NCBI GenBank assembly: GCA_937957915.1
Contig: CALGNZ010000031.1
Location: 1 to 64,000 of the forward strand
DNA from: an uncultured Granulosicoccaceae bacterium
GTDB taxonomy: Bacteria > Pseudomonadota > Gammaproteobacteria > Granulosicoccales > Granulosicoccaceae
DNA length: 64,000 nucleotides
Direction of reading: 5' to 3'
The position numbers were made by a program, and so were the translations under genes. Under the pieces are notes generated by a model that saw only the letters and a program-made list of their open reading frames with translations, had not been told where the DNA came from and did not search any database. Shown here in pieces: positions 1-64,000 of the stretch; position 1 is the first letter of the stretch, and every line of letters starts with the position of its first letter.

Positions 1-90
1 CCGGCGGAGTCCGTTTTTAATGACTCGAAAGAAGTAGGGTGTTGGTGAGTGACGCGAACCGCACCAATCCCAAAGGTGGAAGATCGAGAT

Positions 91-107
91 CAAACGCTTT
101 GCGTTTG
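91..107. repeat. Short hairpin-forming palindrome
   Basis: Seven-base inverted repeat CAAACGC/GCGTTTG with a three-base TTT loop, lying downstream of the minus-strand histidine-rich gene. There is no U-run on the minus strand after it, so it is not a convincing intrinsic terminator. The rest of 1-215 holds no coding region that I can support. Confidence 0.35.
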
Positions 108-156
108 TTATACCCGGAGGCATGTTCAATACTTGCGAATACTGGATGCAACTGTA

Positions 157-186
157 GGGTGGATAAGCTTGCGCATCCACCACCCT
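157..186. repeat. REP-like palindrome (GGTGGAT...ATCCACC)
   Basis: Inverted repeat GGTGGAT (158-164) and ATCCACC (175-181) around a short loop AAGCTTGCGC, flanked by GTAGGG on the left and ACCCT on the right. From memory, GTAGGGTGGATAAGC...GCATCCACC is a dispersed intergenic palindrome found in many proteobacterial genomes. I cannot check here whether it is repeated elsewhere in this genome. No second copy was noticed in this window. Confidence 0.5.
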
Positions 187-215
187 GACATCTTTTGAGA
201 TCAACCCCCGGCGGG

Positions 216-632
216 CTAATGTCGGCTTAACTCTCGGCCTATATGGTAAATTATCGCGCCGCCGATCAGTGCGCCAACGAGGTCATTACTACGGTAGTGG
301 CCACCACGGTAGTAGCCACGGCCATGGTTGTAATGTCGATGGTGGCGTCGGTTGAGACGGCGAGGTTTGTGGTGGTGACTGTGACCGTATGATCTGTTGC
401 CGTAACCCCGGTGTCGGTTGTAGCTGTAGCTATGTTGCCAGCCCGGACGCCAGCCTCGGTGGTTGCGATTGTCGTGCTGCTGTCTATGTCCGTTGTGAAA
501 ATAGCGTTGTTGCTGGCCCTGTCGATGTGAAGAATGGTCTGCGAGTACAGCAGTACTGGTGAAAGTGCCAACTGCCAGTAGCAGCGCTGCGGTAATTCCT
601 GTGATGAATGATCTGGCTTTAAGTAGTCTCAT
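216..632 (-). CDS. Small exported His/Arg/Tyr/Gly-rich protein
   Basis: Protein of 138 residues from the ATG at 632; the frame extends to a TTG at 644, but GGAGAA directly before the ATG favours the shorter form. The N-terminus (basic start, hydrophobic stretch GITAALLLAVGTF, then VLADHSS) looks like a Sec signal peptide cleaved near the ALAD-type site. The mature part is extremely rich in His, Arg, Tyr, Gly and Asn, with several HH and HHH runs, and ends in a glycine-zipper-like segment (DLVGALIGGAIIYHIG). Such composition could bind metal ions or polyanions in the periplasm, which is inference. No family was recognised. The promoter region carries a spaced direct repeat (see 671-704), suggesting control by a response regulator. 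Confidence 0.7.
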   Translation of the reverse strand: MRLLKARSFITGITAALLLAVGTFTSTAVLADHSSHRQGQQQRYFHNGHRQQHDNRNHRGWRPGWQHSYSYNRHRGYGNRSYGHSHHHKPRRLNRRHHRHYNHGRGYYRGGHYRSNDLVGALIGGAIIYHIGRELSRH

Positions 633-670
633 GCGGTTCTCCAAGAGTATTTGGCTGCAACGTGAAACTT

Positions 671-704
671 GTTATAGGGTGAGGCCTCTGAACACTGTCT
701 GAAC
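671..704 (-). promoter_or_regulatory. Promoter with GTTCAG-N5-GTTCAG direct repeat
   Basis: Read on the minus strand, GTTCAG occurs twice (699-704 and 688-693 in plus coordinates), separated by ACAGT, giving an 11-bp period. The second copy ends 11 bases before TATAAC (676-671), a good -10 hexamer about 40 bases upstream of the histidine-rich gene's ATG. Two half-sites one helical turn apart overlapping the -35 position is the usual layout for OmpR/PhoB-family response regulators acting as activators. Which regulator binds is unknown; no two-component genes lie in this window. Confidence 0.5.
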
Positions 705-1134
705 CTTCTCCCTACTGCGTGTGTTGTTTGTATGAGTGCTGGATTAACGGGTTGGTTCCGCAACGCTGTTTGGTAATATTCACCATTTGGTCGAATTTTT
801 GTAACATCCGCTGGCAACATCGCAGGTAGACGCGCTTTGTTATCCTGGCGATGTTTGCGCTTCTTTGCGGTATTGATCGATGGCAGTCCGGTATGACTGT
901 ACACCCGACAGGATAGATTCGATTCTGTAAATCCGGCGCAATCAGCGGAATTTTCATTTGATAGGCGTTGCATTTTGATTGCTACCTATGCGCCACGAGC
1001 TGACCGAGAACGAATGATCTGCTGCGGCAGTGATCAATTGAGCCAGATATTTTGATTGTTATTTCTGACAGACAAAGCAAAATCGGAAAAGCTATCAGCA
1101 GATGTCAGTCGTTTATGATTAGAAGGAGTCGAGG
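705..1134. other. Intergenic region, no supported gene
   Basis: Divergent spacer between the histidine-rich gene and the GFA-family gene. Open frames of 81 and 114 codons exist on the minus strand, but they overlap each other, lack Shine-Dalgarno sequences and have no recognisable protein character. The only signal I see is the promoter at the left edge and the ribosome binding site AGAAGGAG just before 1135. Confidence 0.5.
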
Positions 1135-1557
1135 ATGATCACCGAACACGCGCAATGTCATTGTGGGAAAATCACCGCGGAGGTCAGGTTTTCGAAGCCG
1201 CTTGCTGATTTCGAACCGCGAGCCTGCGACTGTGACTTTTGCGCAAAGCATGGTGCCGCTTACATTTCGGAGGCCGAGGGTAGTCTGGACATTCGGATAA
1301 AAGATTCGGAACATGCTGTGTCCTATCAACATGGCAGTGGTCTGGCAGATTTTTTACTGTGTGGGCACTGTGGCGTGTTAATGGCCGTCACTTACTCTCA
1401 TGAGGGAGGTACTGCCGGTTCTCTGAACTCGAGGACATTGGATAACAGGCGTTCCCTGATGCCGGCGCAGACTTCGTCGGCTGTAAAATTTTTATCTGAC
1501 ACTGAAAAGCCGGAACGCTGGAAGCAGGTCTGGATTCAAAACGTGCGATTTTCGTGA
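1135..1557 (+). CDS. GFA / CENP-V domain protein
   Basis: Protein of 140 residues, the usual size for the GFA (glutathione-dependent formaldehyde-activating enzyme/CENP-V) family. Zinc-ligand cysteines are in the family pattern: CHC at the start (AQCHCGKI), CDCDFC around residues 31-36, and CGHCGV about 40 residues later. The ATG is preceded by AGAAGGAGTCGAGG, a strong ribosome binding site. Family members bind zinc; the assignment to formaldehyde detoxification holds for few of them, so substrate is unknown. It stands alone on the plus strand, with a likely terminator just downstream, so it is probably monocistronic. Confidence 0.85.
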   Translation: MITEHAQCHCGKITAEVRFSKPLADFEPRACDCDFCAKHGAAYISEAEGSLDIRIKDSEHAVSYQHGSGLADFLLCGHCGVLMAVTYSHEGGTAGSLNSRTLDNRRSLMPAQTSSAVKFLSDTEKPERWKQVWIQNVRFS

Positions 1558-1613
1558 ACAGGCATTGCCAGATCACATAGTGGGTGAAGACCTGAGCGCG
1601 TCAGTTCGTGTTG

Positions 1614-1643
1614 GCAGTCCCAACGCTATGACTGCTTTTAATT
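1614..1643 (+). terminator. Putative intrinsic terminator after GFA gene
   Basis: Stem GCAGTC (1614-1619) and GACTGC (1630-1635) with a 10-base loop, followed by TTTTAATT. Polarity fits the plus-strand gene ending at 1557; the minus strand has no U-run after this stem. Confidence 0.45.
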
Positions 1644-1646
1644 GCC

Positions 1647-2381
1647 TCAGTCTGTTGCTGGTGATTTCAATCCGCTGGTTTCCAGCAATGGTGAAATAAC
1701 TTTACGCTTGAGATCAATGCCTACACCACATTTGCAACCCGGGCATTCGACGCAGGCATCAAGACCCAGTGATTCGGCGAGCTTGATGGCTGCCTGATGA
1801 CCGCTCTCGGTGTTAAGCGGGTCCAGTCGGTATCGCTGTAATTTCAGCAGTGAAAACGGATTGCCCCATCGGTAACCCTCTGCCGGGTCGGGCAGGGTGG
1901 TTTTGTCGTTGACTTCACCTGGTACACTGCCATTAAAGTTGCGCGCATGCATCGGGCATTTGTCGAGGCATGCATAGCATTCAATACAGGCGGTTAATGC
2001 GTGATAGTCATCAGGCGCCTCTACGTTGAGATCGTTGTGGCGCGGGTGGCCTCCAAGTTTGCCGTGTAGCTGGCGGGCGATACCATCGCGACGTACAACC
2101 AGGTCGCTGGCTACTGGCAAGGTTGCAACAGCACTGATACGGTCACCTTCGCGAGCGCGTGCTCTGCAGGCTATGCGTGGCTTGCCATTGATATCGACAG
2201 TGCACACTCCGCAGTTGCGTGCCCGGCAACCGTAGCGAAACGCAAGATCGGGAATGCTATCGAGCTGCGCTTGCAGCAATACGTCCAGCACCATCGGGCG
2301 CTCTTTGTCGTCTCGTTTCCGGTAGTCGAACTCGACAGTGCTTTCAGTACCGTTGCGGTTGGTCACAATGGTAACTTTCAT
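1647..2381 (-). CDS. SdhB/FrdB-like iron-sulfur subunit
   Basis: Protein of 244 residues with the layout of succinate dehydrogenase/fumarate reductase iron-sulfur subunits. A plant-type [2Fe-2S] site uses C52, C57, C60 and C72 (C-x4-C-x2-C-x11-C). A first [4Fe-4S] motif is C132-x2-C135-x2-C138-x3-C142 followed by Pro. The second helical-ferredoxin motif is unusual: C210, C213, C216 and C218 in CVECPGCKC, lacking the normal final Cys-Pro. It overlaps the upstream flavoprotein gene by four bases (ATGA), so the two are translationally coupled and surely form one electron-transfer complex. No SdhC/SdhD anchor gene is adjacent. The redox partner and substrate are unknown. Confidence 0.8.
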   Translation of the reverse strand: MKVTIVTNRNGTESTVEFDYRKRDDKERPMVLDVLLQAQLDSIPDLAFRYGCRARNCGVCTVDINGKPRIACRARAREGDRISAVATLPVASDLVVRRDGIARQLHGKLGGHPRHNDLNVEAPDDYHALTACIECYACLDKCPMHARNFNGSVPGEVNDKTTLPDPAEGYRWGNPFSLLKLQRYRLDPLNTESGHQAAIKLAESLGLDACVECPGCKCGVGIDLKRKVISPLLETSGLKSPATD

Positions 2382-4357
2382 ACGTTACCCGCATCGGCAG
2401 TGGCCGCTTCGGTGCCACCCGGCATCATGGCAGTGGCGCCTGATGCGCCCATGATGGCGCGATAACGTTTTTCCAGATGTTTATCCTGCAGGTCAGCGGG
2501 CAGCAGGCGCAACAAGCTGGCCTTGAGGCGAGTGTGCTTTTCGGTGATCTTGTAGGCGATGGCGCGTTTTATAGGTGTACGGGAGCGCTTTGTTCGACAG
2601 GCTTTTATCTCGCCTTCGTTGTTGCGACTGACCACGGTAGAAAAAGGCGTGCTGAACAGGGATACGTTATCGCAATCCAGTCGCACGTGTCCGCCAACAC
2701 TGCAATCGCGTTCGAGTGATGCGGCACATACGGCCTCGGCTGTGTTGAGCATATTGCGTAGCTCCTGGAAGTCTATAAAGCTCTGGTTCCAGTTGCCGTA
2801 GTCGGGAATAGCGATGTCGTTCAACTGAGTTTTCCAACGCTCAATGTCGCTGGTAAATTCTTTCAGCTTGTCGGCGCTTCTGAGCGGCCCGATAAACTTC
2901 CAGCTGGCCTCTTGTAATTCTTTGCGCAGGCGCGCAGCGGAGGTGTTGCCCTGTTGGCCAAACAGAGCGCTGGCTTGTGTAATATGCTGATCGAAGGCGT
3001 GCTGGTTAGGCGTGCTGGTTTGTTTTTCATGTTGCGCTCGTTGTGCCGCTGCATGTTGTGCGGCCGCAGCACCGGCTCTCGAACCAAAGACGGCGACTTC
3101 TGTTAGTGATGTAGAGCCAAGTCGGTTGGCACCGAACAACCCGCCCATTGCCTGACCGGCAGCGAATAGTCCGTGAATGCCGCTGGCGGTATTGCCGTCT
3201 CCATTGCCCGATACACTGGCGCCATTTTCGTCAACACGAATGCCGCCCATGTGATAGTGCGCGCCGGGCCTTACTTCCCAGGCTTCCTCGCATTTGGCGG
3301 CGGACTTGCTCAGTGCCTGACGTGCGTTGCGGTATGCAGTGGGCAGCGAGGTTTCCAGAAATTTCATAAAATAGGGGCCAGACCGCTGCGGTGTTTTGTT
3401 AGCTGTCATGTCGAGCCAGGCGCCGCCGTTAGGGCTGCCACGGCCATCTTCGACTGCGCGCATAATAGCGGCCGAGCATTCTGCTCTGGTACGCAGATAG
3501 ACGCCATCGAGTATGACTTTGCCCTGATTGTCGCGCAGTACGCCTAAAAAGCTTGCCGTCACCGGCTCGCCGCATAGCAAGCCTTCGTAGGAGGGCGGGG
3601 AGGTCAGGCAAAATGGCAGAAACTGAACCTGTTCCATATCTACCAGTTCAGCGCCGGCGCGTGCCGCCACTGCATAGGAGTCGCCGGTGTTACCACGCAT
3701 TGTGTCTGTCTTTGGAAAGTACAGTGTCGACAGGCCGCCGGCCGCAATAATGACCGAAGGTGCGCGTATCGCGACCAGGCAGCCACGCGCGGCGTCGTAG
3801 CTGAGCGCACCTGTTATTTCCCCGGACGGATGTTGATCTGTTGCTGCTGTAGTGGCCAGATCCAGTAGCCAGTTGTCTTCGAGATAGTCTATGCCACCGT
3901 TGGCTATCACCGCATCGCAACTCGCATGACCAAAGGCGACACCACAGTTGCTGTGGCCAACGGATCGGCGACGGTTATGGCCGCCCATTGGCAGCGGCAG
4001 TGCCTGAGGGGTCGATCGGTTTGCATCGATTGGCGGGCGCAGTCCATTTACGCGATACTGATCATAGGCCTCTTTGCTGTCAGCGGCGAATGCATCGGTA
4101 ATTTTCGCCAGCGGCAGATCGGCGCCTGCCATGCGCAGGTTTTCCGATAACGTAGCTTCGCTGTCGTCATCCGCGGAGCACGCGCGCACGGTGGCGATGC
4201 CCTCGGATATTTTGGTGTCGGAGCAACCTACCGGGTCTTTTGTGATGACTAGTACCTGCGCACCGGCTTCAGCCGCGGCACGCGCAGCATGACTGCCGGC
4301 GCCACCGGAGCCCACTACCAATACGTCGTAGTCGCGCCATTCGATATCAATGCTCAA
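2378..4357 (-). CDS. SdhA/FrdA-like FAD-binding subunit
   Basis: Protein of 659 residues, flavoprotein of the succinate dehydrogenase/fumarate reductase/L-aspartate oxidase superfamily. An FAD Rossmann motif VVGSGGAGS is at 14-22. Superfamily motifs HYHMGGIRVD (367-376) and GANRLGSTSLTE (409-420) keep the active-site His and Arg equivalents, and the R289/R291 segment matches the catalytic Arg region. Two positions differ from respiratory SdhA: the His that binds FAD covalently is replaced (GCSDTKISEG, Asp where SdhA has His), and QFHPTG is QFLPFC, so the second substrate His is lost. FAD is therefore probably non-covalent and the substrate may not be succinate or fumarate. Encoded with the iron-sulfur subunit downstream; no membrane anchor seen. 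Confidence 0.8.
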   Translation of the reverse strand: MSIDIEWRDYDVLVVGSGGAGSHAARAAAEAGAQVLVITKDPVGCSDTKISEGIATVRACSADDDSEATLSENLRMAGADLPLAKITDAFAADSKEAYDQYRVNGLRPPIDANRSTPQALPLPMGGHNRRRSVGHSNCGVAFGHASCDAVIANGGIDYLEDNWLLDLATTAATDQHPSGEITGALSYDAARGCLVAIRAPSVIIAAGGLSTLYFPKTDTMRGNTGDSYAVAARAGAELVDMEQVQFLPFCLTSPPSYEGLLCGEPVTASFLGVLRDNQGKVILDGVYLRTRAECSAAIMRAVEDGRGSPNGGAWLDMTANKTPQRSGPYFMKFLETSLPTAYRNARQALSKSAAKCEEAWEVRPGAHYHMGGIRVDENGASVSGNGDGNTASGIHGLFAAGQAMGGLFGANRLGSTSLTEVAVFGSRAGAAAAQHAAAQRAQHEKQTSTPNQHAFDQHITQASALFGQQGNTSAARLRKELQEASWKFIGPLRSADKLKEFTSDIERWKTQLNDIAIPDYGNWNQSFIDFQELRNMLNTAEAVCAASLERDCSVGGHVRLDCDNVSLFSTPFSTVVSRNNEGEIKACRTKRSRTPIKRAIAYKITEKHTRLKASLLRLLPADLQDKHLEKRYRAIMGASGATAMMPGGTEAATADAGNV

Positions 4358-4497
4358 GCCTGCTTCCTCCGGATTGATGAGTAGCTACCGCGAGTGCTAT
4401 TTTATGCAGAGTCGCACGTCTGTGCCAGTGTTGTTGCTTTAAATGCACTGATAGGGCAGCGATGGAAGAGACTGTTGAACAAGGGTAGATAGATTAC

Positions 4498-4851
4498 ATG
4501 CTCGGCTCGCGGCAACTATTGACAGCATCAAAGCAGCTTTATCATTTGCAGCTTGAGGGTGGCAAATGTGAGCTGGCTGTTGCAGCGTCCGGGTTAGCTC
4601 GCTTTCATGGTGCCAAACCATACCACTCAACCGAAATGTCTACGGATACCCCCCAGTTCAGCGGGTATGGTGATAAGCCTTGAAGTGTCCGCTGCGAAAG
4701 ACGCCTTTTGAGCAGGCACATCGAGCAGGCACGTCGAGCCGGGTTGGAAATAGTGTATGACTAGCCGGTTGAGGAATTTGGCATCGCACACTTTATGGTG
4801 AAAGATCCGGCCGGGCTGGTGATCGATGTTGTCGAGCACCTTGAGCAATAA
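4498..4851 (+). pseudogene. Decayed VOC (glyoxalase/bleomycin-resistance) family gene
   Basis: No single frame spans the region, but pieces in different plus-strand frames read like one VOC-superfamily protein. A first piece runs to about 4680 (LEGGKCELAVAASGLARFHG). A second near 4670-4710 reads MVISLEVSAAKDAF before a stop. The last, 4771-4851, reads EEFGIAHFMVKDPAGLVIDV and ends VEHLEQ-stop, typical of a VOC C-terminus (H-F-x-x-K-D-P-x-G). Frame changes and in-frame stops separate them, so the gene is non-functional. Family assignment rests mainly on the last piece. Confidence 0.5.
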
Positions 4852-4956
4852 ATCAGTTGAGTGTAGTGCTACCGGCGTGCTGTGTGAAAAGCTGTGGCGG
4901 GTGGAAGGCGTGCGCCAACAGCGCAGAATGCGCTGTTGGTTCGGTGGTGCGAGGTG

Positions 4957-7551
4957 TTAGCCTTGTTGTCGGCGTCGCAGCAACAGCATACCAATCATTA
5001 GCAGGGTTGCCGGAAAAAACAGGTCAACCCGGTTTGTAGTGCTCGCCACAGAACAGCCTGCTGCCGAGCCGCTTAAGCCGGTAAGGATCGCGGCACCAGC
5101 ATGATCAAGTACATCAGGAATGCCATCATTGTCTGCGTCGGGCAGGGCGCTTCCATCATTCGCCAGAACCACTGCACGGCCGTCAGCATCCGGGTCGGCT
5201 TCAAAGCTGTCATCGATGCCATTGTTGTTAATGTCATTGCCAGCGGTTAAATCAACGTCTGCGACATTGTCTATACCGTCGCTATCGTCATCTTCACCGC
5301 CGGTGCTTGATACATCAGCCTGGTTTGGAATGCCGTCGCCGTCGTCGTCGAGAAACAAATCAACTATGCCGTCGTTGTCGTTATCTGTGCCGCCCGCTTC
5401 AGCCAAATCGAATAGACCGTCGTTGTCGCTGTCGAGATCAACATAGTTTGCATCTCCGTCACCGTCGGTATCCGGGATAGGCAGAGGCGTTGCTGTTAAC
5501 TCGTCGTCCAGACCGTTTGCATCAGCATCCTGAAAATCGTCGACCGTGGCATTGCCGTCGGTGTCAGTACCACCTGCTTCAAACAGGTCAGACAAGCCAT
5601 CCTGATCGGAGTCGACATCAAGATAGTTTGCAAGTCCATCGCCGTCAGTATCGGCGGTTGGCAGTGGATCCGTTGCTATGTTGTCGTCAAGGCCGTTGTT
5701 ATCCGCATCGATCATGTTGTCAACGATACCGTTGCCATCAATATCGGCACCACCGGCTTCAACAAGGTCGGTGATACCGTCGTTGTCAGAATCCAGGTCC
5801 AGATAGTTGGCTATACCGTCTGAGTCCTGATCTTCGCCGCCTTCAATACTATTGGGAATACCGTCGTTGTCGATATCCAGGTCAAGCACATCGTCGTCTG
5901 CAAGTGCCGGGTTTGAACCTGTGAGTACTTCGTCGCCGTCTGGTGCTCCACCTCCGTCGCTGTCCGGGTTAAGCGGGTCAGTGCCATGCGTGTTGACTTC
6001 AGCGCCATCAGTCAGCCCATCGGCATCACTGTCTGCGATCAGCGGGTTAGTCTGAGTGCCGGTAAGTTCGTTGTCGTCGCGCAGCCCGTCGTTGTCAGTA
6101 TCTGCAGACGAGGGGTTGGTACCAAGGTTGATCTGCTCATCGCCATCGGACAAGGTGTCGCCATCCGTATCGGCAATTGTCGGGTCTGTGCCAGTCGTGT
6201 TTACCTCCTCGCTGTCGTTTAATCCGTCACTGTCAGTATCGGGTAATTGTGGATCTGTGTTGTGAGTGTTGATCTCATCGCCATCGTTGAGCCCGTCGCT
6301 GTCACTGTCGGCGATAGTTGGATCAGTATTTGTGGTGTTAATTTCTTCGCCGTCTGTGAGACCGTCGGCATCTGAATCAGGGTTAGCCGGATCGGTACCC
6401 GCCTGTGCTTCCTGAGCGTCGGTCAGCCCGTCATTGTCAGCATCCGGGCCATCGTCGCCCGGGTTATCAGCTGGATTAGTGTTGTTATCGATCTCGATGC
6501 CATCATTGGTGCCACCGCCATCGGTATCCGGATTGTTGGGGTCGGTGTTGTGAATATTTACTTCGTCGCCGTCGTTAAGCCCGTCGGCGTCGGTGTCCGG
6601 GTTGGCAGGATCGGTTAGCGTGGTAGTTACTTCGGTTTGATTACTCAGTCCGTCGTTGTCCGTATCATCGCTGCCGCCACCGTTTGAATCCGGATCCTGA
6701 AAATCAGGGATATTGTCATTGTCAGCGTCGATCGTGGACTCGACAGAGTCTGGAATACCGTCAGCGTCGGAATCATCGTCCAGATAATCGGGGGTACCGT
6801 CACCATCTGTATCCAATGACACGCCGTTTATCTCCAGGCTATCAATGAAGTTGCCGATGCTGCCAGTACCAACAGCCTGAAGCTCTACATAGAGCGATGT
6901 AACGCCCGCTGGTTTATCCCATGAGCCCTGATACACCGACCAGTCGGCGCTACCTGTTGATACCGTGTCAACTAACACTTTAGAAGATTCATCGGCACCA
7001 ATATATATTTCCATGGTATCGACCGAGTTTCGGCCTCGATGCGCAATAGAGTACGTGACGGTAAATCGATCGGCAGGTACTGTTATCTGTTGATGAAGAT
7101 CAGACGCCGAGACAGCATTCAACTCGATGAACTGGTTCCCTGAGTAGCTGTCAACCCCATTAAAACCGTTAACCCAGATCTCGGCGCATTCACAAGTTGA
7201 GCTCGTCGACCAGGCCGGTACTTGTGCTACATCTTTTATTTGATACCCGCTTCCTATAGACGGAAATTCAAAATCACTATTGTCAAACAGTGGCATAGCT
7301 GTACCGCCGTTGAACTTTCCTTCAAGCAGATCATTAATGCCGTCGTTATCGCCGTCAGCTGCGCCTGATGCACTCGCACATAGCAGTGCCAGCATGCTGA
7401 ATGCAAAGGGTAGCAATCGATGTTGCCGCTGAGTGTTTTTGCTATTGGTTGAACAGCCACGCTTTGTGTGTTTGAGTCGGGAGACTGAAATGGACTTTCC
7501 CGTGTAACTGGTATCGAGTATGCGCAATTGGGCGCTGTCAGACTTGTTCAT
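4957..7551 (-). CDS. Exported thrombospondin type 3 repeat protein with C-terminal sorting tail
   Basis: Protein of 864 residues. A long basic N-region precedes a hydrophobic signal core (LLPFAFSMLALLCASASGAA, about 46-65). Residues about 75-245 form a non-repetitive domain (motifs EIWVNGFNGV, FIELNA, AHRGRNSVDTM) resembling galactose-binding-like modules of secreted proteins. Residues 246 to about 815 are aspartate-rich DxDxDGxxD repeats of the thrombospondin type 3 kind, expected to bind many calcium ions. The C-terminus is GCS, then a hydrophobic stretch (FFPATLLMIGMLLL) and RRRQQG, the layout of MYXO-/JDVT-/GlyGly-CTERM sorting tails. So the protein is probably exported, calcium-stiffened and anchored or processed at the envelope. 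Adhesion is a guess. The start is uncertain because the signal core lies unusually far in; no better ATG exists. Confidence 0.8.
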   Translation of the reverse strand: MNKSDSAQLRILDTSYTGKSISVSRLKHTKRGCSTNSKNTQRQHRLLPFAFSMLALLCASASGAADGDNDGINDLLEGKFNGGTAMPLFDNSDFEFPSIGSGYQIKDVAQVPAWSTSSTCECAEIWVNGFNGVDSYSGNQFIELNAVSASDLHQQITVPADRFTVTYSIAHRGRNSVDTMEIYIGADESSKVLVDTVSTGSADWSVYQGSWDKPAGVTSLYVELQAVGTGSIGNFIDSLEINGVSLDTDGDGTPDYLDDDSDADGIPDSVESTIDADNDNIPDFQDPDSNGGGSDDTDNDGLSNQTEVTTTLTDPANPDTDADGLNDGDEVNIHNTDPNNPDTDGGGTNDGIEIDNNTNPADNPGDDGPDADNDGLTDAQEAQAGTDPANPDSDADGLTDGEEINTTNTDPTIADSDSDGLNDGDEINTHNTDPQLPDTDSDGLNDSEEVNTTGTDPTIADTDGDTLSDGDEQINLGTNPSSADTDNDGLRDDNELTGTQTNPLIADSDADGLTDGAEVNTHGTDPLNPDSDGGGAPDGDEVLTGSNPALADDDVLDLDIDNDGIPNSIEGGEDQDSDGIANYLDLDSDNDGITDLVEAGGADIDGNGIVDNMIDADNNGLDDNIATDPLPTADTDGDGLANYLDVDSDQDGLSDLFEAGGTDTDGNATVDDFQDADANGLDDELTATPLPIPDTDGDGDANYVDLDSDNDGLFDLAEAGGTDNDNDGIVDLFLDDDGDGIPNQADVSSTGGEDDDSDGIDNVADVDLTAGNDINNNGIDDSFEADPDADGRAVVLANDGSALPDADNDGIPDVLDHAGAAILTGLSGSAAGCSVASTTNRVDLFFPATLLMIGMLLLRRRQQG
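5103..6816 (-). repeat. Coding tandem repeats for Ca-binding DxDxDG units
   Basis: Two repeat types alternate within the gene. The N-terminal block has units of about 20-40 residues of the form DSDxDGLxDGxEVNTxxTDP. The C-terminal block has three longer units of about 60 residues built as DTDGDGxANYLDxDSD, DGLxDLxEAGG, DxDGNGxVD, DADxNGLDD. On the plus strand this gives a strongly periodic GTC/ATC pattern that opens long antisense frames, which are artefacts. Confidence 0.8.
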
Positions 7552-8081
7552 TAATTCTGCCTGGTTGAATCGAAAATGGCTGCAAGCAGCGCTTTTCCTT
7601 GTGTTGGGAAACCTTATCGTTTGGTCCTTCCATGAAAAGTCGGGCTGGCTATAGCCAACCTTACTCTCCTAACTGTAGAACAATATCTCGGCCTGACAGT
7701 GATTGGCCTGACCCGACGACCAGACGTAAATGAGCGATTTTCCGAGTTGTTTTGCCAACTATCGCGATGACAGGGATTTCAATTTGCAGGTGAAAGCCAG
7801 TACTTTACGGCGCGAATGCTGCGACCAACGTAGTTTTGGAGTGGCGTGCGCGGCCGGATCTGGTTCATCGTAAAGGATTGTTACAGTGGTCGGGGGTGGC
7901 TGGATTTAGCGATTTATCAGGCTGTTTTCGAAAGGCGGGCCGCCAGGAATCCTATCGATGCTAATTGCTACGGACTGCCGGCCGACTAATTTCCATGTTG
8001 GCAAATTCGCGGAGGATTGTTTGTTAGCAGAACCTTCGCGTGCGCCATCAGGAATCGTTTTGGCTGATGAGTATGGATCGG
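7552..8081. other. Intergenic region, no supported gene
   Basis: About 530 bases between two minus-strand genes. Short frames of 60-70 codons occur on both strands without ribosome binding sites or recognisable protein character. It probably contains the promoter of the repeat-protein gene at its left edge. Confidence 0.4.
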
Positions 8082-8930
8082 TTAACTCAGGATCAGCTGC
8101 AGTTGTCTTGAGCACGCGACCAGCTGGTCGCTTTCATCCCACAAAGTGCCATCTTCGATAAACAGGTTTCCAGCAAGATCGTTGGTTGAAAACATGCCTT
8201 TTATCCAGCCGGGTTGCGGACGTCTGCGAACGTGTATAGATAGTTCGATGGTTGGTACCCAGCCTATTGGTCCGTACAGTGTAAACATGGACGGTGGAAA
8301 AGCGTCGCAGAAAAGTAGCAGGGCCAGATTGTCCACTGGACGTTCATCTCTGAAACGAATCCAGCCTGCCATTAGCGCGTCTTTGTGTTGGCCAGACTCT
8401 GCATACTGTGGATCAACGCGTATATCCAGGCGGTTCATAATCGGCAAGTCGACAGCCTGCGCCAGTTCTGAACGTGTCGTGCAATCTTCCGGCGGGGGCA
8501 GAACCGGTGCTGATGGTGAAAGGCTGCGCTGATCACTTTTGGAATGATCTGAGTTTGCGTCGGTAGCATTGACAGTTGGACTCAACAGGCCAAACGTTGC
8601 AGTGCATGTGATCCTTGGTTTGCCATCCTGTTCCATGGTGCCGGTTACGGTAGCGGTGCGTCGGCCAAGCCGTACGACACTTGCCGTAAGGTCGGCCACC
8701 TTGCCGGGCAAGCCTGGCCGCAGATAGTGTGTTGTTACTGATATCGGGTCAGGGGTGTCCGGCACCAGGGTCGCCATTGCCCTTAGCAGGCAAGCCAGTA
8801 TATAGCCGCCATTCGGGTTGTTGCCAATGTTCCAATCTGATGCCATGGTCAGTTGCCAGTGTTCATCCGACACTTGAATTGAGCTGGTTTCAGTATCAAA
8901 GTCGTAAATGCTATTCGTGTCAGTTTTCAT
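8082..8930 (-). CDS. Thioesterase-family protein (TesB-like, hotdog)
   Basis: Protein of 282 residues. The N-terminal half carries the double-hotdog acyl-CoA thioesterase hallmark NPNGGYILACLLRAM (about 37-51) followed by PISVTTHYLRPG and a strand-rich segment, matching the 4HBT_3/TesB-like group; the C-terminal half (WVPTIELSIHVRRRPQPGW, then DGTLWDESDQLVACSRQ) is the second hotdog. Members hydrolyse acyl-CoA thioesters, often of medium chain length; specificity cannot be read here. No signal peptide, so cytoplasmic. Not obviously co-transcribed with its neighbours. Confidence 0.8.
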   Translation of the reverse strand: MKTDTNSIYDFDTETSSIQVSDEHWQLTMASDWNIGNNPNGGYILACLLRAMATLVPDTPDPISVTTHYLRPGLPGKVADLTASVVRLGRRTATVTGTMEQDGKPRITCTATFGLLSPTVNATDANSDHSKSDQRSLSPSAPVLPPPEDCTTRSELAQAVDLPIMNRLDIRVDPQYAESGQHKDALMAGWIRFRDERPVDNLALLLFCDAFPPSMFTLYGPIGWVPTIELSIHVRRRPQPGWIKGMFSTNDLAGNLFIEDGTLWDESDQLVACSRQLQLILS

Positions 8931-9070
8931 GGCTTTATCGTGAGGTGCTGATCAGGGGTGGTTAATTGTTGTGTACCAGGCCGTGCAGAACAATAGGGTT
9001 GAAGCGTTTATAAGGACTAACTGTGTATCGCAAACGAGGGCTTGCAATTCATTTGCGCGCAGGGATCGTA

Positions 9071-10048
9071 TCAGTGAATACTGGCAGATTTGAGCCGGGC
9101 GTTGCGATCAATTGTTGAGATGGTGGTTGATTCTGTTATCTGGTTGCGTTCGAAGATGACTGAAATTTCTACACCGGCCTGTCCGGCAGACCACACGGCT
9201 CGAAACAGTTCAGGCAGGGTTTCTACCGATTGACCCTCAACCTGCAGAATGCGGTCGCCGCTGTGCAAGCCGGCTTTGTCAGCGGGGCCATCGTCACTGA
9301 GGCCGGAGATTATTAACCCGTCGTTTGACTCCTGTGCAAACCAGCCAACCCAGGGTCGTGCGGGTGCGTTGCGTTTACCGTAAAGCAGGAGTTCGTTCAA
9401 AATGGGGGGGAGTAAATCGATTGGTATGACCATATTGGCACTGCTGACCTCGTTGTCCTGATCAACAGTCTGTAATATCAGAGACCCAATGCCGTAGAGC
9501 ATGCCGTCTTCACCCAGTAACGCTGCACCACTCCAGAATGGATGAGCCGGCACGGTAAAAATGGCGGAATCAATCAGGTATTCCCAGTAGCCTGCAAACT
9601 CGTCAACACCGCCGATCTGGACCTGCTGTGTTGCCTCGACACCACCACAACCTGCCAGCAGCATCGGTTGACCCAATATTATGTCGTCTGATTTGCCGAG
9701 CATAATGGGAGGCAGGTTCAACTTGCCGAGTGCCTGCACCAGTCCAAACCCGCTTTGCTGATCGTAGGCAACCACGTGTCCCTGCAGGGTAGTGCCTTTG
9801 TGATCAACCAGCCAGACACTGCTTGCCTCGGTAATTACGTAGCCGATAGTGAGAACCAGGCCCTGATCATTAATGACGACGCCGTGGCCTTCGCGCTCGG
9901 TGCCGAGCAGATTAGCGGTCATCGCGTCATCGGGAATGCGCGTTCGAACGGAAACTACACTTTCAAGCGCTTTTAATACCTGCTCACCATAGTCGGCCGG
10001 GTCAGGCGGATTGTCTGGCAGAGGGTGCTGTATTTCTTCATCTGTCAT
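9071..10048 (-). CDS. HtrA/DegP-like trypsin-fold protein with PDZ domain, catalytic triad lost
   Basis: Protein of 325 residues from the ATG at 10048, preceded by AGAGGT; a TTG at 10099 extends the frame but is a worse start. Residues about 55-215 align with the S1C protease fold: GHGVVINDQGLVLT, then GYVI where proteases have NHVV, and PFWSGAAL where they have GNSGGAL. The catalytic His is Tyr70, the Asp position (DPxxDxAL) is Gly100, and only Ser173 remains. A PDZ domain follows (GLIISGLSDDGPADKAGL, HSGDRIL, about 238-305). There is no signal peptide, unlike periplasmic DegP. It is therefore most likely a cytoplasmic, non-proteolytic binding or scaffold protein. Activity loss is inference from these residues. 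Confidence 0.75.
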   Translation of the reverse strand: MTDEEIQHPLPDNPPDPADYGEQVLKALESVVSVRTRIPDDAMTANLLGTEREGHGVVINDQGLVLTIGYVITEASSVWLVDHKGTTLQGHVVAYDQQSGFGLVQALGKLNLPPIMLGKSDDIILGQPMLLAGCGGVEATQQVQIGGVDEFAGYWEYLIDSAIFTVPAHPFWSGAALLGEDGMLYGIGSLILQTVDQDNEVSSANMVIPIDLLPPILNELLLYGKRNAPARPWVGWFAQESNDGLIISGLSDDGPADKAGLHSGDRILQVEGQSVETLPELFRAVWSAGQAGVEISVIFERNQITESTTISTIDRNARLKSASIH

Positions 10049-10211
10049 AGCACCTCTAACATAGCAGATACGGGGTGTTTTGTGCGAATCTTCGACCAAT
10101 GAAAATGACGCTTTGCGTTACATGTAGTGCAAGTTGCAGGGCAGCCTGTGTTGTAGCCACAGGTGATTATTGCACGTAGTCAGCAGATACATTTTTATGC
10201 AGCACAACAGT

Positions 10212-10270
10212 AGTGAGCGCCATATTAATCCGGGTAATTACAAACTGGTGTTAAGCAAACTGCGCTCACT
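10212..10270. repeat. Nine-base inverted repeat with 41-base spacer
   Basis: AGTGAGCGC at 10212-10220 and its exact complement GCGCTCACT at 10262-10270. It lies just downstream of the minus-strand cellulase gene and upstream of the HtrA-like gene. It could be the 3-prime end structure of the cellulase transcript or paired operator half-sites; no U-run follows on either strand. Confidence 0.35.
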
Positions 10271-10284
10271 AATCAGTGTTTAAT

Positions 10285-11643
10285 TTACTTTATCAGTGGC
10301 GGATGTGCGTTACGCACCAGCATGTCGAAGTGTTGGTGAAACCATCTGCCTGCGGCCGGTGCGTTACCAATGGCGCCGGTAGGGTTGCCGCTATGGGTTG
10401 TACCCTGTGGGTCGCAGTCAGAGTCGAATCGTTTACCTTCGGCGTCTGCGTGTGTTTGCGTTGAGTCGCTGGTGCCATCGGATTCACCAGGAGGCTTTAT
10501 CCATACAAACGCGTGAATAGTGCCATCGTTAAACGGGTTCGGTGTTGGTCTCGCACCGACACCTGCGCCGTTTTGATTGCACCAGTTTTGTCTGGCGGGC
10601 CGGCGATCAATGCGTGCTGCATTAACATAGTTGTTGATGCTCGCTTTCCGCTTTGCTTTTGTTGGTCTGTTTTTTCCACCCCATCCGTTGCGGGAGGTGT
10701 CGATAAGCACTCCAAACTGATCGGGCATTCCGGCGGCTGTGAACTCTGTTTTAAGCGTATTGGCATAGTCTCTTTCATCGAACATGCCGTTGTATTGATA
10801 AAAGTCAGCAGATTTTATTGGCAGATCCTGAATCATTAAGTCAGCATCTGGCAGCAACAATTCTTCAACAGGTGAATAGCCCGAGGTGTTCGTTGCAACA
10901 CCGTGCACGTTGTGTAGTGAGCCACTGCTTTTGATAACGTCGACATACAGGTCTACGGTGCGAGTGCGATTGTCGTCCCAGCCTAGCCAGCCCGAGTGAC
11001 CGATATCGAGATAACTATAGACGTTTCCAATGTCGCTGAAGCGATTTAGTGCGTACCCGATGCCCCCGGTGTAGATACCGTTTTCAAATGCTGACTGGCA
11101 ATCGGCAACCGACTTGTTGGTGACAAGGTTTGGCAGCGAGTCTGGTTCCAGTATCGTTACTATCCTGAGATCGGAAAAACGGTTGTCTGAGAACAGCGAG
11201 GCTATTCTATCGATGAAGTCCTCGCGATAGATTTTCAACCCGGCCAGTCCGTTCAGTGTGCCGTTGGATGCTTTGGCAGAACAGTCTCTGTCGGGCAGGT
11301 TGTAGATCACGACTGTGATCAGTACAGGTTCGTTACCCTGTGCTTGCTTTGTTGCATTTACCAGGTGTTGTTCCAGCGTAGATCTGCGGCCATTAGAGCC
11401 ATCGATTGCGGCGATACTATCTAGCCACACAGCGGTTGGTGTGTTTGCGACGACGCGCATGTGTTCTGCGGTGGCAGTATCAGACTGTGCGATTGACCGA
11501 TTGACGTTTTCGACATAGTCAGGATCGATGTAGCCTTGTGCACCGACAAACGGGTTATCTACCCGTGTGGAGGCGATTACCGGCAGTGATAGAATCAGCC
11601 ACAGCCATAGGCTGCGTAATGTAAATCCAGCGATTCGATTCAT
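10285..11643 (-). CDS. Secreted glycoside hydrolase family 6 cellulase
   Basis: Protein of 452 residues with signal peptide (LRSLWLWLILSLPVIAST, cleavage near residue 26). Both GH6 signatures are present: VVIYNLPDRDCSAKASNG (111-128, with D120) and VTILEPDSLPNLVTN (162-176), D168 being the expected catalytic acid. WIKPPGESDG (381-390) carries the proposed base D389, and the family's end motif GRWFHQHFDMLV is near 432-443. GH6 enzymes invert the beta-1,4 bond of cellulose as endoglucanases or cellobiohydrolases; which type is not decidable by eye. No carbohydrate-binding module or linker is fused. The ATG has AGGAG nine bases upstream. It appears monocistronic, with a G/T-rich tract upstream. 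Confidence 0.92.
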   Translation of the reverse strand: MNRIAGFTLRSLWLWLILSLPVIASTRVDNPFVGAQGYIDPDYVENVNRSIAQSDTATAEHMRVVANTPTAVWLDSIAAIDGSNGRRSTLEQHLVNATKQAQGNEPVLITVVIYNLPDRDCSAKASNGTLNGLAGLKIYREDFIDRIASLFSDNRFSDLRIVTILEPDSLPNLVTNKSVADCQSAFENGIYTGGIGYALNRFSDIGNVYSYLDIGHSGWLGWDDNRTRTVDLYVDVIKSSGSLHNVHGVATNTSGYSPVEELLLPDADLMIQDLPIKSADFYQYNGMFDERDYANTLKTEFTAAGMPDQFGVLIDTSRNGWGGKNRPTKAKRKASINNYVNAARIDRRPARQNWCNQNGAGVGARPTPNPFNDGTIHAFVWIKPPGESDGTSDSTQTHADAEGKRFDSDCDPQGTTHSGNPTGAIGNAPAAGRWFHQHFDMLVRNAHPPLIK

Positions 11644-11682
11644 GGTTGCCTGCTCCTGTGCGATTTTTTAAGTTTCCGCGTT

Positions 11683-11746
11683 TTGTTGGTTGGGTTGGTT
11701 GGGTTGGTTGGCTGGTCGGTTGGGTCGGTTGTGTTGGTCTGGTTCG
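11683..11746. repeat. Imperfect GGTTGGTTGGGT-type tandem repeat
   Basis: The plus strand carries a run of short GGTT/GGGTT units over about 64 bases, 40-100 bases upstream of the cellulase start, so in its leader or promoter region. The plus strand has enough GG and GGG runs at short spacing to form a two- or three-layer G-quadruplex; the cellulase mRNA would carry the C/A-rich complement. A slippage-prone repeat here could vary expression. Confidence 0.6.
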
Positions 11747-12027
11747 TGGTTGCCCGTGTGCTCTGCTCATCTAGCTATCATTGTACAACTGTGTCTGTCC
11801 GCATTACAAAATGGTTTGTGGGTTCGTGAATGCTGCCATTTTTAACAAGTATAGCCTGTGTTGCTATTGGAGCATTCCACGGGCAGCGAAGCTATGTGCT
11901 TTCATGAGTCATACACCGTCGGGTGTCGGCGGTGCTATTTGCGCTGTGCGCTATAGCAATTGCGCCGAGCTATATACTCGTGCACCAGCGCGTCTCCACA
12001 GCCATGTGTAACTGGCTCAGCGGCTGA
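11747..12027. other. Intergenic region, no supported gene
   Basis: Together with the G/T repeat it separates two minus-strand genes. It likely contains the cellulase promoter. I see no open frame with a ribosome binding site and no clear terminator for the methyltransferase gene. Confidence 0.4.
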
Positions 12028-12732
12028 TCAGGTGGCGAGTAGCGATTTATCTTCGACGATAAACGATGCGCCGTGCCACCCTATGTTGGTGTAGGGCAGC
12101 AGGTGCCACCGCTCATCAGTCGAGAACACCTCAAGCATTGCCAGGCGTTCTCCGGAAAGCTGATTTTCAGACCAGCAATAGTAGTCGTCAAAGGCGATTA
12201 TCATTCCGTGCTTCAGCCTTGGCTGTAGAAATGCCAGTACATCCAGAGTGCTTGTGTACAGGTCGCAATCGATATATGCGAGGCATATGTTGCGGGGCTC
12301 GCCGGTGTCTGCCAACGGGGGCAGGCTCTCATTGAAGAAGCCGGGTACAACGTGGTAACGGTTTTTGTCGATGCCGCGTAGCTGACACAGTTTATGGAAT
12401 TCGTTGAGCGGTGTTGCCATTTCACTGGCCACCCACTTCGGGTGTTCATCTTTCTCCATCGCTGCTGCAGGCAGTCCCTGGAAAGAGTCAAAGGCCCAGA
12501 GTTGTGCTGTGTGTTTATGGCGTTTGGCCTCGTGAAAGGCTTGCGAAAAAGTCAGTGCACCGTGACTACCGAATTCCGCATAGTCGCCATCAATGCCGTT
12601 AAATGACAGGGCTTTGAATGCGGTGTTGAAAAAGTCGTGTCTGCCGCGACGCTCACGGCGTGAGCTTTTGTAGGTGCGGTTATCGAGTTGTCTTTTGAGC
12701 GCGAGGTTCAGTCGCTTTAATTGCCATTTCAT
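12028..12732 (-). CDS. TylF/MycF-type SAM-dependent O-methyltransferase
   Basis: Protein of 234 residues. Motifs of the TylF/MycF/NovP group are clear: GDYAEFGSHGALTF (SAM-binding region, about 51-64), LWAFDSFQGLP (acidic residue for ribose and start of the lid), then AYIDCDLYTSTLDVLAFL with the metal-binding aspartates, and IIAFDDYYCW. The family methylates sugar hydroxyls on antibiotics and, in many bacteria, surface glycans, with Mg. There is no polyketide or glycan cluster around it, so the acceptor is unknown. No signal peptide. Confidence 0.8.
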   Translation of the reverse strand: MKWQLKRLNLALKRQLDNRTYKSSRRERRGRHDFFNTAFKALSFNGIDGDYAEFGSHGALTFSQAFHEAKRHKHTAQLWAFDSFQGLPAAAMEKDEHPKWVASEMATPLNEFHKLCQLRGIDKNRYHVVPGFFNESLPPLADTGEPRNICLAYIDCDLYTSTLDVLAFLQPRLKHGMIIAFDDYYCWSENQLSGERLAMLEVFSTDERWHLLPYTNIGWHGASFIVEDKSLLAT

Positions 12733-12852
12733 GCGGTTGACGCTTATCAGGGTAGGGCTGCGGAAAGTCCGCTTGTATTTTACATTGATGATGCCGTTGA
12801 CTGATGACAGGCGGGAAAGCGCCCCGGCGAGTGATGTTGATTCATTGATGCG

Positions 12853-13842
12853 CTACAGCAGAAATGACGGCGCTGCTGACAATAGTTCTACGGCCTGCTC
12901 TATGGTTGATTCGATGATTTCTGCGGCGGGAAGCACGCTGTCGATCAAATCGGCGGCCTCTCCGGCAATGAGCACCCGGGTGGAGAAGTCTTCACTGTCA
13001 CTGCGGTTGTATCGTTGTCTGTGTTGGTCCGGGCTGCGCGCGAATTCGTCGAGCTTGCCGTGCCATTGTCTGGAGAAATCGTTATGCACTACGCGTCCGG
13101 TGTAGTGCTGTGGCCAATCGACCTCTCGAGCAATGTCAAACACCTTGGTGCGTATGGTTTGATCGCCACCGGTTTCGGTAATCAGTGCCTTTGCTTTTTC
13201 GCTGCCACTTGCCTCTGTACTGGCCCAGAAGCGGGTGCCCATCATAATGCCGTCGGCGCCGAGCATTAACGATGACGCCAATCCACGCCCGTCAGCGATG
13301 CCGCCGGCCGCCAATATAATCTGTTGCGGGCCTGCCAGGTGGCGTACCGCAGGCAGCAGCGACATTAACCCTCTGTCCATGCCATGGCCCCCGGCTTCCT
13401 GCCCCTGTACGACGATCACGTCTACCCCTGCATTAAGTGCCTGCTGCGCCTGGCTTAGCCGCTGGACTTGCCAGCAAGTGGGGATGTCTGCCTCTCTTGC
13501 TGCGTCTATAATGACTTCGGCGTCACCGAAAGAGACCATTAGTAGTGAGGGTGACTGACGAATAGCCTGCTGCAAAACGTTGCTGGCGCCGGTTGCTGTT
13601 GCTTCTATATCGCGTAAAACGCTCCAGGTAATAAAACCGACACCTACCGGATGGTTGCCGGCTGCAGTAAATGCGCTGTGCAGCCAGTCATGGTTTCCGT
13701 AGCCGCCACCGATCATGCCCAGGCCTCCGGCCTGAGATACAGCCGCGGCAAGCTCTCCATTGGCAACCAGATCCATCGGCGCCAGCATAACCGGGTGATC
13801 GATACCAAAGCGTTCAGTAAAGCGGGTTTTTATTTTTTGCAT
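12853..13842 (-). CDS. Nitronate monooxygenase-family flavoprotein
   Basis: Protein of 329 residues, FMN-binding TIM-barrel of the nitronate monooxygenase (formerly 2-nitropropane dioxygenase) family. Family motifs: HPVMLAPMDLVANGELAAAV near the N-terminus, GGLGMIGGG, VIVVQGQEAGGHG carrying the conserved His, AAGGIADGRG and ADGIMMGTRFWAS for FMN phosphate binding. The reaction is oxidative denitrification of nitronates; many members have other substrates. Cytoplasmic. It is divergent from the EamA transporter gene, with a 326-base spacer. Confidence 0.85.
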   Translation of the reverse strand: MQKIKTRFTERFGIDHPVMLAPMDLVANGELAAAVSQAGGLGMIGGGYGNHDWLHSAFTAAGNHPVGVGFITWSVLRDIEATATGASNVLQQAIRQSPSLLMVSFGDAEVIIDAAREADIPTCWQVQRLSQAQQALNAGVDVIVVQGQEAGGHGMDRGLMSLLPAVRHLAGPQQIILAAGGIADGRGLASSLMLGADGIMMGTRFWASTEASGSEKAKALITETGGDQTIRTKVFDIAREVDWPQHYTGRVVHNDFSRQWHGKLDEFARSPDQHRQRYNRSDSEDFSTRVLIAGEAADLIDSVLPAAEIIESTIEQAVELLSAAPSFLL

Positions 13843-14168
13843 GGTGTCTGTTCCGTGCTGTGGCGTTGTGGTGCAAACGTGGATGGTGCGGGCAGCGCTA
13901 TGGTAACGATGTTATTGTGGACGCCTGTGTTTTCTACCTGGACTTGACGGTTAACCAGGGGGCCGGTGATACATTGTTATTGATCAATACTATCACCTGT
14001 CTGATAATCTGGCAGCGCAGGAGAACCCGCCAATCCTTCTATCATCAGTCAGTCAGTGTCCGGTAGCCATTTTCAATACGGTGGTTGTGTTATCGCCGCG
14101 TGCCGACAGTAATCAACTGCGCCCCAACAATTCTCAATTCGGCTCGAAGGTCACCAGTGAGGGCATCG
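13843..14168. other. Divergent intergenic region with 12-bp palindrome
   Basis: Holds the promoters of the nitronate monooxygenase-like gene (leftward) and the EamA gene (rightward). A perfect palindrome TATTGATCAATA lies at 13978-13989, a candidate operator for a dimeric regulator. No supported coding region. Confidence 0.4.
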
Positions 14169-15050
14169 GTGAGTACTAAACGTGAGGTGTTTCGCGGCCA
14201 TGCAGCGATGTTCCTGTTCGCAGCGCTGATATCAATATCATTTAGTCTGGGAGATCTGGCAGCACCGCACATCAGCCCTGCTGCTTTAGCGGCAATGCGA
14301 TTTGTTATTGCAGCGGTGGTTGTGGGCATCGTGGCTGCGCCTCAGGTTCGTATCGAACATCTGGTCAAACCATGGCGTTATCTGGCGGTCGGCGGGCTGC
14401 TGGCCGGGTATTTTATCTTTATGTTTGAAGCGTTGCGGTTAACTGACCCGGTATCTACCAGCGCGATTTTTACGTTAACGCCGATTATGAGTGCCATCTT
14501 TGGCTATTGGTTACTCAGACAGATAACGTCTCCCATTATGGTTGTGTCGTTGCTGTTAGCTGGCACGGGTGCGATTTGGGTTATTTTTCGGGCTGACCTC
14601 GACGCGATACTGGGCTTGAGAATCGGGCCGGGTGAGCAGTTGTTCTTCATCGGTTGTGCAATGCATGCCTTGTATGCGCCTGTGGGCAGGCTGTTTAATC
14701 GAGGGGAACCTATTCTCGTTTATACGTTCTGCAGTATCTGTGGTGGATTGCTGGTGACGATGGCTTACGGGTTTGGTGGTATCGTCAGTACTGACTGGCT
14801 AGGGCTGCCGCCGATCGCATGGGTTGCGGCGTTTTATCTGGGAGTCTGTGCAACCGCCGGTACGGTATTTCTGGTTCAGTACGCCACTTTACGGTTGACG
14901 TCGGCCAGGTTAATGGCTTACGGCTATCTGGTGCCGGTTTTTGTTATCTTGTGGGAAGGGTTGCTTGGTCATGGTTGGGTAGCCTGGAAGGTAGTTCCCG
15001 GTGTATTGATAATACTGCTGGCGCTACTGGTACTGCGGTACCAGAAGTAG
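14169..15050 (+). CDS. EamA-family (DMT) transporter
   Basis: Protein of 293 residues from GTG at 14169, which has GTGAGGG about seven bases upstream; the frame opens further up at a poor TTG. About ten hydrophobic segments in two halves, each an EamA repeat: first half begins FLFAALISISFSLGDLAAPHISPAALAAMRF, written here only as its class, and the second begins at GEQLFFIGCAMHALYAPVGR. Members export amino acids, metabolites or drugs across the inner membrane as dimeric drug/metabolite transporters; the substrate is unknown. Start residues and loop charges fit inner-membrane topology. Confidence 0.82.
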   Translation: MSTKREVFRGHAAMFLFAALISISFSLGDLAAPHISPAALAAMRFVIAAVVVGIVAAPQVRIEHLVKPWRYLAVGGLLAGYFIFMFEALRLTDPVSTSAIFTLTPIMSAIFGYWLLRQITSPIMVVSLLLAGTGAIWVIFRADLDAILGLRIGPGEQLFFIGCAMHALYAPVGRLFNRGEPILVYTFCSICGGLLVTMAYGFGGIVSTDWLGLPPIAWVAAFYLGVCATAGTVFLVQYATLRLTSARLMAYGYLVPVFVILWEGLLGHGWVAWKVVPGVLIILLALLVLRYQK

Positions 15051-15205
15051 TCCATACCCATCGTATAAGTGTGAGCAGTTGCATCGCTGTACCCGGACAA
15101 GCCCGCGGCGTTATGCTGAAATGCAAGTGTCGGGTTACTTAATTGGTTGTTCTGCCAGGCTGCTCAATACCGGCCGAAGCAGTTGAAAATTTTCAGAGTG
15201 CATTG

Positions 15206-16204
15206 ATGAAAAGTCTAGTAAAACGTCTTGTGTGTCTTATGTTGCAGGCCTGTCTGGCGGTAAGTTGCCTTCTTACTTATGCGCATACTGCGAGCTCTGC
15301 GACCAACTTTGAAGGGTTGGAGTGGAAGGCGCCAATTGCGCGAGACCATCCGTTGGTGGGAGAAATCCATAACGCAACCGGTTCAATGACTCTGGCAGCG
15401 CTGGCAGACCTGATGGCAGATAGCAGATTTGTTTTAATTGGAGAGAAACACGATAACGTTGACCATCATCAGCTTGAACTGTATCTGCTCAAATCTCTGG
15501 TGGAGCAAAAAGCAGCTGACAACACACCGGCAGCAGTGGCCGTTGCTTTTGAGATGCTCAATTCTGATCAACAGTTGCAGCTAACCGGGCTTATGGAGCA
15601 GCTGGTGCAGAACGACAGCGTACAGATCGAAGCAAAAGCACTAAAAGACAGCTTAGACTGGCCGGAGCATGGCTGGCCCTGGGATGACTATGCCGAGCTC
15701 ATTGGCTGGGCGCTGAACAGTCGTCTGTCTTTATATGCTGGTAATATTAGCCAAAAAACGATGCGGACTATCTATCAAAGTGGTATCGATGATCGTTTTG
15801 AATCTGCCAGGCAGCTTAAAGCCAGTGTAAGCGATGCACTGCTTGATCAGGTGTTTCATGGTCATTGTGGCTTGATGCCACGCGATGCACTGAGCTCGAT
15901 GGTTGATATTCAGTTGGTCAAAGACTCGGCTATGGCGAACGCGCTGGTTGCAGGTAACGAGCAGCTAAATGTGCTGGTTGCAGGTACAGGGCATATTCGA
16001 AAAGATACATCGGTTCCTAAACATTTGCAGTTAATAGATAATCAATCGACACTGGCCGTTGCATTAATTGAAGTAGAAATTGGCAAGACGTCGGTTGCTG
16101 ATTATGGCGAATTGTTTGATCGCTTCGATGTCGTTGTTTTTACACCAATTGCCAATCAGCGCGACTACTGCGCTGATCTGAAAAAGAGCATGCAAAAGCA
16201 GTAG
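15206..16204 (+). CDS. ChaN-family (DUF399, haem-uptake type) exported protein
   Basis: Protein of 332 residues from the ATG at 15206; an in-frame TTG at 15143 would add 21 unlikely residues. A signal peptide is visible (LVCLMLQACLAVSCLLTYAHTASSA). ChaN-family signatures: FVLIGEKHDNVDHHQLE soon after the mature start, a WPEHGWPWDDY segment, and VLVAGTGHIRKDTSVPKHL near the end with the conserved GxGH. Campylobacter ChaN is a haem-binding lipoprotein; here a LQAC-type lipobox is not convincing, so a soluble periplasmic protein is possible. Function in iron/haem handling is inferred from the family only. Confidence 0.75.
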   Translation: MKSLVKRLVCLMLQACLAVSCLLTYAHTASSATNFEGLEWKAPIARDHPLVGEIHNATGSMTLAALADLMADSRFVLIGEKHDNVDHHQLELYLLKSLVEQKAADNTPAAVAVAFEMLNSDQQLQLTGLMEQLVQNDSVQIEAKALKDSLDWPEHGWPWDDYAELIGWALNSRLSLYAGNISQKTMRTIYQSGIDDRFESARQLKASVSDALLDQVFHGHCGLMPRDALSSMVDIQLVKDSAMANALVAGNEQLNVLVAGTGHIRKDTSVPKHLQLIDNQSTLAVALIEVEIGKTSVADYGELFDRFDVVVFTPIANQRDYCADLKKSMQKQ

Positions 16205-16368
16205 ACGGATTGTACCTGTTCACCATTGACCCATGCAGGTTATTAAGAGGCTGCCAGCAAAAGATAATTGTTTATAGTTGCCTGACGCTGTGCGAGTAAA
16301 ATTGTTTACGATCAATGTCATGGAAAATTACTTCTGACGTCTTTATTGCGGAATCGAGTGAATAATCT

Positions 16369-17739
16369 ATGCAAAGAACTACCAGGCTACTGGTTTGTTG
16401 TGTTGCCCGGGTACGCTGGCTAAAACATTGTGCGTTATTCGTGGTTTTGCTTACCTGTGCGTCGGCTGTCGCGAGCCCTAAAGAATCGACAAGTCTGACA
16501 GATGGTGCAGCGGCGGAAGGTGCGTCAACTGCTGTTGCCTCGCAACAACCTGGTGCGCTGACGACGGTTGTTCAGCCAGGACCAAGGCCCTATTACCTGG
16601 TGAACGATATGGATCCCGGGCCATTGCAGCGTAAGCTTGCGAGTTGTTCGGGGTTGCCTGTGCGTAGGTCGTTGTTGTCTATCGGGCATCGTGGCGCGCC
16701 GCTGAAGTTTCCGGAGCACACCAGGGAGTCATACATTGCGGCTGCACGTATGGGAGCGGGGATTATTGAATGCGATGTGACGTTTACCGCTGATCAGCAG
16801 CTGGTGTGCAGACACTCGCAATGTGATCTGCATACCACCACCAATATACTTTCGCTGCCCGAACTGGCTAAAAAATGTTCTGTGCCATTCAAGCCGGCAC
16901 GTTTTGATCAGCAGGGTAATCGAATTGCCGCGGCGTCCGCGCGGTGTTGTACCAGTGATATTACATTGGCGGAATTTAAAACCCTGCGCGGGAAGATAGA
17001 TACTGCTAACGAGAGTGCCGTGAGCGTAGCTGAGTATATTGATGGCACCGCCGCCAGCTTGCGTACCGATCTCTACGCCACTAACGGCACTGTGGTTACG
17101 CATGCTGAGAGTATTGCACTGTTTAAAGAGCTCGGGGTAAAGATGATGCCTGAATTGAAAGCGCCAGCAGTGCCGATGCCCTATGCCAACACCTATACGC
17201 AACGTAAATACGCGCAGCATTTGCTTGATGAGTACAAAAAAGCCGGGGTTAGACCAGATGATGTCTGGGTTCAGTCATTCAGTTTTGACGATATCCGCTA
17301 CTGGATAGAGGCTGAGCCAGCATTTGCCCGGCAGGCCGTGTTACTCGATGGTCGGTATCGTGACAAATCCTTCGAGTCGTCCAATCCGGCGTCGTGGGCG
17401 CCCTCGATGGAAGCGTTGTTTAGCGCCGGGGTGCGCGTTTTGGCGCCGCCAATCTGGATGTTAGTGACGCTTGCTCCTAACGGTAGTATTGTGCCTTCAG
17501 TCTATGCGAATGCTGCCAGCCGCGCCGGACTTAAACTGATTGCGTGGACACTGGAACGCTCTGGCCCGTTGGCCGGCGGCGGTGGCTGGTACTACCAAAC
17601 TATTGCTGATGCAATCAATAATGATGGTGATGTCATGACTTTGCTGGATGTGCTTGTCAAAGATGTTGGTGTCACAGGTGTTTTTTCAGACTGGCCAGCG
17701 ACTGTCAGCTACTACGCGAATTGTATGGGCATTGAATGA
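16369..17739 (+). CDS. Exported glycerophosphodiester phosphodiesterase-family protein
   Basis: Protein of 456 residues with an N-terminal signal ([17 protein letters not shown]). The GDPD TIM-barrel begins with [15 protein letters not shown] (catalytic His, substrate Arg), followed by [19 protein letters not shown] with the metal-binding ExD and second His, and later MMPELKAP. These residues support an active metal-dependent phosphodiesterase acting on glycerophosphodiesters in the periplasm or outside. It is longer than typical GlpQ (about 350) through an N-terminal extension and a cysteine-bearing insert ([15 protein letters not shown]). Standing alone, likely monocistronic. Confidence 0.85.
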
Positions 17740-18082
17740 CTGCATTCGCTGGCTTATCTGCATTCGGCAAGAAGCCCGATACCGACTGCACCACGATTAC
17801 TCCACGGGTACAGCAGGTTGCTGCAACGAACGATTGGCGGCTGATAGCAACCATCCTGGTCAGTATTCCATTGACGTGATCCAGTTGGCTTGTGTAACCT
17901 GACACAACGCAGAACGCGGCTAAGCGTTTTTCCATGCACCGAATTGCCCGGCAATTGCTACAAGCTGCGGCGTAACAGCCGTATGAGTGCGGTTGCAACC
18001 ATTCAGGTGGTGCAAATTATTGCTTCAACCGGTTCGGGTCAGGTTCGTCCCGGTTGCGAATATCATAAACGGAGGAACATCT
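17740..18082. other. Intergenic region with short palindrome
   Basis: Spacer before the flotillin gene. Contains AATTGCC-C-GGCAATT (17942-17956), a near-perfect palindrome that may be an operator or hairpin. Open frames here (66-97 codons, minus strand) lack ribosome binding sites and recognisable character. Confidence 0.4.
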
Positions 18083-19699
18083 GTGTGGGTTTTCGCTAGT
18101 CTGATTGTGCTGGTAGTCGCAGTGGCGATCATCATTGCACTGCTAAATCGATTTTATCGCAAGGCAACGAGAGAGCGTGCGCTAATCAGAACAGGCGCAG
18201 GTGGCAAAAAGGTAGTGCTTGATGGCGGCTTTGTGTCTCTGCCATTTTTACATCGTGTTGAAGATATCAACATGAGAACCATGCGGCTCGAAGTAGATCG
18301 CAGCGGGGATAAGTCGTTAATGACTGAAGATCGTCTGCGAGTTGATACGACGATGGAGTTCTATTTGCGGGTAGACCCCACTGACGCGGGTGTGTCGACT
18401 GCAGCGCAGGCGATAGGTTCGCGCTCGCTGAACCCTGAAGACCTGCAGCATCTGTTCGAAGGTCGCTTTATCGACGCGATGCAAAACGTGGTGGCGCAAA
18501 CGACCATGGACGCATTGCACGAGAATCGTGCTGCATTTGTTGATTCTATCCAGGATAAATTAAAAGAGCGGCTTCACCAAAACGGCCTGATGCTGGAGTC
18601 TGCTTCCCTGACTCGGCTGGATCAGGCTTCCTTTTCATCGTTTGATGAAAACAACGCATTTAACGCTGTGGGTATGCGACGTCTTGCTGAAGTGATAGCC
18701 AGTAACCGCAAGCAACGCGCCGAAATAGAAGCCGACGCAGATGTTTCGGTGCGGCAGACTCAGCTGTCCGGAATCAAGCGCAGGCTGGAGATTGAACGTG
18801 AACAGCAGCAGGCCGAGATTGAACAGGGCCTGCATATTGAGCAGCTAAAGTCTGAGACCGAGGCGCAGCGGCAGCAGTCACGGCAATTGTCGGAGCAACT
18901 GGCAGAGCAGTCACGCATTCAGCGCGAACGTGAAATACGAGCCAGTGAGATCCAACGCGACAAAGAGCTGCGGCAAATGGAGGTTCAGGCACTGTTAGCA
19001 GCTGAATCTGCAAAGATCGACAGTCAAATCGCATTAACCCATAAACGGGCTGAAGAGATTTCAGCAAACTCTGCCGAGGAGCTGGCTCGCAAAGAGATTA
19101 TTGTGGCCCAGGAATCTGTGCAGCTCGAACGCGAAAGGCTGGCCGCTGAGCGAGAGTTGGAAATATCGAGTGTGCGCACACGCAGCGAAAATCAGACCAA
19201 AGAGCAGCGGGTTGCCAGTGAAGTCAAAACCATGCTTGAGAAAGTGCAGGCCGAGAGCAAAGCGGCTGAATTGCGCTCAGTTGCAATACGTAGTGAAAAG
19301 CAGGCAGAGGCGGACGGCAAAGTTGCTGTAATCAAGGCGGAAAACGAAATCAGTGATCGTGTTGTGCAAATGAAACTGCAGATGCACAAGATTGACAAGT
19401 TGCCCAAGTTAGCCCGGCAGATGATGAAGCCTGTCGAGAAGATAGATTCTATTCGTATAAACCAGGTATCCGGTCTTAACGTTGGCTCGGGTGGTGGCAA
19501 TGCGCCGGTCGGCCCAATCAACGGGGCTGTGGATGGTGTGTTAAACATGGCGTTGCAGCTTCCAGCGATGCAAAAGCTTGGACAGTCAATTGGTGTTAAT
19601 CTGGACTTAGGTGATCTGGATGGAGCCAGCAAAGACACGGGCGGGTCGCAGGCGGCGCAGCTAAATGTTCCAAAAGAGTCTGATGCAGATAGCAAATAG
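18083..19699 (+). CDS. Flotillin-like SPFH-domain membrane protein
   Basis: Protein of 538 residues from GTG at 18083, which sits seven bases after a perfect GGAGG; the frame begins at 17987 but those 32 residues lack membrane-protein character. One N-terminal transmembrane helix (ASLIVLVVAVAIIIALL) is followed by an SPFH domain (about 30-230) and a long charged coiled coil rich in Glu, Gln and Ala (about 235-430), then a Gly-rich tail. This is the flotillin/YqiK layout. Flotillins oligomerise and organise membrane microdomains. An NfeD partner, common beside flotillin genes, is not found here. Confidence 0.82.
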   Translation: MWVFASLIVLVVAVAIIIALLNRFYRKATRERALIRTGAGGKKVVLDGGFVSLPFLHRVEDINMRTMRLEVDRSGDKSLMTEDRLRVDTTMEFYLRVDPTDAGVSTAAQAIGSRSLNPEDLQHLFEGRFIDAMQNVVAQTTMDALHENRAAFVDSIQDKLKERLHQNGLMLESASLTRLDQASFSSFDENNAFNAVGMRRLAEVIASNRKQRAEIEADADVSVRQTQLSGIKRRLEIEREQQQAEIEQGLHIEQLKSETEAQRQQSRQLSEQLAEQSRIQREREIRASEIQRDKELRQMEVQALLAAESAKIDSQIALTHKRAEEISANSAEELARKEIIVAQESVQLERERLAAERELEISSVRTRSENQTKEQRVASEVKTMLEKVQAESKAAELRSVAIRSEKQAEADGKVAVIKAENEISDRVVQMKLQMHKIDKLPKLARQMMKPVEKIDSIRINQVSGLNVGSGGGNAPVGPINGAVDGVLNMALQLPAMQKLGQSIGVNLDLGDLDGASKDTGGSQAAQLNVPKESDADSK

Positions 19700-19770
19700 C
19701 ATTTATATGCTGTGGTTAATAACTCATTTCTTTTACAAAAGCGTCCTGAAGGGACAGTATCGGAGACAAC

Positions 19771-20991
19771 ATGAAACTTACCAGACGTAATCTGTTAAAG
19801 GGTGCCACCGCCTCTGCGGTTGGTATGGCACTCCCTCATGCATCGATGGCAGCGGATGCTATAAAAGTAGGCAGTATCATCGATACGTCGGGTATATTCG
19901 ATCTTTACGGCAAGCCGATGGATAAGGCAGTTACACTGGCGATTGAAGAAATCAACGCAGGTGGTGGCTTGCTTGGTCGTCAATTAGAGAAGGTGGCATA
20001 CGACACACAGTCAGACATGGCTTTGTATACACAGTACGCACAGAAGCTCTCTCGCAAAGACAAGGTTGATGTGGTGCACGGTGGCATATTGTCGGCGTCG
20101 CGAGAGGCGATACGCCCGACGTTGAGAAAAAGTAAAACGCTTTATTTCTACAATGTGCAATACGAAGGTGGAGTTTGCGACAGAAATATATTCTGTACCG
20201 GTATCACGCCGGCGCAGCAGGCCGAAGTTCTGGTGCCGGAGACCATGTCTCGCTGGGGCAAGAAAGTGTACGTCCTCGCCGCCGACTACAACTACGGTCA
20301 CATCACCGCCAAGTGGATTGAACACTACGCAAAGGAAAATGGCGGTGAAGTTGTACAGACTGACTTTTTCCCACTTGATGTCGCAGACTTTGGTGCAACC
20401 ATCGCAAAAATACAGGAAGCCGCACCGGACATGATTATGTCTGTGCTGGTGGGCGGTGCGCACTTGTCGTTCTATCGGCAGTGGGCAGCCGCAGGTATGA
20501 ACAAAAAAATACCAATGGCTTCAACCACGATGGGTGTGGGCAATGAGCAAGTAGTGCTGACCAAAGAAGAAGGTGACGGAATAATGCTGGTGTACAGTTA
20601 CTCGAAAGAGCTGGATACACCTGAGAACAAGGCATTTTTGGGCAAGTGGCAAGAGAGATTCGGTAATACGGATGATCTGCATGAACTTGCAGTTGCTACC
20701 TACCAGGGCATGCATCTGTGGGCTGAGGGTGTGCGTAAAGCTGACTCGATTGATCGTGAAAAAGTCATTGAAGCACTGGAGAGCGGTATTAGTTTTGATG
20801 CGCCAACCGGCAATATCTCTCTGGATGCGAAGACCCATCATGCTGTGACTTCAGTGCATCTGATCGAGGTGAAAGATCAGAAGATGAGCGTGGTGAAAAG
20901 TTTTGGTGAGAGGCAGCCGGTCGATACACAGACTGTTTGTGACCTTGAAGCCAACCCGGACGACAATCAACAGTACGAGATTTCAATCTAG
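19771..20991 (+). CDS. Urea/short-chain-amide type ABC substrate-binding protein
   Basis: Protein of 406 residues, first gene of an uptake operon. The start is supported by GGAGACAAC before ATG. A Tat signal (TRRNLLKG, then a mild hydrophobic stretch to ASMAAD) precedes a Peripla_BP fold: KVGSIIDTSGIFDLYG, then NVQYEGGVCDRNIFCTG with a Cys pair, and the PLDVADFGATIAKIQ segment of the UrtA/AmiC/FmdD group. It should bind urea or a small amide in the periplasm and deliver it to the permeases. The presence of an amidase in the same operon argues for an amide. Exact ligand is not readable. Confidence 0.85.
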   Translation: MKLTRRNLLKGATASAVGMALPHASMAADAIKVGSIIDTSGIFDLYGKPMDKAVTLAIEEINAGGGLLGRQLEKVAYDTQSDMALYTQYAQKLSRKDKVDVVHGGILSASREAIRPTLRKSKTLYFYNVQYEGGVCDRNIFCTGITPAQQAEVLVPETMSRWGKKVYVLAADYNYGHITAKWIEHYAKENGGEVVQTDFFPLDVADFGATIAKIQEAAPDMIMSVLVGGAHLSFYRQWAAAGMNKKIPMASTTMGVGNEQVVLTKEEGDGIMLVYSYSKELDTPENKAFLGKWQERFGNTDDLHELAVATYQGMHLWAEGVRKADSIDREKVIEALESGISFDAPTGNISLDAKTHHAVTSVHLIEVKDQKMSVVKSFGERQPVDTQTVCDLEANPDDNQQYEISI

Positions 20992-21020
20992 ACCTTCACA
21001 GCTCTGCTGATAACTGATGT

Positions 21021-21052
21021 GGCGCTGCAGGCGGGTTTTCGAATGCAGCGCC
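21021..21052 (+). other. Strong hairpin after the binding-protein gene
   Basis: Nine-base stem GGCGCTGCA/TGCAGCGCC with a 14-base loop, 30 bases after the stop. No U-run follows, so it is more likely an mRNA-stabilising or partial stop structure. Such hairpins commonly let binding proteins be made in excess over their permeases. Confidence 0.5.
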
Positions 21053-21369
21053 GGTCTTATTTACAAATTGCGTGAAGAGGCTGTCCACGCTATTTCTTTT
21101 ACGCTATGTCTTTTACGCTGTATTCGTCAATACGATTTCAATCGGTGGGTTTGTACAGCGTAGTAAAATCGCTTCGATAAATGCAGTACCAACGTTTCAA
21201 TACCGTATCAATGCGTTTTAGCAATCCCCTTTTTTCATTATGGCTTGAGTATACCTGTGACCCGTTCATTGATTCCCATCAATAGAGTGAACTGTATGAA
21301 TTGCGTTAACAGCGCTGTGCCGGTTAACAAGATGTCCACTGGTTTTTGTCTGAATAGAGCGCGAATGTA
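21053..21369. other. Spacer between binding-protein and permease genes
   Basis: About 317 bases with no supported gene. It begins with two near copies of TCTTTTACGCT (around 21095-21120). A second promoter for the permease genes may lie here, but I cannot point to a convincing -35/-10 pair. Confidence 0.35.
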
Positions 21370-22236
21370 GTGGATTACGCCGCCGTAGTCGCCGTTGAGA
21401 TCTTCTATGCCGTGGCAGTACTGGTTCTGATTAGTGCCGGTCTCGCGGTAATATTTGGCATGATGCGGGTGATTAATCTGGCGCACGGAGAGTTTTTAAC
21501 GCTGGGTGGATACGCGGCTATCGTATCCAACAAGGCTGGCGTTAATATCTATGTGTCGATGCTGGTAATGGCACCACTGGCGGCAGCGCTGTTTGGATTT
21601 TTGGTGGAGCGTCTGATTATCCGTTGGCTTTACGGGCGGCTGATCAATACGATGCTGGCTACGTGGGGGTTGAGCCTTGCGATGATGGGCGGCTTTACGA
21701 TGATCTTTGGCAATACGACTACCGGTATTGCCACCCCTATTGCGGGTTTTACTTACGGTCGTTATCAGTTGTCGGGCTATAACCTGTTTGTTATTTTCAT
21801 GGCGATTGCGGTGGCTGTTGGTCTTTATCTGATGCTCAAGACCACACGAGCCGGGCTGATTGCTCGCGGTGCCATGCAGAATACCGAGATGACGTCAGCA
21901 TTCGGTTATAACCCTTCACGTGTTTATTTGATTACCTTTGTTGCCGGTTCTGCACTGGCCGGCCTGGCGGGGGGTGTGATGGCGCCGCTTGTTGGTCTAA
22001 ACCCCGCTTCGGGGGCTAACTATATCGCCAAATCGTTCATCACTGTGATTGCAGGTGGCGCCTCGATTGTGTCAGGGGCACTAACCAGTGCGGGTATCTT
22101 CGGTGTGATATCACAAACAGTGACTCTGTTATCAACCCCGGCGGTAGGCGAGATTGCATTGCTGGTTGTCGCCATTATTCTTCTTCGCTTATTACCCACT
22201 GGCATAACCGGCAAGTTTTTCAAGGGACGGATCTAG
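21370..22236 (+). CDS. ABC permease, LivH/UrtB type
   Basis: Protein of 288 residues starting with GTG; the ribosome binding site is weak. Eight or so hydrophobic segments and the branched-chain/urea permease hallmark VINLAHGEFLTLGGY near residues 36-50. The C-terminal part has AGLAGGVMAPL and VIAGGASIVSGAL, the EAA-like coupling region for the ATPases. It forms the transmembrane channel with the LivM/UrtC-type protein encoded immediately downstream (its TTG start follows the stop codon directly). Confidence 0.87.
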   Translation: MDYAAVVAVEIFYAVAVLVLISAGLAVIFGMMRVINLAHGEFLTLGGYAAIVSNKAGVNIYVSMLVMAPLAAALFGFLVERLIIRWLYGRLINTMLATWGLSLAMMGGFTMIFGNTTTGIATPIAGFTYGRYQLSGYNLFVIFMAIAVAVGLYLMLKTTRAGLIARGAMQNTEMTSAFGYNPSRVYLITFVAGSALAGLAGGVMAPLVGLNPASGANYIAKSFITVIAGGASIVSGALTSAGIFGVISQTVTLLSTPAVGEIALLVVAIILLRLLPTGITGKFFKGRI

Positions 22237-23406
22237 TTGTTTACGCGAGACATACTATGGCCGGCCGTTATTGGTCTGGTGCTGATGTTCCTGCTGCCGC
22301 TGGTCACTGATGCCTACACGTTAACGGTATTAACCGCCTACGCTATGCTGGCGTTGAGTCTCGGCTTTATCTGGGGGTTTGCCGGAATTCTTTGCTTTGG
22401 TCAGGCCGCGTTCTTTGGGTTGGGTGCCTATGCGTTTGCAATAGCGTCCATCAATATTGGCACGCCATGGCTGCCGTTTTTTATTGCGATTCTGGTTCCA
22501 GCCCTGTTTGCTGCGGTGTTTGGTGCGGTGCTGTTCTACGGCAGGCTCAGCGATGTGTACCTTGCCGTTGTGACCCTGGTAATGACGCTTATTCTGTTTA
22601 AATTTATGAACTCGTCAGCTGGTGACGGCTACAAGCTGGGGACAGCCCGCCTCGGTGGATACAATGGAATACCCGGGTTTGAGACGCTAACTGTGCCGTG
22701 GGATTCCAGTGAGTATCTCTATGACACCTCTCTCTATTACTTTGCTTTCCTGTTGTTGATAGTGGTTTATATCTGCTTGCGATTGCTATTGCGACAACCT
22801 TTTGGTCGGGCGTTGGTTGGTATCAGAGAAAACGAGCTGCGGGCCGAATTGATGGGATACGACATTCGATTGCTCAAGACAATAGCATTTTCAATTGGAG
22901 CCGCAATAGCCGGGCTGGCAGGTTGCATCTATGCCAACTGGGCAGAGATTGTCACGCCGGCGTTGTTCTCACTGGGGCAGTCGGCTGAAATTATTATCTG
23001 GGTGATTGTTGGCGGTGCCGGTACTTTAATGGGGCCGTTGATTGGTGCGGCCTTGTTGGGGTACACCAAGTTCCTGCTTGGTCAGCAGAGCCTTATAGAC
23101 AATACGTTTATTTTGGGCATGATCCTGGTGTTGGCGGTATTGCTGTTGCCGAACGGTATTTTCCCCGCAGTGGTGTCGATAGTAAAACGAGTCGCAGCAA
23201 AATTTTCTACCGGGCGCAGTCCACGCAGCCGGGCAGCGTCCAGACGCAGTAAGTTGCCGAACAAAACCGGCCATCAGGCGGATGGCAGTAATAGGCGGGG
23301 AAGCACGCAGAGTTCTGCGCAGAGCTCCGCCCAGAGTTCTGCGCAGGGCAAAAGTCATAACCATCGTGATGACGATGGTGCAGCGCCGATAGATCGGGGG
23401 CAATAG
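22237..23406 (+). CDS. ABC permease, LivM/UrtC type
   Basis: Protein of 389 residues; the frame starts at TTG directly after the previous stop, suggesting coupled translation. LivM-family marks: GILCFGQAAFFGLGAYAFA near 47-65, and the coupling-loop region GRALVGIRENELRAELMGYD. Around residue 320 the membrane part ends and a hydrophilic basic tail of about 70 residues follows (RSPRSRAASRR, then three SSAQ repeats, then HNHRDDDG), which is not part of the family. The tail is presumably cytoplasmic and disordered. Partner of the preceding permease. Confidence 0.87.
   Translation: MFTRDILWPAVIGLVLMFLLPLVTDAYTLTVLTAYAMLALSLGFIWGFAGILCFGQAAFFGLGAYAFAIASINIGTPWLPFFIAILVPALFAAVFGAVLFYGRLSDVYLAVVTLVMTLILFKFMNSSAGDGYKLGTARLGGYNGIPGFETLTVPWDSSEYLYDTSLYYFAFLLLIVVYICLRLLLRQPFGRALVGIRENELRAELMGYDIRLLKTIAFSIGAAIAGLAGCIYANWAEIVTPALFSLGQSAEIIIWVIVGGAGTLMGPLIGAALLGYTKFLLGQQSLIDNTFILGMILVLAVLLLPNGIFPAVVSIVKRVAAKFSTGRSPRSRAASRRSKLPNKTGHQADGSNRRGSTQSSAQSSAQSSAQGKSHNHRDDDGAAPIDRGQ
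23309..23346 (+). repeat. 12-base coding repeat (Ser-Ser-Ala-Gln)
   Basis: Three tandem near-copies of AGTTCTGCGCAG at the 3-prime end of the LivM/UrtC-type gene encode SSAQ repeated. A short, slippage-prone repeat in a non-essential tail. Confidence 0.6.
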
Positions 23407-23410
23407 CGTC

Positions 23411-24127
23411 GTGCGCAATGTCGAAGTAGAGGTTCGCGGGTTAACCATGCAGTTTGGCGGAGTGCGTGCGCTCGATCAGGTCAACTTTGCGTTGGCGCGG
23501 CGTGAACTGCGATGTTTGATTGGTCCGAACGGGGCTGGCAAGAGCACGTTTTTTAAATGCCTTGCGGGGTTGCTGGAACCTACCAGTGGCGAAATAATGA
23601 TACGAGGTGAAAACACAACCGGTTGGTTACCGCATCGAATAGCCCGGCTTGGTGTAGGTATAAAAACTCAGGTGCCCAGTGTCATGAATGGCCTTACGGT
23701 CAGAGAAAATATCTGGCTGGCCGCAAAGCGAAACAGTACAGTGGCCGAAGCTAACCGAATGGCATCGTCGATCGCTGCCCGGGTGTTGATCGATGATGTA
23801 TTGAATGAACAGGTAGAAACACTGGCGCACGGAAAACGCCAGCTGGTGGAGCTTGCAATAGTGCTTGCCGGCAGGCCCTGGCTGGTATTGCTTGATGAGC
23901 CGGCGGCCGGGCTGACGGCAATCGAGGTGGATCGCATGATTGACGTAATACGCGATATCAACACCGACGCGGCGCTGATCATAGTCGAGCACGATATGCA
24001 TTTTGTTCGGCGGATTGCTAAGCAGGTAACGGTGTTTCATCAGGGGCGCGTGCTGATTGATGAAGACGTTGATCAGGTGATGTCGAACCCTGATGTCCGT
24101 GATGTTTATCTGGGTAAGCAATTGTGA
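23411..24127 (+). CDS. ABC transporter ATPase, LivG/UrtD type
   Basis: Protein of 238 residues starting at GTG four bases after the permease stop. Walker [10 protein letters not shown] (about 38-46), Walker B WLVLLDEP followed by AAGL, and the D-loop/His switch [12 protein letters not shown] are intact. The signature region reads [12 protein letters not shown] rather than LSGGQ, as is usual for UrtD/LivG-type proteins. It pairs with the ATPase half of the next gene to power the transporter. Its stop overlaps the next start (GTGA). Confidence 0.87.
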
Positions 24128-26703
24128 TTGGGGCAGAAACTGAAGGCGTTGCGCAACCCGCAAACGCATTGCCTGATCTATTACTTACTGTAGATCGGCT
24201 GCACTCGGGTTACGGGCGTATACCGGTGTTGCAGGGCGTCACTTTTCAGGTGCAGGCCGGAGAGGTGGTGGGTTTGCTTGGCCATAATGGTATGGGTAAA
24301 ACCACACTGCTAAAAACTCTGATGGGTTATATCCCCGCAACACGGGGCGTTGTGTCTTACGATGGTAGAGACATCACACGGCTTGCCGCTCATGAACGCA
24401 GCAATCTTGGTATCTCCTATGTACCGCAGGGGCGCGGCATGTTTGCCGGGCTTACAGCGCGCGAGAACCTTGAGTTTGCATGGACGGGCGCCAACGGTCT
24501 TGATGTTGATACGGCGATAGATGGAATTTTGCAGGACTTGCCTCGACTGCAGGTGTTGCTCGATCGTCAGGCGGGTGCACTCAGTGGAGGCGAGCAACAA
24601 ATACTGGCGATAGCGCGAGGACTAATTAGCGAGCCTGACTTGTTGCTGCTTGATGAGCCGACGGAAGGGATCCAGCCTTCAATAATCGACGAGATAGCCA
24701 CAATGCTTTCCCGACTGCAAAAGGATCGAGGGCTTGCCATCGTCGTTGTAGAACAGAATCTGGAGTTTTTGATTGCGCTATCGGATCGGATGTTATTGCT
24801 GGAAAAAGGAGCGATCACCGGAAACCTTCAGGGTGAGCAAATGCGTGATGCAGCCTTGCTTGAGGAGTTCGCAGGTTTTGGCGGGGCAAGTACTGGAGGC
24901 GTCGGTAGTGAGGGCTCGCCGGCGAACAACCGCAGTGTGGCATCGTCGCGTGAGCACGGCGGCTCAGGTTTTGTCAGTAAAAACCGGAATGGATATGATG
25001 ACGCGCCGACTTCCGGTACACATGGACAAACATTTCCGCCTTCACCAACACAGCCAGGGCGGTCAAGTCAGGCTGGTACAACATTTATTGGCGCAGCGTC
25101 TAACGAGCACGGTATGTCATCCGGCGCTTATACTTCGTTATCTAAACAGCATGCATCACATTCTGATGCAGCGGGCCAGGAATCCTATATGACGATTCGC
25201 AGACCGACGATCGATCAAATGCGCAGCCTGGTTACGGGCTTGCATATGGACATGGCAGACGAAGAACTGTCGGCTTACATGGAGTTAATGGAAGGGACTT
25301 TTCAGGCGTACGATCGCGTTGATTCGCTGCCAGATAATCTGCCACCTGTACATTACCCGAGAACACCGGGTCGACGTCCCTCTCAAGCAGAAAACCCGCT
25401 TAATGCCTGGTATTACCAGTGCGAGGTTCGAGGTGCCGCAACCGGCCCGCTTGCCGGTAAGCATGTGGTACTTAAAGACAACGTTTGTCTGGCCGGCGTA
25501 CCGATGATGAACGGTGCATCGACACTCGAGGGGTACACGCCTGACGTTGATGCAACCATAGTCACCCGCATGCTTGATGCGGGTGCGACCATTGTTGGCA
25601 AAGCGCACTGCGAGTATTTTTGCCTGTCAGGTGGCAGCCATACCAACGCGACCGGACCGGTTCATAACCCGTATCGTATCGGCTATTCGGCAGGTGGTTC
25701 ATCCTCTGGCAGTGGTGCACTGGTCGGTTCCGGTGAAGTACCGATGGCTATCGGAGGTGATCAGGGTGGCTCTATTCGTATTCCGGCATCATTTTGTGGC
25801 TGCTACGGCATGAAACCCACACATGGGCTGGTACCGTATACCGGCGTAATGCCAATTGAACCTACCATCGATCACACTGGCCCGATAACAACGAATGTTG
25901 CTGATAACGCGCTGTTGCTGGAGGTTATCGCAGGAGAAGACGGACTTGATCCGCGGCAGTATTCGCCAAAGACAGACAGGTACACTGCCGCTTTGGGGCA
26001 GGGCGTGTCAGGCATGCGTATTGGTGTGGTTGCAGAGGGCTTTGGTCTGGAGAACAGTGAGGCGGACGTTGACCGCTGTGTAAGAGAAGCAGCAGAAAAA
26101 TATACTTCAATGGGGGCGACAGTAGAGCAGGTATCCATCCCTATGCATCTGGACGGTGCTGCAATCTGGACACCGATAGCGCTTGAAGGTTTAACCGATA
26201 CAATGATGCATGGCAACGGATTTGGTACGGGTTGGAAGGGGCTTTACGTCGGTAGTTTGCATGCGCATCACTCGAACTGGCGCTCACGTGCTAATGAGTT
26301 GTCCGGTAGTCTGAAGGTATCCATGTTTGCCGGTGAGTATATGCTGAAGCACTATCGCGGCCAGTACTATGCAAAAGCGCAAAACCTGAGTCGTGTGTTA
26401 AAAGCAGCTTATGATCAGGCATTGCAGCAATATGATTTGTTGTTGATGCCTACGTTGCCAATGAAGGCTACCCCGTTGCCACCGCCTGATGCACCGCTTG
26501 CGCTCATCGTGCAGCGTGCGTTTGAAATGGTTACGAACACAGCGCCGTTTGATGCAACCGGGCATCCGGCTATGAGTATACCCTGTGCATTAAGTGATGG
26601 ACTGCCCGTGGGCATGATGTTAATCGGCAAGCATTGGCAGGAATCTACAATCTATCGAGCGGCCTATGCGTTTGAGCAGTCGGTCGACTGGCAGAACGCG
26701 TGA
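24124..26703 (+). CDS. LivF/UrtE-type ATPase fused to amidase-signature amidase
   Basis: Single 859-residue frame. Residues 20-250 are a complete ABC ATPase: Walker [10 protein letters not shown] (53-61), signature LSGGEQQ (153-159), Walker B LLLLDEP (173-179). Residues about 255-355 are a Ser/Gly/Asn-rich linker. Residues 356-859 are a full amidase: catalytic Lys451 (VVLKDNV), cis-Ser526 in GGSSSGSG, nucleophile Ser550 in [11 protein letters not shown]. The N-terminus of the second part ([11 protein letters not shown]) looks like the natural start of nitrile-pathway type amidases, and its ATG (25189) has CAGGA eight bases upstream, so a free amidase may also be made. The fusion would place amide hydrolysis at the transporter's cytoplasmic face. 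No stop or frameshift interrupts the linker. Confidence 0.88.
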
Positions 26704-26786
26704 AGAGCGCACGGCTACGTTACCTGCTAAAGGCAGGGTGTAAATCCAGTATCTTTATTCGACGTGGCAATTGTGAGTGACTGATT

Positions 26787-28586
26787 ATGAGCCGCCGCTT
26801 GTTTGATCAAGGCTTGCAGGATCTGAGTCAGCCTATTACCAGCCTGAACGGAAGCAGCGAATCTGCCACTGATGCTGCGTTACTGATGCCTCAGAACAAT
26901 CAGTCTTATGTTTGCGGTGATCGGTCAGAGCCACTGTGGCGAAAAACAGTCTGGCAAGTGTTGAAAGACACCGAGGCGCGTTGTGGCAGTCGCAATGCTG
27001 TAGTGTTTTGTCAATCAGGTATCCGCTGGTCGTGGTCCGAATTTTTACGCAAAGTCGATGAGTTTGCGGCTGGGTTGCTTGCGATTGGTCTTAAACCCGG
27101 AGATCGCCTGGCTATCTGGTCTCCCAATAGCCCGCAGTGGTTGATCACTCAGTTTGCCACTGCAAGAATTGGCGTGATCCTGGTTACGATAAACCCTGCT
27201 TATAAAAGCAGTGAACTCGAGTATGCGCTAAACAAGTCGGGTGCAATCGCACTTGTGCTGTCACCAGATTTTAAGAAACTAAATTACCTTTCTATACTGA
27301 GAGATCTGGCGCCTGAGCTTGCCAATAGCGAGCCAGGGAAGCTGCAGTCGCCAGTACTAAAGCACCTCAAAACAGTAATCGTGACGCGTGACGAGGCAGA
27401 GCCAGGTACGGCAGAGCCAGGGACGTATTCATTTGCTCAGGTGGCCGCCATAGCAGGGCCTGCCAGTCGCCAGCGACTCGATTCAGTAACGGATTCTCTT
27501 GACCCCGATGATCCCATTAACATCCAGTTTACCTCTGGCACAACGGGCAGCCCAAAAGGGGCAACACTGACCCACTACAATATTGTGAATAATGGTCGAT
27601 TTACTGTCTCGAGATTACATCTGACACAGCGCGATACTCTGTGTATTCCGGTACCGCTCTATCATTGTTTTGGCATGGTTCTGGGCACACTGGGCTGCGT
27701 TAGTGTGGGTGCCTGTATGGTGTTCCCTGATGAGGGTTTTGACGCGGCGACCACGCTGGCAGCGTTAACCGCCGAGCGATGCACGGCATTGTATGGAGTG
27801 CCGACAATGTTTGTTGCCATGCTTGAATCAAAACAATTTGATGCGTCCGCACTTAGCACGCTGCGCACTGGCATCATGGCAGGAGCGCCTTGCCCTGAAG
27901 AGGTAATGAAGATGGTGATGACTCAGATGCATATGAGTGAAGTTACCATCGCCTATGGCATGACCGAGACCAGCCCGGTGTCTATGCAAAACCATATCGA
28001 CGATCCGTTGATCAAGCGCGTAGCGACGGTCGGTCGTATCCATCCTCACACGGAAGTGAAAATTGTCGATGTGTCGGGCAGGGTGACGCCCGTGGGTCAA
28101 TCGGGCGAGTTATGTACTCGCGGTTATCTGGTGATGCAGGGATACTGGAACGATGCATCACGCACCGATCAATCCATCGATGCGGCAGGATGGATGCACA
28201 GTGGGGATCTTGCGGTAATTGATGCCGAGGGTTATTGCGCTATTGTAGGTCGTGTTAAAGATATGCTTATCCGGGGTGGCGAGAATATCTATCCTCGAGA
28301 GATAGAAGAGCTGTTGTTTCAACACCCGAAGATTCAACAGGCACAGGTTTTTGGAGTTCCTGATAAGAGGTTGGGTGAAAGGGTTTGCGCATGGGTGGTG
28401 CTGCAGGTCGGTGAAACCATGACAGAAACGGATTTGCAGGAGTACTGCCGCGAACGAATGGCTATTTTTAAAGTGCCCGAGTACGTGCGATTTAAAGATG
28501 AGTTACCAATGACTGCGACTGGTAAGCCGCAAAAATTTGTAATGCGCGACCGTATGATTGCAGAGCTGGATGCGGCGTCCCGTTAA
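26787..28586 (+). CDS. AMP-forming acyl-CoA synthetase
   Basis: Protein of 599 residues, member of the ANL superfamily. AMP-binding P-loop [11 protein letters not shown] (about 252-262), GMTETSP, the hinge/adenylate motif [17 protein letters not shown] and the C-terminal catalytic Lys in TATGKPQKF are all present. Sequence style is that of FadD-like medium/long-chain fatty acyl-CoA synthetases. It starts 83 bases after the amidase stop in the same direction, so co-transcription is possible; an acid released by the amidase could be activated by it, which is speculation. Cytoplasmic or membrane-associated. Confidence 0.85.
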
Positions 28587-28675
28587 CTTAGTCGAAATCA
28601 GATCAGTATTAACAGGCTCTATTTGAACAGATAACAGTCCCCGTGGGCGAGCCAGGTGTGCCTTGGCTGGTCACA

Positions 28676-30433
28676 TTAGAAGAACGACGAAAAGGAATTG
28701 ATATCGGACACACTGGATAACGGAATATCCAGGATATACAGGTATTCGACGGTATCGGAGAAATCAATTTTGGCGCTGAAATCATCGAGGGCGCTATTCC
28801 ATGCGGCCGCTTTACTGTTGCCATTGCGAGCCCATTGGGCAAAGCTGCTGGTGGTCGTGTTGGTGTTGCTGTCTTCCAGATTGGCCGTAGCATTACCACC
28901 GACATTACCATTGTCAATGGTGACGTAGGTTGCCAGATTACTTACGGTTGCTCTGTTAGGCGGGGTTGTATTGGTAACATTGAAACCCAGAGAGTGCTGC
29001 ACAACCATAACCCGTTTCAACTGCTCAGATGTAGCGCCGTGAAACGACTGTAGTCGTTTGAGTACATCAGCAGTGAAGTCCATCGGCCCGCCATCGGCGA
29101 CTGACACGGTGTAACCGTTTTGCAGAGAATTCCAGAATTTGACTGCTTGTGCGTTAACTGCTTCAACCCATCCATCGCCAGTATCCAGATACGCGCCTGC
29201 GCCGTAGGCCGCATCTGCTACCTGTCTGCCTTTTTGACGACGCGATTCACCATTGTAATTACCCTGACCAAACATGTTGGTGCCAGATGTATAGAGAAAA
29301 TCAAGCGCTTCCGGGTTGCGTCCTCCGTGAGAAAATTGACCAGAAACCCCGTAGGCACCAATCACGACGGCTGGCGATATACCGAACTTGTCAGACAGAT
29401 TGGCGCCGGCTGCTATTGCCTGTAAGTCATCCAGATCGGGAGCAATGTCATAGTGCAGTGCGACCAGGTCAGTGGCTTGTGTAGTTTGTTCTGCTTGTAG
29501 AATAGTGCTGTAGCGGTAATCGATGTAGCGCCAGGACGCGTTGTTTTGGCGGTAAAAAAGTCGAACAAACAGAGTGGATGAATCAATTGGCAGAGAGGTA
29601 ACCGTTGCAGACGTTGCAGAACCCAGATGACCGCTGTTATACAGATCATCATTGCCCTCACTCGAGCCTGCATAGAGCCACCATTCGTTAATGCCCGCAC
29701 CCTGCCATGTGAAGGTTTGCGTTGCATTTGAGATTGAAGCGCCGGGGGCTGGTGACAACAGCTTGATTGCATTGTCTCCTGTATGAGCTGTGAGTGTAAA
29801 TTCGCGATGCCGCCATGCCGCTCCCGTTTGGCGATAGAAAAGTCGAATGTAAATGGTACGGCCGTCATGAGGTAATGCCGATATCGTTGTTGAGGTGACT
29901 GAACCCAGGTTGCCGCTGTTATAGATATCGTTGCTGCCCGTGCTGGACCCCAGGTATAGCCACCACTCGTCAATACCGTTACCGTGCCAGGTGAAAGTTT
30001 GCTGTGTGCCCGTCATGGTACTGCCTGCGCCGGGTGAAAGCAGGTCAATTGCGTTTGTGCCCGTGTGGGCCTGAAAAGTATAGTCGCGATGGCTCCATGT
30101 CTGGTTGGCGCCCCGGTAGAACAGACGCAGAAAAATGGTACGTCCGTCGTTTGGGAGGGCAGAGATATCGGCGCTGGTTGACTGTCCCAGGCTTCCGCTA
30201 TTGTGGATATCATTGGCACCTGCCGAAGTACCGAGATACAGCCAGGACTCACCCGTGTTTTCCAGCTGCCAGGAAAAGGTTTGAGTGGTAGAAGTAAGGG
30301 TGGATCCCTGCTGCGGGATTGCGAGCTCAAAGCCGTCTGCTGCTTTGGCAGTTTGCCAGGCTACAAGCGGTAGCAGAAGAAAAAGAAGTTGAAAGACAAA
30401 ATGCCTTCGCAGTTTATTGTTTCTAGCTGCCAT
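28676..30433 (-). CDS. Exported protein with three ~90-residue repeats and a C-terminal domain of unknown function
   Basis: Protein of 585 residues with a signal peptide (FVFQLLFLLLPLVAWQTAKAAD). Three modules follow, at about 36-125, 129-218 and 223-310, each with QTFxW, a WLYxGSSxGxNDIYNSG segment, LPxDGRTxxxRLFYR and a final W-x-x-x-x-Y/F; this is an Ig-like module seen in secreted proteobacterial proteins. Residues about 320-585 form another domain starting LHYDIAPDLDDLQAI, with an aspartate cluster faintly like nucleoside hydrolases (DxDPGxDD), then GQFSHGGRNPE. I do not recognise its family with confidence. Probably extracellular; a substrate-binding or hydrolytic role is inference. Convergent with the acyl-CoA synthetase gene. 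Confidence 0.75.
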   Translation of the reverse strand: MAARNNKLRRHFVFQLLFLLLPLVAWQTAKAADGFELAIPQQGSTLTSTTQTFSWQLENTGESWLYLGTSAGANDIHNSGSLGQSTSADISALPNDGRTIFLRLFYRGANQTWSHRDYTFQAHTGTNAIDLLSPGAGSTMTGTQQTFTWHGNGIDEWWLYLGSSTGSNDIYNSGNLGSVTSTTISALPHDGRTIYIRLFYRQTGAAWRHREFTLTAHTGDNAIKLLSPAPGASISNATQTFTWQGAGINEWWLYAGSSEGNDDLYNSGHLGSATSATVTSLPIDSSTLFVRLFYRQNNASWRYIDYRYSTILQAEQTTQATDLVALHYDIAPDLDDLQAIAAGANLSDKFGISPAVVIGAYGVSGQFSHGGRNPEALDFLYTSGTNMFGQGNYNGESRRQKGRQVADAAYGAGAYLDTGDGWVEAVNAQAVKFWNSLQNGYTVSVADGGPMDFTADVLKRLQSFHGATSEQLKRVMVVQHSLGFNVTNTTPPNRATVSNLATYVTIDNGNVGGNATANLEDSNTNTTTSSFAQWARNGNSKAAAWNSALDDFSAKIDFSDTVEYLYILDIPLSSVSDINSFSSFF

Positions 30434-30830
30434 GGATCTCTCGCACGCTCGGATGAATAGTCGATAGACAAAGGGACCTTCGCTCTGTCAGTGGCCTCAC
30501 AGATCACTGCGCGTTCGGTGTGACGCGGTCCTCAATCTGGCACGGTTTACAGGGTATCTTGTCGATGCACGATGATCGCGAGGCAGTGTTGAGTTTGTGA
30601 ACTCGTCCTGAGCTATTTTTCAGTGTTGTGAACCACTTGGAAAAATTCAGGGTGATATCAAAACGTGCTGAGGCACCAAAGCCGGGTTGGCGCTGCGAGG
30701 GCAAATGAGCAACTGTTGGGTACGATTAAGCCATCTACAGAGTTGGTTGCATTTGCCTGCGAGAGGGTGCGGTGTGGGTATGTGGCAAGGCGAAAAACTC
30801 GATAAAGCCTTGTCAGGCGCACTACCCGCG
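30434..30830. other. Intergenic region, no supported gene
   Basis: About 400 bases between two minus-strand genes. Frames of about 60 codons exist on both strands, without convincing starts or protein character. It should carry the promoter of the repeat-module protein at its left end. Confidence 0.4.
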
Positions 30831-31190
30831 CTAACCTATGATGATAAGAAACCAGACAGCGGCCAATTGAATTAGCGCAATTAAAACAGCAGCGGAGCCT
30901 GCGTCTTTGGCATAGCCGGCCAGGTCGTGAAATTCAGAGCCGACTCTGTCGACCACAGCTTCCACACCGGTGTTGAGAAGTTCGACGATCAGTACCAGCA
31001 AAACACTGGCGACTAATACCGCACGCTCCAGGCCGTTGTCCCCGACAAAAATTGCCACGGGTAGAAGAATCAGAGCGAGAACGGCTTCCTGTCTGAACGC
31101 AGCTTCAGTTTTCAGTGCTCGCCTCAGGCCGTTTATGGAAAACCCGAGGGCGGAAATCAGGCGGCTAACGCCGGTATCTTCGTTTTTCAT
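30831..31190 (-). CDS. dgkA: Diacylglycerol kinase
   Basis: Protein of 119 residues, the size of E. coli DgkA, with three transmembrane helices. Signatures: EAAFRQE (about 29-35) and ELLNTGVEAVVDRVG (about 70-84) with the catalytic/metal Glu, followed by KDAGSAAV. It phosphorylates diacylglycerol, recycling the lipid left over from periplasmic glucan or lipopolysaccharide modification, at the inner membrane. Same strand as the dehydratase upstream, 147 bases apart. Confidence 0.93.
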   Translation of the reverse strand: MKNEDTGVSRLISALGFSINGLRRALKTEAAFRQEAVLALILLPVAIFVGDNGLERAVLVASVLLVLIVELLNTGVEAVVDRVGSEFHDLAGYAKDAGSAAVLIALIQLAAVWFLIIIG

Positions 31191-31337
31191 CTATAACTAT
31201 TTTATTCAGGTGGTTCAGCGCAATGTTTATTGCTTGCACGATCTACCGCTGAAAGGCGATAAGTAGTATACCGTGCTACAAAAACAGACTGATATGGGTT
31301 AGTACCATTCTTTGGATAATAGCCAAACGATTGGGGC

Positions 31338-32312
31338 TTATCCGCTGGTGAGTCGCTGAAATGTTGCCTGGTCGATGTTGCTGCCACAGAGAATCAATGC
31401 GACTCGTTTGTTGGCAAGGCGTTCATTCAGTGGATAGAGTAATCCGGCCATAGCCGCAGCGCACGCAGGTTCCACTGCCAGCTTAAGATCGGTAAACATT
31501 AAACGCATAACAGTCGCCAGTTGCTCGTCAGTGACTGTTACGATGTCGTCGACAAATTTTTGCACAATTGCAAATGACTGGGGCAGGTGCATCGGGGCAC
31601 CCAGGCTATCTGCGATAGTATTGACTGTAACCGGATCAATTGGCGAATGTTGACTGAGACTGTCAGACATACCCGAGGCGCCCTCCGGTTCGATGCCATA
31701 CACTTTGCAGTCCGGTTGGGTCAGTTTGATTGCGGTGGCAATACCGGAAATCAACCCGCCGCCGCCAACGGGTACGATCACCGCATCCAGTTCGGGCAGG
31801 TGCTGGTTGAGTTCAAGTCCTATTGTGGCTGTTCCGGCGAATGTATGCTGACCCTCAAACGGATGCACCATGGTTCGCCCTTCACTTTTCTGCAACTCGG
31901 CAACAATCGACCGTAACTCTGCGATGTCTTCACCAAAGATAACCTCGGCGCCCAACCGCTTGCAGCTGTCTACCCGAAACGGGTTGGCTGTTTTTGGCAT
32001 AACAACCTTTGCTGTGGTGCCGAGTTTGTTTGCCGCATAGGCGGTGGCGATTGCATGATTACCGGCTGAAAAAGCAGTAATACCACGGCGCTTTTCATCG
32101 TCATTCAAGTGGGAGACCACATTGATTGCACCGCGCGCCTTGAAGCTGCCGGTTTTTTGCAGTAACTCCATTTTCAGGTAAATGGCGGCGCCGTTTCCGA
32201 TGGCATCGATGCCTTCAATGCCGTAATAGGGCAGGACCGGAGTCGGGGATATATAAGGAGCAATCCGCCGGGCTGTGGCATTGATTTGGTCGAGTGACGG
32301 ATAGTCGGTCAT
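31338..32312 (-). CDS. PLP-dependent threonine/serine dehydratase
   Basis: Protein of 324 residues from ATG at 32312 (MTDYPSLDQI); the frame extends to GTG at 32354, and neither start has a strong ribosome binding site. Fold-type II PLP enzyme: KTGSFKARGA with the Schiff-base Lys, FSAGNHAIATAYAA, the glycine loop PVGGGGLISG, and CGSNID near the C-terminus. No ACT regulatory domain, so it is of the catabolic (TdcB/serine racemase-like) rather than biosynthetic IlvA type. It would deaminate threonine or serine to 2-oxo acids and ammonia. The MFS transporter gene ends 66 bases upstream on the same strand, so the two may be co-transcribed. Confidence 0.85.
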   Translation of the reverse strand: MTDYPSLDQINATARRIAPYISPTPVLPYYGIEGIDAIGNGAAIYLKMELLQKTGSFKARGAINVVSHLNDDEKRRGITAFSAGNHAIATAYAANKLGTTAKVVMPKTANPFRVDSCKRLGAEVIFGEDIAELRSIVAELQKSEGRTMVHPFEGQHTFAGTATIGLELNQHLPELDAVIVPVGGGGLISGIATAIKLTQPDCKVYGIEPEGASGMSDSLSQHSPIDPVTVNTIADSLGAPMHLPQSFAIVQKFVDDIVTVTDEQLATVMRLMFTDLKLAVEPACAAAMAGLLYPLNERLANKRVALILCGSNIDQATFQRLTSG

Positions 32313-32378
32313 GAGTGGGCCAGTTATTCGCTGTGACAAGCCTTTAAAATACACGCAACCGCTTCAGTCGTGGTGATT

Positions 32379-33554
32379 TTAACGTGTGGTAAAGCCACGT
32401 CGCAGGCACAGGCCGATCAGCAAAATCAGGTAGACGCCAGTCAGCATCATTGGCAGCCCGTACAAAGCCGAGATCTTGATTGACCAGCCTGCGGCGACAG
32501 AGCCGACCAGCGCGCCAACACCCCACATCGCCGAGAATGCAGCGGTGCCATTGATCAGTTCTTGCCCGGAGAATCTGTCTCCCAGTGATTTTAGCGATAC
32601 GGTATACACCCCGTAACCGGTGGAGCCTGCCAGAATCAGCAGCGGCCAAAGCCAGTCAGTGTGCAGAACCCACGGAATCGGAAATATCAACACTGTGGTA
32701 AGGGCGGCGCAGCCTGCCAGCACAATCCTCGGTGGATAGATATCAGCCAGCCAGCCGATCGGGAACTGAAGGATTACATTGCCAATGATGAGTGCCGTTA
32801 ATGAATAGGCTGCGTCGCTTTGACTGAGGCCATTACTAACGCCATACACTGGCAGCATTGGTAAAGTTGCCGAATCCAGAATGGCGAAGCAGGCAACTGC
32901 GAGAATCAGCATTGGGGCCTTTGGCACAAACGATAACCAGCCAACAGCCTTTGACTCGCCTTTGGAAGGCGTGTGGTCTTCACGAATCAGGCTGATGACC
33001 AGTGTGCCGAGAAACAGGCTCAGTGCGCCGACAATGAATGGCTGCCATCCATCGATACCAATAAATCCGATTAATGCCGGGCCGGCGGCGAAACTAATCG
33101 ACAGCACACTGGCGTAAATCGCGACCACTTTGCCACGGTGCTCACTGACTACTGAACCGATAACCCAGGCTTCGCTTAAGACAAAAAGAACCGCAATAGA
33201 CATACCGTTGAGTGTGCGAATGACAAACCATGCGGACATGCTGTCGAACACTTTGTAGCAAAGAAAAAGCAAGCAGGTGACAAGCGAGGCAGCAATAGCC
33301 AGTCGCCTGGGGCCGTACTTTTCCGATAAAAAAGGGATTGCCGGTGCGAACAGCAAAATGCCCAGTGGCATCATTGCCGAATTGAGTCCGATCAGTTCGG
33401 CAGACACGCCTTGTCGTTCCATTAGCAAAGACAATAACGGGGCAGACATACCAAAGGCCAAACCAAATACACCAATAGCGGAACAGGCTGCTACCAGATT
33501 GCGAAAGTCGGTATGTTGACGCGATATTGTTGTTGTGGTTGTGATCGTGTCCAT
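32379..33554 (-). CDS. Major facilitator superfamily transporter
   Basis: Protein of 391 residues with about twelve hydrophobic segments in two six-helix halves. The loop after helix 2 reads PFLSEKYGPRRLAIA, a form of the MFS signature, repeated in the second half as GWLADIYPPRIVLAG. The N-terminus has a threonine-rich stretch (TITTTTTIS) before helix 1. Similar in style to YcaD/drug-efflux-like MFS proteins; the substrate is unknown. Upstream of, and in line with, the dehydratase gene; divergent from carA. Confidence 0.82.
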   Translation of the reverse strand: MDTITTTTTISRQHTDFRNLVAACSAIGVFGLAFGMSAPLLSLLMERQGVSAELIGLNSAMMPLGILLFAPAIPFLSEKYGPRRLAIAASLVTCLLFLCYKVFDSMSAWFVIRTLNGMSIAVLFVLSEAWVIGSVVSEHRGKVVAIYASVLSISFAAGPALIGFIGIDGWQPFIVGALSLFLGTLVISLIREDHTPSKGESKAVGWLSFVPKAPMLILAVACFAILDSATLPMLPVYGVSNGLSQSDAAYSLTALIIGNVILQFPIGWLADIYPPRIVLAGCAALTTVLIFPIPWVLHTDWLWPLLILAGSTGYGVYTVSLKSLGDRFSGQELINGTAAFSAMWGVGALVGSVAAGWSIKISALYGLPMMLTGVYLILLIGLCLRRGFTTR

Positions 33555-33583
33555 TGGGCTCTTGTGAGCAGGCCTCTTATGAG

Positions 33584-33613
33584 TTAGACAGAGAAACGCA
33601 GATTCCGTAAAAT
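33584..33613 (+). promoter_or_regulatory. Putative carAB promoter
   Basis: TTAGAC (33584-33589) and TAAAAT (33608-33613) separated by 18 bases, about 35 bases before the carA start. A GGCAG-ATTA-CTGCC hairpin (33624-33637) follows in the short leader. This pair is the best sigma70-like match in the spacer; a role in pyrimidine or arginine control is unproven. Confidence 0.45.
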
Positions 33614-33648
33614 AGCGGGCAGCGGCAGATTACTGCCATCCCCCCTTG

Positions 33649-34809
33649 ATGTATTTCACAGAGATAAACCGGTTGCGTAGAAACGCCATACTAGCGCTCG
33701 CCGACGGCACCGTGTTCGAAGGTCAAGCTATTGGATCGGAATGCCGTAGCATCGGAGAAGTGGTATTCAATACTGCTATGACTGGCTACCAGGAAATTCT
33801 AACCGATCCCTCCTACTCGAAGCAGATCGTTACACTGACTGTGCCACATGTAGGCAACACAGGTGTGAATTCTGAAGACGAAGAGTCGTCATCAATCCAC
33901 GCGGCGGGTCTGGTCATCAGAGACCTGCCATTGCTGACCAGTAGTTTTCGCAGTGAAGGTGATCTTGAGAGTTATCTGATTGACCGTAATGTCGCAGCTA
34001 TTGCCGATATTGACACCCGCCAGCTAACCCGCCTGTTGCGTGAGAAGGGCTCTCAGTCCGGGGTCATTGACGCTACTGCCTCGCCAAATAAAGAGGCGGC
34101 AATACAGATGGCGCGTGAATTTTCAGGGCTCGTCGGTATGGACCTCGCGCAGCATGTCAGCACAACTGAAACCTATCAATGGAACAGCAGCACCTGGCAG
34201 CTTGGAATCGGTTCAACCCAACGTGCAGATTTGCCCTTGCAGGTTGTCGCGTACGACTACGGTATTAAAAGAAATATTCTGCGCATGCTGGTCGATGCAG
34301 GGTGTCATGTGACAGTGGTTAACGCGAAAACGCCCGCGGCAGACGTGTTAGCGCTGCGGCCGGACGGTGTATTTTTATCGAACGGGCCGGGTGATCCGGA
34401 GCCATGCGATTACGCGATTGCCGCTATTAAGGAAATTCTTGGACAGGTGCCAGTGTTCGGGATTTGCCTGGGTCATCAGTTGTTGGCGCTGGCGAGCGGA
34501 GCGGTGACCGAAAAGATGAAGTTTGGACATCACGGTGGAAATCACCCGGTTATCGATCTACAGACAAAGGAGGTGATGATCTCAAGCCAGAATCACGGCT
34601 TTGCGGTCAGCGAGCAAAGTTTGCCGGCGACGCTTGTTGCCACGCATCGATCACTATTTGACGGAACGCTACAGGGAATACGACGAACAGACGTGCCAGC
34701 TTACGGTTTTCAGGGGCATCCGGAAGCGAGCCCCGGGCCGCACGATCTGGCGTCGTTGTTTTCGCAGTTCACGCAAATGATGGAGCAGGCCAAACATGCC
34801 AAAGCGTAG
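33649..34809 (+). CDS. carA: Carbamoyl-phosphate synthase small (glutaminase) subunit
   Basis: Protein of about 386 residues; ATG at 33649 chosen over the adjoining TTG at 33646, but a TTG at 33670 ([12 protein letters not shown]) is also possible because no start has a clear Shine-Dalgarno. The N-terminal CarA domain has [17 protein letters not shown]. The C-terminal class I glutamine amidotransferase has nucleophile Cys in [13 protein letters not shown] (about residue 270) and the His/Glu pair in [12 protein letters not shown]. It releases ammonia from glutamine for CarB, feeding pyrimidine and arginine synthesis. Overlaps carB by 14 bases. Confidence 0.96.
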
Positions 34810-37800
34810 TGACCTCAGCACAATTTTGGTGATCGGTGCCGGTCCCATAATTATCGGGCAGGCTTGCGAGTTCGATTATTCAGGTGCCCAGGCCTGTAAG
34901 GCATTGCGGGAAGAGGGCTACCGCGTTGTGTTGGTGAACTCTAATCCGGCAACCATCATGACTGACCCGTCAACGGCTGACGCTGTGTATATCGAGCCGG
35001 TTGACTGGCAGTTGGTAGAGAGAATTATTGAGCGTGAGCGACCAGATGCAATTTTGCCTACCATGGGCGGGCAAACGGGCCTCAATTGCGCGCTGGATCT
35101 ATTCCACAATGGTGTGCTCGATAAATATTCTGTCGAGTTAATCGGTGCCAGACCCGAGGCGATCGATCTGGCCGAAGATCGCGACAAATTTCGCCATGCG
35201 ATGACCGATATTGGCCTCGATACGCCGAATGCCCGCATCGCACATTCGATGGACGAAGCCTACGCCGGGCTGGAGCATATTGGCTTCCCGACCATCATTC
35301 GCCCCTCTTTCACCCTTGGTGGCAGCGGTGGCGGTATTGCCTTCAACCGCGATGAATTCACTGAAATCTGTCAACGTGGGCTCGATCTGTCGCCGACCAC
35401 CGAAATCCTTCTCGAAGAATCGGTGTTGGGTTGGAAAGAGTATGAAATGGAAGTGGTGCGTGACTCAGCGGACAACTGCATCATAGTTTGTTCGATCGAA
35501 AATCTTGATCCGATGGGGGTCCACACCGGCGACTCGATTACCGTTGCGCCGGCGCAAACACTGACAGACAAAGAGCTGCAGATAATGCGGAATGCCTCAA
35601 TCGATGTTCTGCGAAAAATAGGGGTCGACACCGGTGGTTCCAACGTACAGTTTGCGGTAAACCCGGATGACGGTCGCCTGATCGTGATTGAAATGAACCC
35701 GCGTGTATCACGATCATCGGCGCTGGCTTCAAAGGCCACCGGGTTTCCGATCGCACGCGTCGCGGCAAAGCTGGCTGTCGGCTACACGCTTGATGAGTTG
35801 CGAAACGATATTACTGGCGGCGCGACTCCGGCATCGTTTGAGCCTGCGATTGATTATGTGGTTACCAAAATACCGCGCTTCACATTCGAGAAATTCCCAA
35901 CCGCTGACGGCCGCCTCACAACGCAAATGAAGTCGGTTGGCGAAGTCATGGCAATTGGTCGTAATCAACAGGAGTCTTTGCAAAAGGCGTTGCGAGGTCT
36001 TGAAGTTGGCGTCAGCGGGTTTGATGAAATTTTGCCGGACAACCTGTCGCGTGAAGACCGGGAAAGTGAATTGCAGCTGCAACTCAGTCAACCGGGTGAC
36101 AAGCGTTTATGGTACGTCGCAGATGCTTTCAGGTTTGGCTATTCACTGGAACAGATTCATGATTACACCCGCATTGACCCGTGGTTTCTGGCGCAGATTG
36201 AAGATCTGATCGCCTCAGAGGAAGAGCTGAGACATCGGCACATAGATGATATCAACCGCGCTGAGCTGCGGCAGTTAAAGCGGCAGGGTTTCTCGGATAT
36301 GCGTATTGCGACAGTCTGTGGCGTTGAAGAGAGCGCTGTGCGCGAGCGCCGTCATGCGCTGGGTCTGCGGCCGGTGTACAAGCGCGTTGATACCTGCGCG
36401 GCCGAGTTCGCTACTAATACTGCGTATCTGTATTCAACCTATGAAAACGAGTGCGAGGCGGCGCCAACCGAGCGAGATAAAATAGTGGTACTGGGTGGAG
36501 GGCCTAATCGAATCGGACAGGGTATCGAGTTCGATTACTGCTGTGTACATGCGTCGCTGGCGCTGCGCGAAGACGGTTATGAAACCATCATGATCAACTG
36601 CAACCCGGAAACAGTGTCAACTGACTACGACACCTCTGATCGCCTTTATTTCGAGCCATTGACGTTTGAAGATGTATCAGAGGTGCTGCATGTCGAAAAC
36701 CCGAAAGGCGTTATCGTTCAGTACGGCGGGCAAACACCGCTCAAGCTGGCAGACGAACTTTGGCAACACGGCGCGCCGGTAATTGGTACCTCGCCGGATG
36801 CGATAGATCTGGCTGAAGATCGTGAGCGCTTCAAGCAACTTGTTGATCGGATTGGGTTACGACAACCGCCGAATCAAACGGCAACCACACTTGATGAGGC
36901 CTTGCAGGCTGCTATCGAGATTGGTTATCCGCTGGTGGTGCGGCCCTCCTATGTGCTCGGTGGCCGAGCAATGGAAATTGTCTACAGCGACGAAGAACTT
37001 AAACGCTACATTGCCACTGCAGTGTCGGTCTCCAACGATTCACCGGTGTTGCTGGATCGCTTTCTGGACGATGCAATTGAAGTTGATGTCGATGCAATCT
37101 GTGATGGCCAAACCGTCCTGATTGGCGGCATTATGGAGCATATTGAGCAGGCCGGTGTGCACTCGGGCGATTCAGGTTGTTCGCTGCCGCCCTACAGTTT
37201 GTCTGAGCAAGTGCAAAGCGACTTGCGAACGCAGATGAGCACATTGGCAATGGAACTTGGCGTTGTCGGATTGGTCAATGCTCAATTCGCGATCAAAGGC
37301 AAAGACATTTACATTATCGAGGTAAATCCTCGTGCATCGCGTACCGTGCCATTCGTATCAAAGGCGACCGGTGTGCCACTGGCCTCTATTGCCGCACGCT
37401 GCATGGCAGGTAAGTCTCTGGCAGAGCAGGGTTATACCAGCATGGCCAGGCAAAAACACTTTGCTGTGAAAGAATCGGTGTTCCCGTTCGTCAAGTTCCC
37501 GGGTGTCGATCCGTTGCTGGGGCCAGAGATGAAGTCCACCGGAGAGGTAATGGGTAGCGGGCGCACCTTTGCCGAGGCATTTGGCAAGAGTTCGCTTGCT
37601 GCGGGAATGAGATTGCCAGACAGTGGTGTCGCACTGCTTAGTGTGCGCGACGCCGATAAAAAACAGTTACCTGAATTGGCAACGATGCTGCATAAAGCCG
37701 GGTTCCTGATGGTCGCAACAGCCGGCACTCATGCGGGTATTGTTGCTGCCGGGTTTCCGTGTGAGCCGGTCAACAAGGTAAAGCAGGGGCGGCCGCATGT

Positions 37801-38020
37801 GGTTGATATGATTAAAAATGATGAGATATCGTTGATAATAAACACGACTGATGGACGCCAGGCTATATCGGATTCATTCCTCATTCGCCGTGAGGCGCTG
37901 AATCACAAGATTGCCTACGCCACAACGATGGCTGCCGGTAAAGCAATTTGCTCGGCGCTGAAAGAAAGTCCGTATAAAAATATCTATAATTTACAAGAGC
38001 TACACGAGGAGTTGGTATGA
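34796..38020 (+). CDS. carB: Carbamoyl-phosphate synthase large subunit
   Basis: Protein of 1074 residues, full length for the family. It is an internal duplication: each half has an ATP-grasp unit, the first opening with [20 protein letters not shown] and the second with [21 protein letters not shown]-grasp landmarks [13 protein letters not shown] and [13 protein letters not shown], and paired [12 protein letters not shown] and [12 protein letters not shown], are present, followed by a C-terminal MGS-like allosteric domain ([29 protein letters not shown]). It makes carbamoyl phosphate from bicarbonate, ammonia and two ATP. Its end overlaps greA by four bases (ATGA). Confidence 0.97.
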
Positions 38021-38493
38021 GCAAGGTTCCACTTACGGCGGCAGGTGCAGAGGCACTCAGAGAAGAACTGACCGATCTCAAATCAAATCAGCGACCACGT
38101 GTCATACAGGCAATAGCAGAGGCCCGTGAACACGGCGACCTCAAAGAAAATGCCGAGTACCACGCGGCGCGCGAGCAGCAAAGTTTTATCGAAGGGCGGA
38201 TCAAGGACATTGAGGGCAAGTTGTCGAACGCGCAGGTGATTGATGTCACGCAGATGAATGCCGACGGCAAAGTGATCTTTGGTGCCACTGTTGAACTGAC
38301 CGATCTCGATGACGACAAATCTGTAACGTACAAAATAGTCGGTGAAGATGAAGCGGACATCAAGCAGGGTTTGATAAGCTACAGCTCTCCGCTGGCTCGA
38401 GCCATAATCGGCAAATCGGAAGGCGATGACGTTGAATTTGAAGCACCGGGTGGCATGCGAGAGTACGAGATCGGTTCGGTGACCTACATTTGA
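38017..38493 (+). CDS. greA: Transcription elongation factor GreA
   Basis: Protein of 158 residues, the normal GreA length. The N-terminal coiled coil carries the tip motif [16 protein letters not shown] with the acidic residues that enter the RNA polymerase secondary channel, and the C-terminal FKBP-like domain ends [20 protein letters not shown]. It stimulates cleavage of backtracked RNA. Translational coupling to carB (ATGA) and the GAGGAG before its ATG indicate one carAB-greA operon. Confidence 0.96.
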
Positions 38494-38651
38494 GGGGGGT
38501 TAAGCCTGCCAGGTGTGAATTGTCGAGTGTAAATTCAGGGGCGGTTGTTAATACAACAGTAGCAGGCTGTCAGTTCGCGTTGAGGTAATGATCTTTATGC
38601 TGTTCTGTTCGTATAACAATAGTTATACAAGGAAAGCAGTGCTGGAAAGAA

Positions 38652-38680
38652 AAGGCAGCCTTGTGAGTAGAGACTGCCTG
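38652..38680 (-). terminator. Putative terminator between greA and yhbY
   Basis: Stem AGGCAG (38653-38658) and CTGCCT (38674-38679). On the minus strand the stem is followed by TTTCTTTCC, fitting termination of yhbY. On the plus strand the next bases end in a run of seven T about 15 bases on, so greA could also stop here. Confidence 0.42.
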
Positions 38681-38689
38681 GATGCCGGG

Positions 38690-38989
38690 CTATTTTTTTG
38701 CAAACACGATCACCGGTTTTTCATGGTTACGGCGAAATAACACGGCCGTTTGACCAACCTGCTGAACGATGTTTGCTTTGGCAGCTTCTGCGAGTTGTGC
38801 TATCGCTGCACTGCGGGCGTCACGGTCACCAACACTGACCTTGATTTTGATCAGCTCGTGATGCGACAGCGCAATCTCCAATTCGGACATAACTGCGTCA
38901 GTAACGCCTTTTTGTCCTATTCTTACTACAGGTGCCAAAGCATGGCAAAGCGACTTCAGGTGTTTGGTTTGCTGCTGATTTGGTATCAT
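38690..38989 (-). CDS. yhbY: YhbY/CRS1-type RNA-binding protein
   Basis: Protein of 99 residues from the ATG at 38989, which has CAGGA seven bases upstream and gives the family's usual length (E. coli 97); the longer frame to 39187 would overlap rlmE. CRM-domain marks: LAPVVRIGQKGVTDAVMSE near the N-terminus, ELIKIKVS, and the end GQTAVLFRRNHEKP. The family binds pre-50S ribosomal particles. Divergent from rlmE, a common arrangement near greA and ftsH. Confidence 0.92.
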   Translation of the reverse strand: MIPNQQQTKHLKSLCHALAPVVRIGQKGVTDAVMSELEIALSHHELIKIKVSVGDRDARSAAIAQLAEAAKANIVQQVGQTAVLFRRNHEKPVIVFAKK

Positions 38990-39105
38990 CAAGGGTTCCT
39001 GGCTGGCCATTCTTATTTTAACGGTAAAATCTGGGGCATGCCCGAATTTAATCCCTTTTTGAACAATCGGTCGACCAATCGCTTTTCTCACGTGGAGCGT
39101 CGAGG

Positions 39106-39729
39106 GTGAGTCGCAGTAAGAGCAGCAAGCGCTGGCTCGACGAGCACCACGCTGATAGTTATGTGAAAAAGTCGAGGGTGCAGTCATATCGCTCCAGGGC
39201 GGTATACAAGCTGGCGGAAATCGATGAGCGAGACAAACTGATACAGCCGAATCAGTGTGTTATTGAGCTGGGTGCTGCCCCCGGTGGCTGGACCCAGTAT
39301 GTGGCGCAGAATATGTCAGCGAAGGGTTTTTTGCTGGCGGTGGATATTTTACAGATGGATCCTGTCGAAGGTGCGCATGTACTGGAGGCAGATTTTACTG
39401 AACAGGAAACTCTGGACCAGATGCGTGACATTCTGAACGGCCGGCAGGCCGACCTTGTATTGTCCGATATGGCCCCCAACTTCACTGGGCAGCCAGCGGT
39501 GGATCAGCCCAGATCTATCCACCTGGCTGAATTGGCACTGGATATGTGTGGAGAGTTCCTGCGAGACGGTGGTTCGTTGCTGGTTAAAACGTTCCAGGGT
39601 GCCGGTTTCGAAGGATTGACCCGAGATCTTCGAAGTGCGTTCGACGTTGTAAAAACACGCAAACCGTCGGCTTCGAGGCAGCGCAGCAGGGAAGTATACT
39701 TGCTGGCGAAAGGCAGACGAGCGCGGTAA
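39106..39729 (+). CDS. rlmE: 23S rRNA U2552 2'-O-methyltransferase
   Basis: Protein of 207 residues starting at GTG. RlmE/FtsJ tetrad residues can be placed: Lys35 (RAVYKL), Asp121 (LSDMAPN), Lys about 161 (LLVKTFQG) and Glu about 198 (SREVYLLAKG). The SAM site is IELGAAPGGWTQYV (53-66). It methylates the A-loop of 23S rRNA late in 50S assembly. About 58 bases before ftsH, with which it is usually co-transcribed. Confidence 0.95.
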   Translation: MSRSKSSKRWLDEHHADSYVKKSRVQSYRSRAVYKLAEIDERDKLIQPNQCVIELGAAPGGWTQYVAQNMSAKGFLLAVDILQMDPVEGAHVLEADFTEQETLDQMRDILNGRQADLVLSDMAPNFTGQPAVDQPRSIHLAELALDMCGEFLRDGGSLLVKTFQGAGFEGLTRDLRSAFDVVKTRKPSASRQRSREVYLLAKGRRAR

Positions 39730-39787
39730 TAGGGTATAAACTGATGTGTAACGGGCATCATTGCAGAACTTTTGAGGCAATTGCAGC

Positions 39788-41752
39788 TTGAACGACCTTC
39801 TAAAAAATGTACTTCTTTGGGTAGTTATCGCCGTCATTCTGGTGGCGGTGTTTAATAATCTTGGCGGCCAGGCACAACTTGGCAACCAGATTAGCTACTC
39901 TGACTTTATTAATGACGTCAAAACCGGACAGGTTGAGTCGGCGACTATATCTGGCAGAGATATTACTGGTCAGCTGCGTGGCTCCAGTGGCTCGTTCAAT
40001 ACCTACAGCCCTGAGACAGACAATCGTTCGCTGATTGGTGATCTGCTTGATGCAGGTGTCGAAATAAAGGCAGAGCCGCCGGAAAATCCGAATTTTCTGT
40101 TGCAATTGCTGCTAAACACATTCCCGTTTCTGTTGTTCATCGGCATCTGGATTTACTTTATGCGGCAAATGCAGGGTGGCGGCGGTGGTCGCGGCGCCAT
40201 GTCGTTTGGCAAGAGTAAAGCTCGCCTGATGAATGAAGACCAGGTCAAAGTAACGTTTGCTGATGTTGCCGGTGTCGAAGAGGCCAAAGACGAAGTCGAA
40301 GAGCTCGTTGAGTTCCTGCGCGATCCAGGCAAATTCCAGAAGCTGGGCGGTAAAATTCCGCGTGGCGTTTTGCTGGTCGGCTCCCCGGGTACCGGTAAAA
40401 CACTGCTTGCCAAGGCGATAGCCGGCGAGGCGAAGGTGCCGTTTTTTACCATTTCCGGTTCAGATTTTGTCGAAATGTTCGTCGGTGTTGGTGCTTCACG
40501 TGTTCGCGACATGTTTGAGCAGGCGAAAAAACATGCACCGTGCATTATATTCATTGACGAAATCGATGCCGTTGGCCGACATCGTGGCGCGGGCCTGGGC
40601 GGCGGACACGACGAACGCGAGCAAACATTGAATCAACTGCTGGTCGAGATGGATGGTTTCGAGGGTAATGAAGGTATTATCGTTATCGCAGCCACCAACC
40701 GTCCGGACGTCCTTGATCCGGCGCTGCTGCGCCCTGGTCGCTTTGACAGGCAGGTTGTTGTGCCCTTACCAGACGTGCGTGGGCGCGAGCAAATTCTGCG
40801 TGTTCACATGAGTAAAGTGCCGGTCGCAGACGATGTTCGCCCTGATTTGATTGCTCGTGGCACACCTGGATTTTCCGGTGCCGACCTGGCCAACCTTGTT
40901 AACGAGGCGGCGTTGTTTGCTGCGCGTGCAGACAAAAAGCTCGTTGAAATGAGCGAGTTTGAGCATGCCAAAGACAAAATAATGATGGGTGCAGAGCGTC
41001 GCTCGATGGTAATGAGTGAGGACGAGAAAAAGCTCACCGCCTATCACGAAGCAGGGCACGCGATTGTCGGACGACTAGTGCCGGATCATGATCCGGTGTA
41101 CAAAGTGACGATAATCCCTCGCGGCCGAGCGCTCGGGGTAACGATGTTCCTTCCTGAACAAGACAGATACAGCAACAGCAAGTTGGGTCTGGAAAGTAAA
41201 ATATCGGCGCTTTATGGTGGCCGCGTGGCGGAGGAGATCATCTTTGGCGCAGATAAAGTGACCACCGGTGCATCGAGTGATATCGAAAGGGCAACCGAAC
41301 TGGCGCGTAACATGGTCACCAAATGGGGGCTGTCGGATAACCTTGGGCCACTCGCGTACAGCGAAGAAGAAGGTGAGGTGTTCCTTGGTCGCAGCACCAG
41401 TCAGCCTAAACAGATTTCAGGTTCTACCAAAGAGTCGATTGATTCGGAGGTGCGTGCCATCATCGATCGAAACTACGATCGTGCGGAAGATATACTTCGC
41501 GAAAACCTCGATAAGCTGCATTTGATGTCCGAGGCGCTGATCAAATACGAAACAATCGATGTTGGCCAGATTGACGCAATCATGGAAGGTCGGATGCCTG
41601 ACCCGCCTTCGGGCTGGACTGACGACAGCAGCAGCGGTGGTGGTATTGGTGGTGCTGGTGTAAAAGTGGACAGCGATACCGTCAAAAAAGAGGACGGTGA
41701 GGCAGACGGCAGTGCGCCAGTGGCTGATCCCGACCCTGATCCTGCGAGCTGA
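39788..41752 (+). CDS. ftsH: ATP-dependent zinc metalloprotease FtsH
   Basis: Protein of 654 residues, starting at TTG (NDLLKNV) with GAGG about ten bases upstream. Two transmembrane helices (about 6-22 and 103-124) flank a periplasmic domain. The AAA+ module has Walker A GSPGTGKT (198-205), pore FVGVGA, Walker B IIFIDEID and the second region of homology [19 protein letters not shown]. The protease has the zinc site HEAGH (420-424). It degrades misfolded membrane proteins and, in enterics, LpxC and sigma32. A Ser/Gly and Asp/Pro-rich tail ends the protein. A strong terminator follows. Confidence 0.97.
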
Positions 41753-41772
41753 TTTCCAGCCGCTGCTCTGCA

Positions 41773-41806
41773 CAAAGCACACCTTGAGTGTGCTTTGTTC
41801 ATTTTT
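41773..41806 (+). terminator. Intrinsic terminator after ftsH
   Basis: Ten-base stem CAAAGCACAC/GTGTGCTTTG (41773-41797) with a five-base loop CTTGA, followed by TTCATTTTT. It closes the rlmE-ftsH unit. The folP gene that usually sits between ftsH and glmM is absent; the 215-base gap holds only this terminator and the glmM leader. Confidence 0.75.
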
Positions 41807-41973
41807 AATCGCAGCAGAGCGCTGTACTCTACTGCTGTGGTGTGTTGCCCATATTCTTGGTGTCGTGCCGGCACGGGTACCCGCACGGCGTTAGTCCTTC
41901 CAGCATAAAACTTGCGAGCACGGGCGGGTAGCGTCTGCGGTTGCGACGATTTCTTATATAACGGAGCTTGGGA

Positions 41974-43311
41974 ATGGCGAGAAAGTATTTCGGCACTGAT
42001 GGTATGCGCGGACGTGTTGGTGTCGAGCCGATGACCGCTGGTACGGTAATGAAACTCGGATGGGCTGCAGGGAAAGTGCTGGCCTCACAGGGTAACCGCG
42101 AGGTCATCATTGGCAAGGACACGCGAGTATCCGGCTATTTATTTGAATCTGCCCTGGAGGCAGGCCTGTCCTCAGCGGGAATCCATGTCAGGCTGCTGGG
42201 GCCAATGCCGACACCGGCTGTCGCCTACCTCACTCGAACCTTTCGCGCTGCCGCGGGCATCGTTATCAGTGCTTCACATAACCCTTACTACGACAACGGT
42301 GTGAAGTTCTTCTCGGCCGAAGGAACCAAGCTTCCTGATGAAACCGAGCAGGCTATCGAAGACATGATGGCCGAGGAAATGGAAACTGTCGATTCAGCAG
42401 AGCTGGGACGCGCCAACCGGGTAGACGATGCGCCAGGGCGCTATATCGAATTCTGCAAGAGCACCTTCCCGACCGGCGCCCGCCTCGATTCCATGAAGAT
42501 TGTTGTCGATTCAGCACATGGCGCGGCGTATCACATCGCCAAAGGCGTGTTCGAGGAACTCGGTGCCGAAGTTGTGGTGATTGGTGCAGAGCCCGATGGA
42601 CTGAATATCAATCGCGACTGCGGAGCAACATCACCGGATCTGCTGCGGGCACATGTGTTGATGGAACGGGCTGATGTCGGCGTGGCACTCGATGGTGATG
42701 CTGATCGGCTGATCATGATTGACCATCGCGGCGAAATTGTCGATGGCGACGAACTGCTTTACGTGCTGGTTAAAGCGCGTCTTGCGGCGGGCGAAAAAGT
42801 TGAGGGTGTCGCTGGCACTCTGATGAGCAATCTTGGCCTTGAGCATGGCCTGCGTGACCTCGGCGTCGACTTTGTTCGCTCTAAGGTCGGAGACCGTTAT
42901 GTGCTGGAAGAGTTACGCAATCGTGGCTGGAAACTGGGTGGGGAGTCATCTGGTCATATTATTTGTCTCGATCGCACAACCACTGGAGACGGTCTGGTAG
43001 CCGCTTTGCAAATACTGGCTTACGTTCAGGAGGCTGGTGAGCCCCTGGCGGTACTGCGTGGTGGCATGACTCGTTACCCGCAGGTGCTTGTGAATGTACC
43101 GCTGAACCATCGTGAAGCGCTAAACGACAACCCGCTGGTACAGGATGTCGTCGCAGAGGCTGAGCGCGAGCTCGGAGATGCGGGTCGCGTGCTGTTGCGA
43201 CCATCAGGCACGGAGCCGGTCGTGCGAGTTATGGTAGAAGGCAGGGTCGCCAATGATGTTGAAAAGATTTGCCATCGTGTCGCGGAGGCAGTCGGCAAAG
43301 TGTTGGGATAG
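41974..43311 (+). CDS. glmM: Phosphoglucosamine mutase
   Basis: Protein of 445 residues from the ATG at 41974, eight bases after GGAG; a TTG two codons upstream is not needed. Alpha-D-phosphohexomutase marks: N-terminal [11 protein letters not shown], phosphoserine loop [12 protein letters not shown] with Ser101, Mg site DGDADR, sugar loop GGESSGH and phosphate site [15 protein letters not shown]. It converts glucosamine-6-phosphate to glucosamine-1-phosphate for UDP-GlcNAc, feeding peptidoglycan and lipopolysaccharide synthesis. Confidence 0.97.
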
Positions 43312-43647
43312 AAAGCTCGACGCCGCATCGTTCAGTTGGCGATTGTGCGCCTGGCATTCATGAGCGTGTTCGCTGGTGCAGTCGATTCGTGCTGCCGCCA
43401 CCAGTAGCTTTCGTTCGAGCTGTTTTGGTAGTTGTTGTTTTGGTGGTTGCCAGTGAAAAAACGCCTCCGCTGACATGGCTGGCGAGGGCTGATTAGAATT
43501 TCCTCAGTATGTAACTACACTTATCTATAATCCGAGTGCGACTTTGGATTGCAATTTGGTGGTGCGCGGGTTAGTCTTGCGCGCTTTTGAAGGGCCAATA
43601 GCTTGGCCACCCGTAAACCTGTCACACTCGTGACCGAGACAACCCAC
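43312..43647. other. Spacer between glmM and tpiA
   Basis: No supported gene. A TATAAT hexamer at 43526-43531 is a candidate -10 for tpiA, though the matching -35 position is poor. A minus-strand frame here has no protein character. Confidence 0.4.
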
Positions 43648-44409
43648 ATGCGTTCTCCCTTCGTTGCCGGCAACTGGAAGCTTAACGGCTCTCGCAGTAG
43701 TGTCAGCTCCCTGGCCAGTGAAATCGCCAGTGCGCCAGCGAGTAATGTCGAAGTTGTTATCTGCCCTGTCAGTCTGCACCTGTCTGAGGTGGCTCAGGCC
43801 ATCGCCGGATCGTCGGTGAAACTCGGCGCGCAGAATGCCTGCGCTGCAGAAGCGGGTGCCTACACTGGTGAAGTTTCATCCACCATGCTGGCTGAATACG
43901 GGTGTGAGTTTGTCATTGTTGGCCACTCAGAGAGACGGACACTTTTCGGTGAAACAGACTCTCAATGTGCAGAGCGGCACGCTGCAGTTCAGCGGGCTGG
44001 TCTGACTTCCATTTTTTGTATTGGCGAGAGTTTGCAGGAACGCGAGTCTGACCAGACTTTCAGCGTAGTCGAGAGACAACTGAACGCGTTGATTGATGTG
44101 TCAGGAGACCAGGCGTTTGAAAATACTGTGGTGGCTTACGAGCCGGTCTGGGCAATAGGTACCGGCAAGACAGCTAGCCCCGAACAGGCTCAGGCAGTGC
44201 ACGCGCACATTCGTCAATACATAGCCGGTCATAATGCTGATGCTGCAGATGCCGTTCAGATTCTGTATGGCGGCAGTGTCAATGCTGGCAACGCAGCAGA
44301 TTTGTTTGCCAACGCAGACATTGATGGCGGGCTGATTGGTGGTGCGGCACTCAAGAGCAAAGATTTCTTAGCTATCTGTGACGCGGCAAGCCGCAGTCAA
44401 GACAGCTGA
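43648..44409 (+). CDS. tpiA: Triosephosphate isomerase
   Basis: Protein of 253 residues from ATG at 43648 (MRSPFVAGNWKLNG), the normal family length; the frame opens 15 codons earlier at a TTG. Catalytic residues are in place: Lys11 in NWKLNG, the electrophile His in IVGHSERR, and the base Glu in AYEPVWAIGTG followed by the flexible loop GTGKTA; the phosphate loop is YGGSVNAGN. It interconverts dihydroxyacetone phosphate and glyceraldehyde-3-phosphate in the cytoplasm. Followed 27 bases later by secG. Confidence 0.97.
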   Translation: MRSPFVAGNWKLNGSRSSVSSLASEIASAPASNVEVVICPVSLHLSEVAQAIAGSSVKLGAQNACAAEAGAYTGEVSSTMLAEYGCEFVIVGHSERRTLFGETDSQCAERHAAVQRAGLTSIFCIGESLQERESDQTFSVVERQLNALIDVSGDQAFENTVVAYEPVWAIGTGKTASPEQAQAVHAHIRQYIAGHNADAADAVQILYGGSVNAGNAADLFANADIDGGLIGGAALKSKDFLAICDAASRSQDS

Positions 44410-44436
44410 TAACCAATTTAGCGGATCAATGAATCG

Positions 44437-44910
44437 ATGCAAACTATTGCACTGGTAATACATGTTTTTTTAGCACTCGGTGTAATCGGTCTGGTGCTGA
44501 TACAACATGGTAAAGGGGCTGATGCCGGGGCTGCCTTCGGCAGCGGCGCATCATCAACTGTTTTCGGATCGAGAGGCTCGGGCTCATTTCTAACCAGAAT
44601 GACAACGGCGTTTGCGCTGGCCTTTTTCTGTACCAGTATGATGTTGTTCTACCTTGCTTCACAACGAACGTCGACGATAGGAAGTGTTATTGATGGTGTG
44701 TCGATTCCCGAAGTTCAGGAGTCTGTGCAGCCAGCTGTAGAATCAGACCTGCCCGCAACTCCAGGTGCTGACAGCAGTGAGTCTGATCTTCCTGCTGCGC
44801 CTTCATCGACATCCTCAACGTCGTCGACAGAAAGTTCAACCGGAACGTCTGAATCTGATCTGCCTGCAGTCAATGCACCGGCAGAACAGCAACCTGCAGC
44901 TAAGGAATAA
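44437..44910 (+). CDS. secG: Protein translocase subunit SecG
   Basis: Protein of 157 residues. The first 75 form the standard SecG core: two transmembrane helices (IALVIHVFLALGVIGLVLI and the AFALAFFCTSMMLFYL segment) joined by the conserved loop QHGKGADAGAAFGSGAS with SSTVFGSRG. SecG supports SecYE/SecA during export. The remaining half is a Ser/Thr/Pro-rich tail with ESDLPA repeated three times, longer than usual, expected to face the periplasm and be disordered. Upstream of tRNA-Leu, the usual gammaproteobacterial order. Confidence 0.93.
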   Translation: MQTIALVIHVFLALGVIGLVLIQHGKGADAGAAFGSGASSTVFGSRGSGSFLTRMTTAFALAFFCTSMMLFYLASQRTSTIGSVIDGVSIPEVQESVQPAVESDLPATPGADSSESDLPAAPSSTSSTSSTESSTGTSESDLPAVNAPAEQQPAAKE

Positions 44911-45025
44911 GCGGGTGATGCAAACCTGTTGCACTGTTAATACGTAAAACAGTTCGTTAGAGGTAAATTTACTCAACTCTGGGTGGCGGTCTGGTTTAAA
45001 ATATCGCTCTCAGGGAACACACATT

Positions 45026-45110
45026 GCCGACGTGGTGGAATTGGTAGACACGCTATCTTGAGGGGGTAGTGGCGTAAGCCGTCCCGGTTCGAGTCCGGGC
45101 GTCGGCACCA
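45026..45110 (+). tRNA. tRNA-Leu (GAG)
   Basis: 85 bases, cloverleaf drawn by hand. Acceptor GCCGACG pairs with CGTCGGC, discriminator A, and CCA is encoded. Anticodon stem CTATC/GGTAG encloses loop TTGAGGG with anticodon GAG, reading CUC and CUU. A long variable arm (TGGCGTAAGCC) marks a class II tRNA; T-arm CCCGG-TTCGAGT-CCGGG. It sits between secG and nuoA. Confidence 0.96.
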
Positions 45111-45124
45111 TCTGTTTGTTCGAA

Positions 45125-45149
45125 CAGGGTTTAACTACAGGAAACCCTG
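45125..45149 (+). other. Hairpin after tRNA-Leu
   Basis: Eight-base stem CAGGGTTT/AAACCCTG with a nine-base loop, 15 bases after the tRNA. No U-run follows. It may act in 3-prime processing of the tRNA or as a partial stop before the nuo genes. Confidence 0.35.
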
Positions 45150-45333
45150 CCTGTAAGATTCCAGACGCTGGTCTTTATTTCATAACGGCCGAATACAGGT
45201 AGAGAACTCTTGTAGATCTTTCCAGGTGTATTGTTGTTGTACTTACACTGGACGATTTTTGCGCCGGTTGATTTTGCACCGGAATTGCAGAGAGATATTA
45301 ACCAGGGTCAATACAGCCTGCACGGGGTTACTT

Positions 45334-45690
45334 ATGCTCGCCAACTACTTTCCTATTTTAGTGTTTATTGGTATCGCACTTGTGTTCGGAGCGGTCCTTT
45401 TGTTACTCGGTACTCTGGTGGGGCCAACGGCTCCAAATACAGAGAAGAACTCACCGTACGAGTGCGGTTTTGAGGCGTTCGAAGACTCGAGGATGAAATT
45501 CGACGTTCGTTACTATCTGGTGGCGATACTGTTTATTATTTTTGATCTTGAGATTGCTTTCCTGTTCCCATGGGCAGTAGTGCTCGACACCATCGGCGTT
45601 GAAGCTTTTGCCGCTATGGGTGTTTTTCTCGGGATACTATTGATTGGTTTTATTTATGAGTGGAAAAAGGGAGCGCTGGAATGGGAATAG
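45334..45690 (+). CDS. nuoA: NADH-quinone oxidoreductase subunit A
   Basis: Protein of 118 residues from ATG at 45334 ([12 protein letters not shown]); the frame extends 36 codons upstream but those lack membrane character. Three transmembrane helices; the conserved loop [24 protein letters not shown], quoted here only as its core YECGFEAF, lines the quinone channel. First gene of the complete nuo operon. Its last codons overlap the nuoB start by 10 bases. Confidence 0.95.
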
Positions 45691-46160
45691 AAGCGGTTCT
45701 CGATAAGGGTTTTATAACCACTTCGACCGATAAACTGGTCAACTGGGCCAGAACCGGCTCGATGTGGCCCATGACTTTTGGTCTTGCCTGCTGCGCCGTA
45801 GAGATGATGCACGCGGGTGCGGCGCGCTATGATCTGGATCGATTCGGTATCGTCTTCAGACCAAGCCCCAGACAATCTGACGTTATGATTGTCGCAGGCA
45901 CGCTGGTTAACAAGATGGCCCCGGCATTGCGCAAGGTCTATGACCAGATGCCCGATCCGAAATGGGTAATCTCGATGGGGTCCTGTGCGAACGGTGGTGG
46001 TTACTATCACTACAGTTACGCTGTCGTGCGAGGCTGTGATCGAATAATTCCCGTCGACATTTATGTGCCTGGCTGTCCGCCTACGGCGGAGGCCCTGCTG
46101 TATGGAATCATACAGCTGCAAAACAAGATAAAACGCCCCAACGTAATTGCCCGCACATGA
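45681..46160 (+). CDS. nuoB: NADH-quinone oxidoreductase subunit B
   Basis: Protein of 159 residues from the ATG at 45681 (GGGAG seven bases upstream). It carries the terminal cluster N2 through Cys37, Cys38 (GLACCAVE), Cys102 (GSCANGG) and Cys132 (PGCPPTAE). With NuoD it forms the quinone-reduction site of the peripheral arm. Confidence 0.97.
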
Positions 46161-46207
46161 GTCATATCACAGTGACAAGGGCACAGCGAACAGGTGGTGG
46201 ATAGCCA

Positions 46208-46966
46208 ATGAATAAAAAAGCGACACAAAGCACGCTGGCGCAAGACCTCAAGGCGCTTGCGCTCGACGGCGTTAACGAAATAAACGTTGATGTTGGCGAG
46301 ACAGAAGTTGTTGTTAATCCAGACAAGCTCATTGAAGTTGCCACAGCTCTGCGCGATCAACTGCACTTTGAACAACTGATAGATGTGTGTGGTGTGGACT
46401 ACCTGCTGTACGGCAAAGATGAGTGGAATACCGACACGTCGGCAGCCGAAGGTTTCAGTCGCGGGGTAGCGGCGGGGACTGCCGTCGGACGCATGAGTTT
46501 TGGTGATGAGGTAGAGCCGCTTGCTGATGGCGAGTCACGCTTTGCGTCGGTGTATCAGTTATTGTCATTGAAGAACAATCGACGCCTGCGAGTAAAGGTT
46601 TTTGCGAACGATAACGAATTTCCGGTGGTGCCGTCAGTTACGGAAATCTGGTCGAGCGCCGAATGGCCTGAACGTGAGTCTTTCGATTTGCTCGGTATTC
46701 ACTACGAGGGGCATCCGGATTTGCGTCGCCTGCTAACAGACTATGGTTTTGTAGGGCATCCGTTCCGCAAGGACTTTCCGCTGATTGGCAACGTTGAAAT
46801 GCGTTATGACCCGCAGAAGAAGCGGGTTATCTACGAGCCCGTCACGATAGAACCACGGGTTTTGGTGCCGAGGGTTATTCGAAAAACGACGCGCAAGGTA
46901 CCGGATGTAGCAGATGATTCAACGTCTGCAGAGTCAGACGCTGCGGAGAGTAAAGCCGATGCCTGA
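46208..46966 (+). CDS. nuoC: NADH-quinone oxidoreductase subunit C
   Basis: Protein of 252 residues. The 30-kDa subunit hallmark [20 protein letters not shown] is near residues 156-175, followed by [11 protein letters not shown] hydrophilic insert around residues 75-105 ([11 protein letters not shown] to VEPLADGES) and an acidic Ser/Ala-rich tail make it longer than usual. Separate from nuoD, unlike the fused nuoCD of enterics. Overlaps the nuoD start by eight bases. Confidence 0.95.
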
Positions 46967-48212
46967 GATTCGTAACTACACACTTAACTTCGGGCCTCAG
47001 CATCCAGCCGCGCACGGTGTGTTGCGACTGATTCTGGAAATGGACGGTGAGGTTATCGATCGCGCTGATCCTCACGTAGGTCTGTTGCATCGGGGCACCG
47101 AGAAGCTGGCTGAGAGCAAACCCTATAACCAGACCATTGGTTACATGGATCGGCTCGACTACGTATCCATGATGTGCAACGAGCACGGCTACGTACTCGC
47201 CATCGAGAAATTGTTAGGCATCGAAGTGCCTGAGCGAGCGCAGTACATCCGCGTTATGTTCGATGAAGTCACCCGAATTCTGAATCACCTGATGTGGATC
47301 GGCGCGCACGGCCTTGATGTCGGTGCGATGTCCATGTTTCTGTATGCGTTTCGTGAGCGTGAAGACTTGATGGATTGCTACGAGGCTGTGTCCGGCGCCA
47401 GACTTCATGCAACCTACTATCGCCCTGGTGGCGTAGCGCGTGATCTGCCAGACAGCATGCCGCAATACGAGGCCTCTCGTTTTCGCAGTAAAAGCGAAGC
47501 CGCCAAACAAAACGAAGCGCGTCAGGGTTCAATGCTCGACTTCCTCGAAGATTTCACCAACCGCTTTCCTGGTTGTGTTGATGAGTACGAAACGCTATTG
47601 ACAGATAACCGTATCTGGAAACAACGTTTGGTCAGCATCGGCGTTGTCAGTCCGGAGCGCGCATTACAATTGGGCTTTACCGGCGCCATGCTGCGAGGCT
47701 CCGGTGTCGAATGGGATCTGCGCAAGAAGCAGCCCTACGAAGTTTACAATCGGATGAAATTTGATATACCGGTCGGCACCAATGGCGATTGTTATGACCG
47801 GTATCTGGTGCGCATGGAAGAGATGCGTCAGTCCAATAGCATTATCCAGCAATGTATCGCCTGGCTGCGTAACAACCCCGGTCCGGTATTAACCGAAGAT
47901 CACAAGATCGCACCACCCCGACGTGCAGACATGAAAGGTGATATGGAATCACTGATCCATCACTTCAAATTGTTTACCGAAGGGTTCTGCCTGCCTGCTG
48001 GCGAGGCCTATGCAGCAATAGAGGCTCCCAAGGGTGAGTTTGGTGCTTATCTGATTTCCGACGGTGCCAACAAACCCTATCGACTCAAAGTGCGGGCGCC
48101 CGGCTTTTATCACCTTGCCTCGTTAAACGAGATGGTGCAGGGGCACATGTTGTCAGATGTGGTCGCGGTTATTGGTACCCAGGATATCGTATTCGGCGAG
48201 GTAGACCGATGA
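46959..48212 (+). CDS. nuoD: NADH-quinone oxidoreductase subunit D
   Basis: Protein of 417 residues from the ATG at 46959 ([20 protein letters not shown]), preceded by GGAGAG; the frame opens 15 codons earlier. The 49-kDa subunit's quinone-site loop [12 protein letters not shown] is at 12-23, [12 protein letters not shown] follows, and the C-terminus has the usual [19 protein letters not shown]-like ending (core [13 protein letters not shown]). Forms the quinone pocket with NuoB. Overlaps nuoE by four bases. Confidence 0.97.
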
Positions 48213-48724
48213 GCAACAACAGCGATACAGGCTCTGATCAGTCCGGCGTGCTCAATGCGCACAGTATCGAAGAGATAGACCACTGGCTAACGCGTTATCC
48301 GGCGGATCAAAAACAATCAGCCGTACTTGCAGCGCTGCGTGCCGCTCAGCACCAAAACGACGGTTACCTTACCGTTGATTTAATGGATGCGGTTGCCGAC
48401 AAGCTCGAGATGTCAAAAATAGCGGTCTACGAGGTAGCATCGTTTTATTCGATGTATGAGACAGAGCCGGTGGGTCGCCACTGTGTGGCTATCTGTACGA
48501 ACATCAGTTGCATGCTGATGGGCAGCGAAACCATCGTCAATCATGTAGAGAAAAAGTACGGTATCAAGCTGGGCGAAAGCACATCAGATGGCAAAATCTA
48601 CCTGAAAGTCGAGGAAGAGTGTCTTGCCGGCTGTGATGGTGGCCCAATGATGCAGGTGGATCATGTCTACCACATGAAGCTGACGCCGGAAAAAGTCGAC
48701 AAAATTCTGGATGCACTGGAGTAG
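48209..48724 (+). CDS. nuoE: NADH-quinone oxidoreductase subunit E
   Basis: Protein of 171 residues, 24-kDa subunit. Thioredoxin-like domain holds [2Fe-2S] cluster N1a with Cys96, Cys101, Cys138 and Cys142 (CTNISC and [10 protein letters not shown]). Forms the NADH dehydrogenase tip with NuoF and NuoG. Starts within ATGA overlap with nuoD. Confidence 0.95.
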
Positions 48725-48730
48725 CGACGA

Positions 48731-50035
48731 GTGAAACACGAACCCAATCAGGTGTGTTACACCACGCTGAAATTTGATCAGCCGTGGACCTACGAAAATT
48801 ATCTGAAAATCGGTGGCTATGATGCGTGGAATAAAATCCTCGATCAAAAGATGTCACCGGAAGATGTCGTCGCCGAGATCAAGGCTTCAGGCCTCAGAGG
48901 GCGGGGCGGCGCAGGCTTTCCTACCGGGCTCAAGTGGAGCTTTATGCCGAAGCCGGCCGAAGGCAGTCAAAACTATCTGGTAGTAAACAGCGACGAGTCC
49001 GAGCCTGGCACCTGTAAAGACAGAGACATTCATCGTTTTAACCCGCATTCACTGATTGAAGGTATGTTAATCGGCTGTTATTCCATTGGTGCGTCTGTTG
49101 GTTATAACTATATGCGCGGTGAGTGGATGGATGAGCCCTACGAGCGTTTCAGCGCAGCCTTGAAAGAAGCCTACGAGCACGGCTGGGCTGGCGAGAACAT
49201 CAAAGGTTCCGGCGTCAATATAGAAGTCATCGGTACGCTGGGTGCTGGCGCTTACATCTGTGGTGAAGAAACCGCTCTGCTTGAATCGCTAGAAGGTAAA
49301 AAAGGTCAGCCTCGGTTTAAGCCGCCGTTTCCTGCGAACTTCGGTCTGTATGGCAAGCCGACCACCATAAACAATACCGAGTCTATTGCATCAACACCTG
49401 CAATCATGCGCAATGGCGCGCAGTGGTTTCAGGATCTTGGCGTCGAGAACTCCGGTGGCCAGAAGTGTTTTTCGATGTCCGGTCATGTTAATAACCCGGG
49501 CAATTTTGAGATCAGTCTGGGTACACCGTTTAGCGAGTTACTTGAAATGGCCGGCGGTGTCAGCGGTGGTCGAAAGTTGAAAGCGGTAATTCCCGGTGGT
49601 TCTTCCATGCCAGTGTTGCCCGGTGAGATTATGCTGGCAACCAATATGGACTATGACTCGATTGCCAAGTCCGGTTCGATGCTTGGCTCCGGTGCGGTCA
49701 TTTCAATGGATGAAACCACCGATATGGTCAAGGCCCTGTGTCGCATATCGCGGTTCTATTACTCGGAGTCTTGCGGTCAATGCACCCCGTGCCGTGAAGG
49801 TACAGGCTGGCTATACCGAATGCTGGTCAGAATCATCGATGGTAAAGGGCGCCCTGAAGATATCGACAAGCTCGAAGATATCGCGGCTAAAATCGCCGGT
49901 CGAACAATCTGTGCACTGGGTGAGGCGGCAGCCTGGCCGGTGCAGGGAATGTTGCGGCACTTTCGACACGAGTTCGAATATTACGTTGAACATAAACGCA
50001 GTATCGTACAAGAAAAGCTTGGTACGGCGGCGTGA
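48731..50035 (+). CDS. nuoF: NADH-quinone oxidoreductase subunit F
   Basis: Protein of 434 residues starting at GTG. NADH site GLRGRGGAGFPTGLKW (about 53-68), FMN-site segments VNSDESEPGTCKDR and GAGAYICGEETALLESLEG, and cluster N3 motif SCGQCTPCREG with the fourth Cys later (TICALGEAAAWPV). It oxidises NADH and passes electrons through FMN. Confidence 0.97.
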   Translation: MKHEPNQVCYTTLKFDQPWTYENYLKIGGYDAWNKILDQKMSPEDVVAEIKASGLRGRGGAGFPTGLKWSFMPKPAEGSQNYLVVNSDESEPGTCKDRDIHRFNPHSLIEGMLIGCYSIGASVGYNYMRGEWMDEPYERFSAALKEAYEHGWAGENIKGSGVNIEVIGTLGAGAYICGEETALLESLEGKKGQPRFKPPFPANFGLYGKPTTINNTESIASTPAIMRNGAQWFQDLGVENSGGQKCFSMSGHVNNPGNFEISLGTPFSELLEMAGGVSGGRKLKAVIPGGSSMPVLPGEIMLATNMDYDSIAKSGSMLGSGAVISMDETTDMVKALCRISRFYYSESCGQCTPCREGTGWLYRMLVRIIDGKGRPEDIDKLEDIAAKIAGRTICALGEAAAWPVQGMLRHFRHEFEYYVEHKRSIVQEKLGTAA

Positions 50036-50047
50036 TGGTGAAATCCT

Positions 50048-52420
50048 ATGAGCGATGATCTAATCAACATCACGGTAGACGGACAGAAGCTTGAGGCCCG
50101 CAGGGGTCAAATGCTGATCGAAGTGACCGATGCAGCCGGAATCGAGATACCCCGGTTTTGTTACCACAAAAAACTGAGCGTGGCGGCAAACTGTCGTATG
50201 TGTCTGGTTGAGGTTGAAAAGGCCCCCAAACCAATGCCGGCCTGTGCAACGCCAGTTGCCCCCGACATGGTGGTAAAAACTACATCCGAACTCGCAACGG
50301 GTGCTCAGCAGGGAACTATGGAGTTCCTGCTGATTAATCATCCGCTCGATTGTCCGATCTGCGATCAGGGCGGCGAGTGCGAATTGCAGGATGTTGCGAT
50401 GGGTTATGGCAACAGCTCCTCCGACTACGTCGAAACCAAACGCGTAGTGATGGACAAAAATATCGGACCGCTGATCTCAACCGAATTAACACGCTGTATT
50501 CACTGCACGCGTTGTGTGCGTTTTGGGGAAGAGATAGCAGGTATCCGCGAGCTCGGCGCAACCGGCCGTGGCGAGAACATGCGCATCGGCACCTATATCG
50601 CAAAAAGCGTTGACTCGGAATTATCAGGTAACGTCATTGATTTGTGCCCGGTGGGGGCGTTAACCGCCAAGCCATCGCGCTTCTCGGCACGCTCGTGGGA
50701 GTTAACGCAGCATGCGTCGGTCGCACCACACGATTGTGTCGGCAGCAATGTGTTTGTGCACGTTGGCAATGATCAGGTTAAGCGTGCGGTACCTCGTGAA
50801 AACGAATCAGTGAATGAAACCTGGATTTCTGATCGAGACCGATTCAGCTATGAAGGGCTTTACACGGCAGATCGCGTGACCTCACCGATGGTGCGTATTG
50901 ATGGTGAGTTGGTTGCTGTTGACTGGCAGACCGCATTGTCAGCCAGCGCCACCGCCCTAAAAGACAGTGTCGACAACCACGGCGCAAAATCAATCGGTGC
51001 TCTCGCGTCATCGCAGGCCACGCTTGAAGAGCAGTTTCTGCTGCAAAAGCTGATGCGGTCGCTTGGCAGTGACAACGTCGACCATCGATTGACACAAACA
51101 GACTTCAGCGACCAGAACCGTGCACCGGTAATGCCCTGGCTGGGTATGGCGATAGAAGATCTCGAAAAAGTTGGTGCAGCGCTGTTGATTGGATCCAACA
51201 TCCGCAAGGAACAACCACTGGCAGGTCTGCGTTTGCGCAAGGCGTCCCTGCGCGGGGCGAAAGTGAGTTTGCTCAACCCTCGCCACTACGAAATGAATTT
51301 CGACACACTTGAAAATATCGGTGCGTCACCCTCTGACATGGTCTTGCATTTGCTGGCAGTGGCGGTCGCTTGTGGCTGCAAGGATGATGTTATTGACAAG
51401 ATTGCAGCGCAGGCGGACGTAAGCGATAGCCATCGCGCTATTGCTGCCAGTTTAAGCGAGGCTGATGATGCAGTTGTGCTGCTGGGTAACTCTGCCGTAA
51501 TGCACTCGAATTATTCAACCTTGCGTGCACTGGCCAGTTGTATTGCGAAAGCAACCGGTGCGACGTTTGGCTATTTGCCTGAAGGCGGTAACACCGCTGG
51601 AGCCTGGTTGGCGGGGTGTGTTCCTCATCGTACGGCCGGTGGCGCTGCCACAGAAAAAATAGGTATGAATGCCGCGGAGATGGTGGCAGCTCCCTTGAAG
51701 GCTGTGCTGATATTCGGGTGTGAACCACGCTACGAACAGATTCATAGCGCGCAGGCAAGACAACTGCTTAAAAATGCGCACACCACGATCATATCTACCC
51801 ATCTCAGTAAACATGCAGTCGATCATGCTGACGTAGTGCTGCCGACCGCGGCATTTGCCGAAACAGCAGGTACCTTCGTGAATGCGGCCGGTGTGTGGCA
51901 AATGTTCAACGGTGCAGTAGCGCCTCCCGGTGATGGACGGCCCGCATGGAAGGTGCTGCGAGTGCTTGGCAACGAACTGAATCTCGATGGTTTCGGCTAC
52001 GAAAGTGTTAATGAAATTCGTGATGAACTAAAAGCGCTATGCCGTGATCTTGAACTCAACAATGAGTACACAGCCGACAACATTGAATTACCGACAGCAC
52101 CATCCATTGCACATGGTCTGTTGCGCTGCGGTGATTTACCAGCCTACAAGTCAGATATGTTGGTCAGGCGCGCCAGGTCGCTGCAAAAAACAGCGGATGC
52201 TCAACAAAGTGCGGTGTTGCTGAATACCGTGGATATGACTGCACTCGGCATTGAAGAAGGTGCCGTTGTCAATCTGGAGCAGGGAGGCGATACCGTGATG
52301 TTGAAAGCTGTAAGAGACGACGGAGTGCCACAGGGCTGTGCATGGTTGCCAATTGGCAGCATGGATTTGGCTGGGTTCGGCGCCTTGTTCGAACCTGTTG
52401 CGATAGTGCCCGGGAGCTGA
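50048..52420 (+). CDS. nuoG: NADH-quinone oxidoreductase subunit G
   Basis: Protein of 790 residues. The N-terminus binds N1b (CYHKKLSVAANCRMCLVEV, then PACATPV), N5 with its His ligand (HPLDCPICDQGGECELQ) and N4 (CIHCTRCVRFGEEIAG, then VIDLCPVGAL). The rest is a molybdopterin-oxidoreductase-like domain (about 220-700) without molybdenum function in complex I. The extra N7 cluster cysteines were not seen. Confidence 0.96.
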   Translation: MSDDLINITVDGQKLEARRGQMLIEVTDAAGIEIPRFCYHKKLSVAANCRMCLVEVEKAPKPMPACATPVAPDMVVKTTSELATGAQQGTMEFLLINHPLDCPICDQGGECELQDVAMGYGNSSSDYVETKRVVMDKNIGPLISTELTRCIHCTRCVRFGEEIAGIRELGATGRGENMRIGTYIAKSVDSELSGNVIDLCPVGALTAKPSRFSARSWELTQHASVAPHDCVGSNVFVHVGNDQVKRAVPRENESVNETWISDRDRFSYEGLYTADRVTSPMVRIDGELVAVDWQTALSASATALKDSVDNHGAKSIGALASSQATLEEQFLLQKLMRSLGSDNVDHRLTQTDFSDQNRAPVMPWLGMAIEDLEKVGAALLIGSNIRKEQPLAGLRLRKASLRGAKVSLLNPRHYEMNFDTLENIGASPSDMVLHLLAVAVACGCKDDVIDKIAAQADVSDSHRAIAASLSEADDAVVLLGNSAVMHSNYSTLRALASCIAKATGATFGYLPEGGNTAGAWLAGCVPHRTAGGAATEKIGMNAAEMVAAPLKAVLIFGCEPRYEQIHSAQARQLLKNAHTTIISTHLSKHAVDHADVVLPTAAFAETAGTFVNAAGVWQMFNGAVAPPGDGRPAWKVLRVLGNELNLDGFGYESVNEIRDELKALCRDLELNNEYTADNIELPTAPSIAHGLLRCGDLPAYKSDMLVRRARSLQKTADAQQSAVLLNTVDMTALGIEEGAVVNLEQGGDTVMLKAVRDDGVPQGCAWLPIGSMDLAGFGALFEPVAIVPGS

Positions 52421-52423
52421 TGC

Positions 52424-53443
52424 ATGGGATTTCTGGATAGTCTGCTGCTGTTGATTGTCACGGTACTGAAAGTACTGCTGATTATCGTGCCGCTGTTGTT
52501 AACCGTTGCTTACCTGACTTATGCCGAGCGCAAGGTGATCGGTGCGATTCAGGTTCGTAAAGGACCAAACCGGGTTGGCTGGCATGGTCTCCTGCAGCCA
52601 ATAGCCGATGTACTTAAACTGCTCACTAAAGAAGTGTTGGTTCCCACCAACTCACATCGCTTTCTGTTTTTGATAGCACCGATATTATCGCTTGCTCCGG
52701 CGTTTGCGGCCTGGGCGGTTATACCATTCAGCGATACTGCAGTACTCGCCGATGTGAACGCTGGCCTGCTGTATGTGCTGGCACTGACTTCATTGGGTGT
52801 CTACGGTGTGATAGTCGCGGGTTGGGCTTCAAACTCCAAGTATGCCTTTCTTGGTGCAATGCGCTCAGCGGCTCAAATCGTGGCTTATGAAATCGCCATG
52901 GGGTTCGCTCTCGTAGGGGTGCTGATGGTGAGTGGCAGTTTAAACCTTGGTGATATTGTCAGAGCGCAGGAAGGTAATATATTTCACTGGTTCTGGCTGC
53001 CACTGTTTCCGCTGTTTATTGTGTACTTTATATCGGGTGTCGCTGAAACCAACCGTGCTCCATTTGATGTAGCAGAGGGTGAGTCTGAAATTGTTGCGGG
53101 CTTCCATGTCGACTACTCAGGTATGGCGTTCGCACTGTTCTTCCTGGCCGAATACGCCAACATGATTATGATCGCGGCGCTTGCCGTTATCATGTTTCTC
53201 GGTGGCTGGTTGTCGCCAATTCCCTTCATACCTGACGGCATGGGCTGGTTTTTCGCAAAAACCGCTTTTATGCTTTTCTTCTTCCTGTGGTTCCGGGCAA
53301 CTTTTCCACGCTATCGCTATGACCAGATCATGCGACTTGGCTGGAAGGTATTTATTCCGGTAACCATTTTGTGGCTCACGGTAGAAGCGGTAGCCATCCT
53401 GCTAGAAATCGAACCTTGGTTCGCAATACGTGACGCGATTTAG
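52424..53443 (+). CDS. nuoH: NADH-quinone oxidoreductase subunit H
   Basis: Protein of 339 residues with about eight transmembrane helices. Conserved ND1 segments: [23 protein letters not shown] (core [19 protein letters not shown]), the loop [19 protein letters not shown] with carboxylates at the quinone/proton entrance, and [11 protein letters not shown]. Connects peripheral and membrane arms. Confidence 0.97.
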
Positions 53444-53454
53444 GACAGCATCAA

Positions 53455-53946
53455 ATGACCGGTAACGTAAAAAGCTATTTCAAAAGTTTCATGCTGCTTG
53501 AGCTGCTCAAGGGTATGAAGTTAACTGGCGGCTATCTCTTTGCCAAGAAGTTTACAGTGCAGTATCCGGAAGAGAAGACGCCGCAGTCACCCCGATTTCG
53601 CGGCTTGCACGCGCTGCGCCGCTATTCAAATGGCGAAGAGCGTTGTATAGCTTGCAAACTGTGTGAGGCAGTATGCCCGGCGCTTGCCATTACCATTGAG
53701 TCGGAGCAGCGTGCCGATAACACACGCCGTACCACTCGTTATGACATAGATTTGTTCAAGTGTATTTTCTGTGGATTTTGCGAGGAGGCCTGTCCGGTTG
53801 ACTCGATTGTTGAGACCCGCATCTTTGAATACCACTTTGAAAAACGCGGTGAGCAAATCATGACTAAAGACAAACTGCTCGCAATCGGTGATCGTTTCGA
53901 AAGCCAGATCGCAGCAGATCGTGCGGCCGACGCACCTTATCGCTGA
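53455..53946 (+). CDS. nuoI: NADH-quinone oxidoreductase subunit I
   Basis: Protein of 163 residues. Two 8-Cys ferredoxin motifs bind N6a and N6b: [16 protein letters not shown] and [18 protein letters not shown]. An amphipathic N-terminal helix ([19 protein letters not shown]) attaches it to the membrane arm. Electrons pass from NuoG clusters to N2 in NuoB. Confidence 0.97.
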
Positions 53947-53955
53947 GGCCGGATC

Positions 53956-54564
53956 ATGGACTTTAAATTATTTGTATTCTGGATTTTCTCGCTGGTACTG
54001 ATTGGTGCGGCAGTAGGTGTTATCACTACGCGTAACCCGGTTCAGGCAGCCTTGTTTCTGGTGCTGGCGTTTTTCAACAGCGCTATTATCTGGATGTTAC
54101 TGGAAGCCGAGTTTCTCTCCATCACTCTGGTGCTGGTGTACGTGGGAGCCGTCATGGTGTTGTTCCTGTTCGTAGTCATGATGCTTGATATCAATCTGTC
54201 GCCGCTGCGAGAGGGGTTTAGCCGTTATCTCCCGCTTGGAGCATTGATCGTCGGTGCCATTGTTGTGCAGATGGTGTTCCTGCTGCGGGCCAAGTCGTTC
54301 TCGGCAGAGAAGTTTCCGGTGCCGGTACCGCGTGGTGCGGATTACAACAATACCCGGGAACTCGGTATGGCTATGTACACCGATTACCTGTTCCAGTTCG
54401 AGGTGGCAGCAGTTATCCTGCTGGTCGCAATCATTGCGGCAATTGCACTGACGATGCGCCGCAGACCAGATACCAAGTATCAGCGACCGAGCGAACAGGT
54501 ACAGGTGACGAAGGAAGACCGACTGCGTATTGTCAGCATGGATTCCGAAGGTGGTGCCAAATGA
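53956..54564 (+). CDS. nuoJ: NADH-quinone oxidoreductase subunit J
   Basis: Protein of 202 residues with five transmembrane helices; conserved ND6 segment [18 protein letters not shown] (about 58-76) contains the helix with the pi-bulge. A charged C-terminal tail follows the last helix. Overlaps nuoK by four bases. Confidence 0.95.
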
Positions 54565-54866
54565 TTCCGCTGTCTCACTATTTGACGCTTGGTGCCATCC
54601 TGTTCGGGTTGAGCATTGCCGGTATATTCCTTAACAGAAAAAATGTCATCATCATTCTGATGTCGATCGAGTTGATGTTACTTGCGGTCAATTTGAACTT
54701 CGTCGCCTTCTCACATTTTATGGGTGACACCGCGGGTCAGGTATTCGTGTTCTTTATTCTGACAGTTGCCGCGGCTGAAGCGGCAATTGGTCTTGCCATT
54801 CTGGTCGTGCTGTTTCGTAACCGGGGCACCATTAATGTGTCTGACCTCGACGAGCTGCAGGGGTAG
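54561..54866 (+). CDS. nuoK: NADH-quinone oxidoreductase subunit K
   Basis: Protein of 101 residues, three transmembrane helices. ND4L marks: [16 protein letters not shown] with the conserved membrane Glu, and [18 protein letters not shown] with the second. Part of the proton path between quinone site and antiporter subunits. nuoL begins at the next base. Confidence 0.96.
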
Positions 54867-56825
54867 ATGACAATGAAAACTCTCTACATTCTGACGCCGC
54901 TCGCTCCACTGATAGGGGCTATTGCTGCCGGCTTTTTCGGAAAGCAGCTGGGGCGTGCTAACTCGCATCGAATTACCATAGCAGGCGTAGGCATTGCATT
55001 TTTGCTGTCACTGCTGGCTCTGCGAGATAATCTGGCAAATGGCATGGTCTTCGATGAGACCATCTATACCTGGATGACCAGCGGCGGGTTAACCTTCGAG
55101 GTTGGCTTTCTTGTTGATCGACTAACCGTTGTGATGATGACGGTTGTGACCTCTGTGTCGTTGATGGTGCATGTCTACACCATCGGCTATATGCACGATG
55201 ACCCGGGCTATCAGCGATTTTTCAGTTATATCTCGCTGTTTACCTTTGCCATGCTGATGCTGGTAATGTCCAATAACTACCTGCAGCTGTTTTTTGGCTG
55301 GGAGGCCGTTGGGCTCGTTTCGTATCTGTTGATCGGGTTCTGGTATAAAAAGCCTACGGCAATCTTCGCCAATCTGAAGGCCTTTCTGGTCAACCGGGTA
55401 GGCGACTTTGGCTTTTTACTGGGCATAGCAGCCGTCGTTATGTATACCGGCACCTTGCACTACGGTGAAGCGTTTGCGGTTGCTCCGGATCTGGTTGGTA
55501 AAACCATGGAAATCATACCGGGCTCTGCCTGGTCCGTACTTACTGTCATCTGTATCGGCTTGTTTATCGGTGCGATGGGTAAGTCGGCGCAAATACCATT
55601 GCACGTCTGGTTACCTGACTCGATGGAAGGTCCAACGCCGATCTCGGCTTTGATACACGCTGCAACCATGGTGACCGCTGGCATTTTTATGGTGGCGCGA
55701 ATGAGCCCGCTATTTGAATTGTCTGAAACCGCGTTAACCTTCATCCTGATTATTGGCTCGCTGACAGCTCTGTTAATGGGGTTGATCGGCATTGTGCAAA
55801 ACGATATCAAGCGCGTGGTGGCGTATTCCACGTTGTCGCAACTGGGTTATATGACAGTGGCACTCGGTGCTTCGGCGTACAGCGCTGCGATCTTCCACTT
55901 GATGACGCATGCGTTCTTCAAGGCGCTGCTATTCCTCGCGGCGGGTAGTGTCATCATCGGTATGCATCACGAGCAGGATATTCGCAAAATGGGTGGCTTG
56001 AAAAAGTACATGCCCATCACTTACTGGACGTCACTGATTGGCACGCTGGCGCTGATTGGCTTTCCGGGCTTTTCCGGGTTCTTCTCAAAAGATGCCATTA
56101 TCGAAGCCGTGCACGGATCGCAAACCGCAGGTGCCGGGTTTGCTCACCTGTGTTTACTGCTCGGTGTCTTTGTCACCGCTTTCTACAGCTTCCGAATGTT
56201 CTTTCTGGTGTTTCACGGAGAGGAGCGGATGGATCAGCACACCAGGGAGCACCTGCATGAATCACCCCGGGTCGTTACCATACCCCTGATCCTGCTTGCC
56301 ATACCGTCGGTCATACTCGGTGCAATGACCATTGGCGCAATGGTGTTCGGCAACTACTTCGGCAGCGCAATTCAGGTTGCCGAGAAACACGATGTTCTTG
56401 GCAGGCTGGCCGAGGATTACCACGGTGTTTTTGGCTTTGTTCTGCACAGTTTTAAGTATCCGGCTGTGTACCTGGCGCTGGCCGGGTCGGTAGCAGCGTG
56501 GTTTATCTATATGCGCAAGCCCGAAATTGCCGACGCAATATCAAAGCGATTTAACTTTATTCATCGACTGCTAGAAAACAAATACGGTTTTGACGACTTC
56601 AATCAGAAAGTATTCGCTGGTGGAAGCCTTCGCATCGCAGACAAGCTGTGGAGCGTGGGAGACGTAAAATTGATCGATGGAATAATGGTAAACGGCACCG
56701 CAAACAAAATTGGCATGTTGTCACAGCTAATACGCAAAGTGCAGAGCGGCTTTTTGTACGACTATGCATTCGCGATGATCATCGGCCTGTTGGCTATGTT
56801 ATCCATTTTCATTTTAAGCACCTGA
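54867..56825 (+). CDS. nuoL: NADH-quinone oxidoreductase subunit L
   Basis: Protein of 652 residues, the largest antiporter-like subunit. Proton-channel segments: LFFGWEAVGLVSYLLIGFWY with the key Glu, GKSAQIPLHVWLPDSMEGPTP (core AQIPLHVWLPDSMEGPTP) with the channel Lys/His nearby, and DIKRVVAYSTLSQLGYM. The C-terminal long lateral helix region is present. Start ATG follows nuoK's stop directly, with AGGGG upstream. Confidence 0.97.
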   Translation: MTMKTLYILTPLAPLIGAIAAGFFGKQLGRANSHRITIAGVGIAFLLSLLALRDNLANGMVFDETIYTWMTSGGLTFEVGFLVDRLTVVMMTVVTSVSLMVHVYTIGYMHDDPGYQRFFSYISLFTFAMLMLVMSNNYLQLFFGWEAVGLVSYLLIGFWYKKPTAIFANLKAFLVNRVGDFGFLLGIAAVVMYTGTLHYGEAFAVAPDLVGKTMEIIPGSAWSVLTVICIGLFIGAMGKSAQIPLHVWLPDSMEGPTPISALIHAATMVTAGIFMVARMSPLFELSETALTFILIIGSLTALLMGLIGIVQNDIKRVVAYSTLSQLGYMTVALGASAYSAAIFHLMTHAFFKALLFLAAGSVIIGMHHEQDIRKMGGLKKYMPITYWTSLIGTLALIGFPGFSGFFSKDAIIEAVHGSQTAGAGFAHLCLLLGVFVTAFYSFRMFFLVFHGEERMDQHTREHLHESPRVVTIPLILLAIPSVILGAMTIGAMVFGNYFGSAIQVAEKHDVLGRLAEDYHGVFGFVLHSFKYPAVYLALAGSVAAWFIYMRKPEIADAISKRFNFIHRLLENKYGFDDFNQKVFAGGSLRIADKLWSVGDVKLIDGIMVNGTANKIGMLSQLIRKVQSGFLYDYAFAMIIGLLAMLSIFILST

Positions 56826-56838
56826 GCCGGCTCTGCTA

Positions 56839-58341
56839 ATGCCTATTCTTAGTATAATTATCTGGTTGACTATTCTCGGCGGTGTGCTGGTCCTGTTCGT
56901 TGGAGATCAACGCTGCAGACCGGTTGCACTCGCAGTATCCGTGCTTGCATTCCTGTTCAGCCTGCCGTTGTTTTTCGGTTTTGATCGCAGCACAGCTGCC
57001 CTGCAATTCGTAGAGCACGTGGCCTGGCTGCCGTCATTTAGTATTAACTACTCGCTTGGCGTGGACGGTATCTCTGCACCGTTGATTCTGCTCACGACAT
57101 TTATCAACATCATTGTGGTTATATCCGCGTGGGAAGTGATCAAAGACCGCCCTGCCATGTACCTGGCATCTTTTCAGATCATGACCGGCTTTATGGTTGG
57201 CGTATTTGCGGCAGCCGATGCGATACTGTTCTACGTGTTCTTCGAAGCCACATTGCTGCCGATGTTTTTAATTATCGGTATATGGGGTGGGCCCAGGCGC
57301 GTATATGCCACGATCAAGTTTTTCTTATACACGTTCCTCGGCTCTGTTTTTATGCTGGTAGCGCTGATCTATCTCTATTCAGAGGCCGGCAGCTTTGATA
57401 TCCAGACATTTCACAAGCTACCGTTGGGAGCGAACGCGCAGACGCTTATATTCTTTGCGTTCCTGATAGCGTTTGCCGTCAAGATACCAATGTGGCCGGT
57501 GCACACCTGGTTGCCTGATGCACACGTGGAAGCGCCGACTGCCGGCTCCGCAGTGCTGGCGGCCATTATGCTGAAAATGGGTGGCTACGGCTTTTTAAGG
57601 TTTAGCCTGCCTATCGTGCCGGATGCAAGCCTGCAACTGGCCTGGCTGATGATATTGCTTTCACTGATAGCAGTGGTCTATATCGGGTTTGTCGCACTGG
57701 CGCAGTCAGATATGAAAAAACTGATTGCCTACTCGTCAATTTCGCACATGGGCTTTGTGACGTTGGGCATGTTTATCATGTTTGGCATCATGGCCAATAC
57801 GCAGGGCAGTGCAGATATCAGTCATGCGGTGCTGGGCCTTGAAGGTGCGATGGTGCAGATGATTTCGCACGGGTTTATTTCAGCGGCCATGTTTCTTTGC
57901 GTTGGTGTGGTGTACGACCGCATGCATTCGCGAATGATTTCCGACTACGGCGGTGTTGTTAATACGATGCCAGTGTTTGCAGCGTTCATGGTGTTTTTTG
58001 CAATGGCAAACGCGGGCTTGCCAGGTACCTCCGGCTTTGTTGGTGAGTTCATGGTCATCATCGCAAGCTTCAAGGCGAATTTCTGGTTTGCGTTTCTTGC
58101 AGCCACAACATTGATACTGGGTGCCGCTTACACCTTATGGATGATCAAGCGTGTTATTTTCGGAGAGGTTGCTAACGATAACGTCGCCGCGCTGACAGAT
58201 GTGAATGGCCGCGAGAAACTGATGCTGGCGATGCTCGCTATTATGGTTTTGTTTTTTGGCCTGTGGCCACAACCGATGGTTGACCTTATGCACTCCTCAA
58301 TCAGTAATCTGGTGGCGCATGCCACTGTGTCGAAACTTTAG
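56839..58341 (+). CDS. nuoM: NADH-quinone oxidoreductase subunit M
   Basis: Protein of 500 residues, antiporter-like, 14 helices. Segments FYVFFEATLLPMFLIIGIWG with the conserved Glu, VHTWLPDAHVEAPTAGSAVLA (core HTWLPDAHVEAPTAGS) and DMKKLIAYSSISHMGFV mark it as the ND4 homologue. Fourteen bases after nuoL. Confidence 0.97.
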   Translation: MPILSIIIWLTILGGVLVLFVGDQRCRPVALAVSVLAFLFSLPLFFGFDRSTAALQFVEHVAWLPSFSINYSLGVDGISAPLILLTTFINIIVVISAWEVIKDRPAMYLASFQIMTGFMVGVFAAADAILFYVFFEATLLPMFLIIGIWGGPRRVYATIKFFLYTFLGSVFMLVALIYLYSEAGSFDIQTFHKLPLGANAQTLIFFAFLIAFAVKIPMWPVHTWLPDAHVEAPTAGSAVLAAIMLKMGGYGFLRFSLPIVPDASLQLAWLMILLSLIAVVYIGFVALAQSDMKKLIAYSSISHMGFVTLGMFIMFGIMANTQGSADISHAVLGLEGAMVQMISHGFISAAMFLCVGVVYDRMHSRMISDYGGVVNTMPVFAAFMVFFAMANAGLPGTSGFVGEFMVIIASFKANFWFAFLAATTLILGAAYTLWMIKRVIFGEVANDNVAALTDVNGREKLMLAMLAIMVLFFGLWPQPMVDLMHSSISNLVAHATVSKL

Positions 58342-58352
58342 GGGGCACGCAG

Positions 58353-59780
58353 ATGGATAACCTAGGCCTCGCAACCCCTGAAATATTTTTACTTTGCGCT
58401 ATCTGTGTCATTTTAATTGGTGACCTTTATGTGCGAGAAGACCAGCGCCCGCTAGCCTACCTGTTAGCTCAGGTCTCATTGATTGGCACCTTGCTGCTGA
58501 CCTGGAGCATTGCTCCGGAGATCGGCAGCGCGACCGCGTTTGGTGGCAGCTTTGTGATGGATCAGATGAGTGTGGTGTGCAAAACCTGGATACTGGCGGT
58601 TTCTATCGGTGTCTTCCTCTACTCGCGTGACTACATCAACTCGCGCAACATCACCAATGGCGAGTATTACACCCTCGCTCTGTGCGGTGTACTCGGTATG
58701 ATGATCATGGTGTCTTCAAGCACCATGCTCACGCTTTATCTTGGTCTTGAGCTGTTGTCACTGTCGCTATACGCACTGGTTGCGTTGAACCGAAAAGATG
58801 TGCGCTCGTCTGAAGCGGCAATGAAATACTTCGTGCTCGGTGCACTCGCATCAGGCGCATTGCTGTATGGCATCTCAATGATCTACGGCGCAACAGGCAG
58901 TCTCCACTTCGATGCAATTTCCAATGCGCTTGCCACAGACGCCGATTCAACTGCAGCGGTATTTGGTCTGGCGTTTCTGGTGGTTGGCATTGGCTTTAAG
59001 TTTGGCGCAGCACCTTTCCATATGTGGGTGCCTGATGTCTACGAAGGTGCGCCCACATCCGTCACTTTGTATATTTCGTCAGCGCCAAAAATCGCCGCGT
59101 TTGCGCTCGCCATGCGCTTTCTGGTCGATGGCCTCGAGAACGCTCATTCCAATTGGCAGGGTATGTTGATTATTTTGTCGGTGATGTCGATTGTTCTGGG
59201 TAATGTCATCGCGATCGCCCAGGTATCGATCAAGCGCATGCTGGCTTACTCCACCATCTCCCATGTCGGGTTTATTTTGCTTGGTATTCTCTCTGGCAGC
59301 GAGCAGGGGTATTCGGCATCGATGTTCTATGCCATCACCTATGCATTTACCAGCATGGGGGCATTCGGAATAATTCTCGCCATGGACCGTGTTGGCGCTG
59401 ATGTGCAGTTGCTAACCGATTTGCGCGGGCTGTTTCGGCGCAACCCGGTCTACGCAGCAGTGATGATGCTCTTGTTGGTGTCAATGGCCGGTGTGCCACC
59501 GACCGTTGGCTTCTACGCCAAGCTAGCCGTGCTCAGCGCGGTTGTGCAGGCCGATCTGGTGTGGCTTGCTGTGGTTGCTGTGATATTTTCGGTAGTTGGT
59601 GCTTTCTACTACCTGCGCGTTATCAAGTATATGTTTTTCGACGAGCCAGCAGAGACTCAGCCTGTACTGGCGGCGTTTGACGTTAAGGTCGGTCTGTCGA
59701 TCAATGGCGCGGCCATACTCCTTTTTGGTGTGTTCCCAGGGCTCATTATGGCTGCCTGCGTCGCCGCATTTAGTGGTTGA
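58353..59780 (+). CDS. nuoN: NADH-quinone oxidoreductase subunit N
   Basis: Protein of 475 residues, ND2-type antiporter-like subunit. Segments LGLELLSLSLYALVA with the conserved Glu, FGAAPFHMWVPDVYEGAPTSV and SIKRMLAYSTISHVGFILLG identify it. Last gene of the nuo operon, so all fourteen subunits nuoA-N are present in canonical order. No intrinsic terminator was seen after it. Confidence 0.97.
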   Translation: MDNLGLATPEIFLLCAICVILIGDLYVREDQRPLAYLLAQVSLIGTLLLTWSIAPEIGSATAFGGSFVMDQMSVVCKTWILAVSIGVFLYSRDYINSRNITNGEYYTLALCGVLGMMIMVSSSTMLTLYLGLELLSLSLYALVALNRKDVRSSEAAMKYFVLGALASGALLYGISMIYGATGSLHFDAISNALATDADSTAAVFGLAFLVVGIGFKFGAAPFHMWVPDVYEGAPTSVTLYISSAPKIAAFALAMRFLVDGLENAHSNWQGMLIILSVMSIVLGNVIAIAQVSIKRMLAYSTISHVGFILLGILSGSEQGYSASMFYAITYAFTSMGAFGIILAMDRVGADVQLLTDLRGLFRRNPVYAAVMMLLLVSMAGVPPTVGFYAKLAVLSAVVQADLVWLAVVAVIFSVVGAFYYLRVIKYMFFDEPAETQPVLAAFDVKVGLSINGAAILLFGVFPGLIMAACVAAFSG

Positions 59781-59880
59781 TTAGCGGCGCTGGCAGGGGT
59801 TGTACCAACAATTTGCCGATCACCCGCCAGCCCTTGCCTTCTGCCCGCCGAAAAAATACTGGTTTTTATTACTGTAAAGC

Positions 59881-59909
59881 TTGTGTTTCTGGCGAATTAC
59901 ACCTATTAT
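59881..59909 (+). promoter_or_regulatory. Promoter of tRNA-fMet
   Basis: TTGTGT (59881-59886), 17-base spacer, TATTAT (59904-59909); the tRNA begins 14 bases after the -10, a tight sigma70 layout. It likely drives the tRNA and, by read-through, rimP-nusA-infB. Confidence 0.55.
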
Positions 59910-59922
59910 TCCTGACTGCAGT

Positions 59923-59999
<77 letters not shown>

Positions 60000-60010
60000 C
60001 GGATTACAAG

Positions 60011-60036
60011 AAAGGCCCCTTCTTAGGGGCCTTTTT
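60011..60036 (+). terminator. Intrinsic terminator after tRNA-fMet
   Basis: Stem AAAGGCCCC/GGGGCCTTT with a six-base loop TTCTTA, followed by TT and a G-rich break; the U-run is short (five T in all). Probably partial, allowing transcription into rimP-nusA-infB, as for metY-nusA in E. coli. Confidence 0.75.
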
Positions 60037-60293
60037 GTTGCCGTAATAATTTTCTGGCAAAACAGCCTGATCTAAATTATTGCGGCCAATGATTTGCCCT
60101 TCAGTATAATGTGCGTCGGTGTAACGAGGCAGTTCGCGCAGGCCGCGTTTCAACGGAGCAGATCAACAGAGCAGATCCACGAGCAGATTTTAATTGAGTT
60201 GCCGGGGCACGAGCCTCGAGCACGCAAATGTTCGAAATACATTTCGGGCAATACGCAGATGGCCTGCAAGGCCAGGGGACTTTACAAAGAAGG

Positions 60294-60755
60294 ATGCGGC
60301 GAGCACCTGATAAGATTTGGGATTTTGTCTCACCGATTGTGGCCGGGCTCGATTACGAGTATGTCGGCTCCGGACTCGGTCAAACAGAATCCGGCCTTAC
60401 ACTTCGTGTCTATATAGATGGCCCGGAAGGTATAACCGTCGACGACTGTGCACGGGTAAGTAGCCAGGTTGGCGCGGCGCTCGACGTTGAAGACTTGATT
60501 AGCAGCGACTATTGTTTGGAAGTATCGTCGCCCGGCATGGACAGGCCGCTGTTTGAGGCTGAGCACTATCAGGCCAATGTCGGAAAGAATGTAAAAGTTC
60601 GCATGGCAATACCTCTGGACGGTAGACGTAACTTCAAAGGGTTGCTGAGCGACGTAAGTGAAGAACAAATATCCGTAGAGGTAGATGGTGAGCTGTACGA
60701 ATTGGCTATCCGCGATATTGAAAGCGCGAACCTTGTATCGCATTTTGGCGGTTAA
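60294..60755 (+). CDS. rimP: Ribosome maturation factor RimP
   Basis: Protein of 153 residues from ATG at 60294 (MRRAPDKIWDF), close to E. coli's 150; the frame extends to 60228, but that stretch has no family character. An AAGAAGG lies immediately against the ATG, so spacing is odd and the start is not certain. Family core: LRVYIDGPEGITVDDCARVS, LDVEDLI and LEVSSPGMDRPLF (about 86-98). It is needed for 30S maturation. Upstream hairpin TGGCC-TGCAA-GGCCA (60260-60274). Confidence 0.9.
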   Translation: MRRAPDKIWDFVSPIVAGLDYEYVGSGLGQTESGLTLRVYIDGPEGITVDDCARVSSQVGAALDVEDLISSDYCLEVSSPGMDRPLFEAEHYQANVGKNVKVRMAIPLDGRRNFKGLLSDVSEEQISVEVDGELYELAIRDIESANLVSHFGG

Positions 60756-60834
60756 ACCTTTAGATGAAGGAAGTTTACAGGTCAGGGGCCTCGGATTTGT
60801 GCCAGAGACTCTCTGTGAATAAGGCTAAACACAT

Positions 60835-62364
60835 ATGAGTAAAGAAATACTACTGGTTGTGGATGCCGTCTCTAACGAGAAAGGTGTCGACGAAGAAATT
60901 ATTTTCGATGCGCTCGAAGCTGCACTTGCGTCCGCCACTCGTAAACGAAGCGGCAAAGATATCGAAGTCAGAGTGCAAATCGATCGCGAGTCCGGCGACT
61001 ATGAAACCTTTCGTCGCTGGGAAGTTGTTGAAGACGATGCGGAACAGGAGTTTCCGTTGCGTCAGATCACACTGTCGGCTGCAAAAGAAGATGATCCCGA
61101 ACTCGAGCTTGGTGGTTGGGTAGAGGATGAAATCGAATCGGTAGATTTTGGCCGTATTGCTGCGCAAACTGCCAAGCAGGTTATCGTACAGAAAGTTCGC
61201 GAGGCTGAACGCGCGCGCATTGTTGAGGCATTTAAGGACAGAGTTGGCGAGTTGGTGATGGGTATCGTCAAGCGTACCGAGCGCGGCGGTGTCTACATTG
61301 ATCTTGGTAACAACGCTGAAGCGTATATTCGCCGCGAGGAGATGATTCCGCGTGAAGCAGTACGAACCGGCGACCGATTGCGTGCGTACCTTCGCGAAGT
61401 AGAGCCAGAGCAGCGTGGCCCTCAGTTATTTGCGAGCCGTACTTCACCAGAATTTTTAAGCGAATTATTCAAGCTCGAGGTGCCGGAAGTCGGTCAGGGC
61501 GTGATCGAAATTCGCGGCGCGGCAAGAGACGCAGGCAGTCGGGCAAAGATAGCCGTTGTCTCCAATGATCCACGGCTTGATCCGGTTGGCGCTTGTGTAG
61601 GGATGCGGGGCTCAAGAGTGCAAACCGTCTCTAACGAGCTGGCTGGAGAACGCGTTGATATTATTTTGTGGGACGACAATCCGGCGCAGTACGTAATCAA
61701 TGCAATGGCACCGGCTGAGGTGGCATCTATCATCGTCGATGAAGACAATGGCAGTATGGATATCGTTGTAGATGCTGACAAATTGTCTCTGGCAATTGGT
61801 CGTGGCGGGCAAAATGTAAGGCTTGCGGCTGAATTAACAGGTTGGGAGCTCAACGTCATGGACGAGGGTGCTGCTGATGAGAAGAACGAAACGGAGGCCA
61901 AGGATCTCGTCGAGAAGTTCGTCGAGGAACTCACGGTCGATGAAGAAGTTGCAACCATTCTGGTGCAGGAAGGGTTTACCAGTGTGGAAGAGGTGGCTTA
62001 TGTGCCACAGCAGGAGCTGCTTGACGTCGACGAATTTGACGAAGAGATGGTTGAAGAGCTACGCAGCCGAGCGCAGGATGTGCTGCTGACTCAAGCGCTG
62101 GTAACCGAGAATAAAATCAAGAGTCTGAATCCCTCAGACGAGCTGTTGGCCATGGAGGGTGTCAGTGCGGAGCTTGCGGTATCACTGGCAGAGATAGAAG
62201 TAACCACAGTAGACGACCTCGCAGATTTAGCAGTCGACGAACTGATGGTCATCGACGGTATGGATGAAGATACCGCCGGCACACTCATAATGAAGGCACG
62301 CGAGAGCTGGTTCCAGGACGAGGATCAGGCAGTCGAGGCGGGAGCCGAAGCTAGCGGGGGATAG
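60835..62364 (+). CDS. nusA: Transcription termination/antitermination factor NusA
   Basis: Protein of 509 residues. N-terminal RNA-polymerase-binding domain ([17 protein letters not shown]), S1 domain ([25 protein letters not shown], core [14 protein letters not shown]), then KH domains with [18 protein letters not shown] and [19 protein letters not shown]. Two acidic C-terminal repeats ([20 protein letters not shown] and [20 protein letters not shown]) are the AR repeats of gammaproteobacterial NusA. It controls pausing and termination. Nine bases before infB. Confidence 0.97.
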
Positions 62365-62372
62365 AAATAACT

Positions 62373-64000
62373 ATGGCAGAAGTTACGGTCAAACAGTTGG
62401 CCGACACAGTGGGAACACCGGTCGACAAGCTGTTAGAACAGCTGAAAGATGCTGGCGTCGATAAGACGGCGGCGGAAGATATGATTGCGGATGCAGAAAA
62501 ATCGCAATTACTGTCTTTTTTACGACAATCACATGGCGTTGAGAAAAAGACGCTGGGCGCAAGCAAAATCACTTTAACTCGCAAGAAGCGTGGCGAGATA
62601 AAAGTGGGCGGGCCCGGCCGCAAGGCGGTAACCGTTGAGACGCGTGGCAAAAGAACCTATGCCAAACCGGATGCGGCTGCGCGCGAAGAAATGATTCGCC
62701 AGGCTGCGGCCCGGCAGCAACAGTCTGATCCCGAGGCGCCCGTCACTGACGCCCCCGACGCCGCGGCGGTCAAACCGACTGAAGAACCCGTAGCGCCGAC
62801 AATAAAACAGACAACTGCAGATCAGGACGCTGTCGTTCAGGAGCCTGTGGTTGAAACCCCTGCTACTGAAGCTGCGGAAAAAGCGGCAGTAGAAGCCGCT
62901 GACACAGCGGCAGTGGAAGCAGCGGTCGAGATAGACGAAGCGACACTTGCCGCCGAGCGCGAAGCAGAAAAGAAACAGCGCGAGTTCGAAGCTCAGCAAC
63001 ATGCCGTAGAAGAAGCGCGAAAGGCGGAAGAACAGTCGCGACTGCAGGCTGAGCAGACTCGTCTGGCAGCAGAACAGGCGATAGCCGATGAAGCCAATCG
63101 TCTGCGCGACGAACAAGCCAAAGCGGAAGAGCAGGCCAACGAAGATGCAGCGCGTGTCGCTGAAGAGAAGCGCTCAGCGCTGGAAGAAGATCAGAAAGCT
63201 CTGGAGCAAAAACAGCGTGCTGAACTCGAAGAGCAAGAGCGCGTAGCAGCTGAAAACGCGGCGCGGCTTGCGGTAGAGCAGGCTGCGCTGGCAGAGTTGG
63301 CGCAAGGTGTCGAAAACGCAGCACAGGCGAAAATTGACGCTGCCAGAAAGGCTGCCGAAGCTGAACTGCAACGTATCGAAGATGCCAAGCGTAAAGCGGC
63401 ACCAGCGGCAGCCGCTGCCCCGAGTACTGCTGGAGGTCGGCGCGAGAAGCCCTCTTTTGCCCCGGGACCACCACCTGAAGACAACAGCGGCAAGCCTGGT
63501 GCGGGTCGTCGTGGACGTGGTGGTAAAGCCGCCGGTGGACGTAAGGAACTACGTGTTGCACAAGGCCGCGGTGGCAAGCGCGAGAAGCGTGGCGCTCGCC
63601 GTGAGGTTACCCGTTCGATTGAAGCCAAGCATGGTTTCGCCAAGCCAACTGAGCCGGTAGTTCGCGACGTTGATGTACCCGAGACCATAACGGTTGCCGA
63701 ACTGGCAAACCGGATGGCTGTGAAAGCTGCCGAAGTGATTAAGTCGATGATGGGCATGGGCGTGATGGCCACCATTAACCAGATGCTCGATCAGGACACG
63801 GCGGTGCTTGTTGTGGAAGAAATGGGGCATCGTGCGAATACCCGTTCTGCCGACGATGAAGAGAAGCAATTGCAGGAACGCATCGTTGCAACCAGCGACG
63901 AGGTATCTGCTGAAAACGCAGAGCCGAGACCGCCGGTAGTTACTGTCATGGGTCACGTCGATCACGGCAAGACTTCACTGCTCGATTACATCCGGGCTTC
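62373..64000 (+). CDS. infB: Translation initiation factor IF-2 (partial, runs off window)
   Basis: Begins ATG 62373 ([20 protein letters not shown]), eight bases after nusA's stop, and is open to the window edge: 542 codons. First IF2_N domain is at 1-50; residues about 110-360 are a long charged Ala/Glu/Gln/Arg coiled region; a Gly/Arg-rich stretch ([15 protein letters not shown]) is near 375-390; a second IF2_N-type domain is at about 430-485 ([20 protein letters not shown]). The GTPase begins with Walker A GHVDHGKT at 527-534 and is cut just after. IF-2 positions fMet-tRNA on the 30S subunit. Confidence 0.96.

Follow-up and report, generated by a model that had tools for sequence, protein, structure and literature searches.

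An importer ATPase joined in frame to an amidase marks a distinct amide-type uptake operon with linked flotillin and acyl-CoA ligase genes

The DNA analysed here is a stretch of 64,000 nucleotides (hereafter, the window) from an uncultured Granulosicoccaceae bacterium (contig CALGNZ010000031.1, assembly GCA_937957915.1). It contains a gene module in the order flotillin, urtA-B-C-D, urtE::amidase and acyl-CoA ligase, with the following features.

17987..19699, + strand: flotillin/SPFH protein, first gene of the module, start codon uncertain (Pfam Flot and Band_7)
19771..20991, + strand: UrtA/AmiC-type substrate-binding protein (Peripla_BP_6/5; urea substrate-binding protein models matched below cut-off)
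21370..22236, + strand: UrtB-type permease (domain models; urea models below cut-off)
22237..23406, + strand: UrtC-type permease with a polar C-terminal tail, which is strongly basic in fused loci (domain models)
23411..24127, + strand: UrtD-type ATPase, the presumed partner of the fused UrtE (domain models; below cut-off)
24124..26703, + strand: urtE::amidase fusion gene of 859 codons (stop-free frame; Pfam and NCBIfam; homologous fusions)
24124..24879, + strand: UrtE/LivF-type ATPase part, residues 1–252 (Pfam; pLDDT of at least 85 in every ten-residue block over 21–240)
24880..25188, + strand: disordered linker, residues 253–355 (pLDDT <50 at 252–355)
25178..25182, + strand: Shine-Dalgarno-like AGGAA, 6 bases 5' of the internal ATG (25189–25191)
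25189..26703, + strand: amidase-signature enzyme part, residues 356–859 (the PRK07235 model begins here; Met in 52/52 fusions)
26787..28586, + strand: acyl-CoA ligase (AMP-binding enzyme) of the same module (Pfam)

The five-gene uptake set is complete in the window, with one substrate-binding protein, two permeases and two ATPases, and thus the urea/amide-type operon setting given in the original prediction was borne out, while the flotillin and acyl-CoA ligase genes linked to it had been overlooked there. Urea as the cargo was not supported by the family models, as none of the five transporter proteins (UrtA–E) reached the urea equivalog cut-offs. The solved relatives of the UrtA-type protein include both urea-binding proteins and AmiC. 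On the reverse strand, positions 28676–30433 encode a 585-residue protein for which inspection by eye suggested a signal-peptide-like N-terminus and three ~95-residue repeats, and which had no Pfam match at E 0.001.

The GTG start of the urtE::amidase gene overlaps the stop of urtD. A complete ATPase, a linker of ~100 residues and a complete amidase had been predicted to share one 859-codon frame, and this was confirmed by Pfam, NCBIfam and the open frame itself. Pfam placed ABC_tran at residues 36–180 and Amidase at residues 437–843. The UrtE model of NCBIfam (TIGR03410) matched residues 21–245 with 248.4 bits, below its cut-off of 285.8, and the fused ATPase is related to, but not filed as, this urea UrtE. 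The amidase model PRK07235 (NF005565) matched residues 356–858 over its positions 1–505 of 506, with 814 bits against a cut-off of 545. Because position 1 of this model falls on residue 356, its start coincides exactly with the internal ATG at 25189. In the 39 aligned fusions, the ATPase residues K59, Q102, S154-G155-G156, D177 and E178, which we take to be the Walker A, Q-loop, signature and Walker B residues, were invariant. The Lys-Ser-Ser triad K451, S526 and S550, rightly read from the window as being in place, was invariant in the same alignment, and the amidase domain therefore looks like an enzyme. The closest solved amidase was the Rhodococcus-type enzyme 3A1K/3A1I, and no solved structure spanning both the ATPase and the amidase was found among 60 of the 160 matched chains. 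It was also observed that the fused ATPase carries VEQN at residues 209–212 (24748–24759), with Q211 invariant in the 39 fusions, at the position occupied in most ABC ATPases by the switch His; the partner UrtD reads VEHD.

An AlphaFold2 model built from the 39 fused sequences was confident in the ATPase, fell below pLDDT 50 over residues 252–355 (about 30–37 per ten-residue block over 251–350) and climbed sharply past residue 356. With an overall pTM of 0.50 and some amidase regions of low model quality, this model is not informative on how the two domains are placed relative to each other. The linker of the window copy (103 residues) contains 19% Ser, 17% Gly, 11% Ala and 5% Asn; its description as rich in Ser, Gly and Asn thus holds for Ser and Gly, while Asn is not notably abundant. 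When the linkers of 52 fusions were pooled, Ala, Pro, Ser and Thr were enriched. The stretch between residue positions 252 and 361, which takes in the first few amidase residues, was 37–129 residues long, with a median of 66. None of the 3394 linker codons of these 52 fusions is an in-frame stop, whereas the two alternative frames contain 53 and 71 stops, which excludes a chance open reading.

Homologues with the same two-domain layout were searched in the window's own family, in a class-wide sample and in named genomes. The fusion was present in 5 of 48 family genomes. Four of these copies are full length, namely that of the window and three others with 74, 59 and 57% identity; the fifth is truncated where its contig ends, a few residues into the amidase. 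In the class-wide sample of 274 genomes, the window's fusion was the only one at E 1e-90; four further genomes gave matches, to the amidase alone, and the distribution of the fusion is patchy. One of the amidase-only loci (L022) carries a urtABCDE-like set, a gene that looks FmdA-like by eye and a separate amidase. Named genomes were scanned with an amidase alignment and the best 80 of at least 489 confirmed relatives were taken. A locus was called fused when the tblastn match to UrtE and the amidase shared one open frame without an intervening stop, which gave 48 fused and 31 unfused loci and one (L030) undecidable at a contig edge. The fused calls include four loci at contig edges, of which L054 and L069 begin within UrtE and L053 and L082 break off within the amidase; for L082, the match to UrtE is split over two frames. 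By recorded lineage, the 48 fused loci belong to Alphaproteobacteria (34), Betaproteobacteria (8), Gammaproteobacteria (4), SAR324 (1) and Chloroflexota (1), and 40 of them are metagenome bins by title. A complete plasmid sequence of Sulfitobacter alexandrii encodes a 793-residue in-frame fusion (WP_071974000.1) in the same operon; this protein, the sole annotated copy inspected closely, is labelled merely "amidase". Thus, the frame that might have proved broken on resequencing is unbroken in other assemblies and on a complete plasmid sequence, with neither stop nor frameshift in the linker, and the fused form is shared by relatives of the window's genome.

The fusion is the marker of a distinct operon. 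Gene presence around the named loci was counted by tblastn because antisense frames in the GC-rich loci confounded a clustering of the longest open reading frames. Among the loci with enough flank, a flotillin gene was found upstream of urtA in 34/35 fused and 0/26 unfused loci, and an acyl-CoA ligase gene directly downstream in 38/39 fused and 0/25 unfused loci. L043 is the single fused exception for both genes. L030 was dropped from this comparison because its contig stops just before the amidase, and its inclusion as unfused would make the ligase count 1/26. For the UrtC C-terminal tail, whose start was placed approximately by alignment, the median net charge was +9 among fused loci (n = 42) and +2 among unfused loci (n = 22). 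A pairing of this basic tail with an acidic flotillin tail was considered and not supported, the flotillin tail charge having a median of 0 (34 loci). No second urtE copy appeared inside the fused operons in the tblastn listing. The importer could therefore be built only with the amidase attached, unless another LivF-type ATPase substitutes; the genome of the window holds LivF-type paralogues with at most 39% identity over the domain. Five fused loci of Burkholderiales (L037–L039, L041 and L050) have a second, distant amidase (28–33% identity) about 2 kb past the ligase start, and three loci share a further gene family, whose member in L037 is thiolase-like.

A urtE-like gene (at least 40% identity) lies beside 21 of the 31 unfused amidases, and in four of these the amidase precedes urtA; in the Burkholderiales loci L086, L093, L104 and L106, the order is reversed, with a free amidase followed by urtABCDE. 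AmiC-like and AmiR-like genes occur in six and five unfused loci, respectively, the clusters being named from one member each. The unfused locus L107, on plasmid pTM2 of Tistrella mobilis, has the nitrile hydratase genes nthB/nthA ~7 kb away, hinting at use of nitriles through amides to acids in that neighbourhood.

One branch of the amidase tree, with a support of 98, contained all 52 fusions together with three unfused and one undecidable row. The fused or unfused label required 3–4 changes on this tree against a shuffled mean near 29, and 2 changes on the UrtE tree for its 50 fused rows; both are quick trees with long outgroup branches and some low inner supports. Three unfused amidases that fall within the fused branch (L048, L072 and L080, the first placed with a support of only 82) have strong ribosome sites and are possible reversions to the free enzyme. 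Within the window's family, the window and G019 stand apart from G011 and G035 in the amidase tree, and the two fused-gene subtypes of this one family (L010 and L011 versus the window and L009) occupy different parts of it, suggesting separate horizontal gains. The trees fit a history in which one old fusion would have been followed by a few losses and by horizontal spread.

The Met that starts the ancestral amidase is kept in all 52 fusions, while the neighbouring residues vary, and it is also present in the cut-off family copy (L012) outside this set. The pairing energy with the anti-Shine-Dalgarno (SD) sequence before the internal ATG had a mean of −6.3 kcal/mol in the 52 fusions as compared with −1.66 at other linker codons. 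An energy of −4 was reached at 41/52 internal starts, 14/65 other linker ATGs and 388/1582 other in-frame ATGs; in the remaining 11 of the 52 fusions it was weaker. SD strength alone was insufficient as proof of an internal start, as comparably strong SD-like stretches precede the conserved Mets 541 and 694. A synonymous-codon test was therefore added, in which the encoded peptides were fixed and codons were sampled according to the usage of the respective gene. For the internal start, the expected energy was −3.80 and the observed mean percentile was 0.18 (0.235 in a variant counting ties fully), with values below 0.5 in 46/52 rows, which are related and so do not count as independent events. 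The controls, namely every other Met column with conservation in at least 40 rows (16 columns), showed no SD preference (mean percentiles 0.46–0.69), and a subset of 12 gave the same outcome; the SD-like stretches at Mets 541 and 694 are explained by the encoded peptide. At the internal start, the five-residue peptides upstream took 44 different forms among the 52 fusions. Since the SD is favoured by the codons while the peptide varies, selection appears to keep a ribosome site at the DNA level, and as the linker frame is kept as well, both the long and the short product appear to be maintained. In the window copy, the SD is moderate (−4.6 kcal/mol, rank 0.26 within its own linker) and the codon choice does not favour it (−5.7 expected, percentile 0.69). 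A conserved start with a selected ribosome site was thus found over the family and not in the window copy alone, so that the start predicted at 25189 is strongly supported as a family trait and draws no separate backing from codon choice in the gene where it was first noticed. Judged on the family, one gene probably makes both tethered and free amidase.

From these sequence-based observations on the conserved fusion, the genes linked to it, the Met kept at the internal start and the family-wide codon selection for its ribosome site, we infer that the locus is probably a module for amide uptake and use with an importer-tethered amidase, trapping of the acid as acyl-CoA and two products from the fusion gene. 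In this module, UrtA would capture an amide outside the cell, and UrtB, UrtC and UrtD with the fused UrtE would carry it inward. The amidase, held to UrtE by the flexible linker, would cut the amide at the inner face of the importer into ammonia and a carboxylic acid, and the co-encoded acyl-CoA ligase would lock the acid in as acyl-CoA. The flotillin may keep the complex in a membrane patch. The fusion gene would yield the full-length ATPase-amidase and, through the internal start, a free amidase, which could associate with the tethered copy or raise the capacity; related amidases form dimers. The arrangement suggests that uptake and digestion may be physically coupled. For the metabolic channelling initially proposed, a disordered tether is no proof, as it provides proximity and not a channel. 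A more elaborate form can be put forward tentatively, in which a horizontally spread transport metabolon would have its enzyme covalently on the motor, a free enzyme from the internal start, its own flotillin and basic UrtC tail for organisation and a pull by acyl-CoA formation.

The fusion could instead be incidental, arising from a lost stop codon between adjacent genes, with the working amidase mainly the free product of the internal start and the tether without a role. Where an unfused amidase follows a urtE-like gene, 17–154 bases separate its start from the stop of that gene in 16 of 19 loci, and the internal Met and SD are retained while the linker drifts freely in length and sequence. 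Yet the linkers stay stop-free in this one frame, the fused rows form nearly one branch across Alpha-, Beta- and Gammaproteobacteria and the linkage to flotillin and acyl-CoA ligase is near-perfect, so we regard this explanation as unlikely. Still less likely in our judgement is that the amidase domain serves as a regulatory tail that senses the amide or its product and gates transport, as in ABC ATPases regulated through their C-termini. The C-terminal position of the amidase on the ATPase agrees with such a tail, and a second binding-protein gene upstream (17/34 fused loci with enough flank) and the MarR-type genes present in the loci inspected point to control, but the invariant catalytic triad and the disordered, variable linker speak against it.

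An artefact of assembly or sequencing, or a lost frameshift, might be suspected as the window comes from an unfinished genome of 201 contigs with ~89% completeness and the named fused records are mostly metagenome bins. As independent assemblies and the Sulfitobacter plasmid hold the same in-frame fusion and the linkers are free of stops, artefact, frameshift and chance open frame are ruled out for the family, and we give this explanation hardly any credence. The tethered amide uptake-and-use module is the reading that we prefer.

MalK and MetN are ABC ATPases with C-terminal regulatory domains and resemble the fused ATPase in having an extra C-terminal domain on an importer ATPase, which here is a complete catabolic enzyme. 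In vectorial acylation (FadL/FadD), the conversion to acyl-CoA pulls uptake; the proposed module would share this pull and differ in its ABC-driven import and in having an amidase before the ligase. The PRK07235/Rhodococcus-type amidases (3A1I and 3A1K) are matched over their full length by the fused amidase, with the catalytic triad kept, but they are free enzymes of about 506–521 residues, whereas the fused amidase has an ABC ATPase in front. Separate hydrolase genes, for an aliphatic amidase or acetamidase/formamidase, adjoin urea-type ABC operons, and amide transport has been suggested for these in two papers (PMC3098086, PMC13209695). Such UrtABCDE operons have the same five transporter genes with an adjoining amide hydrolase as found here, but in the present module UrtE and the amidase form one protein, accompanied by linked genes for flotillin and acyl-CoA ligase. 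Long and short products of one frame by means of an internal start are described in reports on Cas11b (PMC11899642) and on phage endolysins, whose short isoform comes from an internal in-frame start (PMC12203907). In contrast to these genes, the predicted short form here would be a whole enzyme and the long form would carry the transporter part. No paper on a urtE::amidase fusion was found among the top-ranked open-licence PMC matches. The present amide uptake operon differs from the known operons with adjoining amidases in that an importer ATPase and the enzyme are one polypeptide.

The direct handover of cargo from importer to enzyme is an old question and has usually been approached through weak and transient complexes. 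In the module described here, the tether is covalent, long kept and widespread, which makes coupling accessible to experiment through a severed or shortened linker. The internal start would offer a simple genetic means of fixing the ratio of tethered to free enzyme. To our knowledge, the clients of the bacterial flotillin scaffold are mostly unclear, and the strict linkage of flotillin to one transporter offers a concrete candidate client for it.
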